Assembly: GCA_030248295.1 (NCBI GenBank)
Contig: JASANH010001028.1
Coordinates: forward strand, 1 to 64,000
Origin: Mesodorylaimus sp. YZB2_4
Lineage: Eukaryota > Nematoda > Enoplea > Dorylaimida > Dorylaimidae
Direction of reading: 5' to 3'
DNA: 64,000 nucleotides
Made by a program: the position numbers and the translations under genes. Numbering within the stretch: the stretch's first letter is position 1; every line of letters starts with the position of its first letter. A model generated the notes under the pieces. That model had not been told where the DNA came from, ran no database searches, and was given only the letters and a program-made list of their open reading frames with translations. Positions 1 through 64,000 of the stretch are shown here, in pieces.

Positions 1-464
1 TTTGTTGGTCAGTTTTCGTATTGCTCACTCATCACAAATGGCGTAAGATTCAAACGATGAACAGCGAAGGTGCGGGTTTAGGTTACTGTAAGCGCTCACC
101 TGAACAATGGCACTAGTCAGAAAACAGTCTCACACAGGGCGATTGCCAGTTTTTTAGTAATAATATTGTTTTTATTAGTTTTTTCGTAACTTATTGTCGA
201 GATTTTTCTGGCTTCAAACCATATGCACGAATACGGACTCCACGTGCTCATATTGTAGATGCAGGGAACCTAACGCAAAAAGTCAAACAGTGGTTTTTAA
301 AATTAATGGAACAAAAATATAACAGAATATATCAATAATCAGCGTGTAGGAATTCATGCTTGTGGAACAAAATGAGAATTATTTCAGAAATCAAAAAGAG
401 CTGCTTTTGCGAAGGTTCGAACCTCTATGCAGCAGCAACCCGCTAGCGGAAACGGAGTTGGTTT

Positions 465-1170
465 GGTTACGGACGTAGCAACTACGTCGACGTAGCTATT
501 GAACAAAGATACGATTTTTCTGCAAGAACTACGCTGCTACGTCTGTTGATCGGATAAATCGAAAATTTGTTCAAAATTCAAAATTTGGTAGTTTCATGGA
601 GAGTTTTTATCGTAGATTCTAAATTTTGAGTCAGAAATGTTGTAGGTTGAGCGAAATTATTTTTTGTGTGTTATTTGAGGGTCATTTTTTAACTGTGGCA
701 CCAACACACATTTTCGCTTTTCACTGTTGAAACGCAGTTTTTTGTTTGTTTTTAGTGCCCCCTGGCAAAGGGTTCGGATGATATGGACACTTACGAGGAT
801 TACATTTATCATGAAATTGACGATAATGATGGTTTTAATGAATGTGACTTTTGAATTTTGAGACCTCATAAGCACGAGCCAAAATAGAACTAATCAGTGA
901 TTTAGTATCGACTGTCCTGAACATACCTATCCATGGTAATTTGCCGTCAAAACTACAAAAACTTATTCGTGTTTCGTTAGTATCAACGCGCCGTTTTCTA
1001 ACGAGTGCCAGGCCCTATCACGCACATGGACTGGTTCTGCGTAGCTCGCACCCCAATACGTCGACGCTGGCACTTCTGCAAAAACCACGTCTACGATGAT
1101 ACGCATACGTCGCTCCGCTGCTAGTATGAACGCGGCCCCTACGTCGACGTCGATACGACGAGAGTATGTA
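465..1170. repeat. ACGTCG-rich palindromic clusters
   Basis: Two clusters, at about 465-555 and 1050-1170, are dense in ACGTCGACGT-like and ACGTAG/CTACGT words in both orientations, for example CTACGTCGACGTAG near 482-496 and TACGTCGACGTCG near 1140. The sequence between them shares no such words. They look like self-complementary subterminal repeats of an unidentified transposable element, but I see no clear target duplication. Confidence 0.35.
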
Positions 1171-1951
1171 CGGGCCTTCAGAGCGGAATTAGTGGATAGA
1201 TTTGAACTCCGATTTTTCTTTTGGAGAGACCAAGGACGAATTGACTCAAATGACTGAATTGTCAAGCCTTAGCTGCGCTATATGTACTGCAGTACTTATG
1301 GTGGACCACTGCCAACAGTAAACGTGGGCAGAGAGTGACCAAGAGACCATATCCTAAATCCGAGTGGACAATGGTCAGTGCCGACTTTTGGTGCCTCAGA
1401 CAGGTTTCCTCTTCTCTACCAAACTATTCTTAGCAAGTTTTGACGCCTTTCCCCTAAACCTCGATGCATGCTTGCCTCTAATCGTAAGAATGAGAATTCT
1501 TGCGGGGGTTTTCTCATAACATACTCGGCGTGCGTCTCGTTCCATCGAAACCATATTCTCTCGGTTCCAGTTTCTGCGCTTTTTGCTCTGCATTTATTTG
1601 ATTTTCGTCCAGGGAGGGCGAGCGATGAATTGGTTTTGCAGAATGCCCTAGCAGCGCGGTCAAGATTTACATAGTGCTCCCAGCATAGGGTAGACTCGTG
1701 TAAAACTAGTGCGCGAAGAACAGCAGGTGCAAGATGTGAGTATGAAAACACTGTTCGTACAGCGATTTCCAGGATCTCGGTGGTGCAGCGCTGTTCGATG
1801 CAACACTCCATCAATCCGGCTACCGAGGGTTCGAGGCCACCAGTGGCTGGATTTTTAGGTTTTTAAAACATATTAAGCTATATTTTCTTTTCCAAACCGG
1901 TCACTTGCCTACATCTACCGACGCGGGCTGCTTGGCGCAGATGCACAGATG

Positions 1952-1972
1952 AATAAAATCTTACTTACTTAG
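1952..1972 (+). repeat. Retroposon 3' tail (AATAAAATC + TTAC repeats)
   Basis: AATAAAATC is followed directly by TTACTTACTTA. A polyadenylation-like signal running into a short tetranucleotide repeat is a typical 3' end of LINE or SINE copies. The body upstream was not recognised. Confidence 0.4.
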
Positions 1973-2763
1973 ACCAAAACACTGGAATCAGCCTCGAAAC
2001 GCACTTGGCTTCAACGAGCGAACGCCGATTCCGTTTTGAGAAAACCCCCAGATAACATGCGAGTACATGCAATTGAATTCACATCTCACTGCTTTTTTGC
2101 AGGCGTTTTTAGAGCACCTCGACCATTGGTCATCCATCATGTTATAAGAAGCAGGGTGAGTCAGATAACAATAAATGCTAATAAAAGAGCCAGGTTCTTG
2201 TCAAGTTTCATTAGCCTAAGAGAAGTGTCATCTGGTCACTGCAAGGGTCGCTAAACGTCAATCGATTATTCAGCGTGGAAATTGCCACGATGATCACCAT
2301 TGTCTCCGAGAGACCCCCTTGCTTCTGCATGCCAAAATAACAGCTATCATAGCGAGAAGAATAGCGGCTGTTGTGCATGTGATAAACGCGGCGGGATCAG
2401 AAACAAATGTATCATACAACTGGGCTCGATTCTCTCCTCGAGCAATTTTTCGGACTCTTTTAAAAGATAACCGCAAAGATTTCATACTGTAACGTTCTGT
2501 ATTTCGAAACTTTACAAATGCATGCCTGCTGCAAGCTCAACGTTTTCTTTAGCATGTAGCTTGAACTGTTGGCCTACCGCTTATGTTAGACGAAGTACAA
2601 GATTTGGGGAGGCATCAAATCACGCCCGCTTCGCCTTATTGATTATGGACACGCAGAGGCAGAGAACAAAAGGGTTTAGAGGTGAAAACAATGGACCAGG
2701 TACACTAACTAATCAACTTTGGCGGCCACATAACTTGTTCAAACAGCTCGACTTATTTCCTTT

Positions 2764-2787
2764 AAGAATAAAACATGATGATGATGA
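2764..2787 (+). repeat. LINE-type 3' tail ending in (ATG)n
   Basis: AAGAATAAAACATG is followed by further ATG triplets. The same arrangement, AAGAATAAAATATG plus ATG triplets, lies on the minus strand at about 26858-26885, downstream of a decayed LINE reverse transcriptase. The sequence before this tail (about 2520-2763, plus strand) is therefore probably the 3' part of a related LINE, although no protein domain is recognisable in it. Confidence 0.45.
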
Positions 2788-3734
2788 ACTCAGCCGACCG
2801 GCCTTGTGCGGAGACGCAATATTTTGGTTAGCCGTGGATACTGTAGGGGAAGATACCGAGACAGTTGACAGCTAGACATAATCTTCACATGCCCTAATGT
2901 GTTGACTATGTACAGTATGCAATGATGGTAATCCTAGATTACTGTACCTTAGACTTATTTTTTTCTTGAACAAGGGCGCATTGGACTCACGCAACCCAGC
3001 ACTGATCGTCAATACACAGAACCCAATATAAAGCTTCAAGAATATGTACCATCTGTTCGACTATGTCCGCGTCAAAACCCCCCCCCCCCCCGTCCTGAGA
3101 AGTCGCCCTTACAGATGTTGATTGCAAAGATTAGTCCCCTGGGCCCTGATGGTATGCATGACATTGGACATGTAACAATAGCAACAGTAAAGAGACATTG
3201 CCAGATTTTTCATTGGAGAAGCCAGATCCATCGTTTAATTCAAAGCGCGTGTTTTGAAGAAGAAGTTTCTGAGGACTTTTTTTTGAAAACACGGTATGGT
3301 CTTCGCAATTTCCGAATGTACAGTGTGAAAGAAAATAGTCATACGCGACTTATCCCGGGTTTACTGTAGCTGAATACATGCCATCAAAGTCGCAAGACTA
3401 ATGTTCGTCCGACAAAGACAGTCCACTGGCGCCGATAACCGCGTTAGTTGAACGACTAAAAGCACAAGAAAAGCCAAGACAAACATGACGGGGACAAAAT
3501 AAAAATTGCATGCATAGCTGCTTAGCAAAGAATGTCGTAGATTCTCCCATTCAAGAGTGAATCGATTTTTCAGAAAGGCCCAATTATGACTACAGACCTC
3601 TTAGTAACAGTTGCCATCAGCTTCTCGGAGACCTGGCAAAACCCCAAAGAATTTCGAAGAATTCAGAAAAGTGGCTTTTGATCTGGCTTGTGCAAAATGC
3701 CATGGCGAGCAGCGCTGTGAAAGTCTTTCCTGAA

Positions 3735-6008
3735 ATGACTAAACTTGATCCAATTTGTGCATTATTTCTTTTACTTTTTCTCATTCCCATTAGCGCAGGT
3801 AATCTTCAATTTGTTTTATTTTGAAATCCGCGATCTCACTTTTCGTCCTGACATGCAGGTCAGAAATGTTACTCGTCTCAAGCCGCCTTTATAACTGAAT
3901 GCGCTAGCAAGTACAATGGCTCCGTGAATGGCGGTCGCTGCTTTTACTTGGCCAACATCGCAGGCGAACCATCCAAGACCTTAAATGGGGTGGCCTACAC
4001 TGTGGCCAATTGGACCAACGCCTTTTCGTTTTGCAGCCTCACTGGTGGCACATTTGCCCAAGTCCACACTTTTAGCGAAGCAACCTCCATCCGCAGCTCT
4101 TTCGGGGTAAGTATACATTTCCATGTAAAGCTTGTTCTCTTGACTTGTGTTTTCTCAGGTAGCTGTGAAGCTGGAATTGCTTTTATTTTATCATATGATC
4201 CAGCACGAAAAATGTTGCTAAGGGTTTTGGAACGTTTTTATTAGTCTTGCCTTCTTTTACCACATCACCGAATGCTCAATAGCGCACTCGAGGCTGAAAG
4301 GACACAATATACAAGACATGATACCGGGCTGCGGGTCGAACACTGGCCCGTAACTGCGCGCCTGGCTTGAGGAAAGGCATACGACGTCTAACTCAACAGG
4401 GCCCTGTTTCGCCAGTCTTCCATCCTCTGGATCCGTTCTGGGAAGGACAGAGGGAGGAGCGTTTCACCAGAAAGGGATGGAGGCGAAAAGACGATCCGTC
4501 CAGGATGGGTACCCGGCCACACGCAAACGAGTGCTCCAGTTTCACCAAATTCTACAGTATGCCTAAAAACGGGCTCCTTTGGCACAGATTCGGCTGAAAA
4601 CGGGTAGCATAGAACGGGCCGAAATTGATCCGTTTTCCTATCGCGCTATCTGGGAGCATCATTTATTACCATGGCGGCGATTCGCATAGACTGCTTTTTT
4701 ATGTACGCTATCAATCGATTTTTGCTGAATCGAACATCAAGGTTTGTTTTGTATTTCATCCAGCTTTATGGGAAAATGAATTTTGACGGAGATAGGGTAG
4801 ACACAGTTTCGTTTACCTTAAGCTGCCTCTTTCAAACTCTGATTCCCTGTCAGCAATTTGCACCAACAAGTAGAACCAAATAAAAACTATCTGAACATTT
4901 CTCTAGCAAAGTTCAGTCGCAGTTTTTGGGTCGCCTCTTAGCAGACTACCATTTTGTACCAGCGCAACATCTCCTGGGTCCCCACCCCGACGTACTGTAC
5001 CTCGGTCCGCAGGAGTGATGGTGAAAAACCCGTCCGACGGGCTCGTCCTGGACGGGCCCGTTTTAGACGGAACAGGCATATCCGTTACCGAAGAAGTGGT
5101 GAAACGGGGCCCAGGCGTCGAGCCCTTGTCTAGGGGGAAGATCGCACCGTGCCAACACCAAAACTCGCAATCAATCCTGAAAGATGTGTCTTTAATTGTA
5201 ATTCCGTGAACGGCCCACAATACATGAAATTTAGTGATTACGAGCCTGCTAAATCTTCCTGAAGGTCTCTGTTGAGTAAAAAACCCAGCCTTTAGGCTAG
5301 GCTTTTGCGAACGTCTGGCTTTTCCAGCGAAAAATATTATTCCTGGGACTTGCTCCTGGGGAAACATGAAATAATCAATACAAGCCCACGAAACCCGACA
5401 TTTTCATGAACATCTACCTGGTGCCTTTTATTTTCAGAAGTACTTTAATAACTCCGGCTCACTCATTCCGTGGGTAGCAGCAAGGGGCAATGATAATGGA
5501 ACAACGGACATACCAAGTATACTTTGGTACGACGGCCAGGCCGCGCAAGATCACACCTTGACTGGATCCAACACTTTTATGAGGATCAGCACAAACCCAA
5601 CTGGCCACGGTGCCTATGAACAGTGCATATGCCTGCGAGCCCACAATACAGTACTCTTCGGGGACCTTCTTTGCGAAAACCAATATTTCGTTTTGTGCAC
5701 TATTTACAGTAAGTTTGCACTTTTGAGTCATAAAACTGTGCCAAATTTTGCCAAATGTAATTTTACGCATAGATAAGGAACAAGAATTTTTGCACGTACC
5801 ATCCAAATGCATGAACGAAACTGTGATTGTATCACTAAACAACGTCTCGATGCAAGGTTGCACCAACGAATGCGCGGGCCGTATTTGGTGTCGAAGTTTC
5901 AATTGGTACAGCTCTACTCAAATATGCGAGTTATTTCCTTGGCATACTAACGACACTAAATATTTCAAGACCGATTCGGCCTGCGTGCATTTTACATTCA
6001 CGCCCTGA
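3735..6008 (+). CDS. Secreted C-type lectin domain + PAN/apple domain protein (4 exons)
   Basis: Exons 3735-3798, 3859-4106, 5438-5708 and 5773-6008 join in frame (GT/AG introns of 60, 1331 and 64 bp) to give about 272 residues. Exon 1 encodes a hydrophobic signal peptide ending near PISAG. An in-frame ATG at 3702 would add 11 residues, but the ATG at 3735 gives the better signal peptide. Exons 2-3 form a C-type lectin fold: GGRCFYLAN, the WTNAFSFC helix, WVAA, ILWYDG, then paired cysteines in EQCICLR and LLCENQYFVLC. The EPN/QPD and WND calcium-sugar motifs are absent, so classical sugar binding is doubtful. Exon 4 is a PAN/apple-like module with SKC, QGCTNEC, CRSFNWY and CELF. The role is probably extracellular recognition or adhesion. 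The large second intron carries repeat material. An AATAAA lies at 6196. Confidence 0.82.
4314..4366 (-). repeat. tRNA-derived SINE fragment in lectin intron 2
   Basis: Read on the minus strand, this closely matches part of the SINE-like unit at 21883-22080. Both have GCCAGG(C/T)GCGCAGTTAC followed a few bases later by AGTGTTCGAC(C/T)CGC, which resembles a tRNA T-arm/B-box. Only the core is present here. The insertion lies inside the 1331-bp intron. Confidence 0.5.
4903..5367 (-). other. GC-rich intronic block with an antisense open frame
   Basis: A 154-codon open frame runs antisense through intron 2 of the lectin gene. The block is locally GC-rich and contains repeated GACGGGC/GCCCGTC words around 5030-5080. 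Similar GATCCGT/ACGGG words occur at about 4430-4640, in the same intron. I recognise no domain. A decayed mobile element inserted in the intron is more likely than a host gene. Confidence 0.25.
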
Positions 6009-6496
6009 TGAAAACTTACGATCTCTACATTTCAGTGTTTATAGTGGACCTAAATAATGAACACAGGTTTCAAAAAATTTGAAAAAGGTTCGCCACAGTA
6101 ATTTTCTTTGTGACCGCTTATATATATGCTCTAGATGTCCATGCACCTTTAGTCCATTAATTTTCGCACAGGACAATGAGAAGAAATTTGAACCCAATAA
6201 AATTGTGTTAAAACACACGCGGGAAATTTAAAAAGGTCCGAGCTAGCAGAAAGTGTGAAGTGGTGTATAAGAAAAACTGGCCGAATTTTGATACTCTGAA
6301 TTTCTGTGAATCAATAAACCGAATGTGTGACGTCAGTGTGCACCTTTGGAATTTTAAATGACGAGCAGTGGAGATAGAACTTCCATGTTGTCGATGGGAC
6401 AGAAAGCTCATATAAGAGCACACAGTAGTAGTCAGCAGATCCGTATCTGTAGCTAAGAATGTTAAGGACCTGTTTTAGGTGCGGGCCACGTTGCGC
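6009..6496. other. 3' flank of the lectin gene
   Basis: Contains the probable polyadenylation signal of the lectin gene (AATAAA at 6196-6201). Nothing else is recognised before the inverted repeat that begins at 6497. Confidence 0.5.
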
Positions 6497-6712
6497 ATGG
6501 ATACACTATATGCGCCGAAGGCGCTGGATCGACTGCTTAGACACACAACGGCGCTGAAAACGGATGTCACGAATGCTATTACCCATTTGTGGCGTGAATA
6601 TACAAGATATCAAAAAACGGACAACGGCATTCAGGAGGAAATAGGATGAGTTGGGCCGTTGAAAACGGGGACCTCGAGTTGTTGAATTTAAAAAAATTTA
6701 AAATTTGCCGCT
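6497..6712 (+). repeat. Left arm of ~216-bp inverted repeat flanking BEL/Pao fragment
   Basis: This segment recurs in reverse complement at 8867-9082 with only a few differences. It begins at ATGGATACACTATATGCGCC and ends at TTTGCCGCT. It carries a 50-codon reading frame (MDTLYAPKALDRLLRH..., ending EEIG-stop) preserved in both arms. Two of the differences seen inside it are synonymous (ACA/ACC and CGT/CGC) and one changes Gln to Glu. The peptide resembles the short helical N-terminus common in BEL gag proteins. Confidence 0.75.
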
Positions 6713-6882
6713 CTGCAAGTACAGAGGGCACTTACGTCAGCAAATTAATGTCTGCAGGACGCGGTAGGCAGAGAGAGAATGATCGAAAAAGAAGAAAAAA
6801 GGCTCTGGCTGGTTGTCCTCGTCGTCTTTTAGCTAGTCTATAGTAGTGTCAGACTCTCTGGTGCCTGATTTTATTTAATTTT

Positions 6883-8868
6883 GTGCAGCTGTTCAGCTGT
6901 TGCGAAGAAGAGAGGTTTTGCCGAAATGATCATCGAATTGCTGCAAAGTCTATCAACAGCGCAAACCTGGCATATCTGGTGGCTCAACTAACGGGCGATG
7001 CCAAATCAGTGGTCGATGGGTTAGCGGTCACAGGCGAGAACTACGAAACGGCGATTCAGCTCCTCAAAGACCGCTTTGGCAACGACCAAGAAATCATGCG
7101 AATGCACCAACGAGCCATTGTGAATCTGGAGGGTGCCCGGAACATGGAAGGCTTGCGCCAACTGCAAATCAATCTTGAAAAGCATCTGCGCTCGATCGAA
7201 TCACTGGGTGGCGCGTTCGATGAATCTTGGACGACGAGTTTGATCTGGCCGAAGTTGCCAGCGTTTGTTCTCGAGAAGATCTACGAAAAGAAGCCCGCCG
7301 AGCAATGGAAGCTCAAAGAATTGCGAGCCGAATTGACCAAGATGGTATCAATCCATGATGCTGTTGCCCGCGAGCGTATCATGCAATACGAGAAACGAAA
7401 GACGAGCCATGATCAGCTTAGTCATCAAAGCAGCGAAACGAGGGGAAAACCAAGCGTACCCAAGACGAGCCATTCGTTTCTGATCAACAGCAAGAGTAGA
7501 GCAAAGCATACCTCAAAAGCTGTCACCAATTATGATCATGTCAAGAACAAGCCTCGCTCTCCATGCATCTACTGCGAGGGCGACCACTCGGCCGATGAAT
7601 GCCAACACGTGGCCACAGTTAAAGAACAAAAGAGGAAACTCAAGGACCATTGCTGGCGATGTCTCAAAGCTGGCCATCAAACTGACCAATGCTGGGCGAA
7701 AACAAAGTGCTATCATTGTCGAGACACCAGCCATCATTCAAGCCTCTGCGAAAAGCGATCGAAGGCACCGTATATCGACACTGGGGCAACCACAACGACG
7801 CTCGCTTCGGACGTAAGCACTAGTCTGTTCACATCTAATCAAGCAGTGCTTTTGCAGACGGCCTGGGGCGATATCCAATCCTTGAATCAAACTCCCCGAT
7901 CAATCAAAGGGCGAATTCTCCTTGACAGCGGAAGCCAGCGAACTTATGTAACTGATGACCTGATCAAGCGACTCGCTATCAAACCAACGTCGTACGAAGA
8001 AATCGTGCTGTACACGTTCGGTGCCAAAGAACCAAAACGAATCAAGTCTGCAATCGTCGAGCTTCAGTTAAAGGGTAAGCTCGGACAACAAATCAAAATC
8101 AAAGCCAATGTCGTCCCGCAGATCGCTCAATCGTTGTGGCGGAGCGCCGCGATGCTCGCGGATCTGAAGGACATCCTCGACAACTATGATCTAGCCGATC
8201 CAATCCTAAACGACTCAGAAACGATCAAAATCGATATACTTATCGGCATTAATAAATATGAGCGTATCCTGATAGCCAACAGCAAAGAAATCGGACCAAG
8301 CCTTTATCTCCGCAACTCTATTTTCGGGTGGATCGTTTTCGGCCAAACCAAGAACCAAATCAAAATCGCTGAGCCAGCCTCAACATTCAACTGCTTTGTC
8401 TCGTCAGTTGCAATCAATAGTCAAGAGCTGAATCACCTCGAACCACACATCAAGGATCAAACTCAAATCAACGACTTGTGGGAACTCGAGAAGATTGGCA
8501 TCACTGACAAGATCAATGAACGTGACGATGAGAAAGCCATGCAGATGTTCAATAAAACAATCAAATTTGCGAACAATCGATATCAAGTTCAATGGCCGCA
8601 GAAAAACGAACATCTCGATCTGCCAGTTAATTATGGGCTATCTTTGGGGCGTCTCAAGTCAGTGATTCGTCGCTTACAACACGACCCTGAGCTGATGATC
8701 AAATACGATGCTATAATTCAAGATCAATTACAGAAAGGAATTATCGAGAAGATTGATAAAGACAAGATCGATGGCCCGATTCACTATCTGCCGCACCATC
8801 CCGTGATCACACCTGATCGGCCGCACAGTCCCACAGTACGCTCCCTACCTGCATGGCCTAAATTTTAG
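6883..8868 (+). pseudogene. BEL/Pao retrotransposon gag-protease fragment, truncated at the start of RT
   Basis: A 661-codon open frame of a BEL/Pao LTR retrotransposon polyprotein. The N-terminal part resembles the BEL gag domain DUF1759 (NLAYLVAQLTGDAKSVVDGL, NYETAIQLLKDRFG) but lacks its usual first portion. Three CCHC zinc knuckles follow from about residue 227: CIYCEGDHSADEC, CWRCLKAGHQTDQC and CYHCRDTSHHSSLC. Next comes the aspartic protease (DUF1758) with LLDSGSQRTYVT near residue 345. The frame ends just after the motif that opens the reverse transcriptase (HYLPHHPVI), then shifts into unrelated residues and a stop. RT, RNase H and integrase are missing, no direct LTRs are seen and no in-frame ATG starts the frame, so the element cannot move by itself. 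Confidence 0.88.
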
Positions 8869-9082
8869 CGGCAAATTTAAAATTTTTTCAAATTCAACAA
8901 CTCGAGGTCCCCGTTTTCAACGGCCCAACTCATCCTATTTCCTCCTCAATGCCGTTGTCCGTTTTTTGATATCTTGTATATTCGCGCCACAAATGGGTAA
9001 TAGCATTCGTGACATCCGTTTTCAGCGCCGTGGTGTGTCTAAGCAGTCGATCCAGCGCCTTCGGCGCATATAGTGTATCCAT
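8867..9082 (-). repeat. Right arm of ~216-bp inverted repeat flanking BEL/Pao fragment
   Basis: Reverse-complement copy of 6497-6712. On the minus strand the 50-codon frame is intact (MDTLYAPKAL...IEEEIG-stop, 8930-9082) and is open upstream to about 9163. The homology stops abruptly at the ATG-side end in both arms. Terminal inverted repeats are not expected for a BEL element, whose LTRs are direct. Confidence 0.75.
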
Positions 9083-10415
9083 GACGTTGCGAACGCGAGC
9101 GACCTGCCAGCCGATGCCGATGTGACATGCATTTATGTGTAATAGGCTGGGCAGGACAAACAATCGACGACAAGCTAATAACCCAAATCATGAACTAGGG
9201 GCAACTGGTAGTGTCCCGTCAGGGTGATGTTTCAATCATGGACTCGGTTACTAGGAGCTTTCTTAGCTGCCCTAGGGTTTTCGACTACTGCAGTAGTACT
9301 CCGGCTGAACCTTGGCAGAAGATCGCTATTTGTAATCCTCGCATTCACCCCAGCCATGGCGAGTGGGAGAGTGATTTACCATGCCTGGGAAAGGTCAAAC
9401 CTTCTGGTTAAGTACCCACTCGTGTAGTTATAGCTGTGCAGTACAGGGTGGTGAATAAGTCCTGTTCAAACTGATTTCAGACGAAATCCACACGAGATAT
9501 TCAAAAAAATTTTTGGTGCACACATGAACGAGACCGACGGCCACTAATGTAGGTTTCATTCGGATCAGCCCCTCTAGCAAGGATGAAAGCTTGCAGTGTC
9601 TTTGATCAGCATGTACACAGCTGATCCATTGACTCCGATTCTTTCGTCAGTTTTCTCTTTAATGCCATGATACGTACAGTACTTTGATTCTGGATAGTAT
9701 TAAGAGAGGAAACCCAAAATGGAATTATCGAGAGGGTTCCAATCGGGCGACACTTCTCACATCGAATCTCGACAGTTATCTGCGCGTCACTCTCGCCACC
9801 GCTCTCATCGCTGAGTTTGAGCTCTGTTCAAACGGCCAATCGCTGGCCCTTTGTTGGATTAAACAAGTCTGCATGCCGTTTCCTGGTTTTTTCATCAAAT
9901 TAAAACCTCTGGACTAGTTCTGATCCCCAAAAACCCTTTTCAGGAAATGCTGATCTCTTCGTCATCGATAAAATTACAGCTGCTGAGAAGGAAAATAAGA
10001 AAGCAAGCAAACATCATGAGCTTCAAAATAGTGCGCCGCATTCCAGTTCCGGGCTTGCGATTAGAGTAAAGGGTTCCCGCGGCATTTGCAAGTACTGTAG
10101 ACGAAGACTTTCTCGCCTCGCCACCCAGTCATGTCATGTAGTGCTTACTCGAAAGTCTGCCTGAGGGACTCTGTTAATCAAGCTCGAGGACCACAAAACT
10201 TGCAATTATACCACTGTGGGTGACGAAATCTCTCAGCATCAGTACTCAAGATAAGGGGGTGAAATTGCCGAATCGACAGTACGTTCGCTGCACGACCCTG
10301 GATCGACCCACAAATCCTCCCACTTCTTTTTAGAAACTTTCTGTTACAAAATCGAGGCACAAGCAAATTAACGGTATGTATTTCGGGAAGAATCCAGACA
10401 TGCAGTTTTTATACA
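9083..10415. other. Intergenic stretch
   Basis: No supported gene. Overlapping small frames around 9211-9427 have no recognisable domain. TACAGGGTGGTGAATAAGTCC at 9442 resembles one terminus of a Tc1/mariner element, but no opposite terminus was found. The remainder shows nothing I can name. Confidence 0.45.
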
Positions 10416-13296
10416 TCACGTAAATTTCTGCTCACTCGGGCATGTTTTTTTGGCTTCCGCCAACTTGGCTTTCTCTTTTCTGATCGCTTGGATCATTGAC
10501 GATTTTTCTACGCATTGCTGGCATCTGAAACAAACCTCGCTCATAACGAACAGCGAGCGTCGAAAATTGGACTTTGCTTACAGTTTTGCACTAGGACATT
10601 CGTCTAGCAGGTGAATACACTTTGTCAAAACCCGTTTCGCCATGGCGTGGCAACCAATCAGGGGCAAATCGTCAACAGTGATGTTAGCTTGTCCATCACA
10701 GTGTTGCTCCACGTAGGCCACGATTTCTTCTGTATTTTCAATCTTCATCTGCTCAAACATAGTTTGAATATCTTTGATAATGGCGCCACTATTTTTGCAG
10801 CGTTTTTCAATTTGAGAATAAGCCTCTTCTAATCTTTTCATAAAAGCGTTTTTCCCAGTTGAGCTTCGGTTTAAAACTGATGAAAAATCATTCTTAGTTA
10901 GATTTAGAGCACCGTGACAATTGGCGTTGAAATAGTCCGATATTTGATCAGGGCGTGTCAGGAAACTGGTATTTCCATTATCGTGCATAAGTTGCAGATC
11001 TTTGATTAAGAGATCAGAATTTGAACAATTTTGCTGAACCTGAAACAAACTAACGATAAGTAGATGCAGAAGATTTCTGGTCATATTTCTACATCTGCGT
11101 AAAATATGGTTTCAGATCAGGATAATCTCCTTATCGTAAGTTAGATGCGATTTCTCTGTTTCTGTCAATGTGTTAACGGTTCCTTCGGACTAATGCAGAA
11201 ATGACGCATATGTATTTCGCAATGACAAATAAATTTTTTTAGAAAAGCAAAGTCACTTACTTGCCAAACGGAATTTTCCAATTTTAAATCTAGTGGTGCG
11301 GGTAAATCCTCGACAGCAATAAATGACTGGTTGGCACAATAACTTTCGAATATTTGAACAACTTGATATCGCGTATAAATTTCTTGTTTTTGATATTTTT
11401 GCGTCAGTTCACGAAGAAGTTGAGTCCAGTTGGTGCATTCTTGTTTAATCTGCAATGATACATGGATATGCCCTGAATGATTCGAATGGTACTCTGCTGC
11501 TTGGTATGCACAGCCTGACACATTGGCCGAACACGCTTGAGAATGTGCAGTGACATCACGATGAAACGTGGTAGGTATGCACACTTACTGGATGGTTCTG
11601 GAGAGTTCAAGTAACAGTGTCATTGAAGCCGTCAGAAACGAAACGGCTTTGCAGGCAATACGCTGCTGAGCCGAAGACAACGAAATACCCGCAAAATTTG
11701 GGTAACCAGGGCAAAAAAAGATTACGACTGCTTTGACTTTGTGCTGTGGACAACGCAAAGAATTTTCACTCTTTGCTCGCTTCAATTTTAATTTTACCGA
11801 CTGACATCAGGAAGGTAAAAATTTTTTGAAATTCTACAAAAATCGCGAAATTTAAAAATTCACTGCAGCCATTGCCATTGGTTTTCCCCAAACCATCCAC
11901 TTAGTCTGCATGCCAAGTTTTTTGTGACGTCACTGTTCGAGTTATGGAGACATACACTCTAAAATGTGTTCAGCTCTGATCGTGAGAAAGAGATTTTTCT
12001 GCAACATGTACAGTATAGTTCCCATTCATTTTCGCGTGACTTGTGATTGCATTCCAACACCTTGAACCAAGTCCGCGTACAAATAGTCTTGGCTGCCAAC
12101 ACCTCACTTTGGCATATAACTGTTCCAATTTGGCGTCTCCACCAGGCAGATCGTCCGCATTCAAACTGGTATTGCCTCGACACGCCGTCTTGATATATTC
12201 GACCATGTCAAAACGAGTCGTCAATTGTCCTTTATCGTGTTTCACTTTCGCCTTGTGCATCACATCCTCGCCATTAGTACATTCCTTGACCAATTTCATC
12301 ATCACCTCGTGCATTTTTTGCTCATGATCGTCAATGATTGGGTGCCTCTGAAAAGTGAATATGATGAATTTTGGGATGCGGGGAATGCGCGCGCTCGCAG
12401 AGAAAATTCATGAGTGCATTCACACGGAAGTAAAGCTGTTTAAGCTGAATTATTGGGACCTTCGCAAGTCTAAATCTTGATTAATTTAAAGTTTCCGCCA
12501 ACGTGATCTTTAAAATTTGCCGCAGGCGTCGCTGAGCGTTCTGATTGGACGAAACCCGCACAGTACATCGAGAAGGTATATTCGCTATAAGCGATTTCAA
12601 AAGATTATAACTGCAGGGTAAATTTTTAAATTTTTTGGAAACGTAAATGGTCTATTTGTAGAGTGCGCTCACGCTCCCTATCACAAATTTTAGAGAGCAG
12701 AAACAGCTCACAATCAGAGTTGCATTAAGAAATAGGAATGGAAAAAGAATGAAAAAGATGAGCCCCGAGTGGAAGTTGAACCCTCGTCACTGGAAGTGCC
12801 AGGGTTATAATAGCGCTGTGCTATAGCTCATCATCCTCAAGTCTTGTGTTCGAGTATATCAAAAATGTTTCTTACGATAAACTGGTACAGCCAGAATAAG
12901 ATAACGCCAGCAGACTTGCCTTTTTCCTCATATTTATGAGCGGGCACGTAAAATTCCACTCCAAGCCCACACCAGTGATACACTTTGCCATAATTCTTGT
13001 CTGGTCTTCGTGTAGTTCGGCCAAAGATTGTTCTCGATCATAAATCTCCTGTTGGCATTCACTCACATTTTCACTCTTTGTCATAATTGTGAAAGCTCGA
13101 TTACAGCTGGCCATCTTATCAGCAGCTTCGCTTAAGCAATTTGCCACTGCGATACAGTACACGTTCTGAAAGGGAGACAAAAACGAAATGAGGGGTTAGG
13201 TGCCAGCTACCCTAGGATTACCTGACAATTGGTCACTTGTAGAAATGTACAAGCTATGGTGGCTAGCACCAAAACATACGGCATCTTCCCATTCAT
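10416..13296 (-). CDS. Secreted cysteine-repeat protein, four copies of a ~60-residue C-x-N...C...DDL module (6 exons, unrecognised)
   Basis: Six exons (complement of 13222-13296, 12920-13165, 12108-12347, 11261-11449, 10582-11039 and 10416-10524) join without a frame break to encode 438 residues. Introns 1-4 are phase 0 and the last is phase 2. Exon 1 is a signal peptide (MPYVLVLATIACTFLQ). Exon 2 is cysteine-rich and ends at the unusual but strong GC donor AAG|GCAAGT. Exons 3, 4 and 5 carry one, one and two copies of a module opening C-[TSK]-N, with a second Cys after 32, 32, 35 and 32 residues, then an acidic [DE]-[DE/N]-[LF] motif (NADDLP, VEDLP, KNDFS, VDDLP). Exon 6 adds a CQQC motif and a lysine/alanine-rich helix. 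I do not recognise the family. An extracellular, disulphide-linked helical repeat protein is inferred. Exon 6 depends on skipping a stop that lies directly at the exon 5 donor. Confidence 0.72.
12768..12836 (-). repeat. tRNA-like (SINE head or tRNA pseudogene) in intron 2
   Basis: On the minus strand, TGAGC pairs with a terminal GCTCA. Between them lie an A-box-like TAGCACAGCGC and a B-box-like GGTTCAACTTCC. The anticodon arm does not fold cleanly into 5 bp plus a 7-base loop, so a functional tRNA is unlikely. A similar arrangement with AGTGCTCTTATTAAC lies at 51365-51445, suggesting a dispersed tRNA-derived family. Confidence 0.35.
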
Positions 13297-16200
13297 GGAA
13301 CACACTGGTCGTTTCTACACTGACCATCAGCCAAAAAGTGCGAAGTGGCAGCTGATCGTGAGTACACAATAAAAAGGATGCGACAGGGATGAGAGGACTG
13401 GTTTTACTGATCGTGATTGGTGGTCCTTTCGGCGGTGTGAAAACATTGTCAAATTTAGAAACTAGAACTAGAAGTAGATGGGCGGGGTAAAAAAAGAATT
13501 TTATGATGCCTTTGTTGACGAGCTGTATTTCCCCTAATATCATTTTTGGTGCTGCTTGTGAATAGGAATGTTAATAGGGGCTTGGAAAAGGCAGATAATT
13601 AGGAGTTAGAGCGCACGAACTAGACTTCATGAATTATTTTTCACATCCGAAAGGTCAATATCCGCTCTGACGCGCCAGATGAAAGAAAGTGAATCGTGAT
13701 GAAAATATGCCAAGGTTATACACACTGTTTTCAGACCATGAGCAGATGAGTTATCGAAATGTGAATATAGTGTAGCGAACAGCAGTGTAAGAAGGTTTTC
13801 AGAAAGTAAGGAAAGGATTGACATGTTCTTGATAAGGTGACTTAAAAGTTGTTATAATGCCAGCAGTCCCCCGTGAAGAGCTCTATGCTTTGCAAAGATA
13901 TGCAATCCATCGTTTGCGAATCGCACTCAGCAGTATGTACAGTACATAGCGTCTGAACAGAACCTAATTTGCTGTGAGCAGTCAGCCGTGAGTTGAACAA
14001 GATTCTGTCGTTCCAAGCATGGAAATAAAACTAATTAAGTCCCGCAGATTCCCGTCAAGACATTACTTATTGATTTTTGCCCCTGCATACAGCGAATCTC
14101 GTACACAATGCATGGTTATTCAGTAGCCAGTTTTCTGATCAGGGCACAGAAACTCGACCACAAGCGACCATCTCGATCGCCTTCTCGCATCAGGCCATCA
14201 TCGCCCATTGTCAGCGCGTCTTTTCAAAGACCTTGGCGCGCTTACTGCAGACTGCCAGCATCCATGCAGTGTTAGGTTTGGCCTGGTCTAACGTGACCAC
14301 GACTATTAGTTACCATTGATCGCATGGATCACAATAGATCGGATCTGATGATAGAATAAAAGGCGAAAAACGGTCTTATTTTTAAAAAAAAATCTGCTAT
14401 GACAGACGAAAAACTGTTATATCATTTAACGCTGAGGATGGCTAGCTGGCTTAGCATGGCTGGTCTACTCGGCCACACGAAGAGAGATCGCCTCACATGG
14501 TTCGCTCTACACACCGTGTGTGGCCATATACGGGTAGATACCTGCCGACGTTGTATCAAGGCACGAAAGTTACAATAAAATGTGATGGAGACAGCTGCTC
14601 AGCAAAGTTCTACCAAAAACCCATTTACTCTAATGCCATAGCTCTATTCATGGCCCAGATGGACAACCTGTAGCGCGAGTAGGAATGTCCCAGAATATCA
14701 CACCCGCAACCTAACAGCGTCCATGAACCAACCGTCGGAAAAACATTTCCAAGCCCTCATATCACTGACTGAGCGCAGGCGTAACCGCACTCGTCGCACT
14801 CTAGGATTAATTTGCGCACTTCACAATAGGATTCACCTGACCGCGAGACGATTACCCTCTAGTAATGGCACTTCTAGCGGGAGCGACCACGAGCTGCCGG
14901 GACTCTACTGTACATTTCCCTCTGCCTTTTTTCAGTCCTGACTCTCACATTGTTGCCCATCTGTGATGCTGCTCCATCACTTTTGTGTAGCGTTTCAAAT
15001 TGTATTGATTTTTGAAAACTGTAACGGCACTCATTATTTTCCTACTGTACTGCGCTTTTTGTTCATTGACTATAGAGTCTGGTCTGCGTGCGAGCTCACT
15101 AATTGACGCACCTCATCAATTGACTGTTTCAAAAACCGAATTTCGAGCGTTTCGGAAAAATTTTCTGGTATTCTATTCTGATATAAAATTTATGGAATTC
15201 CTTGCCACGCGCTGGCCACTCTTCCTTTTCTATATTTCTTGCTGGACCATTTCTAGAGCGGTGCGGGTTGCCACAGGCCTGCGCTTGTTTGCGACCGCAG
15301 CGAAAGCGTGTGTGCGGTTGCAGACTCTCAAAAAAGAGTCGCGGACGCGTCGCCAGCTGCCTCACTAGAAATATACGTCATGTACGTGACTCTGTGTGAC
15401 TTCTGAATATTGGAAAGACGTAGTGTGTAGCATTTTTCTGCTGTACAAGATAGGCTATATCTGGTATCAATAATAGCCTGCGATCGAATTCGAAATATCG
15501 AGAAATAAAACCACAGATGGAATTTCTAGAAGTTTTTTGCGATTTTGGCCCTAACATGTAAAGGCAAAGTATATGACAAACCTATCTTTCTTGAAAGCGG
15601 GTACCAAGAGGCACATATGTTGAAATTTTGAAGGTGTTTCGTTTTTCTCTTTCGAATTACTCGGACAAGTATATGCAAAACATTTTAAATTTTTAATTTG
15701 GGCGGGAATATCTCACGAAAAGTGAGACCTAGAAGAAATTTGAAAAAACCATTCGATAGCTTGTCATCTCATGGTCATTTTGATATGTCTTAGATCATTC
15801 CAGGACCAAGGGTTGGGGCACGAAAGCCCAAAATTAAAAGTCCCGCCTGTAGTGTATCCCAAAACTCCTGCAACACGAACGGCAATCATCCCTAAGAGGC
15901 ATGAATTTTCATGATTTGAGATAGTGGAAGAAACATGACTTGCTGGCAAAAACCACTGTTCTAATTAAGTTGGTAGCGTAGCTGAGGGAAGTATCTACAT
16001 TGCTCAAACTACGACAGGTTCAGGAAAGATTGCCAGCGATCTTGTGAAGAGCGGGGCCTACCGGCTAGATGACGATCGACGAGGGAAATGATCGAAAGGT
16101 ATGAGGCTTCCATTTATGAATAAGTGCACTTTTCCAGCTTTCGTGGAGCCCTTGTCAAGTTTTTTACAGTGTCACAGAGAGATGTTATCCATGCCTAACG

Positions 16201-16814
16201 ACGTCAGGGATTGCTCTTTCATCATTCATATCATTTTCAACTCCCGCGGCACTAAAACCTCGGAGTTGCTGCTGTTCATGCCGCCAAGGAAATTCATTGT
16301 TTCCTCAATCAAATGGCACAGCAAGAAAAAAATGATTTTGATGCATTTGAATTTTTCCATAGTCTTATTTAGCCATAGGTTGGTTTCGAAGCTTCGAAGT
16401 CAGCGGAAAACCGTGATGCTGTTAGAATCGAGCTGTTTTTATGGCGGTGTTCTGCTCTTTAAGAAACACCTTTTCATGTTAGCTGGACGCTGACACACAG
16501 CGATTATTTTGAAATCCTTGGTCCTATGTTCACTAGCACGGCTTGGAAGGACCAGGAAATAATTTTGACCCCCTCACACACGTGGTTCTACAAGACTACA
16601 TACAAAAAGCTGATCCTGTTCTTTCTAACAAAATGAGAGTAAAGATCGATCAATAGTATCTCTAGCTGAATGTCATTGTCGTCTAATCCCACAAATTTAG
16701 CGATCACCCATTTCCCTATCGTTAGAAACAAACACCTTCTAAAAACAAGTCTGCCCTTGATGCTTTGATTTTCAATATTCTGGGTGCATATCAGACAATC
16801 TATTTTACTGCACC
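13297..16814. other. Intergenic stretch
   Basis: No gene supported. About 14364-14530 is a copy of a dispersed repeat shared with 23195-23360 (listed separately). A frame at 15012-15368 is open but starts without ATG and shows no domain. The rest is AT-rich sequence without recognised content, except a GGGCGGGAAT motif near 15700 that belongs to a recurrent motif class discussed in the findings. Confidence 0.5.
14364..14530 (+). repeat. Dispersed repeat, copy 1 (partner at 23195)
   Basis: Shares with 23195-23360, in the same orientation, the blocks GAAAAACGGTCTTATT, TCTG(C/T)TATGACAGAC, GGCTGGTCT(A/T)CTCGG and CACACGAAGAGAG, in the same order and at similar spacing. It is an unidentified interspersed repeat without coding capacity. 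Confidence 0.6.
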
Positions 16815-17723
16815 ATGCCTGCATTAGAAGCCAATCTGTCATCACCAAATAACGAATCTGATTCACTCCAGGTTTGTTTTTTTACTCTATACTCCGGTTT
16901 TGTCCCAGCCTCACTCATCCTCAACATAGTCGTAGTTTATACAATATCGAAGCATCGAACAATATTTTCCACTAGTTTCTATACAATAATTCAGGGATTA
17001 TTCATTTACAATTTCTTTTGTATTTTCTTCTTGACAATGCGTTTTATCGGAATAACATTCAATTTTCCAATAATTTTAATAAATATATTTATCTGGCTCA
17101 TAATAAGCATTGGTTCCTATCCCAGTTATTTGTGTCAAATTGCTCAGGCAGCAAATCGAATGACTGCCATGATGGCTTATAATTCGTATAAAACAATTTT
17201 TACGAGAAAGCTATCCGTCATTTTAGTTATTCTATCACTAATATTTAGTGTATGTATGGCGTCAGTGTTTATAACCTGGCACCTGATGACTGTTCACGAC
17301 GATGTCATTTTTGACTTGGCCGACACGGGGCCTACTCTGGCTTGGGCTGTCTACGATGAAATCATGATATTCGGAACCTGCATTCTTCTGGTTATTATGT
17401 ACGCTTGTGCAATGGTCGCGTTTCGTTGCACGAAATGCAGAAGTTCAGTTGGTCAGAATACATCAGCACCTGAAATTATTGAGCTGAAGCTGACCTTCCA
17501 TGGCGCAATTATTGCTTGTAACATGATCGTCTCAGAAATGTATTTCATAGCACAGCTGGATAATCAATTTCTTTGGGAATTTTTCTTTGTTTTGTCGATC
17601 AAAAACCAAGCCAACAGGATCTCTGCTGTCCCTTCACGTATACGTCCACATTCATATCACCAGGTCCTTCCACCAAGCCCACATCACATTTCACACAGAA
17701 AAAACCAGAGTATTGGTAGTTAG
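16815..17723 (+). pseudogene. Serpentine 7TM chemoreceptor-like gene, frameshifted in the C-terminal region
   Basis: An intronless frame that closely parallels the gene on the opposite strand at 17981-19174. The N-terminus PALEANLSS matches ATLEANISS there, and FIYNFFCIFFL and PSYLCQIAQAANR are shared exactly. About seven hydrophobic segments are present. QAANRMTAMMAYNSYKTIF sits where nematode serpentine receptors (Srx-like) have the NR...Y...F signature after TM3. After LWEFF, about 5 bases (near 17580-17595) are missing relative to the paralog. The frame therefore departs into an unrelated 40-residue tail, while the paralog-like sequence (MFCR...) continues in another frame. Either the last segment and cytoplasmic tail are lost or this is a young pseudogene. 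Ligand unknown. Confidence 0.6.
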
Positions 17724-17735
17724 ACACCGGATCAG

Positions 17736-17832
17736 GTCGGGTTCAACCCGACGGGTCGGGTCGGGTTGACACGACCTGACCCGACCCGAAAGTCCCTGAC
17801 CCGAAATTTCGGGTCGGGTTGACCCGAACTCG
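17736..17832. repeat. (GGGTC)n-type self-complementary repeat, copy 1
   Basis: Dense alternating CGGGT and ACCCG words in both orientations that can fold on themselves (for example GGTCGGGTTCAACCCGAC). It lies directly after the 7TM frame. Related tracts occur at 18160-18252, 20338-20390 and 30133-30165. Confidence 0.7.
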
Positions 17833-17980
17833 GTATAAGTAGTTGAAGTTCCTCGCGGTAAAAACCATTCACAAATGCTCAGAACGTGGTGGCCTTGGTG
17901 TAAGAGTCACTGTGAGAAAATATGAGATGGAGACATCTAACGCACGCGAATCTTCATCTGTTGTTATTTCCCAGTTATCC

Positions 17981-19174
17981 TTAGTAAATGCAATAACATT
18001 CCTTCATATTTCCCACCATAGTCGTCAAATCATTTTTTAAAAACCTCAGATCTAAAAGCGAGTAGGGTCTGTCCACTGGAGACAAATCCTGGAGTCGAAC
18101 AACTATGAAAAGGTTCCTGTAGCTGCTGATGGTAGTAACTTGCAAAATTTCTGTATTTTTGACCCGTTTGACCCGATCTTTCAAAAAAGTGACCCGACCC
18201 GATTTTGACCCGACCCGACCCGACCCGAAAGTACCTGACCCGATCCGGGGTCTATGGGTAGTACGAACGCTTCGATTAGTGGATAATAGTACAACATTGG
18301 TTTTTTCAATCATTTGTTTCCATAAGATAACGGTCCTTAAAACCTTGGCACGTAATTTCTTGTCTAGCATCAATAGTACAGTACGACTGGGTCGGCGGCA
18401 AAACATGAGACAAAAAAATTCCCAAAGAAATGCATTATCTAGTTGTGCTGCGAAATATATTTCGGAGACGATCAGGTTGCAAGCGATAATAGCGCCATGG
18501 AATGTTAGTTTCAGTTCGATAATTCCAGGCGCAGCTGCACCTTGACCAGCTGAACTTCTGCATTTCGCGCAACGAAACGCGATCATGGCGAAAGAGTACA
18601 TAATGGCCAAAAGAATGCAAGTGCTGAATACCATGACTTCATCGAATGTTATCCAAACCGCTGTCGCTTCAGAGTCTGCGAAATCGAAAACGATATCCTC
18701 ACGAACAGTTATGAGGTGCAAAACTGCAAATACCGACATGGTACACACAGTTATCACGACCGACAGTATAACTAAAAAGACACTTCTTTTTTTGGGAAAA
18801 ATTGTTTCGTAGTTCTGATAAGTCGTGATCGCGGCCAGTCGATTTGCAGCCTGAGCGATTTGGCACAAATAACTGGGATAGCAACCCAAGCTTGTAACCA
18901 GCCATGAAGTTATGCTTGTAAAAAGTGATGGCAAATCGAGAGTGATTCCAATAAATCGCGGTACCAAGAAAAAAATACAAAAGAAATTGTAAATGAATAA
19001 TCCCCGAATCATTGTATAGAAACTCGACGAAAATATTGTTCGATGCTTATAAATGGTATAAATTACGCCGAAAATAAGCGCCACTGGTGCAACACCAAAA
19101 TAAAGACAGAAGAAACCAAGCCAATCAGATTCAGTGCCTTTTGATGACGAGATATTAGCCTCCAGCGTAGCCAT
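17981..19174 (-). CDS. Serpentine 7TM chemoreceptor-like protein
   Basis: Intronless minus-strand gene of 397 residues from the ATG at 19174, chosen because MATLEANISS aligns with the start of the paralog at 16815 and TM1 follows shortly after. Seven hydrophobic segments are visible. CQIAQAANRLAA with YQNYETIF follows the third, as in nematode Srx-type serpentine receptors, and a basic cytoplasmic segment (CRRPSRT, KKLRAKVLR) follows the seventh. Predicted plasma-membrane chemosensory receptor, ligand unknown. The reading frame continues through a GGGTC-type repeat, adding a Gly/Ser/Arg-rich tail (RIGSGTFGSGRVGSKSGR), so the native C-terminus may be repeat-derived. The gene is convergent with its frameshifted paralog, about 260 bp apart. 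Assignment to Srx rather than another 7TM class is tentative. Confidence 0.7.
   Translation of the reverse strand: MATLEANISSSKGTESDWLGFFCLYFGVAPVALIFGVIYTIYKHRTIFSSSFYTMIRGLFIYNFFCIFFLVPRFIGITLDLPSLFTSITSWLVTSLGCYPSYLCQIAQAANRLAAITTYQNYETIFPKKRSVFLVILSVVITVCTMSVFAVLHLITVREDIVFDFADSEATAVWITFDEVMVFSTCILLAIMYSFAMIAFRCAKCRSSAGQGAAAPGIIELKLTFHGAIIACNLIVSEIYFAAQLDNAFLWEFFCLMFCRRPSRTVLLMLDKKLRAKVLRTVILWKQMIEKTNVVLLSTNRSVRTTHRPRIGSGTFGSGRVGSKSGRVTFLKDRVKRVKNTEILQVTTISSYRNLFIVVRLQDLSPVDRPYSLLDLRFLKNDLTTMVGNMKECYCIY
18160..18252. repeat. (GACCC)n-type repeat, copy 2, inside the 7TM reading frame
   Basis: GACCCGACCCGA-type tract in the 3' part of the minus-strand 7TM gene. The junction sequence before the tract is similar in both paralogs (TAGACACCGGATCAGG against TAGACCCCGGATCGGG). 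The repeat was therefore probably already at the 3' end before the inverted duplication. Confidence 0.7.
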
Positions 19175-19829
19175 GACAGCTGCCTGCCTGGTACAACTGA
19201 AGGCTACCACGTGACAATGCAGGCTTAGTGCTTGATAACAATGCGTGCCCTTTCTGGCCGTCGAGTTTGTACGAACTTGTCGTGAAAACCAATCTTGATG
19301 CAGTAGAAAATAACGCAACGAATAAAGCAGTTGGGTATTGGAGAACTTGAGCGCAGGGATTAGTTGTCCGGAAGTTTATATCCAGAACAAAACCTTCTCA
19401 AGCTGATAGTGGGTGAATTGATAAGTACTTCTATTGTGACCATCAATTCTGGCCAATTCGGTTTTCTCAAAGGATATTATTAAAATTTTCGCTTGGCACC
19501 ACTGCCTAATTAGGAATTCTCAGTGTCCCATTTGCTGCAACTAAACTAAATTAAGTCCATGGTGATCTTTGAGGATTGAACTCGTACTCACGTCTAAACG
19601 CCAGAATGAGGATTCCGAATCGGACTAGTTCGATTCGAATCATGTGGGACAAGTATGGGGGTAAAAAGAAGTGGCAGCATACAGTAGTTGGACAGTAGAA
19701 CTGCGGGGTCGTGACTCGAGGGAATCTGCGGCACGGACCTACTTTACTGGCTCTGGGGGACTCACCAGAAACCCAATCGGAGGTGGTGGACAAAGACCGA
19801 GTAGAGGAAACTGCTGCTCATGCGCCAGT

Positions 19830-19985
19830 CGGGACCCCACCCCCTTCTCGCCAGCTATCATCCCGCGACGCTGATGCTGAAGCAGGATGCCCTAGGTAGT
19901 GATATTCGATCGGTGATACCCCGTGGAGCTGTCATAGGGGACCTGTCGTGAGAGCTTGTCGCCTCATGGCCTCACTTGTCACATC
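19830..19985 (+). repeat. Dispersed repeat B, copy 1
   Basis: Shares AGGATGCCCT(A/T)AG, GAGCTGTCA, TGGCCTCACTTGTCA (compare CAGCCTCGCTTATCA) and GACTGCTGGCTGGC with 48835-48955 in the same order. The words GACGCGTAGGATGCCCTTAG at 63497 suggest a third, shorter copy. No coding content. Confidence 0.5.
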
Positions 19986-20337
19986 GTGACTGCTGGCTGG
20001 CAACAGGGAAAACTTTCAGTAGGTCCCCCTAGGAGTTCGGGCGGCGTGGGGCCCAGCCAAAAAGCATTAAAAAAAGCTGTCCTCATACTGGCCACCAGTC
20101 CACAAACAAAGCGTGATATTGCAGGTGAAGCTGGACTGTAAAAGTTTGTGAAACTCTACGCTATCAGCTCTGGTAGCATGAGGCAAAATGAGGGAGGATC
20201 ACATTCTCTCATTCCCAAAGTTCTACTCCCCTGTCCGTTTTCGTCCGAAATCCTTCAGCACCTTCCTGACTGCGGGTGTCCTTTATCAATGAAAGAAAGT
20301 ATATTATGCCAGAAAAAAGTGAGCAGGCCCAATACAA

Positions 20338-20390
20338 CATTGGGTTGGGTGGATAGGGTCGGTTTGGGTCAGGTCAGTTAGATCGGGTCA
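20338..20390. repeat. GGGTC-type degenerate tract, copy 3
   Basis: TTGGGTTGGGTGGATAGGG, followed by GGTTTGGGTCAGGTCAG and GATCGGGTC. It is a diverged member of the tract found beside the 7TM genes. Confidence 0.5.
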
Positions 20391-21882
20391 CAAACAAGGC
20401 GGAACAGTAGCGAGGTTTCTTCCCCCCTCTATTTCTCTTACTTTCATGGAAACCTAAACTTCGCTTATATTGCATCCACCTAATTTCGACTCTTCGCTGG
20501 CACACACAAGCTTAGGGCTTCGGCAGCAACTTAGTGAGCAAGTAGTAGTACTTAGCAAGTAGCTAGATCTACAATTGTGCCAATTTTTTAAATCAAAATT
20601 CGTGGAGCCGCTGTCGAGTTCCAGGATAAGCGATTTCTTGTTCTGCTGGAGAATACAAGGAGGAGCAGGAGAAAGTCCAGCCTAGAGCAACAACCAGAGG
20701 TCGTACAATTGTTAAAGTTAGTTTTTCTGAAAGCTTGAACCTCCAGAATCTGCCTTTTGACATTCCTTTTTTTAAAGCATTAGTTTCTGAAAAGTCATCC
20801 CTAAAACAGTCTTTTTTGGCTGTTTTAATCCGTTAAAACAAATATAAATAGCTGTGGAAAGAATTTCCTTTGGCAGTGTTTTATGTTACCATCGCGCGTA
20901 CGTTACCGCGACAGCAACTCCAACCTAACCTGTTCCTGCCTAGACCTTACCGTAACCCGGTGCCACCACTTCGATTATGAAGGCAATCTAAGAACCCGTG
21001 TGCTATCATGATCCAACTCACACACCAATCACTCTTTCCGCACCGTCTCGGTGACCGCCGATCCGACGCGCACCCAAGACGCTGAGACGAATAAGGGGCT
21101 ATGCTCGAGAGAGCCCTTGTCCCGATCCGTCACGTCCCTGTCCACTCCAACGCCACACACTTGAGCCCAGTCCTCGGCCGGGTTCGCCTCGTCGCCCCGA
21201 TCGCCTCGCTGATAAGGCGAATAGACCAAAACACAAGACGAAATTCCAAGACGACTTTACCGAACCGAATCCTTCAACTGAACTGACTAAACTGTACAAA
21301 ATCAGGCACAGCGCACCAAAACGCGGGTCAACTTTATCCTCAATCCTCCAATCATATCACATCTCGCGGGGTCTTCACCGATAACGAGCGCCCCCTGTTC
21401 ACTGGGCCCGATCTCCTCCGAGGTGGTCGCTGGTCGATGTCTGGCGCACGTGAACGCCACCCGCTGGGCTCGAGGTCGCTGCGAGGCCCAATGCTGAGGC
21501 GGCGAGTATGTCCCGACGGCAGCACGTGCCCCGCCCAGGCTCACCACACTCGGCATAGGCACCGCACGTGCCCTTCGCTTTGGCCTCGACGTCGCAATCG
21601 CTGCCAGCGGTGCTGCCATCCACCTGGTCCTTCTCCTACCATTGTCCACCTTCCAAATTTACGACCTTGTTTTGATCGTCTGGGCGGCCACCAATCCGTC
21701 TCCTAATCCGCTTGTTTTCGCCACATTCGAATCGTCAACGGGCGGGAAGATGAGCTTACTGTACCAGAATGGCACGTTCACAACAGCAGGACATCTTTTA
21801 TCAGTTGCGAAGTTATATTATCGAAATGTCCATGCTAAAAATGACATGATGAAACTAGAGGATCCTTAATATTCTGTTTCAG

Positions 21883-22080
21883 CTCCGGGTGGAGTGCTGT
21901 GACCGGTCTCGAGGCCTGGCGGGGCAGGCGTCTGCCTCTCACGCCAGGTGCGCAGTTACAGGCGAGTGTTCGACTCGCGGGCCGGTAAATCATTTCGTGT
22001 AAAAAGTGTCTCCTCACCCTCGAGTGCGCATAAGCGTTTGGTGATGTGGTAAAACATAAACATGAACATGAATATGTGAG
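21883..22080 (+). repeat. tRNA-derived SINE
   Basis: Contains a T-arm-like segment GCGAGTGTTCGACTCGC, whose GCGAG and CTCGC ends pair around the B-box-like TGTTCGACT, with an A-box-like GTGGAGTGCTG about 80 bases upstream. The 3' part reads TGCGCATAAGCGTTTGGTGA and ends in ACATGAACATG-type repeats. The same 3' part recurs at 31201-31260, and the head recurs on the minus strand at 4314-4366. Confidence 0.6.
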
Positions 22081-23194
22081 GAAATATTTCAGACCACCTT
22101 GAGCATGACCTAGTTCTCCGTAGGCTGGCTTCGGCTTTGACAAGTTGTCACTGCTCACATGTGTATTTCGTCTGCTCGCCTCCTGCAGAAGTCGGTATCT
22201 CCTCGGTCGAGAAGAACAGTTTGTGGCAGAGTGGCTTTTAGTCCGGACTTGTTATGCGCCCATGAGCTTCCCAGCTCGACTCCTTTATGGGTTGAAATTT
22301 TTGGTTTCCGTTTCTCTTCTTTCTATGAGGCAGAGAAATCTGCATTTGATCATTTATAGTCATCTTGTCAGCTGGCTGTGCGAATAATCTCAGACGCGGG
22401 CTCACGTTCCATTCCAGCCACAGAGTTTGCCTCATGACTCACCCTGGGGAAAGACTTGTTTGTAAATCAGCACGTATGCAAGGCCTACGAGTCACTTTTT
22501 GCGTCTACAGAAGGCGTCTGCATCATCGAAGTTTGTAATACAACTGAAGAACAAAGCGTTTCTACATCTTTCAAATGTGCCCTTAGACTTATGAGTCTGG
22601 GTCAAATACAAAAATATATCACGAAGCTTTTCAAAAAGCCGAGGTTAGACTCGAGTATCGCACAGAACTGCGCGACTTGTATAGCGACCGCGCACACGGT
22701 TTCGTTGCAGTCGCAAAGAGTCCCTGCCGCCGCCTTCGACGCGTGTCTGCCTAGCAGGGTACAGATTTAAAATATGCCAGGTTTATAGGGTTTCCACAAA
22801 GCTAGAAAGTCGAGGAGAAGTGCTTAGAGAACCTAGGAAAATCAAGGGAAAACTGTGAGAAGGTGGATTTTGAAGCATCCGCCTTTTCTAATGATGGTAA
22901 CATTCTGGAAAGAATCAGATCAAGCAGGGAAGGGGAGGAAGGAGGGGCAACCATGCTGTGAGTGTGAATCTGTTTTGGTTTGATAGTGCTGCGAAAGTGG
23001 GAGAATAATCAGGAAATAGATCGAATTTTTGTCTTGAAAACCAGGAAAAAAACAGAAAAAAGTATTTTCGCTTATTGCATACCCACTCTGGTTAATATTT
23101 TCTAGAGATTTGGAGGGAGATGCATTGTAGTCACATTTTTTCTCAGTCGATCATTATGGGCATGCGGTGTTTGCAAAACCAGTTTGCAACAAAA

Positions 23195-23690
23195 ACGAAA
23201 AACGGTCTTATTATTTCCAAACAAAGTCTGTTATGACAGACTCAAAACTTTTAGACCAGCCAATGCACGCAGTGGATAACCAGGGCTTTGGATGGCTGGT
23301 CTTCTCGGCTACACGAAGAGAGGGCCTCGCGCACTGCGCACTGCACACAATGTACGTACAGTGCTGTACTTATATCACTTACACACAGACGCTTGCCGAT
23401 GTCAGCATCAAAGCTACAGTGCTGTGCGCTGCTGCTGCTTGGACGGGCTCCACAAAGAATACCAGCTGCAGCGCTTCACGCCATAAAAGCCTGAATATAC
23501 TGAAGCTATAGATTAACCCACGCCTCCAGACCTGTGCCCTGCAGCGGCGAGGAAAGTGGCATGCCTTAGCCCCAAGAGACATTCAACAATCTTTTCTCCC
23601 CTTTTCCTTGCTTAATGTTCATGCTCCTGTTTTATCAAATTAGCAATAGCACTCGAGGATGGAAGGAGTCTGTCATAACAGACCTTTTTG
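23195..23690 (+). repeat. Dispersed repeat, copy 2, with terminal near-palindromes
   Basis: The left part matches 14364-14530. The near-palindrome GTCTGTTATGACAGAC at about 23228-23243 recurs in similar form (GTCTGTCATAACAGAC) at about 23669-23684. The unit may be a short non-autonomous element with inverted termini. No target duplication could be fixed by eye. Confidence 0.4.
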
Positions 23691-24225
23691 AAAATAATAT
23701 TAAGTGTTGCTTGTGTTGCACATGTGTCATTGCAAAATCCTACGCGAGAGTCAAATGCTGTATTCTTGAGCAAAAACTGTAAGAGTTCCTGCTGCTGAGC
23801 AGAATTGGTTTTTTTTGGGGTTAGGCTTTGCATATCTCGTTAAAAGCAGTTGAATAAGAAGAAAAATAAGGCAAATTTTTCACGTGTATCATAAATGGCA
23901 TGTGCAACGTGCAGCATCCATTTTTAGGTACCCGATATGATGCACATAAAAAACGGGTCGAATACTATCTTTAGCACAGAACAGGTTTCGGTTGATTTAA
24001 CGGGTCTATCAACGACGACCTCGCTATCGCTGTCGGCGTCCAGACTCTCGGGCGGCAACGTATGACAGTGCTGCCATGTCTTTCAGCCCCTCGCAATAAC
24101 CACGTACAGTGTGTATGGTGCACGAGACGGCTCCAGGGCCCAGTCGAGTGGCGGTCGAGGCGGCAGTAAGGTGACTGCAGCGTCTTTTTCGTTCGACCTT
24201 CTCAATCGGTTCAGTTTGGTAAGAA

Positions 24226-25401
24226 ATGGAAAACGTGAAAATTTATTTCTGTGTCAAATGTCACGCGTTGGGCGGCGATGGAAACATTTATTCTTCGAGA
24301 GAATCAGATTTTTCGAAACAAATTTGTGACCACGCTGGACTTCACTCATTCCAGCTTGGACGCATTCTCAGGAACGACATTTGTACGCTCAAATCTGAAA
24401 GTTCGGATCGCCAGTGGGAAGACGCTGTCAAAACACAATTCATTGGTCGACATGAAGCCACCTTTATTGGAAAAATGGAGAAGCCTACGGGAAAATTTGA
24501 TTTGTCCGAGCTTTGTCATTTGATCTTAGCAAAACGAATCAAAAATAACAAAGCGTATTGCGCATTGTGCGACGAAGACAAAGTAGTCGCGAATAAAGTT
24601 TATATTTACGCACAAAATGTTATCTCCCACGCTCAGTATCATTATAACAAAACGCTTTTTGCCTGCCCTCGATGTGATTATCGATCAAAGACTTATGGAG
24701 CGATAAGTATCCATTTGAGGAAACAGCACAAAGTTTCCATCAAGCGGGAAGACGTCATCGATTTGTCATCGAATCATAAGAAGGAAATTGGAAATATGAT
24801 TGTTCGATGTTTCGGTCAGCCCAGACCAAGCGTCGATCCGTCCGGCAAGCATTCTGCCCACCGAGCGCAAATCGCCCAACAGCTTTCCTATTGTCGGCAA
24901 CTGGCCCGGCAAGCCGTATTCATTGACAACAGAATTCAATGTCGGCGATGCAATGCCAGGATTTTAAATCAACATTCGCATTTTGGATTTAGTGTTCGGC
25001 AGCACGTGTATGGTGCTCATCTAAAATTACCGATTTATGGCTGCAAGCTATGCAAACAATCGCTGCCGAACTACTCCCAGCTGCGATCGCACATGGAAAA
25101 GAAACACAAGTCGCTAAAAGTGGCTGACAAATTTGAAAGTCACGAAAGTCAATACCACGAAGAAATTATGCGCATGTTGTCCATCTGCTTCGATTACCGA
25201 AACGATGGGGAGATCAGAAGAGAATTCGATAAGCCGGATACCAACGATCAGTCAGATTCGATCAAGGCGAATCGATCTGAGTATTCGAATGGGGAGAAAT
25301 CGATTGCTACGGCGAAACACCAATGCGCCATTTGCTCATTTGCTACAGGGAATATCCTGCTGATGAAAAGGCACGTTGCGCTGATTCATACGCTAAATTG
25401 A
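24226..25401 (+). CDS. C2H2 zinc-finger protein, probable nuclear DNA- or RNA-binding factor
   Basis: Intronless frame of 391 residues from the ATG at 24226. Four clear C2H2-type fingers are visible: ACPRCDYRSKTYGAISIHLRKQH (from about residue 145, H-x4-H spacing), a long-spaced finger from C239 (CRRC...HVYGAH), GCKLCKQSLPNYSQLRSHMEKKH (from 272) and QCAICSFATGNILLMKRHVALIH (from 366). Two looser Cys/His clusters lie at residues 9-12 (CVKC) and near 114-131 (YCALC...HAQYH). Fingers two and four are followed by similar spacers that lead to MIVRCF and MLSICF, so a finger-plus-spacer unit appears to be repeated. This layout is familiar from poorly characterised nematode C2H2 proteins. Targets are unknown. 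A GT in the leader (TTTG|GTAAGA, about 24217) could be a splice donor. Confidence 0.8.
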   Translation: MENVKIYFCVKCHALGGDGNIYSSRESDFSKQICDHAGLHSFQLGRILRNDICTLKSESSDRQWEDAVKTQFIGRHEATFIGKMEKPTGKFDLSELCHLILAKRIKNNKAYCALCDEDKVVANKVYIYAQNVISHAQYHYNKTLFACPRCDYRSKTYGAISIHLRKQHKVSIKREDVIDLSSNHKKEIGNMIVRCFGQPRPSVDPSGKHSAHRAQIAQQLSYCRQLARQAVFIDNRIQCRRCNARILNQHSHFGFSVRQHVYGAHLKLPIYGCKLCKQSLPNYSQLRSHMEKKHKSLKVADKFESHESQYHEEIMRMLSICFDYRNDGEIRREFDKPDTNDQSDSIKANRSEYSNGEKSIATAKHQCAICSFATGNILLMKRHVALIHTLN

Positions 25402-26857
25402 TATTCTTGGGGAATTACTGCATGCCTGAGGTGTCTGTGTAAAAATATCTTTCGCTAATGATACTTTGCGCTTAAAAAGATACAAGTATATGCAAAAAAT
25501 TTTGTGTAAGAGTTGCAGGAGGTATGTATCAGCAGGTTGCAGGGGTATGCAGAGGTGCAGGAGTTGCAGGTAATTGAGGTATGTATCATATTTACTGTAT
25601 GAAGAGGAAAGTGAACATGACTGATGTGTGAAATATCATGAAAATTTGAAATTTTTTTCGCCTTTTGTAAAATGGATGCCGCAGTCTAATTGTCTTCATC
25701 AGACAGACAGTACAGATGTTTATATGCCGCATCATGCGTCTGCTACCGTTACGCGAGCTTATATAACGCCAAATGAGAGGATTTCCGCGCCCTCGGTGCG
25801 ACCTATCGGCCCAAGTGTGTGTGCAGAGCTTTCTCATTCCAGATTCATTCAAATAGTGTCCTAAGTTCAGTTTTCATAAACATGTTTTTTTGATTGGACG
25901 CACCCTCGATTGACTTCATGGCCATGCCGAGAAGGTTACATGTCAAAAGACCGCGGACAAAAACACTGCGCGACAAAAGACCGCGGTCACATGACCGCGT
26001 GCAAGAAGACCGATGATCAAAAACACCACAAGCAAAAAGACCCTGTAAATAGGACCTCAATGTAGGTTTTACAGCGAGTAGTTACTGTGGAATGCGAGGA
26101 GCACCCAGCAGGATTTAGAATCATCCAAGTAGGGAGTATATTTTTTCTTTTCGGCCTTGTATATGGTCAGTCCTGCATGTGCTTTAAACATGGGTCTGGA
26201 ATTTACCAAGAGCCAAATCGTGGCAGCTGGAATAGTCGGCTTAAACGTAGCAGTTCAGGATCATCGAATGAGAGCTGTTATGCCGTAGGCGCAAGAAGTT
26301 ATCGACTACTTCGAGGAATAGGAGCTTCTTGGAACTTGGTTACTTGGAACGTTAATGAGCAGAAAGAACTGAAAGGATCGTCAACGATTACGCGAATCTT
26401 GAATTACTTGCGTGGACTGGCTCATTATAATTTTTAGTTAACAGACAGGGTAATTGTATAGGCGCGATTGAATTTTGTACCAGCTGAACTTAATAATTGA
26501 ATAATTGCCTGCATTTTTATGGCCATGATACAGTACAGTAAGTACAGCATGCCAGAAAATTACCAATGCTTTGACTTATGCAATAAATTAGAATGGTGTA
26601 GTTTATATATTCGAGTCATGAAACAGTAAATTTCTCACTTCGATATTTTACTATTGCTCAGACAGTCTTTTTGACACGCGGTCATTTCTACGTGCGGTCT
26701 TGTAGACCTTTTCAGCGTCCGCAAAAATTTGAATTTCCGCGATTACGGTAGATTGGCTGCTAATGACAATTTGGCACTAGGTGAGCAGATCTGTTTGTTC
26801 TATCGATATCACTGTTCAAATGACCTGGGTTTTTTATTATCTGACCTGACTCTGACC
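25402..26857. other. Intergenic stretch with GACCGCGG and GCAGG repeats
   Basis: No gene supported. A GCAGG-rich stretch lies at about 25510-25570. A cluster of AAAAGACCGCGG-like words lies at about 25940-26045, with an inverted relative (GACACGCGGTCAT, GTGCGGTCTTGTAGACC) at about 26667-26712. Together they suggest a ~780-bp element with inverted, internally repeated ends. A frame at 26087-26437 between them lacks an ATG and a domain. Confidence 0.4.
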
Positions 26858-28820
26858 TCATCATCATCATCATATTTTATTCTTATGAAAATGCATATGC
26901 GCACTAGGAGCACAAGAAACATAAAACACAACACACATGATACTAAAATGTGAAAGTGCGAAAAAGAAAAACGACATCAAGTCTCCCAGTCATCAAATCA
27001 TCATATTTTGCACAAAATAGTTTAGAACACAAAACGTGAAAGAAAAACGCAAAAATGTCTAAAAAGAATTACGCAAATTTAGTCAACGAAATCCTGGAAC
27101 GATACTGTGCAAAATTTAAGAAAGCGATATCATTAGGCAAATTATTCCAAAGCGTGATTCCAGAAAACACAAAACTATGTCGATAGGATTCAAAAAAAGC
27201 TCAAGGCACAATAAGATAATGAGCCACTCAAGTCCTTGCACTGGCACGATTTACAGACCTGTGAACAAATCGACTCGTAGAAAAATCATGCAAGCCTTGA
27301 GAATACTTATAAATTGGCATAGCTTCAGACGCTTTCTCCTGTCGCTTAGTGACGACCAGCTAGCTCTGTTTAAAGCATCCTCATACGTGCACGCAAAATC
27401 ATTCAGATACAGCCTGAGCGCATAAAACTGCGGAAGTTCCAATTCAGAAATATCAGCTTTTAAAACTGGATCCCAGCATACAGAGCTTATTCCAAAACAG
27501 AACGGACACATGCATTTTAAACTGATCTCAAAACTGAAGGATGGCCTTCCAAGTTTTACGTCTAAGCGCACCTATCATGACATTGGACTTCTCAGATCTC
27601 AGCCACATGCTCAGTGAACTTCAAGTCTGGACTAAAAATAACACCAAGATATTAAAAATAAAGATGGTTCTGATGCAATTCTTCCATGTCCATAACGAAA
27701 TATAACTCCTTGGGTTTTATCCGCATTGAAATCCAAGCCGGCACTTTCCGCCCAGGCCGCGATAAAATCGATCATCGGTTTAATACCTTCCCTTGCGTCT
27801 TCCAGACGTCTAACTGGGAAAAACAGGGTGGTATCATCCGAAGGCTTGTAACAGAGATACTGGGAGTCGACCAGAAACTGTTGCAATAACGAGTTATAAG
27901 GGCCGACCTTGACCGACCCTTCAAAAAATTTTCTGGCTCTGACTTTGACATTTATCAATCGGCACCAGCAACAAACCTTCACTGTGTTTGCCGGTTCACC
28001 AAGAAAACTTTGTGCAGCTGACAGTTTCCTTGGTTGCATGATGTGAAATTTCACATGCACAAAAGATTGAATTTTTAAAAAGTTAAAAAATATATGTAAA
28101 GCTGTTTTTGACGGCTTTGGGGAACACAAAAAGCTCACACCCATTGAAAATAAAAAATACTCGCACAGCTTGCTTTCTTCGTAACAGTCACAAAGATGGC
28201 CTGCTAGAAAAGGAACTCTACCACGCTGTAAGCGGGTTGGGCCGGAATATCATTTTTTTTTCTTTTTATAGTCAGTAATTTTATTCAGTTCTGTTACATA
28301 ACCAAATACACGCGCGGAGAGGAGGGAACACAGTATGGCCCATCATGATCGTCGCTCTATTATCAAGGAGAGTATTTATTAACAGTAGAAAGAACAAAGT
28401 CTCGCTCGGTTGTCCTACAGAATAATCGTGAACATGGAGCTTCAGAAGCATGGAGCTTGTCGCTCTCTCACAGCCAGTTAGCCACGGTGACGTCCTAGTA
28501 GTAGGCCATACTAAAGCTTTTCAGCGCGTTATGAAATTCTGGTAGACCGATCGGCTGCTCCAGCGATGCACGAGCCTAGTCGCTTAACTTTCGGCTTTCA
28601 TGCGCATCAACTCTCGAGCCATTACCTCATAGCTCCCTTGTTCGAAGGCCCCTGACTGTGAACCTGGACAAAGTAGACAGTCCTGTAGTGTCTGCAAGAC
28701 TGCTAGAGTGTCTGTCACATCATGTTCGTTCGCTAAGGATATCTTGGTTACACACTTTCTTACCACTTTCCGTTTCTCAATACCGAAGAAGAACTTTGGC
28801 GATTTTTCACCCAACGCCAA
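26858..28820 (-). pseudogene. Decayed non-LTR retrotransposon (LINE)
   Basis: Minus-strand pieces appear in the order expected for a LINE ORF2. First is the linker between endonuclease and RT (GEKSPKFFFGIEKRKVVRKC, about 28584-28820). Next is an RT core remnant with the catalytic region DDTTLFF, AWAESAGLDFNADKTQGVIF and the remnant KVGPYNSLLQQF (27632-28144). Last is the post-RT segment (YEDALNRASWSSLSDRRKRL, 27251-27571). The 3' end reads AAGAATAAAATATG followed by ATG triplets at about 26885-26858. Frames are interrupted between pieces, so the copy is dead. The clade is uncertain (Jockey/CR1-like). Confidence 0.75.
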
Positions 28821-31800
28821 CCATCTGACTCTGTAACGAAGGATCGCCCTGCGTGCATTATCCCCCAGAATGGCACTTAAGTCAGACTGTGTAGAGACCA
28901 GTAGGGCTATTCCTTCCTATGATAATTAATCAGTGCGAGACTCCAGACTGTCGAGGATGGATTGCAGATGAAGTTTGCGGTATAATCTTCAAGAAGTCGC
29001 TTTTGCGCAATACGCCATTGATGCCTACAGTACTACCATTTTTAAATAATCCCATCTCTGCCGACTGTCCCAGTCTACGCTTTCCAGCAGTGCGTTGGCA
29101 ACTGTCTCCTTCATCAACTGCTGATATTGTTCCTGTGCCACACACATGGTATTTAATCGCCAGACACCTCGACCACGAGGTCGATATTGAGGACCTTGGA
29201 GTCGGAATACAATACTTTTGTAATGTAATTAATAGTGTCGGCTGGAATATCTTGCGCCCATGAAGCCAAGTTTAGAATTGAGCAAATAACAAATGGGGAG
29301 GGAGAGTGGCTATACCATGAATTTTTGTGAATGGCATACGCAAGCAAGCACTTGGCGCGCAGCGCGCACAAGCGGCCTGGCTGGGAAGAAGTCTGCTCTG
29401 TGCGCGAACTTAACATTTCTTAGCGGCAACTTTGAAAAATTTGATTTTCCGCCTCTCGCAGTGAATGAATTATGACTTTTCGGCGTAGACACTTTGGCCG
29501 AGAATGCTGTTGCTTGAAATTAGATTATTCCGTTGGTTTCTTCCATGCAATCTGTTTATTTCACGGAATATGCAAAACGAGAGACATTCAGAAATAACTA
29601 ATGCCCACGCGGCTACGCCGACACTTCTTTAGTTAGCATTGTTCGAACGCGCCGCTTTTTAACTCCGCTTATATGCTCGCCCATTTGCCTCTGCCCCTGG
29701 AGCATGTGGCATATTCTTGGGACGTGTTGCTCAGAAGCCCTATTCCGATTGGAACGATCGATCAACTTTTGATATGAAGAACTCGCTTTTGGATTGCAAT
29801 TTTTCCGAGGACAGGAAAATGAAGCGACGGCCACTGAAGCCACTAAAGCTACAGATGAAAAGTTTGGTTTTTCTGAAAGCTCTCATATCAGGGGTAATTC
29901 TTTTGAACGTGTGATTTTAGGATTCAAGCTGATTAATTTTTTATGCTCTAAGAACTGGATTTTAGCACAGACTCCACCATCAGCAGGAATATTTTTGTTA
30001 GCCGTGCGGCGCGAAAGTGCTGGTTTAGCCGTAGTTAGATGGCCAAGAAGACAAGACGCGCGTGTTCTGTGTGATGTTATGCGATAAGAGAAAAATTCGC
30101 TGCTGGAATCTTTTGTGTGTTGAGATTTTTAAATGGTCGGGTCGGGTCGGATTGGATCAGGAGTGCTGTGCCAGGGTCGGCCAATTTTTGGATGTGAAGC
30201 TGGACAGCTTGGTGCTGATCGTGAGCGGCTCTTTGTGGACGTTCGCGTGAACTTCCTCCGGTTTGTTGGCTACTGAGGCTGCTAAGCTGTGGTTGTGCAT
30301 CAGTATATTTGACGAGTGCGTCCTTGCTGGACGCTCTAGAAGCGGAGCCATTGTCGGGATAAGCGCGGCACCGAAATGCCTTACCAATGTGAAAACTGCC
30401 TACATTTTAGAAGTCATATGCAATAGACTACAAAGAATAATGTGGGAACCTTTTTTGCGAGAGACTTGCGTCAGCTAAGGAGGGACTGGACGGCAAATTT
30501 CTTGTATGTATTCTGAATTTTCAACCAAAATACAGGTGCGAGAAAGTAATGGTATTTCTAAAAAATCTGTTTTAAGACAACAACAAAGTTAGCCCAGCCA
30601 TTGTACTCTGACTAGATGCGGGGCAAGACTGGGCTGGCTGGGCTCCCTCGGCGGCGTTTGTAAATAAAGGGAATGTGATCAAAGGGAATCGCTAGTGATA
30701 AAAAGTGTAACAGAGCATTCCCTGCCTCAGCTACTTCATTCAGGCAATGAAGAGATGGCAAACAGAGGGTGACAGTCATGAGTTCTATTGCAGTAGGTTG
30801 GTCGCCTAAAACGATGCTATTAGCTACTGTAGCTGGCTCCACAGCACTTAAATTTTCTGTTCTAGTGTCGCTGGCTAGGCTAAACATGAAGTGCTCATAC
30901 CCTCATATGACAGCTGCGACCTTACTGCAACAAGTCCTCACTATTTCCCAACTAGGTTTAAGGCAGCAGAGGGTCGCATTGCATTCCTCCAAAGTGCGAA
31001 TAAGGATGTTCATGCGAGTACTAACTTTTGGTGTAAAACAGAAAAGATAAAATCCGACAGGAAATCGACCCCATGACGTTACGAATCGATCTTACAAAAG
31101 TGTAATGCATCCAAGCATGCGTCGACGAGGGAGCCCAGCCAACCTAGTCTCGCCCTGCATTCAGTAAGAGGACAGCGGCTGGGCTGGGCTTTGTTGTTGC
31201 ACCCTTGAGTGCGCATAAGCGTTTGGTGATGTGGTAAAGCATGAACATGCACATGAACAACATGTTGTCTGATAACAGATTTTTTCGAAATATTTAAAAT
31301 TCTCTTAGCTTCGCAACGTTGTGCCGATGCAGCAAGCTAGTAAGCTTTCTTCTCAGCGAGGACTCCACTACTGAAATTCTTGAGAAAAAGTAAATCAAAC
31401 ATGTGCCTGGCAAAAAAACCAAGTAAGTGGTTTCTCTGTAATTTCTAAATGTGCTCTCTTCTTTATCCTGAACTGTTTCCATTTGGTCAAGTGGGTGAGC
31501 GAGAGCTCGACTGCTGATATTCCTGAGAAAAAGTGGATCAAAGATTTTTGCTCATTTCTACTTTTCACGCATCACAGTCCCAAAGCATGTGAAGGGTCTC
31601 AAGTTAGCATTTTATCTCATCAAAACAGAATTTTTTAAAGCAGGAATAACTAGTACTGCGTAAAACAGCAACAGTAAACTATATTTTGTCATGTTAATTA
31701 CGCTATAACGTTAGTCTAACGCTAGCTTGTACTTATGTCTGTCATGTTTCATTCTTTCAAAACATATGTTATGCATATGTTTATTCACAAATATGTTTAT

Positions 31801-32007
31801 GCACTTTTGTTCTGACTTCGCTCATTGACGTAAGACAAATCTGTGATCTTGGGATCGGAGTTCGGCTAACTAAAAGTTCAAAAGCGACATGCAGCTGGCG
31901 GCATTTTGTCAGTTTTTCTATTCGCCGAATAGAATCGAGGATTTAAAAAGCAGGGATTCCGCGTTCGAGTCAAAATCAGAAACCCCGCTTAGTGTAGTTT
32001 TAAAAAT
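28821..32007. other. Intergenic stretch
   Basis: No supported gene. It includes a GGGTCGGGTC tract at 30133-30165, a SINE tail at 31201-31260 (TGCGCATAAGCGTTTGGTGA shared with the SINE at 21883) and a TATA-like ATTTAAAAAG near 31941 just ahead of the coiled-coil gene. Several open frames of 60-115 codons have no domain and overlap on both strands. Confidence 0.5.
31201..31260 (+). repeat. SINE 3' part
   Basis: CGAGTGCGCATAAGCG-type block (here TGAGTGCGCATAAGCG) with TTTGGTGATGTGGTAAA and CATGAACATG repeats, nearly identical to 22021-22078. The tRNA-like head is missing, so the copy is 5'-truncated. Confidence 0.6.
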
Positions 32008-33090
32008 ATGGCTCCGCTAACAGCGTTTTCTGTTTTTATCACGCTCTTGACCTTATGCCCAGCTTTTGACTTGGCCACGTACAAGCATCAATTTCAAGCC
32101 AGCGTGGCTGTACCCTACAAGGACGCAGTCACGGTTGTGGCTACTAAGATCATTGAATTTTTGGCCAAATCATCTGTCCCGCAAACTGAACAGGAAGCGA
32201 ATGCGACAATGAACATTTTGACATCGAAAGTACACCTTTTCTCGTCGCATTTGTCCAAAGCCGTCCAAGCATCTGACCAGCTACGGCTGCACTTAGACAA
32301 AGAAGCGACAGGATTGGTCATTCAAGGCTCAAATGTGGAGCAGCGAATTACTGCCAACGAGCAGAGCCTGGCGGAGATGCGAGTTCGAATTCAGCGAACC
32401 ACTGTTGAATTAGCAGCTGCAAAGAATCAAGTCAGTGCAGCAGTGCAAAGTGTGCGTCACGCTGAACAGAAACTAAGCGACGAAGAAGACCGCTTGGAAA
32501 GGGCCAGACATTGCAGGAGCAAAAGAGGTTTCTTTGAGGACCTTGGTTCTGCCTTGGAAGACCTCTTTAAATTCGTCGTCGTCAGACCTATTTGCGCAGT
32601 AGCCAACGTATTCACTGGTCGCATCGATAATGCCAAGTTCGGAGTTTATCAAGCACGAAATAGTCTGAACGATCTTCAGAATCGTCGCACTCAACTTCAA
32701 ACCCACCAGGCTCAACTGGACAAAGACCAAGCACGCCTGCACAAAGAGAGGGTTAATTTGGAAGCGATAAAAACCAAGCTGAATCTTCAGTTGGGACAAA
32801 TAAACCAAGCGCGTAACAATGTGCTCACAGTAAGTGTCCGGTTGAAGTCTCTAATTACATACATGGGCACTCTGTTGGGCAAAAGCGAAATTTTGAAAGA
32901 AGTAGTCGCCAAATTAGTCGATACGGAAACTGTGATTGGACCGCTAACGGCAATTGCTGATCAGATCGTGGCTTACATTGGCGACTCGGATGAGATAGGT
33001 AGACTGAATGCCTTGAAACAGATAATCAGCACCAATCTCCCTCAGGTCAAGCAAAAGTTGCTTCAGTATCCTCTGATGATACCTGCCTAA
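32008..33090 (+). CDS. Secreted two-coiled-coil protein with central RSKR|GFF hydrophobic segment (function unknown)
   Basis: Single-exon frame of 360 residues with a clear start: TATA-like ATTTAAAAAG lies about 65 bp upstream, and the ATG opens a signal peptide (MAPLTAFSVFITLLTLCPAF). Residues about 75-168 and 205-275 are rich in Gln, Lys, Glu and Leu heptads and predict two long coiled coils. Between them lies CRSKRGFFEDLGSALEDLF (C169, R173) and then a hydrophobic stretch (KFVVVRPICAVANVF). RSKR fits a furin-type cleavage site, and the following segment is amphipathic to hydrophobic. The C-terminal third is helical with weakly hydrophobic patches (VIGPLTAIADQIVAYI). I do not recognise the family. 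Long helices around a hydrophobic hairpin also occur in extracellular helical membrane-active or fibrous proteins, but that comparison is only structural. Confidence 0.72.
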   Translation: MAPLTAFSVFITLLTLCPAFDLATYKHQFQASVAVPYKDAVTVVATKIIEFLAKSSVPQTEQEANATMNILTSKVHLFSSHLSKAVQASDQLRLHLDKEATGLVIQGSNVEQRITANEQSLAEMRVRIQRTTVELAAAKNQVSAAVQSVRHAEQKLSDEEDRLERARHCRSKRGFFEDLGSALEDLFKFVVVRPICAVANVFTGRIDNAKFGVYQARNSLNDLQNRRTQLQTHQAQLDKDQARLHKERVNLEAIKTKLNLQLGQINQARNNVLTVSVRLKSLITYMGTLLGKSEILKEVVAKLVDTETVIGPLTAIADQIVAYIGDSDEIGRLNALKQIISTNLPQVKQKLLQYPLMIPA

Positions 33091-33560
33091 ATATTTCTGG
33101 CGAACCACATGGTCGCCAAAAATACTCGCTTAACTTTCGGTTCAAACCACTAAAATTATTTCCTTTTCATGCTAATTAAAAATTCTTTCCTGCTCATACA
33201 GAGCGTATTCTCACGCTATTTAAAAAAAACTATTTCCATGAAAAGCAACCTTCAATTTCATCAATGTCAGTCATGCCAGAAATAGCTTGACAAGACACTG
33301 ACGATGAGTGCTTACGCAGCTGCAATTAGGCAACGTGCTATACTGTACCTTAAATTGAGTGACATTGTTGTCAGAGATTGGCGCTTGCATAGTACAGTAA
33401 ATACTGTAATCGGTGTTTCGTGCATGATGTGTCTCCGTCCACGAGTGAGCATAATGCATAAACACTGTGCCATGTGTTGTCATATCAACCATTTACTTGT
33501 CAGATAGAGAACAAAAAGTCAGATCTTTTCACGTAGTGCATCACCCTACACATCCCTTTG
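33091..33560. other. Short intergenic stretch between convergent genes
   Basis: Spacer between the coiled-coil gene and the 3' end of the first VMO-I-like gene. It contains ATTAAA near 33174 and several TACTGTA/TACAGTA words (about 33340-33405). Around 33480-33560 it resembles 35210-35290, part of the duplicated VMO-I unit. Nothing else is recognised. Confidence 0.5.
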
Positions 33561-34469
33561 TTAAGCTTTTTCTTTTGATTCACAGGAGGACTTCTGAGGG
33601 CCAGACTCGGGCAGCGTTATTTCACAGCATTTCATGTCGACGTTATTTAGCGCGGTGTCATCTCCAGCGCCTAAAAAATCGACATCTTTGTATTCGAATC
33701 TATGGTAGTGCTGGCGCATATGCATCATCATACGCGCGCAGGCACTACCGTGCGTTCGGTAACTTAGCATACAGTGCATTAGAGGTAGTACTTTGCTGAA
33801 CATGGGCGTGTTTGTATGCAGAGCTATGCACTATCCTGACCCTAACCACTGATCAAATGACAAGACTAGGTATCAGGAACATAATTTTGACGCACTTATT
33901 CACACTCCAACGTGAAATCGCACATCTTTTCGCACCAACTTACCTTGGCGTGGTTCGATTTGACTTCTTATCCCGCAAACCACTTTATTCTTTTCGCACC
34001 TGCGGGGAATAGAGTCGTACCAGTTGGTATGTAAACGATGCTGACGACCATCACCTTCTAATTCGAGGTCGTCCGAGCACGTAACCCTCAAATTATCGAC
34101 ACCAGTGTCATCAAAATGCTTTGGTCCCATGAACAATGTTGAGAAACCAATAATATACTCATTTTTCCTACATTGAAATATTCTTCCATCCTTTCCGAAT
34201 GGCCCTTCCCCACTGAAGATCTTAAAATTATCGCGTTCTGTCGCATTTGGTTTCGAACAGTACAAATAAATCGTATTAACGCATGTGTTGTCTCGAAAAA
34301 GGCCACCAGGAGCAAACCGTTCATAGCGAAGTTGAAATGCATAAGCATAACTGCCATTCGGACAATAAACAAATTCGTGCCACTTGCCATGCGCCGACAT
34401 CCGTTTCGACTCCAAGATTTGCCCAGCCGCAAATGATAAAACGGAGAAAAAGCAAAAAATACCAAACAT
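33561..34469 (-). CDS. Secreted VMO-I (vitelline membrane outer layer protein 1)-like protein
   Basis: Two exons, complement of 33944-34469 and 33561-33670, join at AAG|GTAAGT and TTTTTTAG|GC to encode 211 residues. A signal peptide ends near FAAGQ. Three copies of the family signature, which mark the threefold beta-prism of VMO-I, are visible: DNTCVNTIYLYC, DDTGVDNLRVTC and (across the junction) GDDTALNNVDMKC. The flanking CPNGSYAYAF, IFSGEGPFG, FQCRKNEYIIGF and CGIRSQIEP segments also fit. Family members are extracellular carbohydrate-rich-coat proteins of eggs and other secretions; the exact role here is unknown. A TATA box lies 52-61 bp upstream of the ATG. The gene is a tandem paralog of 35290-36016, with which it shares upstream and downstream flanks. 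Confidence 0.88.
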
Positions 34470-34520
34470 TTTTATGTCGTCAATCTAAAAGCCAAATTAT
34501 AGTAAGCCAATACGCCAACT

Positions 34521-34530
34521 CTTTTTTATA
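34521..34530 (-). promoter_or_regulatory. TATA box of VMO-I-like gene 1
   Basis: TATAAAAAAG on the minus strand, 52-61 bp before the ATG, inside a block (GTCAGCGTG...AGAGTTGG) conserved at the paralog's promoter. Confidence 0.7.
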
Positions 34531-35289
34531 GGGCACACGCTGACATTAGATGTTAAAATTCGTCTAGTTTCACAACTTGAATGAAGGCATATTCGACTTT
34601 TTATCAGCATCTGGTCGTAAGTCTTTTTATGTAATCAGGAATTACTTCAAAAAGCCATCTTTCTGCTTGATTATGTCTAGCAAGGAAGCGCAGGAAAATA
34701 GCATTCTATGTAAGTGAATCTCTGTTGCTTTAGCTCATCGTCTACCAGTGTGCATGGGCAGGGCTCGCCAAGCTGTGGTGACATCTCTGGTTATAAGATT
34801 TTAAAAATACAGTCGACGTTGAAACCGCTCCCCGAACTCGAGGATGGCGCACAATTTTTGAAATTCCTGCCGATTCTAGCCAAATTTTACATTGCAAAAT
34901 AATGCATTGTCAATTGACGCAGTTTGCGCACCCAGCGATCAATGGATAAAGTATATGCACCGAGGGCGTAAACATGTAAATAATGGTGTTTATATAAAAA
35001 TTTTTCCGCTCTCTCCACTTATCGGTCGATCGCTCTATGGTTCAGCCATGAATCGGCCAGTGCGCACACTGCGTCACCTTGACACTGTATCATTTTTGCA
35101 CTATGAAATTGGCGGGAATGTCAAAAATCGTGCGCTTTCTTCGAATGAACGGAACGATGGATTTGCATCTGGTAAAACGTGGATGGTGACATTGGGTTGT
35201 GTGTCGTCGTATATTAGTTTATTTGTTAGCATGAAGAAGCAAAAAGTCAAACGTTTTCGCGCGCTGCATCACCCTACACAACCCCTCCT
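34531..35289. other. Spacer between the tandem VMO-I-like genes
   Basis: Upstream flank of gene 1 and downstream flank of gene 2. Parts are shared with the equivalent flanks of the other copy (for example AAAATTCGT(C/T)TAGTTTCACAA). Contains TGGCGGGAAT near 35111. No other gene is seen. Confidence 0.5.
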
Positions 35290-36016
35290 TCAGCTGCTCG
35301 CTTCACCATTAGACTTCTGAGGGCCAGACTCGGGTATTTCACAGCATTCCATGTCTACGTTGTTCAACGCGGTGTCATCTCCTGCGCCTAAAAACATCGA
35401 AATCTTCATCCTCAAATCTAGCGACCCTGCATACGGTTTATGACCGCACATTGGTTATATCTAAACATAGCAACAACTACTTATCTTGGTATGGTTCGAT
35501 TTGACTTCTTATTCCGCAAACCACTTTATTGTTTTCGCACCTTGGAGGAACTGAGTCGTACCAGTGTGAATAAAAGCGATGCTCGTGACCATCACCAACC
35601 AATTCCTGATCGTTCGAGCACGTAACTCTCAAATTATCGACACCAGTTTCATCAAAAGCGTCTGATTCCATGAACAATGTTGAGAAACCAACAATATACT
35701 CATTTTTCCTACATTGAAATATTCTTCCATCCTTTCCGAATGGCCCTTCCCCACTGAAAATCTTAAAATTATCGCGTTCGGTCGCATTTGGTTCTGAACA
35801 GTACAAATAAATCGTATTCACGCCAGTGTAGTCCCGAAAAAAAGGACCAGGAGCAAGCCGCTCATAGCCAAGTTGAAATGCATAAGCATAACTTCCGTTT
35901 GGACAATAAACAAACTTGTGCCACTTGCCGTACTCCGACATCCGTTTCGACTCCAAGATTTGCCCAGCCGCAAATGATAAAACAGAAAAAAAGCTGAGTA
36001 AACCAAACATTTTCAT
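35290..36016 (-). CDS. VMO-I-like paralog 2 with a mutated splice donor
   Basis: Tandem copy of the preceding gene: complement of 35485-36016 and 35290-35387 would encode 209 residues with signal peptide and all three family signatures (DYTGVNTIYLYC, DETGVDNLRVTC, GDDTALNNVDMEC). The acceptor (TTTTTAG|GC) and the frame of exon 2 are intact. The donor that reads AAG|GTAAGT in gene 1 is AAG|ATAAGT here, a change of the invariant G. Without splicing, translation stops four codons on (QDK-stop) and the third repeat is lost. Either the copy yields a truncated product, uses a rare AT donor, or has recently become a pseudogene. The start is chosen at MKMFG (36016); an ATG two codons downstream (36010) matches gene 1. 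Confidence 0.75.
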
Positions 36017-36070
36017 GTCGTCAGTCAAAAAGCCAGTCTGCTAACGATAAGCCAATATCCTAACCAACTC

Positions 36071-36078
36071 ATTTTATA
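36071..36078 (-). promoter_or_regulatory. TATA box of VMO-I-like gene 2
   Basis: TATAAAAT on the minus strand, about 55 bp before the ATG, in the same conserved GTCAGTGTG...GAGTTGG context as gene 1. The promoter therefore looks intact even though the intron donor is mutated. Confidence 0.7.
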
Positions 36079-39000
36079 CACACTGACATTTAGATGCTAA
36101 AATTCGTTTAGTTTCACAAATTGAAATAAGTCATACTCGACGTTTCATGTATCAGGAACTACTTTAAATTCAAAGCTTTTATCTTTCTGCTTGATCATAT
36201 GTCTAGCAAGGAGGCGCAGGAAAAAAAGCATTCTATGTCTAGCAAGCAAGAAAATAGCATTCTGTGCAGATTTATCTCCTTAGGTAATAGGCCAAGCGCA
36301 GCAGGTATGCGGGTGCAAATCTCTCCCACCTGTGGTAACATCTCATTCAAGGTGTTTGATGGTTAAATGAATTCACAGCGTTTATTGGCATTTGTAACGA
36401 AAGAGCCCCTTACACTTGTTGAAGACTAATTGTCTTGTCCAAGAAAAGTTTTGAACATCATTGGCAGGATTCCGCTGATTTTCTTCTTTGTAATGACAGA
36501 CGATTCATCTTTCTCCTATTCCTCCGGCGTCGTGAACCTTTCACGATTCCTAGGCTGTGAACATGGATGCAAAAGTGAAAAAAGCGGTCCTTTTTGCTCA
36601 TCGTCAGACAGCTAAGAGGATTAGAAAGCCTCCGACCTTCCAATCATTCGCTACGGTATAGAGCAGATAAATTAGAAATTTCAAAATTGAATGTTGACTG
36701 TACCGATACGTAGATATATAGACGGCTTACAAATAAAGCACATTTTTAAGCGGGCGATAACAATTTTTTTGTCTTTCTTTTCCTGTGCTGAACTATAGGT
36801 TTCAGCCGGGCTCAGCGTTCCCAGATGCGAAAAATGAATTCCACTGCCAGGACACCTGAAATCCACTACCAGCCACTGCGCATTTTTCCAAAACTCACTA
36901 CAACAGCCACTAAAAATTTTCATAGCAACAGAGCGATAATGCAACATTTTTGGTCCGCCCTGGATACGTACCGTACGTACGTGATGCCGCGCAGCAGCCC
37001 AGCCGGTCGATACAGCCCATGGATCTACTTTACAGGATGCCCAGATAAGCGCCAGTGCGCACGCACCCGTTGTTTGAAGGCCAGTTTCGGCAAACGGCGA
37101 TTTTCAAATTTTATTCAAAACTCGATAAGGAATGAACGGATTTTATCCAATGATAGTTCATTCGAAAGAGAAAAAAATAAAACGGAAGCATTCCGAAGTA
37201 AGCTTCGTGTTTCTTGAAACTAATGATTTTGTGAGGGAAAAAATGATGATGGAAAAATTTTTAATGCTGCAGTCGAGGACTAGACTGATTGACTGAAAAT
37301 TGGGGGGGGGGGGGGGGAACCAAATCACTTGTTTTGAAAAAAAGGGCAGCACATCGCTCGGGCTGGACGATGTGGTGCATATGCTCAGTTTCTGTTTTAA
37401 TCGTTTCTTTCTTGACAAACGTTTTCTTTTGTCTAATTGCATTTTATGTCGTCTTAAGTGACAAACGGAGTCGTATTATTCGACGATGCAATGGCTATCT
37501 CTTTCTACTTTATCAGATACTTCGCATCTTTCATTCATTTATTCGTAGACAGTTCTGCTATTAAAAAAGAAGTACGTCCGTACGCGAATTTACAGTGTGT
37601 CCTTTTCATGGAGAAGCACTTTCTAGTTTTGTTAATTTCTAGTTTTCCTAGCTCCGTTCTGTTTCCTAGTAAAATCTTCGTCGTCGGGAGTAGTCTTCCC
37701 TTCTTTGCTCAATAAGCGCAATTATGTCGCGTCTCTCTGTTGAATGGGTGATTATGGTCTCATTACGACACGGATAGCTCGTTATGATTGTTATGTCCGT
37801 GCACAATGGCTGGATGTCCCACCATGTTTTTCATTCTCGTAATGTCACATTTTACCTCATACACAAAAACATTCCATGCCTAAATGTGACAAGCTCACGC
37901 CGAAGCATTCTTTTTTTGATCGCCCATTGACAAGATCACTGGCAAGGTCAGTCTCGTATTGTACAAAGCTGATACTCTGACCTCAGCTGATGCTAGAGGA
38001 GGGGATACTATCGGGGTATCGATAGTAGCATCCGTGAAAGGGCCTTGAAAGCGCGAACATACTGTCTATTCTAACTAGCGCCTTGATTCCCTTTTTCTTC
38101 TCCATATACTTTAAATATGTCCTCTGTAATTTTTGTTTTCTGCTTTTTAGTTGCTGGCAGAATTTTTTGAGCGTCGCAGTTTGGAAAATATTTTGCCGCA
38201 GCAGCAATGAAAGTCCTGCATTGGCATTCGATGGACATATTACAAATTTTGGTGTTTTACTCAGTTGCTGCGCATATTGCCGCTCATAAAGATATTCCCT
38301 CATATTCATTCAGAGGGATTAGGGAAGATGGGGTATGCATCTTTAAGCATTTGGGGTAGCGATCCTGAAAAGTCCTTTGTAAAATCCTTTGTCAGAGATT
38401 TAGATGAAATATGTTTGCCAAAACATTACAGAAAACGTTTTCTGCCAGTGCTTTTCAATAAGCTAGTTCAGCCTGAGACTTACACCATCGCCAGGAACGT
38501 CAAGCATATATTACAGTAGTGATAAGACGGAAGGGGGGGGGGCGCAACTCTAATATGACGCCTCCAAACAAATCATTTTATGTCTTTAGGTAATATTTGC
38601 CTGGCCACATCTGGAAGGAAATCAAGACGGACAAGCAGCGCAGCCACGATACAACAACGACCGTCCTGACATCTGGCACTTTGCTAATCGAGTACTTGCA
38701 GGCAGAGAAAGACGAATAATTTATGATTATCAGAATCAACGACGAAGAACAGCTGCAAAATTACATTGCTATTTTAGTCCTGTCAGTTGCAGCATAGGTT
38801 TTGGCTGAGTCCAGAGAGAACATGAGTTTATGAGCTTCAAACAAGGATGCTTTTGAAATTGTGTGAGATTCAGTTATGTAAGTTATCGAAATCTTGTTTC
38901 CGTGGCTGCTTCTGACTGCGGTATTGAAAAATCTCATTGTGGTTATATCATAGAAAATCTTAACATTGACTTGACTGAAATTCAGAAAGAGAGAACAGCT

Positions 39001-39093
39001 TTTATTCATTTGATGTTTTAAAGCAAGCTTACAATATAAATAAACCCCGTATATCCCGAAAACACAACACCACAGATCTGCGAGCATATTCGT
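36079..39093. other. Intergenic stretch
   Basis: No gene supported. Contains a 16-base G run at 37302-37317 and a shorter one near 38533. Frames of 60-130 codons (for example 36825-37217 and 38265-38519) have no recognisable domain. The part just before 39093 is the 3' flank of the kelch-like gene. Confidence 0.5.
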
Positions 39094-40334
39094 TTAAGCA
39101 GATACTTGCGCAACACTAATGCCTTCTTTCAAGTCCCCATAGTACAGCTTGCCACCATGTCGGTCGTAGGTGATGGAGTGATAGAAAAAGTTGCCAGCAG
39201 TCTCCGGGAGCATGGAGTTGGTACCACGCCATTGGAATGTAGTCAAATCCAAAGACCAAATGTCCCTGACTTGTCGCACTTCACCCAGTCCGAACATTTG
39301 ACGGCCACCAACAATAAACATTTGGTCCTTCGTTTGGAACATGCGGTCCGCATCGAAGTCCATGGGTGGCGGGGCACCACCCAACGTGACGTTACCAACT
39401 CGATTTGTTTTCAGGTTGATAGCATAAGCGAAATCTGATATGGGCACGTAACCTTCGCTGTAAAAGTTTTGAATGAATGCATAGAGGACATTGTCCTTGA
39501 GGGCAGTAAACACAACGCCTGATGGTTCCATGCTCTCTTCACGAGCGATTGGTTTCAAGACAGCTTTGACTGGAACATTTCCACGGAATTCCACGTCCAA
39601 TTTAGAGAAGACCATTTCTGAACCACGTTGGGCGTAGGCGTGAGCAGAAGCGACAAAATAAGCCACTTTGCCATTTGGATCTGGTACGGAAACACTGAGT
39701 GATTGGATTTCGTTCGATGACAGAGTGGATGCAGCAGGATCGATGTCGAAGGGCGTTTCTAACCACTGCTTAGTTTCATCGCTCCAGAAGAATAATTTAT
39801 GATAGCCGATTTTTCTTTGATTTGTGCTGTAGGTCAGCATGAACAAACGATCGTTCAAGGAGAACAATTTATCTCCGTACTGGTCCTCGTCCAAACGATT
39901 GTAAGGGGTATGGGTCCAGGTATTAGTGGATAATTGAAAAGAGGACACGATTCCACCACGGCTGGCAGGATCCCATGGATCATCAAAACTTTTGCGGTAT
40001 AGGCGACGACTGACGAGCCACAAGTTACCGTTTCCGGACTCCATAGCAAAACTATCGTGCTTAACATTTTCTGGATTGCTTTGATTCCAATCATCCCAAA
40101 TGCCAGAGGTGAGATTTGAGAATTGACTAACGGTCAAGGCTAAAAAAACTTTTTGGATGTAACTGGGTCGCAAAGCAGGGGTAGAGAATTGAACCGCAGT
40201 GCTTCCAAAAAGCCCCAGTGCGCAATTAAGGAGCACTGCACGGGGTGCAGATCCTCCATGTCATTCCCAAGTGTCTTACCATAAGAATAAACAGCAAATC
40301 CAATCACGAGGATCAAATAGTAGATTCCCGCCAT
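39094..40334 (-). CDS. Secreted kelch-like beta-propeller protein (2 exons)
   Basis: Exon 1 (complement 40280-40334) encodes a signal peptide, MAGIYYLILVIGFAVYSY, and ends at ATG|GTAAGA. Exon 2 (complement 39094-40139) begins after the strong acceptor TTTTTTTAG. The junction keeps the frame and gives 366 residues. The mature part has kelch/propeller-type blade pieces: GGIVSSFQLSTNTWTHTPYN, KLFSLNDRLFMLTYS, KLFFWSDETKQWLETPF, MFIVGGRQMFG with VRDIWSLDLTTFQWRG, and FYHSITYDRHGGKLYYGD. No BTB or BACK domain precedes the propeller and a signal peptide is present, so it is an extracellular protein, not a cullin adaptor. An alternative unspliced frame upstream of exon 2 lacks a signal peptide and is less likely. 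TATATAAAC lies about 180 bp upstream. Confidence 0.8.
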
Positions 40335-40514
40335 TTTTTTCCGCAAAGAGGAGACCGACCGATTTGGAGAAAATTCAAGAATTTAAAAGAAATCAAGAAA
40401 TAAGGATTTCAAAATTCAAGAAGTCAAAATTCTGTTCAGACAGATTTAATTCTCTCACACTTCTTCAAGACGCAACAACGTTTTGAATGCACAACTTTCC
40501 ACCGCGTTCAGCCA

Positions 40515-40523
40515 GTTTATATA
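40515..40523 (-). promoter_or_regulatory. Putative TATA box of the kelch-like gene
   Basis: TATATAAAC on the minus strand about 180 bp before the ATG at 40334. The distance implies a leader of roughly 150 bases, longer than for the VMO-I-like genes. Confidence 0.45.
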
Positions 40524-43268
40524 GTTCTCTCTCAGCCGCTCCAAGTTCCAAGTCTGCTGATGTTTGTTATCGCCACCGCAGCAGCCTCGTGCGCACTCAT
40601 TCGTCTACGCCTACGTGAGGCAGGGAAAATGACTAAAGTCCAAGCGAATGTTGTCTCGGTAAAGAAGGGCTCTAAACGAGCAGAAACTAGTTTATTGCCC
40701 GCCCAAACCGCTTCGTTGACGACAAACCTGAATGCCCCTGGCTTCAACGCGATCATTCTTTCACTGAACATGGAACAAATAGGCATCAAAGTTTTTGAAC
40801 ATCCCAAGCAGTCTACGTCAAAAGAAAACTTAGGCTGTAGTGATGACTGCGGGGTAGAAAAGAATCTTTGACGACTAGCTGTTGGCGTTGTGAAGACGAA
40901 AACTGCAATGAGTCATGGTGGAAGGAAAGAAAGAAGTATCCGAGAAGTTGATGTTTAATGAAAATGCTGATATAGGGCTTGAATACGTGTAGGAGTTTGA
41001 GTGGCAATAGACGAACTTGTTAAAGAGAGATTAGTCGAACAATAAGCGATTCTGATGCGTGAGGAAAGGGCAGCCGCTGAGAAAGTGGCTGACAATGAGC
41101 ATGACGTCCTGGCCGCTAGTGATGCGATCCTTGCCAGTAGAACGCTGTCCGTGTATCCTACAAGGTGTTGTAGTTTCTATCCATTCTACCATACCCAGGT
41201 ACCTAATTGTTCACCATATCTGCACGGGCTATCTGCCCGGCTACACGGGTCGTTTATCAGTTTTGACCATGTGAGCTACTGTGCAACTACATACCCGCGT
41301 GTCCCTCCCTTTTAATAGTTTTAACAGGTACATAGGTGGCCCACTTGGAATAACTTTACTGCTACTAGTTTCGATAAAGATAAACAGTCACACGTAAAAG
41401 CGTTCAAAGAGTCAATTCTGCATCGCTCGATTTGTCACTAAATGGTTGGTGAAGGAAAGATCGCCAACCGTCAAGTCGAACTTTGCAAAACCAAAAATTG
41501 AGATTTGATCCTCAGTGCAGAAAAAATGTCTGGACAAAACATTAGAGGCGTCTGGCCAGCTGGTCAGCAGTGATGAGCGCTGAAATTCTGGGGGAAATTT
41601 ATGAATTCTTCTGAATATCTGGATTTCTGCCGCAGTTTGGAAAAGAGCCCTGCGTGTTTTTTCAATGCTTGCTTGAGCTTCTCACCAAACAAAAATTCAA
41701 ACGTCCACATGACTTTAGGCGCTGACCACTTAGCCAGACGCCTCTAATATTTTGCAGAGAGCTTTTTTCAGCTAGGGAGAGATTAAAATTTTTGGTTTTG
41801 TAAAGTTCGACTTAACGATTGGCGATGTTCCCTTGTGAGAGATTCTTATGTGAGAGAACTATGACTCAAGACGCTCTTTTTGTTTTTTCCGAGATCTCTA
41901 GCAACTGGCGAATTAAGCACATTGTGCATGATCCTACTCGAAAAACATATGAACAGTTGAGGTGTCACATTTTTAGGTTGTCTGGGCTGTCTGGGTCGCT
42001 GTCTCAGAGACCCTGTTGAATTGTCTATCCATGGGGTTATACTCTACCATCTGTTTTCTTTGGGGGTGTACGCGTGGCCTATGCGGTAACGTGGAGGGCG
42101 TGTTTATTCTCAAAGAAAACAGGTTATAGTATCGTCCAAGTAGTTGGGGATGGGCATAGGCTCTTGTAGTCGGCGTGGATTAACTAGATCCTCAAAAGCA
42201 TCGATAACGTTGGCTGGCGGAGTGAAGGCCAATGCGGCGATCATGCGAATCCGTCAGGTGAACTCGTTGTCATTTTCGTATCGCACCTTCAACGCTTCAT
42301 TCTTCAACTGTTCCAAATCGCCTGAGAGAGATGCAAGAAGCATTTCCGTGCAGCTAACTGACTGAAAGACTGCAAGGCTTGAATGCCGGCGATTTTAAAA
42401 TCATCAGTGGAGCAGGTTGAAGTAACTTGACGCATGTGGGATGACTGAATACATACGTGTTTCAATACATTTGCTGGAGTAGCCGCGGTAGTCTTCGACA
42501 GTCTGCGGGAGCGGATGAGCACCAGCAACGTCAAGATCCGAGCAAGGTCGAGATCCCGATCCTGATCCCGACTTTACGCCATAGGGACTCTGCATATATT
42601 ACCATAAGCAGCAGTAAGCGACGAAGAACAGCAACATCAGCTCAAATCGATGATAACGATGTGACCTAGGCTGATCTTGCTGGAGATGTATGTATTTTGT
42701 TTGTTTTTGTGTGTAAGCCAAATGGGCGAAATAGCTGGGGGCGAAACGGGTCAGGGGCGAAACTACGGGGGGGGGGGGGGGGGGAACGGCGGGGCCAAAT
42801 GTCTTGAATGCCTTAATGATCTTCATACTTTTTGTCAGTCTTGCGTCATGAAGCGGCTGTTGCCTCACACTGGCACGTAAGTTGCTCTCTGCCACCTCCT
42901 AAGCATTGGTCAGGAAATGATCCCGAAAAACCTGATCCTAAATGTGAAATGTCACAATATGCAATGGTTTTGCGTCACAGGACACGCCGTATTCGTGTGT
43001 GAAAAAATTTATTTGACGCGGCGCAATCTGGTCGTTTACCTTGCTTTCCAGTGATTAATTACTAGCGACGGATTATGTATATTTCGCGCGAGGCTGGCAG
43101 ACATTCAATTGGAAGGAAAGCATGTCACAAAAGGCAGCTTTATCATGAGGTTCAATTATCACACCAGTGCTTTCAAGAGGCAGGTGCAGCTGAGCTTTTG
43201 CTCTGACTAGCATTAGAGGGCGTCGAGCGAGGAGGCGCATTGTTTAGTACATGGCAGCTTGATAAACC
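40524..43268. other. Intergenic stretch with a foldback element
   Basis: No supported gene. It holds the foldback element at 41460-41826 and an 18-base G run at 42767-42784. Overlapping frames at 40532-40871 and 42404-42895 show no domain. Confidence 0.5.
41460..41826. mobile_element. Foldback MITE-like element with long inverted termini
   Basis: The left end ATCGCCAACCGTCAAGTCGA, continuing ACTTTGCAAAACCAAAAAT, is the near-perfect reverse complement of the right end (AAAATTTTTGGTTTTGTAAAG, then TTCGACTTAACGATTGGCGAT). A second inner pair matches: TTAGAGGCGTCTGGCCAGCTGGTCAG at about 41542 against CTGACCACTTAGCCAGACGCCTCTAA at about 41722 (differing by a short indel). The ~367-bp unit can form one long imperfect hairpin and has no coding content. 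I could not fix a target-site duplication. Confidence 0.65.
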
Positions 43269-44492
43269 ATGCTCGAGTATCTGGCGAACTTTACTCGATT
43301 GCCGAAAACACTAGCAATTTTGACCGGTTATGGAGCTCTGTCAGAAGATCGACCTATTATGCTTCGGATACTCTATAGTCTTTATTCCCTTTGCTTGATT
43401 TCAATGCCCTTATATGGCTTTGTAAGGTCTTTTGCATTGCTTCAATGGTCGGGTGTGGTGGAAATTCGTTTCGCCAGCATAATCTTATACGCTTGCTGGT
43501 GTTTGCAGGTCGTCTTCTGTGCACTTTTCTGTGTTTTTAATCTTTGGCGCGGGAATTTCGAGAAGTTTGAAAGAGCATGGCGAGAATCTGGAGCGGATAA
43601 AATGATCGAGAAAAGCGAATTCAAAAAATATGCGTGCGCTTGGTTTTCACCCGCTTTCTGTTTCGTCGTATTTTACACCCTTGCAAACACAGCGGCAGCA
43701 ATTTTACCCCACCTCGGCGTAATACCATTCCCATTTACACCCGATGTATTTCCCTATCCCGCACTCAGTATTTATTATTTTTCAATTCATCACACGTTTT
43801 CAGCCCTTGTTTGGATTTTATCCCAATTCTGGTATTTTGTTGTTTGCGTCCTCTTTCGCTACGCTTGGCTCGGACTGTGTGAAACTATCGAAGGGTCCGC
43901 TTCTTCCAAAGATCCTACCCTCTCTGGCTATCCTCACGTTCTTCGCTTTGTGACGCATCAACACCGCCATCTTTCGGTAATTATGGATAAGATAAACCAT
44001 CTGTACGGCATGTACGCTCTCGGTCTGATGGCTACTGGAATTCCAGTCACCATTCTCCAACTTTACTTGGTCGCCTACTATGTCTCAACCGTGTCCTCTT
44101 TTATCGCAATGATGTTCTGGTTAATGGGGAGTATAATTCAGATTATACTGATTTTCTCCGCATCAATGATCAATTCTACGTCGAGCAACGTCGCTGATGC
44201 GTTGTATAATCGATATATCGAGCATTACGAGAGTTTTGTGCAGGGAAATCTCGAAGGCTACGAACGTCGTCGACTGAAGGTACCTTATCTTTGGGAAACG
44301 TCGATTCTATTAGAGAAACTATACAACACAGAAGTCAAATTGACCGCGCACGGCTGCTTCGATGTGACAAAATCATTTTTCATGACTCTGATATCAGTTC
44401 TGGTCACTTATTATTTAGTTCTGGTCCAATTCGCACCGCCGGCCGGTGCAAACATTTATGGTCGCGAAAACGGTACAAACAGCACCTATTGA
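43269..44492 (+). CDS. Gustatory receptor family (7tm_7) protein
   Basis: Intronless frame of 407 residues with about seven hydrophobic segments. The C-terminal HGCFDVTKSFFMTLIS followed by VTYYLVLVQF is the diagnostic gustatory-receptor TM7 signature (TYhhhhhQF, about residues 379-388). Insect and other invertebrate members are inverted-topology, ligand-gated cation channels in chemosensory or light-sensing neurons; the nematode LITE-1/GUR family belongs here. A cytoplasmic-type loop rich in charge (FEKFERAWRESGADKMIEKSEFKK) separates TM2 and TM3, and RRRLKVPYLWETSILLEKLYNTEVK precedes TM7. AATAAA lies at 44568. The downstream decayed copy shares the same layout, so the pair arose by tandem duplication. 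The ligand cannot be told from sequence. Confidence 0.85.
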   Translation: MLEYLANFTRLPKTLAILTGYGALSEDRPIMLRILYSLYSLCLISMPLYGFVRSFALLQWSGVVEIRFASIILYACWCLQVVFCALFCVFNLWRGNFEKFERAWRESGADKMIEKSEFKKYACAWFSPAFCFVVFYTLANTAAAILPHLGVIPFPFTPDVFPYPALSIYYFSIHHTFSALVWILSQFWYFVVCVLFRYAWLGLCETIEGSASSKDPTLSGYPHVLRFVTHQHRHLSVIMDKINHLYGMYALGLMATGIPVTILQLYLVAYYVSTVSSFIAMMFWLMGSIIQIILIFSASMINSTSSNVADALYNRYIEHYESFVQGNLEGYERRRLKVPYLWETSILLEKLYNTEVKLTAHGCFDVTKSFFMTLISVLVTYYLVLVQFAPPAGANIYGRENGTNSTY

Positions 44493-44567
44493 AAGGATCA
44501 GAGCAGGTTTGTGACACTTGGTCTACCATTGATCGGTATTCAAACAGTTTTCGCATTTTAGGCCATG

Positions 44568-44573
44568 AATAAA
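44568..44573 (+). terminator. Polyadenylation signal of the gustatory receptor gene
   Basis: AATAAA 76 bp after the stop codon, followed by an A-rich stretch. Confidence 0.5.
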
Positions 44574-44939
44574 AGAAAAATATGCTGGAACACTCGATCG
44601 AATAATAAGAGCTTTCACGCAATTTTTCAACAATTATTTGTCAAAATGATGTCCTTTAATGATAATAATGAAGTGATAATTTATTCTGTATTCATTTACA
44701 CGCGTGAAGTTACATGCTCCTAAGCACATAACGCAGTAAAATATGCTTGGAAAAACCGGCAGAACATTCTATTCTTGCTAACACAACTCTGAGGGTAGGC
44801 GACCTTGCTTCACGTCTCTATCGATCCCTGTAAACATAATCAGTTGTCTAAACGCGTTTCTTAGCAACGACTAGCTATCAGACAAAACGGCTGCTATTTC
44901 ACTCGCCCTGAAAAGAGTCCGGATTGAGTCATTATACGT

Positions 44940-45662
44940 CAGCGTTGCCAGATGCAGCTAGAATCCGCTAGATCTGGCGGATTTTTGGTCCGGCAGCGGG
45001 AAAAACAGCGGATTGAGTGTTTTAGCGGAATTTGCAGCTAATCTTGAGGTTTTCAGCGGACTCTAGCGGATTTGTGCCCGTCTATGTTCGAGTAGCCTAT
45101 GCGGGAAGGTTTTTTGAATAGCTCGCCCATTTTCTGCGACTTTTGAGACAGTTTTGTTCGTGCGTTGAGGTCTTAAGGGTCAGTGTTGACAAGGGATGGG
45201 GTAGGAAACACATTAATTTCGTCTATGGGTCTACGATTTTGAATAAAAGACCGTATTTGACAACAAATTCATAGTTGAGTGCTCAGTCGATATTACAGTA
45301 GGCCTAACCACAGTCCAGCCTTTGGCACGAGTTTGGGTCTCAAAGGCGGTTCCCCTTTCTTCTGTCCCCCTTGCTTGGTATAAATTGAAATTTTTTTCCC
45401 TTTTTCCTGACCTTGGCCCCAAGCCTTGTGTAAGCGATCCTTGAAATATGTGGCAGATGGTACAGCATTTGAGCATGAGTGAGTAAACGTTTCCTCATAC
45501 ATCGTTATTTGCTATATTCCATGTTTTATTCGCTAAAATGGCTCAGTTTTGCGATGAACTTTTGGCGAATTTTTTAGCGGATTTTTTAACATATACAGCG
45601 GATTTTTAGCGAATTTTCAGGTCCCTGGCAGCGAGTTTTCAATTTTGCATCTGGCAACGCTG
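44940..45662. mobile_element. hAT-type non-autonomous transposon with 8-bp target duplication
   Basis: The left terminus CAGCGTTGCCAGATGCA is matched exactly by the reverse complement of the right terminus (TGCATCTGGCAACGCTG). Both ends are flanked by the identical 8-bp direct repeat TTATACGT (44932-44939 and 45663-45670), the length made by hAT transposases. Subterminal AGCGGATTT/TTAGCGGAATT words recur several times inside each end, as is usual for hAT transposase-binding regions. The 723-bp interior has no transposase; overlapping frames at 45231-45502 are unrecognised. It sits between the intact and the dead gustatory receptor copies. Confidence 0.85.
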
Positions 45663-45965
45663 TTATACGTGTATTATACGTTTAATTTAACCACTTTCCA
45701 TCAGGCTTGATGGGCACATTTGTGGGTCGGGATCTAGGTTTTGCTGCACTATACTGCCTCCTTCTGTTTTTGGTCGGATCAAATTACGTTTGTAAACATT
45801 TCACTGTACTCTTCGATAACTGCTGTTGAACTTGAAATGTGAGTTTAGTTTTGGTTTTTTGACTTTGCACCATTTCAGACGACATCCACCAGTTCCAGTT
45901 CATGGCCTCAATAAGAGCTCCTGCGTGAGACAATTTGGAGCCACTTTGATTTTTTCAATTTCTAA

Positions 45966-47254
45966 TGTCTACTAATCTCTCCAGTTTAACCAAACTACCA
46001 AAAACAATAGCCCTGTTTTGGGGGTATGGAACGTTGTCCGAAAATCGGCACATTGTTTTGCGTGCTCTCTATGCTTAATGTATACTCTGCTTGTACTGTT
46101 GCATTGCCAAGCTTCGCTATAGTGCGTTCTTTTATGGTGATCCAGTGGCGGGGCGCAGTTAAAATGCGTTTCGCCAGCATAATATTATACGCTTGCTGGT
46201 GCGTCCAAGCACTCTCCTCTGCAATTTTCTCTATTTTCCATTTCCATCGTGGTAATTTCGAGAAATTTGAAAAGGAATGGCAAGAATGTATGACTGATGG
46301 AATGGTGGCGAGGAGTGAGTTCAAGAAGTATGTTTACTTTTGGTTTGTGCCTGCTTTTGCATTTGTAGTAATTTATGTCCTAATAAACGTGATCATCGCA
46401 GTATTGCCATTTTATGATGTTATGGTTTTTTCATACCCACATTATATTTCCGTACCAGCCCCTGAGCTTGTACTTTTTTATCATTCATCATACCTGTACG
46501 CCCATAATTTGGGTACTGCCCCAATAGTGGTACTTCGTCGTATGTGTTCTATTCCGATATGCATGGCTTGGTTTGTGCACAACTGTTGAAACGTCTGGTT
46601 CTGGGAGTAATCCCGAACTTTTGGCCTACTCACACGTTTCACGATTTTTGACTCAGCAGCATCGTCAGTTATCAACAGCCATGACAAATATGAATAACCT
46701 ATACGGCGTGTATGCCCTTGTTTTAATGGCCACTAGAATTCTAGTTACTATTCTACAGTTGTATCTGGTCGCCTCGTATGTGAGCACTGTCTCATCCATG
46801 ATGGCAATGACATCTTGGTTGTCGGCTAACATAATTCGGTTTTTTTTTAATTTTCACTGCATCGATGATCAACTCGGCATCAGCTGGGGTAGCTGATGCG
46901 TTGTACAGCCGGTATATTGAACATTTCGAAAATTCTATGAAAGATGATTTGGAGGGACCTCGACAAAGGATTAGAATACCTTTTCTAACAGACACATCCA
47001 TAGTGTTGGAGAAGTTGTGCAATACTGCAGTCAAATAGACAGCTTGCGGATGTTTCGATGTGACAAAATCTTTTTTAATGACATTATTATCGATTTTAGT
47101 AACTTATTATTTGGTCCTTGTGCAATTCTCGCAATCGTCAAGTGAAAACAGCTGCAGGTCGGTGAAAACAATTGGTCGACTAATGCTTGATGACGTAAAT
47201 TCCTTTTCTGAAACCACCTTTTATCATGCCCTGGGCAACGCTCGAGTAACATGA
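45966..47254 (+). pseudogene. Decayed tandem copy of the gustatory receptor gene
   Basis: Collinear with the gene at 43269 over its whole length but split across frames. The start (SLTKLPKTIALFWGYGTLSENR) is followed by a frame change near 46073, and FASIILYACWCVQAL with FEKFEKEWQECMTDGM follow in the second frame. A further loss of frame near 46500 leads to the HVSRFLTQQHRQLS segment. Another shift at the T-run near 46840 precedes ADALYSRYIEHFENSM. An in-frame TAG at 47036-47038 follows NTAVK. The TM7 signature VTYYLVLVQF is still intact after it. At least three frameshifts and one stop preclude a full product. The preserved signature suggests the loss is recent. Confidence 0.85.
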
Positions 47255-50200
47255 AAACGCAAGATGCCTGAAATTTCCTAAATGCACTTATCTTATAAAA
47301 CGACGTCTGTACTGTAGATGTGCTGCAGGATTGCTTCTAATTCAGATATTTGCCAGACACTAATTCAGATATATCGCCTTTAGATGCATCGGAATGAAGA
47401 TCAATGTTACAGAGATCGCAGACAGAAAACTTTTCTCAAAACATATTGTGCTGTACTGCTTATTCCTCACCTCACGTAAACACTCAAGCGCACTAACAAT
47501 AAAATCATGGGACAATTAGATCGATCGTGGGAAAGATAGCATACGCAGCTAGGTCAAAGAACACTCTAAAACACTACAGCTACAGCTACAGTCCCAAACG
47601 CTGCAAGAAGCTGAACAACACAGCTTCATGCCCTAAGCGTCACACATGTTAGGGACTTCGCATGAGTTTCAAACGGCGTATCGGCTGAACCAGCAATCCT
47701 ACAAGACATATGAGATGTCATCCTTAACAATCCATGCCTTGCGAAGGATGACATCGTGGCTTCAAAGACACCATCGGCGTTGTTCCATCACATCTTCAAT
47801 TTCTGAAAAAGCAAAAAAACGAAAAGGCTGAAAAAGCAGCAAGGAACCTACATCCTCAAAATCGCTCAACTGACCTCAAAAAACCAAGGGAGCCCAAGAA
47901 ACAATACATATGCTCAAATTTCGCAGCGGTTGCAAGCAATTGCAGTTTCTTTCGAAAATCGTGACCTAGTCGATTGTGTGCGTGGTGTTGCGCAATTACG
48001 AATTCTATTTTCTTGATAGGTACTAGCTTTTTCACTAATACTACGGGTATTTCTGATGCTTATTCATTGTATGTAAAGTTTTTCTTTTCTGTTAGCAGTT
48101 TTTGACCAGTTGCACCAACAGATTGGGGTGAAACGCTCATGAACCACAGGGAAGCCGCCGTGAGATTTGGTCGCCACACTTTCAATGACCGCTGGCGCGA
48201 CCTCTATATGAGGTGACACCAGCTGGAAAAACGGGTTGGAGGTCTAGTGGGAAAGTTGGGGCGGCACGGGAGATCAACCCACAAAAATTTATTAAAAAGG
48301 CTATGTACGAATATTATAAGAGCTGTAATAGTCTTATTTGATTTGCTTTTCGAAAGGTTCATGTCCTGATAAAATGTGTCTCGTCGTTGTTGAAAAGTCC
48401 ATGGTAGATCATCCGTAATCCAATCTGGGAAAGATGCATCGAAGATATTGTATGCGTTCATCAGTTTTCCATTTTGCTGGCCAACTAGTCAATGATTTCT
48501 GTAAATTCAGAGCAACCAATGTTTAATTGTCTGAAAGTGAGAGCCGCGGTGGCTCGTTAGGTGGGGCATTGTGGGTTGGGCTTTGCATGGGCCAGCGACC
48601 CTGACTGGAAAGCCGCAGTTCTGTCCCAGGTGAAGACGGCAGTTTAGTAAGCACATTCTCAGGAAAAGAAACAGTCATAGACGACGATTTAGAAAGTCGT
48701 CGCTGGCCTTGCACACCTGGCTTTAGGCGACTTCTGCTGGTAATCAAGTGGCGGACACCGAACGAGTAAAGAATCAGGAAACTGGTATTTAAACACAGTC
48801 GTGAAGGTCTCACCCTTTCTGCCCAGTATCATGCTGGTGCTCGTGCTGGCACAGGATGCCCTTAGTGAATATGCTCCTAGTGGAGGCACAGAGGGAAGCT
48901 GCTGTTAGAGCTGTCACCTCACAGCCTCGCTTATCATCATGACTGCTGGCTGGCCTAAGCTAAAGCCCAGGGCAGGGACATTGAGTGAAGGTTAGGGAGA
49001 CACTTGGATACAAAGTGTGAAGAGACAATGGTGCTCCATCACCAGCAGTAGCGGGGTCAGTAAGGTCGCTATTAGGATTATCCTCAGGAGATCATATTCC
49101 TCATGCTTCCAACACTATTTTACATATTGTTTTGTTTCAGCTGAAACTAACAGCACCATCACAATATTCAACAACTTTGTCCTAAGAAGCGATCTGACCA
49201 AATGACCGTACTAACCAGGGTTGCTCCAGATATCGATAAGTCAGCATGCAATTACCCGTGCTTGCATGCTTTGTAAGGTTCCTGTTAATCGTGAGATGAA
49301 GAAACCCTAGATCACTTAAGAAACCCTAAATGAAACAAGCCCATGCGCACTTCGTTCCCTCCCTTTGCGCGATCACATCCTTTTCATTTATCACTCTACA
49401 AACTAGCTGTTCTTCTTTGTGCGCCTGAACATTATCACCGCACGAGTGCGTTCGTTCGTGTGCCCACTAGCAGTATTATAATAGGAGTAGCCTGGAACTA
49501 CTCGAAATCTCCTTTTTCTTTGCCTCATGTAATAAAATGCGGCTCGTGTTAAGGTTTGTCGGCCTATCGCCTCCAGACAGTCCCATGCGTTTTTGTGGGA
49601 TATTTGATTTCCACTTTCACTACAGGTTCGCGGGTTGAATTTAATCGTCTTCCATTTGCTTTGAATTATTTTTAATGAGGGCAATGAAAAAACGAGAACC
49701 TGATGCGGAGGACGGTGGCGAGGTCCTCGCATTCAGTATTCTGCTGACACTGTTATTACATGACTGCATACTTAAAGCTACAGTACGTACGGGTAGCCTG
49801 AAGGAGTAAAGGGACATAGAAGGAGTAAATGTAATGCGGCACAAAAGCCCACCAGAAAGTGAGTTTGGCGGTTTCCGCAAGGCCCAAATTAGAAATTCCC
49901 TAATTTTTTCAAATTATCGAATATTTGAATCTGATGAAAAACTTTGTTTAATTCGCGTTCTTAATGAGATGCGCAGGAAGTTTTAATCATAAATATAGTG
50001 CAGCACCCTTATCTCCTCATCACTGTGAACTTCGTCAAGGTTACCTCCCCCTCCCAACAGCCCGACGTGCTTGTAAGCAGTAGCTTTCAGGAATCCAAGC
50101 TTTCACAACAACCATAAAACCACCAGCTTGCTGGGATCAATCCATTCGTAGTATTATTTTAATCGGGGCCCAAAGCAGGAGTGTAAGGCAGCTTGCTTTT

Positions 50201-50746
50201 TTTTGTTTCGTAAAGAAACCCGAAATTTATAGCCAAGCTGCTTCTTGGACACCAGTGCCAATTAATTTTTTGCCCAATTGTAATCACATGCGCTACGAAA
50301 AGAAGTATGAAACGATTGGGCGACTAGACAGCTGACTCAGTTTCATCGTTTTTCCAGGAGCCATGATTTGTTCACAAAATTAATGTTCACAGTCTGCAAG
50401 CCGCGTTAAATGTCAAACTTTCGCGATAACTGTTCATTTTTGTCAATTGTAAATGATGACATCGGTTACAAATCTTGTTTTTCGCGTCTTTCTTCTCATT
50501 TATATTGTCAGATTAAACGACTTTATTTGTTTTACTATCCTGCAGGTAGAACCAAATGGACCTCGACGGTTTGGAATATGTTAAACAAAAATCGATACCA
50601 AAAAATTCCCTCCGAATATCCGCCCTTGGCCTTATACATGCGGCTCGGGCCTTATTTTGAAATTTTGGGTACCATTTCTTTTGCACTGCTAAAATAGAGG
50701 ATTAAATTTAGTGCAAAAGATTTAGAAATTTAGATCTGGAGCATTT
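47255..50746. other. Intergenic stretch
   Basis: No gene supported. A copy of dispersed repeat B lies at 48835-48955. Frames such as 48523-48813 and 49403-49732 have no recognised domain. A frame near 50560-50697 (ending LGPYFEILGTISFALL) could be a lost exon of the GPCR further on, but no splice donor in the right phase was found. Confidence 0.45.
48835..48955 (+). repeat. Dispersed repeat B, copy 2
   Basis: Matches 19830-19985 in order and orientation (ACAGGATGCCCTTAG, GAGCTGTCACCTCAC, ATGACTGCTGGCTGGC). Confidence 0.5.
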
Positions 50747-50792
50747 AGCTGTTCAGAGGCCCCTCAGACGTCTGCGGAGCCTCTGAACAGCT
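50747..50792. repeat. Perfect 14-bp hairpin
   Basis: AGCTGTTCAGAGGC (50747-50760) pairs perfectly with GCCTCTGAACAGCT (50779-50792) across an 18-base loop that itself contains the palindrome CAGACGTCTG. It lies about 120 bp before the minisatellite. It could be a structured RNA element or a foldback remnant. Confidence 0.6.
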
Positions 50793-50914
50793 TCCTAAAA
50801 ATATGTATGAAAGATCTGGGATATTGCTTTTGTGGTTTGCAGAAATTACCTACCCCAAAGATGTACTGACATCCTACTCACTAAAAGTTTTCGATTTTCG
50901 ATCATGTTCTGCAG

Positions 50915-51184
50915 GTACGCTGTCAGATGTAGCGAGTGCCGCGTGTATGTGCTATATGCTGTGTGCAGGTACGCTGTCAGATGTAGCGAGTGCCGCGTGT
51001 ATGTGCTATATGCTGTGTGCAGGTACGCTGTCAGATGTAGCGAGTGCCGCGTGTATGTGCTATATGCAGTGTGCAGGTACGCTGTCAGATGTAGCGAGTG
51101 CCGCGTGTATGTGCTATATGCTGTGTGCAGGTACGCTGTCAGATGTAGCGGGTGCCATGCCGTGTGTGCTACACTTGCACTAAC
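50915..51184 (+). repeat. 54-bp tandem repeat (minisatellite), 4 near-identical copies plus 1 degenerate
   Basis: The unit begins GTACGCTGTCAGATGTAGCG and starts at 50915, 50969, 51023, 51077 and 51131. The first four copies differ by a single base (TGCTGT to TGCAGT in the third); the fifth diverges in its second half. As 54 is a multiple of three, several frames stay open through the array on both strands (one reads LSDVASAACMCYM, another RCSECRVYVLYAV), but this follows from the period. Each unit boundary reads TGTGCAG|GTACG, which could act as a splice acceptor. Confidence 0.85.
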
Positions 51185-51364
51185 AAGAAAGAACATGGCA
51201 TATATGGAACCTAAGCTCAGCGGGGATCAGTTCGTTTTACTTCATTCCGTGTTTTTCCTGCTCGCCACTCTCGCGCATATTGTACCCGTATAGCAGAAAG
51301 TCTGGATAGTCGATGTTGATTTCTGCATTGACAGACTTTGTTCACGTGAAAAAAGCAGCCCCTG

Positions 51365-51445
51365 ACCAAGTGTGCCATGAATTTGACCTGGGAATTCGAA
51401 CATTCACTTCCTGATGGTGCGTTAATAAGAGCACTATTTGTGATT
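51365..51445 (-). repeat. tRNA-like SINE head or tRNA pseudogene
   Basis: On the minus strand AGTGCTCTTATTAACGCACC is followed by ATCAGGAAGTGAATGTTCGAATTCC, giving A-box-like and B-box-like segments at tRNA spacing. The acceptor stem does not close convincingly. Similar in layout to the copy at 12768-12836. Confidence 0.35.
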
Positions 51446-52856
51446 GCCTACGTGAAGAAATAATTTTGAATTAAGAAACCTTCTTCTTACCACTCGGTCT
51501 CTACCGACTCGCGGACAGGTATCAGTTCTTGTGTAATGTGCCTTTTCACCCTCGAGTGCCCTTCTAGTCGTAAGCTTTTTATGATGCGGCAAAACAGGGA
51601 CAGGAACCGGATAGGTAGCTCCTTGTTGATGACCTCCTCTATTAGTATAATTTTCACATTCTCTCTTTTTGATACCTACTATACTGTATGTGTCACATGG
51701 AGCACCTTACAAGCTCGCATCCGCCACAACCACAGATCCGTGTGTGCTACGAATCGGGGTCTTTTTTACCTTTACATCCCAATCTTTTCTGATGTTATAA
51801 AAAATTAAAACTGAGTTTTTTCAAATTATTTTGCAGCATTATTTTCTGTCAATATTTGCACGCTGTCATTGGCAGCATTATGTACATTTTAGCCTCGTTG
51901 TCAGGGCGTCCTTCATCCTGAATATTTCATCCTCATATTCCTGATATATATCTGAATCCTGCATCCTTCATCCTTATAACCTGAATTTTCTGCCCTACTC
52001 GCCAAGTTTTTAATACCAATGCGAAGAAAGAACACTTTTTGATTGCATGACTCGCCTCTCTTATCGACGCGACCTCGTTTGTATCCGTAAAACATTATGT
52101 TTTAGTTCGAATTTGAATTTCCCGCCGTTAAAGCGTTCTTCTCTGCTGCTAGTCTTGTTAGTTTCATGCTCTTATCGTTGATCTTACATTAGGGAGGAAC
52201 GGGCTAGGATTTCCGATTCACTTTCCCATATCTGTGTAACTATGAATATTAGGTTGGCGCATGGCATGACTCATTCAGCGACCCCCTTTTGCGTCTGGCA
52301 TGCGAGAGTAGAAGGGAAAATGCAAGCTCTTACAAATCATTCCCTCTATTATCCACTGTTATTGTCAGTCGATCTTCATAACGCAGCTTTTCTCTATAAA
52401 CACCTTTTTTAAAAGAAAATTTTTTTATTTGAATTTCCCGCTTTTCTCAAAATTTTTTAAATACCTGATCCTTCAAGTATCATTATCATTGTTGTGCAGA
52501 GACAGCTTTCAAAATAAACAAAAGATGTTAATTCTTAATTTTTTGAATTTACCGCCTTTTAAAAACAATATATGGGTTTTTTCATGCGTATTCATTTAGT
52601 TGAAAAGCGTTTCCATGAAATCTTTGATCCTAATTACTCTGTGGGCCAGCAAGTCATATCCTGCAGAATTGGTCAGCGTTTTCAAAGTTTCTTTGATTTT
52701 TCTGTTCAAATGGACCCCAAACAAAAACCAAAACTTCAAACTCTTGTAATAAGTAATATTTTTAAGTCAGGAACTGCGCGCTGCACTATTCTGACCGGAT
52801 TGACCACGCTTGTGTGCAGACTAACGATAAGATGCACAATACACTGAAAATTTTAG
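51446..52856. other. Region upstream of the GPCR exons
   Basis: No exon could be fixed, although the N-terminal half of the GPCR should lie upstream. Three GAATTTCCCGCC-type motifs lie at 52113-52127, 52431-52441 and 52544-52557, within about 450 bp. The frame at 52572-52847 is hydrophilic and not an obvious receptor part. Confidence 0.4.
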
Positions 52857-53639
52857 GTTAACATGGTTGTCTTGTGGCTAACATGCGAACGCATAGCCGC
52901 CTGCTGGACAACCAGCTTCTTCGCAAGAGTGAATCGCAGGAGTGTGGCATTGGGTGTTATCTCCCTATCAACGATAATTGCCATAATTACCGCACTGCCC
53001 AACGGCTTTTCATTAGACTATATTTACGATAATGCTACTGATACTTATGTTATGGTACAGTAGATTCTAATCTGCTTGCTGCATTTGCCTCTCATGTCTT
53101 TACATTTTCAGGTCGAAAAAGCTTTTGTAAAGACCCAGGCTTTTAAGGCTTACGCTGTGTTCTACTCGGCTGTTATCTTAATTCATTCTTTTATTCTGTT
53201 GGTGACATCCGTGATGGCCGTCTGTGGTTTTGTGTCTATGGCTCGAAGGAAACGCAGGCTCATAGCACCAGTCACCTCAGCGTGTCATCTTTCAAAGAGT
53301 AACAAGGAACTGCTGGAACAATATTCTAACAACCTGCAGCTCTGCGTGTTGCAAATGTGCGAAGCCACACCACTCACTGTCAACGAAATCATCGTGGCGG
53401 CGTACGTGATTAATTACACTTACTTAGTCGAATTGCCGTCAAGTCTAACAGCTCCGTGGGTTGTACCGTACACCCAGGCTGTCAGTTTTATCAGGGCCAC
53501 CGGAGTAAACTTCTACATTCAAGTATTTTCAAATGTGGGTGTGGTGTTTTCACACTTCTTCCGATTTTATTTTTACATCTTGTTCAGTGCCAAAGTTCGA
53601 AAATCGTTTTTAGATATTCTTAGGAAATTCGCCCCATAG
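52857..53639 (+). CDS. Class A-like G protein-coupled receptor, C-terminal half (partial)
   Basis: Two exons, 52857-53054 and 53112-53639, join in phase 0 through a 57-bp intron (TATG|GTACAG ... TTTTCAG|GTC) to give 241 residues. The first exon starts inside TM3 with VVLWLTCERIAACW, where ERI stands in the E/DRY position. TM4 (VALGVISLSTIIAIITALP), TM5 (FYSAVILIHSFILLVTSVMAV) and a basic third loop (ARRKRRL) follow. TM7 ends SHFFRFYFYILFSAKVRKSF, like the NPxxY-helix 8 region of peptide/FMRFamide or nematode Srw receptors, although the NP is replaced. Exon 1 opens after the acceptor ATTTTAG. Upstream exons for TM1-TM3 were not found, so the gene is either incomplete in my reading or truncated. 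The ligand class is uncertain. Confidence 0.62.
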
Positions 53640-54349
53640 GGACAAAAGATATAGTGGCCAGCAGAAGCAGAATTCGATTGGCAGGTGAACATCATGTAAT
53701 TTGTCTTTTAGAGTAGGACAGTATATGTTTGTTTGTTACGTGTATGTGTTGCACATATGGTAAAAAAGAAATCGCCAAAATATTTTAGGTTACACAGTAA
53801 ATATAATCACTGACACACCCGCACACGCACATCATGGGAGTACGTTGCCCTGAAAAAGGTCCAAATATGCACATGACCAGAAGGATGACGTACGAGTACT
53901 TTCGTGGACGCCATACAAAGTAGAGGGAGCTCACCAGGCCACTGTGCGACGCTACAGTAACCCGACAGGACTGTTTCCTGATCACTGGTTTACTCCAATG
54001 AAACGCTTACCCGCTTACGATTAGATGTGGGGTACATGGACACAAGATGCTTGCAGCACACGAGTTAATGCATAAATCGATACCTATCTATATGCCAAAA
54101 GGCACCAAGTGTCAAAATGTGAAAAAGTGGACTAAGTGCTAGGAGACACACACACCACTTATAAGTTTCATCTGCTAAAACGACACAGGTCTATCTACAG
54201 TAGAACATGAGTTACTGAGGCCCAAAAATAAGCACTTTTCTGATTCTCATCTGCCAAAACGCACCATGTGTAGGAGATTGCAGCCAAAAAGCACCAACTG
54301 CCTTATCTTATGCACTTGATGCTTTCTGGCTGATTTTTGACTGCAGTTG

Positions 54350-54475
54350 GTTGCGTACAAAATACGCATACGCAAAGTTTGCGTATTACGCATTGAAATT
54401 TGGATGTACGCATATACGCATACGCAAACTGGGTTGTACGCAGTACGTACAATGCGTATTTTCATGTTCGCGGCT
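54350..54475. repeat. TACGCA/TGCGTA cluster 1
   Basis: About ten TACGCA or TGCGTA hexamers within 125 bp, in both orientations, including TACGCATATACGCATACGCA. A comparable cluster lies at 55928-56045. Confidence 0.7.
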
Positions 54476-55927
54476 TCAACAAAATCAAAAATTATTGCGC
54501 GATTTCCGACTTTGTTGCAGTACAAGGAAGGGCTACCGTACAGTATAACTTCCTTTTGTGCCGTACTGCACGTCTTTGTAATCGGGACTACGAGTCCATT
54601 GATGTTAGAGGAAGTAGTCGAGTTACTTTAGAAAGTTTACCATAGAGTTCGCAGTAAGGTTGGAAGTTTGCAGCAAAATGCAATTAGTTACAGCTAATTT
54701 ACTTGGTCTCATTATTTCTCGATTTGGATTTCTTATGTACACATACATTGTGGAGGGACGAAAGAATCTGTACTCGTTTCCGCAAAGTGACTGACCTTGA
54801 CATGACCGCTCAGGATTCTCAATTAAGATCCTTCCAAAGCGAGTCCGCGCGCATGCAGGATATGAGGAAAATGCCCATAGTAATAATACCTGTTTTTTCA
54901 AATAATCGGCCAGCAAAATAGCTGTTTTGATACAGCGAGTGAGGGACCATAGAACTGTAGCTTCTCAAAGATAGACTACGTAGAAGGTAGTCGAAGAAGC
55001 TCAAAGTCGATCGCTTGCTGATTGTAGGTTCTGAGGCCACCAAGCCATATTCTGTGCCAAGTTCTTGGATTAATAAACAGCATGGCAACTTGTGCCCTGA
55101 ACATTATCCTGGTTTAAGTATCTGTGCCGATTGTGACACATTATTGCCAGTGTCCCCTTTCAGCCAGAGAAATTCCCAGAGACCCCTTTTGGCCAGTCCC
55201 GTTCAACCAGAAAACCGATTCAGAAATATTTTTTTGAAAAGGTAGCCAAGCATTCTTTACAAGGAAGTTCACTTCAACTATCTTCAAATGCCCTTAGTAA
55301 ACCGAGGATCCGAGGAAGCTTGAATTTCTTGCACCAGCATATGGAGAGGAGCATGGATGGCGAGCACATGATCTAGCATGGAACCAAACTAACGTTACAG
55401 CGATAAAAAACTCTGATTTTTTTGAGAGCTCACAAATTAGTGTACGAGGAACACAGCAGGATGACACCATGGCCGTTTTGTAGAATCACCTCCAGTTTTA
55501 GCTCTCGATTATGATCTAGTGGAATTTTGACCATTTTTAACCACGTCATGAGTGCGGGTGAGAGCATGCTCAGAGAACACCACCCACCTGAAGCACTTGC
55601 TGTGCAGAGATTTCGGCTGAATCGGGACTGGCTGTGCACGAACACTTGCAAAAACTCCACCGACACTGGCTCGAAAGGGAAAGTGGCCAGAAAGGGATTC
55701 TGACCTAAACGGGTTGCTGGCTGAACCAGGATGGGGCCCTGAGAAATAATACACGATCGAACCTAACAGAAATTTCTCCCCGAAGACGTTTTTTGAACTG
55801 ACCATAAGCGGCAGCGACAAGTTCTGCGATGTCATATGTCTGGTACTGTTGTGATGGTTGACATTTCAGTTGTGGACATACAGTCAGTTGCAGTTTATGA
55901 CTACACGTATCATTAGCTATAGTTGGA

Positions 55928-56045
55928 AAAATACGCAATACGCAAACTTGTATGCATACTTTGTGGAGTACGCAATATGCGTATTACGCAATACGCATAC
56001 GCATTCAAGAGATTTTGCGTATACGCATAAGCATACGCATTCAAA
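55928..56045. repeat. TACGCA/TGCGTA cluster 2
   Basis: Second dense set of the same hexamers (TACGCAATACGCATACGCA, TGCGTATACGCATAAGC), ending about 140 bp before the acidic reading frame. The two clusters may be the ends of one ~1.7-kb element, or binding-site arrays. Confidence 0.7.
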
Positions 56046-56187
56046 TCAAGTATTTTTACCAACCGTATTTTTGACAGGAGTGCTCCATTGCAGAATAAGG
56101 AACATTTTGCACCAAGTGCCGAAAACGTCGTGCTTTTGTATCTGTTTTTGAGGGTTTCTGTTTTTGGCATACATTTCGAATGATAAA

Positions 56188-56416
56188 ATGTCTGGAAAAA
56201 AGTCTGTGTCAGTTGACGAGGTCTTGGAGGACTTGGCTAAAAAACGGAAAGAGCGAGAACAAGCAAATTCTGAGGAGTCAAGCTCCTCCATAATCGACGA
56301 TGCTGATGTGGACGCTGATTACGAGCAAGAAAAAAGCAGTGATACCAGCAATGAAACTTTGCCATCTGATTCATATGGAGAATCTGATGTATCGATTGTG
56401 AATGAGTCTGCTCAAG
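56188..56416 (+). CDS. Acidic Ser/Glu/Asp-rich protein, first exon (candidate)
   Basis: The frame opens in a good start context (AAAATGTCTGG) and encodes MSGKKSVSVDEVLEDLAKKR followed by a highly acidic Ser-rich segment, ending at a consensus donor, CAAG|GTAAGA (phase 1). Downstream at about 56461-56580 another frame is strongly acidic (AEPDADEIDDEIDYEFDDEF-stop) after a possible acceptor GCAG. However, the phases do not match, so the second exon is unproven. AATAAA at about 56640 follows. The function is unknown. Acidic leaders like this occur in both host regulatory proteins and DNA transposon-encoded proteins. Confidence 0.4.
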
Positions 56417-57043
56417 GTAAGAGATCAGCTTAGGTTTAGAAGACTGGGGCAATACCGCAGGAATTCCACAGCTTCTACAAAAATTTGCCAACCAGTGCGA
56501 GCGTTCCTGACTCACTCGCTGAGCCTGATGCGGATGAAATCGATGATGAGATTGATTATGAGTTTGACGATGAATTTTGAAAAAGTTGATTGTGTGATGC
56601 AAACGACAATGTTTATTCGCGCCTTGAATGTGTTCTGATAAATAAAAACTTAAATAAGCCGCACTTGATGCTTTTTGTCACACAAGCTAATAACAATCGC
56701 AACATTTCTTTATCTGCCAAAACGCGTTAAATGTGCAGCTAGAGGGCGACAACGCTACTTGAAATATGCGGAAAGCGCATATCGAAAGTAACCTGACTCA
56801 TATTTACCATTATAATTTCGCATATCCAAGCTAGTGCTTCGCATATACACACACTCAGAAGCCAGCTGCACCATTATCGTGCAGCTGGGTTTCCGCTGGA
56901 GCATTTAGTGTAAGGGTTCAAAAAAGTATTCGCTGCAGCTCGCAGTGCAAGCTAGGAAGGTAATTGTTAAAAGACAGAAGGAATATTTTCTGTCCTAAGA
57001 GCTTTTGCAAGTTACCATCTAGCAGCGTCTTCTTCTTCGATCC

Positions 57044-58262
57044 CTAGCTGGCGCTTGGTCTGGATCGACTCCTAAGCCCGTACGCTGCTGCGGGTGCCAA
57101 TGGATGTCGAATCTCATTCACGACGCGTTTCCATGCCGGACGATCCAAGGCGGTTGTTCTGGCCTCCTCGATATTTAATCTGCGATTTCTGATGTCCTCC
57201 TCGACCTGTTTGAGCCACGTTTTCTTTGGTACCGTTCGTTGGATTCTCCACTGGGAGGGTCGGTCACGCCAGAGGAGTTTGTGTGGTAGTCGGCTCCCAT
57301 TCATTCTGCAGACATGGCCAAACCATCGCAGTCGTCGTCTTTGGATTTGTTCCTCGATCGTTGGTTGTTGTTGGCATCTGCGCCGGATGTCCTCATTTCG
57401 AAGGCGATCTCGAAGTGATACTCGCAAGATCTGGCGCAGGCATCGCATTTGGAAAGCTTCGAGTTTGTTGAGGTCCGCCTTCAGCACTGTCCATGTTTCG
57501 GATCCGTAGAGTAGAACTGGCAGGATTAGCGTCCGGAACAGGCGAACTTTGATCGGGATGGAAATATTGGTCCGCTTCCACAAGCACCACTTTAGGGAGG
57601 CGAATGCTGCGGTTGCTTGACCGATTCGACTGTGGATCTCCGCCGTGGACGCAATTTTCTTCTCTTCGATCAGTGAGCCCAGGTATTTGAACTCCTGAAC
57701 TTGCTCAATCTGGATGCCGTCGAGGTGGACGCTGGCCGGCGATCCATCTGTTGTCAATACCTTCGTTTTGTCAGCGTTAATTTTCAAACCGTATGATTAA
57801 GCGACGCGGGCGATCTCATAGAGAATGTCCGTGGCTTCAGCACCATCCTCGGCCAGCACGCCACTGTCGTCAGCGAACATGGGATCCGTTACTGACGAGC
57901 CATTTTCGTCAAACTGGACGCCTCGCCTGCCCTCGAAGACTTTCCTCATGATTGCGTCGACAACGATGTTGAAGAGCAGTGGTGAGGCGACGTCTCCCTG
58001 ACGGACTCCAGTGCGGATGGCGAATTCAGCAGATAGCTCGTTTCGGATGCGTATTTGGCTTAATGATCCATTTTAGTTTTCCTGCAGGAGCTTGATGACT
58101 TTCGGTAGGATGTGCTCAGTCTCCAGCGTCGTCCAAAGTTCTGGCCAGTCGATGCAGTCGAAGGCAGATCGAAAGTCGATGAAGACGATGACCGTCCGCT
58201 TTCCACATCGAATTCGCTCCTCCATCACCTCCGCGCCCACCAGATCTAGCAGCGTGGTATAG
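57044..58262 (-). pseudogene. LINE reverse transcriptase relic, 5'-truncated
   Basis: On the minus strand, RT motifs run in order. FIDFRSAFDCIDWPELW is near 58170. RTGVRQGDVASPLLFNIVVD and the catalytic FADDSGVLAEDGAE follow. Then come GLKINADKTKVL, the thumb motif FKYLGSLIEE, LLYGSETWTVLK, and a C-terminal segment with LRWFGHVCRM. The frame is broken by in-frame TAA codons at 58073-58075 (after LLQEN) and 57797-57799 (between VA and SYGLK). The fragment has no endonuclease, and the 3' end has a GAAGAAGAAG tract. Its type resembles the RTE/endonuclease-RT elements common in invertebrates. Differences from the LINE at 26.9-28.8 kb show two separate families. Confidence 0.85.
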
Positions 58263-60370
58263 TGACCCTGAAGTTATTGGACCCATTTGGTCAAACGGAC
58301 AGCACTAATCAGCGTCCAAAATCCTGAGACTGATTTAAAATCTTCCTGCTCCGTAGGCCGTTTTTTATGGGGAAAGCAAAAGCCATTAGTGTTCGAACTC
58401 GGAGCGCAAAACCCAAAACCTGAAAATCGAGTATGGAAAAACCCCGCGAAAATTTTCTCAACCCTCTGTCTCCGCACCACCTGGACACCACTACACACGA
58501 AATTGAAAAATCCGCAGGATTTAGACCACGCTCCGCGCTGATCATTGCTGATCCGCGCTGATCTTTTCTGGCCAGTTGGTCAGACTGGTCCAGTATTTCG
58601 CAAAGAGCGTTTTTGCTTCTGGAAACATATTACAATAATCGATTATGTCGAGTTTAACGGTTGACGAGGCTTCCTCAAATCAAGGAGATGAAAATTCTTT
58701 CGTTCACGTGCAAGAGCTGATAAACCGCTGCAATAATGTAAATATGTGGTAATGTCTTCCTATGTTGGACCCAAATTTAAACGGATCCGTACCATTTAGA
58801 GCATTTTAAGGACAACAAAATATGCCTCTAACTCGCGATCGACTGGATTCGAACCACCATTCGTCTCAGCTGCGTTCCGTTTCTCTTTGAGATCTGTACG
58901 AACAACCAAAAGAAGTACATTAATTTGAGAAAATGGGGTAATTTGAAATTGAATCTAACTGATTCTAAAAAGATTCAGTCCAATTCAGTTTTTGCGAAGA
59001 GATTCAATTTCACTTCTAGCTCCAGTTACAGCTGACTGAATCAAAAAATTAAGTTACCCAATAGATTCAGCTTCAGTATCTGTATGACCGCTACCCTTAA
59101 CTACTATTGTGACAAGCTATTCGAGGGATGTAAGATCTACATAGCTCAGTGCACTTTTTTAATCTTTTTATGTCCCTTGTCTTTGCCTTCCTAGTTCTCT
59201 CCAACATCAGGCGTGACCTGCTGACTCGTTTCAGTTACCTGCCATCACTATCGTAGTCAGTCTGATCGTAAATGTGCGCAAACCTTATACAACTTGATGG
59301 CTTTTGAGATCAGGAGTCTAGAAGCAACTTAGTGCAGCACACTGTGAGGAGACAGCAGCATTGATCAAACATTGGTATTGTATTATTCTTGTATTCTTGA
59401 ATTGTGGCTCTAGTTGGCTGATATATTGGGAAAGTATCTAACGCGAACCGTTGAATTTCTGCTATTGCTTTGCCCTGTGCGCACGCTATCCCACTCTCAC
59501 GTACTGCTAGCCTTTTGGAGCGCTCTGGAACCAGTAGGTATTTCTGAGCTGTCAGGAGATAGATCAGGAGAAATCAAACCACTCCGCTTGTTCTAGTTAC
59601 CTTGCTAATACTCCTGCTTGCGATCAAAGTTCGTATTAAACCCGTTTAGCGCGTGGCTCCTCGAACAAGAAGTGCCTTGTGCAGCCAAGCACAACCCAAC
59701 AACTGTGGACCCGCAGTCGCGTATTTCCTGTGCTCTTTTCTGGAATTAAATAAAATAAGTGTGCCTCTTTACGAACCCTGTTTGGAAAACAATTTTTTAG
59801 ACTCAAACAGAGCTTACTAGTATTTCGAGACGTCATAGGTCAGATGCGAAGAGCCCCAGCCCCTTATTCCCAAGATACCCATGCCGTTTTTTCCCATGTC
59901 CGTTTCCGTATGAACTGTCGCAATACGACCAATACGCCAACCACAGTAAACACTCATCAGGTTTTTCTAGTTAGCTGTTATGTCATTTTGATTTAAAATA
60001 GCTATTTTCTGACGCAGCCTTCAATTTTCTGAAAGTACGTGTTAAGCAAGTAATCTATCTTTACCAGGAGATACAAAATGGAAAAATATCCAGCATTGCT
60101 GATTTTTTTTGACGTGGTTTCTCAAAATTTTTTATTAAATACAGTAAGTCACGATATCATGCAAATGCAACCGTGGACTACAACAGCCGCATCAAATGTT
60201 GGACCTATCTATTTTCGTTCTCAACCGACCATCTTTGCCACATGCTGCGCCCTGGTTTCCTAGGCAACTTATAAACACAGCGGATGGTTTTATACGAAGC
60301 GAATTAGCTACCCGTGTCAGCCACGCGTCTGACTCATGCATTGATAGCTTCGATCGATAGTAGGTACCAA
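58263..60370. other. Intergenic stretch
   Basis: No gene supported. Overlapping frames on both strands at 58274-58545 have no domain. A tRNA T-arm-like GGTTCGAATCC on the minus strand (about 58833-58855) marks a possible tRNA-derived repeat. The region just before 60370 should contain the promoter of the kinase gene; no clear TATA box is seen. Confidence 0.5.
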
Positions 60371-63300
60371 ATGTATAGGCAACAACAAATGGGCGAAACG
60401 AAAGAATCGATTCATAATTACGATATAATTAAACAAATCGGGTCTGGTTCATTCGGTGTCGTATATTTGATTAAAAATAAAGATTCCAAAGAGTCTAGCG
60501 AGGAGAAGGATGTAAAAAAAGAGTTTTTGGTAATGAAACAAATCTCTTTGGCTAAATTGGATGCTAGACAACGCGTGGACGCCCAAAAAGAGATCCTCCT
60601 TTTGTCGACTCTCACACATCCAAACATTATTTCTTATCGACATTCATTCGAGAACGATGTACAACAACTGCATATTATTATGGATTACTGCGATGGAGGG
60701 GATTTATACAGGAAAATTGGGGAAAGGAAGAAGCTGGGGGTTCCATTTGATGAACGACAGCTGGTGCAATGGTTTGTCCAAATATGCTTGGCACTGAAAT
60801 ATATTCATGAGCGGAAAATTTTGCACAGAGACTTGAAAACGCAGAATATATTTATGTGTGATGGAGACAACACAGTCAAGGTGGGCGACTTTGGTATCGC
60901 GAGAATTTTGGATCACACTGCAGACTTGGCAGCGACATGCATTGGAACTCCATATTATCTCAGGTAGGAGGTACATGATTGCTTTTCGTGTATTGCCCCG
61001 CCATTTGAAAGCAGTTGGTCGGCTGACCTTCAACACCCCTAGTCCTTACCATGTGCGGCATCCAATGAACAGGTTTTAGATCAGAAATCGGAATCAAGCA
61101 TAGACCATTTTATTTTATCGCTTGGCATGAGTCAGTCTCTATTTTTGGCACAAGTGTTTTTCATGTGGGATCATTTAGTGACATCTTTTCAACACACTCA
61201 AGGCATACATTATACATAGTGTGCCTCGGCGGCTAGTCTCGTGCGCACCTCTCACAAGACGATTCGGTCATCTGACTTTGCAGACTTTTTGCACAAAAAA
61301 ATTAAAAAGACGACGTACACTCTATAATCGATGTCGGAATATTGAAAAAAAAGTATGACATTCAGATTTAGCACCCAAGTTTTATGGGGGGGGGGGGGGA
61401 GGGAGGGGGTAGCCAAAATTCTGGGCTCCGTAGAAAAAGCCGAAATTCTTGATTTCAAGGACACTATTGGGAAATAGAAATTTTGAAATCATGGAGATAG
61501 ATCCCAAAATTTTCCTACCACCTATAAAAAGCGAGTCTTGAATCTAAATATCGTGTTTTTTTCAGTATTCCGGCATCGATTCTAGACTGCACGTCGTCTT
61601 AGGATGATGATGGAACTAAATTAGGAATGTTCCACGTGCCATCGTGCTCATAGTCAGCAATCGTAATCACTCAAAGTTAAGGACAATTTTTCGTCTTCGC
61701 GGCATAGTAAACATTAGAAAAAAGTTAGCTTTGCACCCAAGAAATCTTAGGGTCGATCCGGGTCGAATCTTAGGGTCGATCAATCAATAAAAGGTACCAG
61801 ATCCTGAGTACATAAAAGCGGGAGTTCCAAAAACGATTTAAAAATTCCAATGGTTTTTTAAGATCATAGTAGGAAGATACTGGCTCGCCCCATACTTGAC
61901 CGCTGACCATCGCTGATCGCGAGGGCGATGGTGCGTGAAACTTTCCTGGTTGCGTTTCACGATCATCCGAGATTTCTACGGTACATATGGGAATAAGGTT
62001 AAAAAGTCAAAGAGCAGGGTCGACGGAGGTGCGTAATAGATTTTGTTAGGTTTGATAAGAAGAAATACTCGTATTTGACGATTTCAGCCTAGATTGAAGC
62101 GCATCGTTAACTTTTTCGATCGATTCCCCCTCCCCCCGCGCTATAGGATTTAAAGGGGCTACAAAGGGATGCTTATAAGTAAGAGAGGACGCAAATGAGG
62201 ATTCACGGTCACAATATGAGCTTAGCACGAAGGTGAAACATTTCCACTGACACCTATTTTGCTTTAGCCCAGAAGTTTGCCAAAGCCGACCCTATGGCAC
62301 CAAAACCGACATCTGGGCGCTTGGATGCGTTTTATACGAATTAGCCACCTTTCGTCATCCATTCGAAGGCCGACACCTCACCGAGCTGCTGGGAAAAATT
62401 GTACGTGGCACTTATGAACCACTGCCATCCAATTACTCATCACGGCTAAAACAATTGGTCGGTCACATGCTGAAAGTGAATTCCAGCGAGAGACCAGACG
62501 TCAACGGCTTACTACAGAGAGAATACGTTTATGAACACGCCTGTAGTTTCTTGAAGAAATGGGGAAGGAATGATGAGCTGGCGATCTTGGAAGGTTTAAT
62601 CCGCCAAAAACGCCCCGCTACTTTGGACGGAAAGACGTTAACAGCAAGTGTTGGAATTAGTTCACTTCGACGGCATACGCTCGCAACTAGTACTCGTTCT
62701 AAATCGATACCAAGCCCCAGTAGAAAAGCTTATTATGAAAAAAAGTTCCGCATGTACATGCCATCTACGGCTGGAATACGAAATCCTACAAAAAGTCGCC
62801 TCGGAAGGAATAGATCACCGAGAGGTCAACGCGGCCAGTCGCTGACACCGATTTTCGAAAATAATATTCCAGCTGATCCTGTCCCGTCACCAACTCATAG
62901 CCCTGTTGAAATGGAAAAGAAAGCAGAGGAAATTAAAATACCAGAATCGAATCGAGAAACTGCGATTGACGATATTAGGCCAATTAATTCTGGAACAGTG
63001 ACTCTAACGGTGTCTAATTCCAAGTTGCACATACCTCAAGAAAAGCTACCTAACGTTGAGATGACAGCGTTCGGGACTACTATCACGAAACCAAAAAGAA
63101 GGGAGCGAAAGAAATGGACGGCTTTGAGCAGACAACTACCGGCTTCTCCAACAGTGCCATCACCAACAGTCGCCATCGCTGCAAGTGGGTTGGAAGATGC
63201 CTGCAGAAAAGAAGCCAATTCAAAAACTGAAACGCAAGAAATAAAACAAAAGCCGGCTGCACCAACACGAGGGGTAGCTGCTTCGATACCATCGATTCCT

Positions 63301-63474
63301 GGTTCGGTTGACGATAGATGGCCTGAAGACGAGTCGCAAGTGTGTGACACATGCGGACGCCAGTACGTTGTGGGGAAACAAGCGCGAAAACAAGGAAATC
63401 GGATGAAAAAACAATGCCAAGCGTGTCGATTGATCAAGAAAAGGCACGACAATATTTCAGTTCAGTACGTATAG
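60371..63474 (+). CDS. NEK family (NEK1/3/5-type) Ser/Thr protein kinase with C-terminal CxxC-x20-CxxC module
   Basis: Exons 60371-60963 and 62268-63474 join in phase 2 (CTCAG|GTAGGA ... GCTTTAG|C), giving 599 residues. Translation probably starts at MYRQQQMG; a second ATG is six codons on. The N-terminal kinase domain shows GSGSFGVVYLI (P-loop), VMKQI (lysine), HRDLKTQN (catalytic loop), DFGIARIL, the activation segment CIGTPYYLSPEVCQ completed across the intron, and TDIWALGCVLYEL. HRDLKTQNIF plus GTPYYLSPE is typical of NEK1/3/5, kinases of cilia, centrosomes and microtubules. A short acidic insert precedes the lysine. The tail is basic and Ser/Pro-rich, then ends with CDTC-x20-CQAC near the C-terminus, a possible zinc ribbon not usual in NEKs. 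The 1304-bp intron holds a 13-base G run. Kinase identity is secure; the exact ortholog is not. Confidence 0.87.
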
Positions 63475-64000
63475 TGGAAGTCTGTTTTGAACCCAGGACG
63501 CGTAGGATGCCCTTAGGCCCTAGCGGGACAAGGCTGTGTATCTTGTCTTCGGTTGATTTAAAGCTTGTTTGCTGCCCACCTTAGTGCGGCAGCGGATTGG
63601 GCGCCTGTCTTCTCCAGATTCCCATCAGTCTCTTTCGCACTACGAGTATATGCCTCCATCAAGCTGGTGCTGCTTCAAGCACTTCCTGCACAGCAGTAGT
63701 ATTGGAAAGCGTCAAGAGAGGTACCTCGAATTAATACGGAGATGGCTCGTTCTTGTCTTACCCCAGCAGGAGCCGTCTCTGTCGTACTATAGATGGGTGC
63801 ATGTGATGAATACTGCTAATGTTTCACACCATAGGGTTTCCCGCGTTTTTAGTGTGGTACCCAACGAGTACTCGTGTAAAAACCGGGTCCCCTAGCATCT
63901 TTTAACATGCATGCTCCCAACAACACAGATTCTTCTTCCTAGATTCCTCTTTCTATTCTTCCACAGTATATCCACATAAATACGTACGGACTAGCCACAA
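63475..64000. other. 3' flank of the kinase gene
   Basis: No gene supported. GACGCGTAGGATGCCCTTAG at 63497 may be a fragment of dispersed repeat B. No canonical AATAAA is seen soon after the stop. Confidence 0.4.

Follow-up and report, generated by a model that had tools for sequence, protein, structure and literature searches.

A predicted secreted protein with four tandem two-cysteine modules encoded by a gene of the dorylaimid nematode Mesodorylaimus sp. YZB2_4

Secreted, cysteine-containing proteins of nematodes include several described systems with which a new repeat protein may be compared. The NPA proteins (PF16469; ABA-1; PMC3079579) are secreted tandem arrays of all-helical units that arose by internal duplication, each with one disulphide between two conserved cysteines, and are marked by a conserved Trp15, a nearly invariant Gln20 and regularly spaced furin-type precursor cleavage motifs ([KR]-x-[KR]-R). 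Both NPA and FAR are given as families of the Chromadoria in PMC12238268, which also describes the dorylipophorins (Trichuris p43, Trichinella PCHTP) as secreted, disulphide-rich and internally duplicated nematode proteins of mixed alpha/beta structure that are very rich in Cys, Lys, Pro and His. In C. elegans, domains of unknown function are reported for 17 large families, which together comprise 270 putative secreted proteins and typically have no homologues outside the nematodes (PMC3534327). Since unmatched secreted domains of this kind are common in nematodes (PMC3534327), a secreted repeat protein that matches no catalogued family would be ordinary in kind.

Here, we report an analysis of one such gene. 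The window, i.e. the whole stretch of 64,000 nucleotides that was analysed, lies at the beginning of a contig of 738,531 bases. Between positions 13296 and 10416 of its minus strand, a coding sequence of 438 codons plus a stop codon can be assembled from six exons; an earlier sequence-only reading had proposed six exons with matching phases and a 438-residue product, and both were re-derived here with the strand now fixed as minus. The exons and their contents are as follows.

Exon 1, 13222..13296, minus strand: start codon and signal-peptide-like leader, residues 1-25; donor gtaatc.
Exon 2, 12920..13165, minus strand: N-terminal domain with Cys 29, 35, 46, 62, 87 and 99.
Exon 2, 3' end, minus strand: uncertain, set either by a GC donor (12919) or by a GT donor (12970).
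Exon 3, 12108..12347, minus strand: module 1, followed by the first part of the linker segment toward module 2.
Exon 4, 11261..11449, minus strand: module 2, whose first residues sit at the end of exon 3.
Exon 5, 10582..11039, minus strand: modules 3 and 4 without an intron between them, plus part of the Cys-rich tail.
Exon 6, 10416..10524, minus strand: end of the six-Cys tail and the stop codon; acceptor gtttcag, phase 2 join.

The exon ends are in phase 0 for exons 1 to 4 and in phase 2 for exon 5, and the ATG is preceded by in-frame stops 7 and 11 codons upstream. All five splice acceptors end in CAG (four of them in TTTCAG), and four of the five donors are GT, the exception being the GC donor of exon 2 in the 438-aa model. 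The leader of exon 1 has a hydrophobic core and was judged by eye to resemble a signal peptide. Ten N-x-S/T sites are present in the 438-aa model, and the product is probably secreted by way of an N-terminal signal peptide and N-glycosylated. The tail cysteines are at 380, 391, 398, 404, 407 and 431.

The 3' end of exon 2 admits more than one reading. The GC donor (AAG/GCAAGT) agrees with the consensus at 7 of 8 positions, and a GC-AG join is unusual, this intron type being rare. GT sites in phase 0, in the frame of exon 2 and past its tenth codon were sought and two were found: 12970 (GGT/GTGGGC, 3 of 8 consensus positions), with which the protein is 421 aa long, and 13066 (AAT/GTGAGT, 6 of 8), which would shorten exon 2 to 33 residues. 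Provided that the leader is cut after Cys24, a position judged by eye, the GC-AG choice gives even cysteine numbers (6, 8 and 6 for the N-terminal domain, the modules and the tail, respectively). It also yields an RKKR site at residues 105-108, where exon 2, ending in ...MRKK, is joined to exon 3; motifs of this type arise in about 6% of shuffled sequences, so the site is weak evidence for the long model. Counting against the long model, its 17-codon extension of exon 2 has a slightly non-coding codon score of -0.065.

A codon-usage score was derived from nine ORF stretches elsewhere in the window and compared with a background of 288 non-training ORFs (95th percentile: 0.027, 99th percentile: 0.074). 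For exons 2, 3, 4 and 5 the frame of the model was the best of six. Exons 3 (0.144) and 4 (0.126) scored above the 99th percentile, exon 5 (0.069) and the core of exon 2 (0.062) above the 95th, and the whole of exon 2 reached 0.036. Another frame scored higher for exons 1 (-0.028) and 6 (0.005), both of which are short and say little.

The central part of the protein is a fourfold repeat, listed here with the score of each module against a profile built from the other three (leave-one-out).

Module 1, residues 121-176, window 12141-12308, minus strand: 37.2 bits.
Module 2, residues 183-238, minus strand: 35.1 bits.
Module 3, residues 246-304, minus strand, first residues in exon 4 and an insertion of 3: 31.3 bits.
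Module 4, residues 322-377, window 10659-10826, minus strand: 48.7 bits.

Recounting gave the same intervals of 32, 32, 35 and 32 residues between the paired cysteines as had been noted before. Within the C-[TSK]-N start described in the sequence-only reading, the Asn two residues after the first Cys is invariant across the four modules, as is the Asp of the acidic motif (DDL, EDL, NDF and DDL). Identity between modules is low, at 9-16 of 56 aligned columns (16-29%). The leave-one-out scores of 31-49 bits compare with 11.4 bits for the best shuffle, and in each of the eight runs (four modules and two kinds of shuffle, 2000 shuffles each) none of the shuffles reached the real score. A comparison of modules 1 and 2 with modules 3 and 4 using hhalign returned a probability of 95.9%. 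On this sequence evidence, the four modules are true homologues. Two further regions were tried as degenerate modules and rejected, namely exon 2, whose profile score of -0.6 bits was equalled by 591 of 2000 shuffles, and the C-terminal tail, for which 388 of 2000 shuffles scored equally well. The predicted anatomy is very probably that of a six-Cys N-terminal domain followed by four tandem two-Cys modules of about 60 residues and a six-Cys tail.

Growth by exon duplication, with a fusion that gave exon 5, had also been suggested. Modules 2 and 3 are each preceded by an intron at the same site, in phase 0 and four residues ahead of the first Cys, which fits this history; modules 1 and 4, on the other hand, have no intron at that site. 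Agreement at two of the four boundaries is modest evidence.

The modules are likely to be mainly helical, with helix B uncertain. For 13 segments picked by eye, 3 of 2000 shuffles attained the summed helical hydrophobic moment, and the moment peaked at 95-100 degrees among the ten angles tried. Taken singly, 4 of the 13 segments passed 0.05, none of them among the four B segments. Helix-capping patterns were seen at three places in 3, 4 and 3 of the four modules, a weak sign since any register was allowed. From the count and spacing of the cysteines, it is plausible that each module is closed by one disulphide.

The 421-aa model was used whole for searches of its own genome, Pfam, PDB, NCBIfam and the bacterial and archaeal collections, and the long form of exon 2 was run separately against Pfam. 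Nothing significant was returned for the protein or its modules in Pfam, NCBIfam or the PDB sequences, in agreement with the sequence-only reading, which had assigned the protein to no known family. No Pfam row reached its cut-off for the 421-aa model or the long exon 2. The best row for exon 2, the CFAP58 coiled coil (E 0.009, 15.5 bits against a cut-off of 27), was put down to chance, as were the best NCBIfam row (an Ehrlichia repeat, E 0.012) and the best PDB row (MatB, E 0.24). IFT121, ARMET and the other Pfam and NCBIfam rows had E values of 0.009 or worse and lay below the cut-off where one was printed; the nine Pfam families listed for the modules each matched only one of the four. The NPA profile PF16469 was absent from the Pfam rows up to E 10, a range in which the HMMER filters drop most weak matches. 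Phmmer with the 421-aa model returned no PDB chain at E values up to 10, and the module profiles returned unrelated chains only. The dorylipophorin p43 (PDB 6QIX) gave no sequence match in the PDB set, in which 6QIX is presumed to be present. Among bacterial and archaeal contigs, seven stretches matched a pattern and none was confirmed, and a scan of IMG/VR viral sequences with exon 5 alone found no true relative, both scans being able to detect close relatives only. One IMG/VR locus that shares the seed QTMFEQMKIE with exon 5, the only query in that scan, lies in a frame without Cys and was taken as chance. A clear fourfold repeat without a consistent sub-threshold family is less ordinary than an unmatched secreted protein, and a new small domain is plausible on that account.

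In the genome itself (145,146,385 bases in 1,067 contigs), protein searches with the whole protein and with single modules, which score the best candidates only, gave no second copy of the gene. The single-module searches recovered the sister modules at 20-30% identity, so these searches would probably have revealed a similar, intact copy at another locus. Two matches off the locus were rejected: L020 (E 4.39) reads by eye as a C-type-lectin fragment, and L035 (E 0.7) has a module-profile score of 10.1 bits, at chance level against 11.4 bits for the best shuffle. At the DNA level, the gene itself and six matches elsewhere were found, the latter all falling in introns 2 and 3. These are dispersed repeats at 12547-12657 and 12734-12800 (intron 2) and at 11828-11927 (intron 3), with 77-84% identity to copies on six other contigs; the stretch 12734-12830 looks tRNA-derived by eye, and ARAGORN calls no tRNA there. 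Rfam and ARAGORN reported nothing in the window.

Family profiles were also searched against the same genome. PF01484, the N-terminal domain of nematode cuticle collagens, which to our knowledge is restricted to nematodes, has 133 matches, as expected of a nematode genome, and the arthropod cuticle family PF00379 has none in a search run without a positive control. The NPA and FAR families gave no match, in a search without a nematode positive control that does not prove their absence. DUF19 (PF01579) gave eight matches, five of them over the cut-off, and the module gene locus was not listed among them. One of the DUF19 loci (L027-L029; G000:C157:76282-79503, minus strand) is an unusually long single frame of 1836 codons with three DUF19 domains over the cut-off and a fourth, partial one below it.

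The reading that we tentatively favour is that of a lineage-restricted nematode secreted glycoprotein, whose helical, disulphide-closed modules would form an extracellular binding or carrier scaffold. A rather unlikely alternative is that the protein belongs to a known extracellular family of nematodes or other animals (DUF19, a GDNF/GAS1-type N-terminal domain or another) and has diverged so far that profiles are blind to it. In its favour, the query was a single sequence without orthologues, the genome does contain DUF19 proteins, and GDNF/GAS1 (PF02351) does give a weak match over exon 2 residues 3-62; however, at 14.1 bits (E 0.082) it stays below the cut-off of 22, ranks behind the CFAP58 coiled coil and concerns exon 2 only. 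DUF19 is likewise a secreted Cys-containing nematode domain, but one of 157 positions with many conserved cysteines, and the hhalign probability against five DUF19 domains from this genome was 0.2% when the modules were compared and 0.3% when exon 2 was, whereas the control, three of these domains against the other two, gave 97%; nor does any Pfam row reach its cut-off. A pseudogene or a chance assembly of ORFs, for which the one non-canonical donor could speak, is largely refuted and very improbable in view of four mutually homologous open stretches, spread over three separate exons and with coding-type codon usage.

Another unlikely reading is a helical lipid carrier, present in body fluid or secretions and working in the manner of NPA, FAR or the dorylipophorins. 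NPA proteins (PMC3079579) are likewise secreted nematode proteins with tandem units, two Cys per unit and furin-type motifs, and their units are helical, as the modules probably are; since NPA and FAR were not found in this genome, another carrier might be needed. Both families belong to Chromadoria (PMC12238268), and a true absence of them would be in keeping with a worm from outside Chromadoria. Against the carrier reading, the modules are of about 60 residues, compared with 123 positions in the NPA model, and share no Trp (the only Trp among the 438 residues are at 95, 195 and 249, none common to the four modules). No cleavage motif lies between modules; R-x-[KR]-R occurs only at 105-108, as one possible cut site ahead of module 1 and in the 438-aa model only, and there is no family match. 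The dorylipophorin p43, described in PMC12238268 as mixed alpha/beta and unusually rich in Cys, Lys, Pro and His, also differs from the present protein, which has 22 Cys, 10 Pro and 11 His in 438 residues and matches no PDB chain. A structural glycoprotein of the cuticle, eggshell or extracellular matrix would account for the repeats, glycosylation sites and Cys-rich ends, but the single copy found and the lack of a known matrix domain make it a poor prospect.

Under the favoured reading of a lineage-restricted secreted glycoprotein, cleavage at RKKR may separate the N-terminal domain from the module array; each module would be a small helical unit closed by one disulphide, and the modules could pack on one another through the linker segment. 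The array might then be soluble and serve as a multivalent scaffold or carrier for ligands in the body fluid or secretions, a role that is possible yet doubtful and is drawn by analogy with NPA (PMC3079579). A new domain is possible. The stronger proposal is improbable: the module would be the first of a new family of extracellular domains in nematodes, and its disulphide-closed helical units, set free from the N-terminal domain by furin, would form the circulating carrier array of a lineage without NPA and FAR. Should the module recur in related worms, it would be an extracellular domain so far absent from the catalogues, in which a history of exon duplication can be read. It would also be a candidate carrier of the body fluid or secretions in a worm for which two known carrier families of nematodes, NPA and FAR, were not found; at present it is one orphan gene among many.

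Several other features of the window were recorded. Just downstream of the module gene, a 673-codon ORF at 6847-8865 (plus strand) with CCHC knuckles and a retropepsin-like stretch resembles, by eye, a BEL/Pao-type retroelement. Two similar 7TM-like ORFs lie face to face at 16761-17720 (plus) and 17984-19375 (minus), the former with sub-threshold Srx and Srg matches only and the latter with none. Tandem similar VOMI (vitelline membrane outer layer I) ORFs occur on the minus strand at 33903-34484 (PF03762, 108.9 bits) and 35480-36040 (assigned by eye). An ORF at 43266-44489 (plus) resembles gustatory receptors of the insect type (7tm_7, 35.2 bits, over the cut-off) in this nematode, and a similar stretch at 46011-46893 (plus) is split over two frames, by eye. 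A short tandem DNA repeat at 50849-51180 leaves several frames open on both strands, also by eye. Finally, a NEK-type kinase gene is represented on the plus strand by 60308-60964, closest to NEK1 among solved chains, and by 62251-63471, which looks by eye like the kinase end and C-terminal tail.
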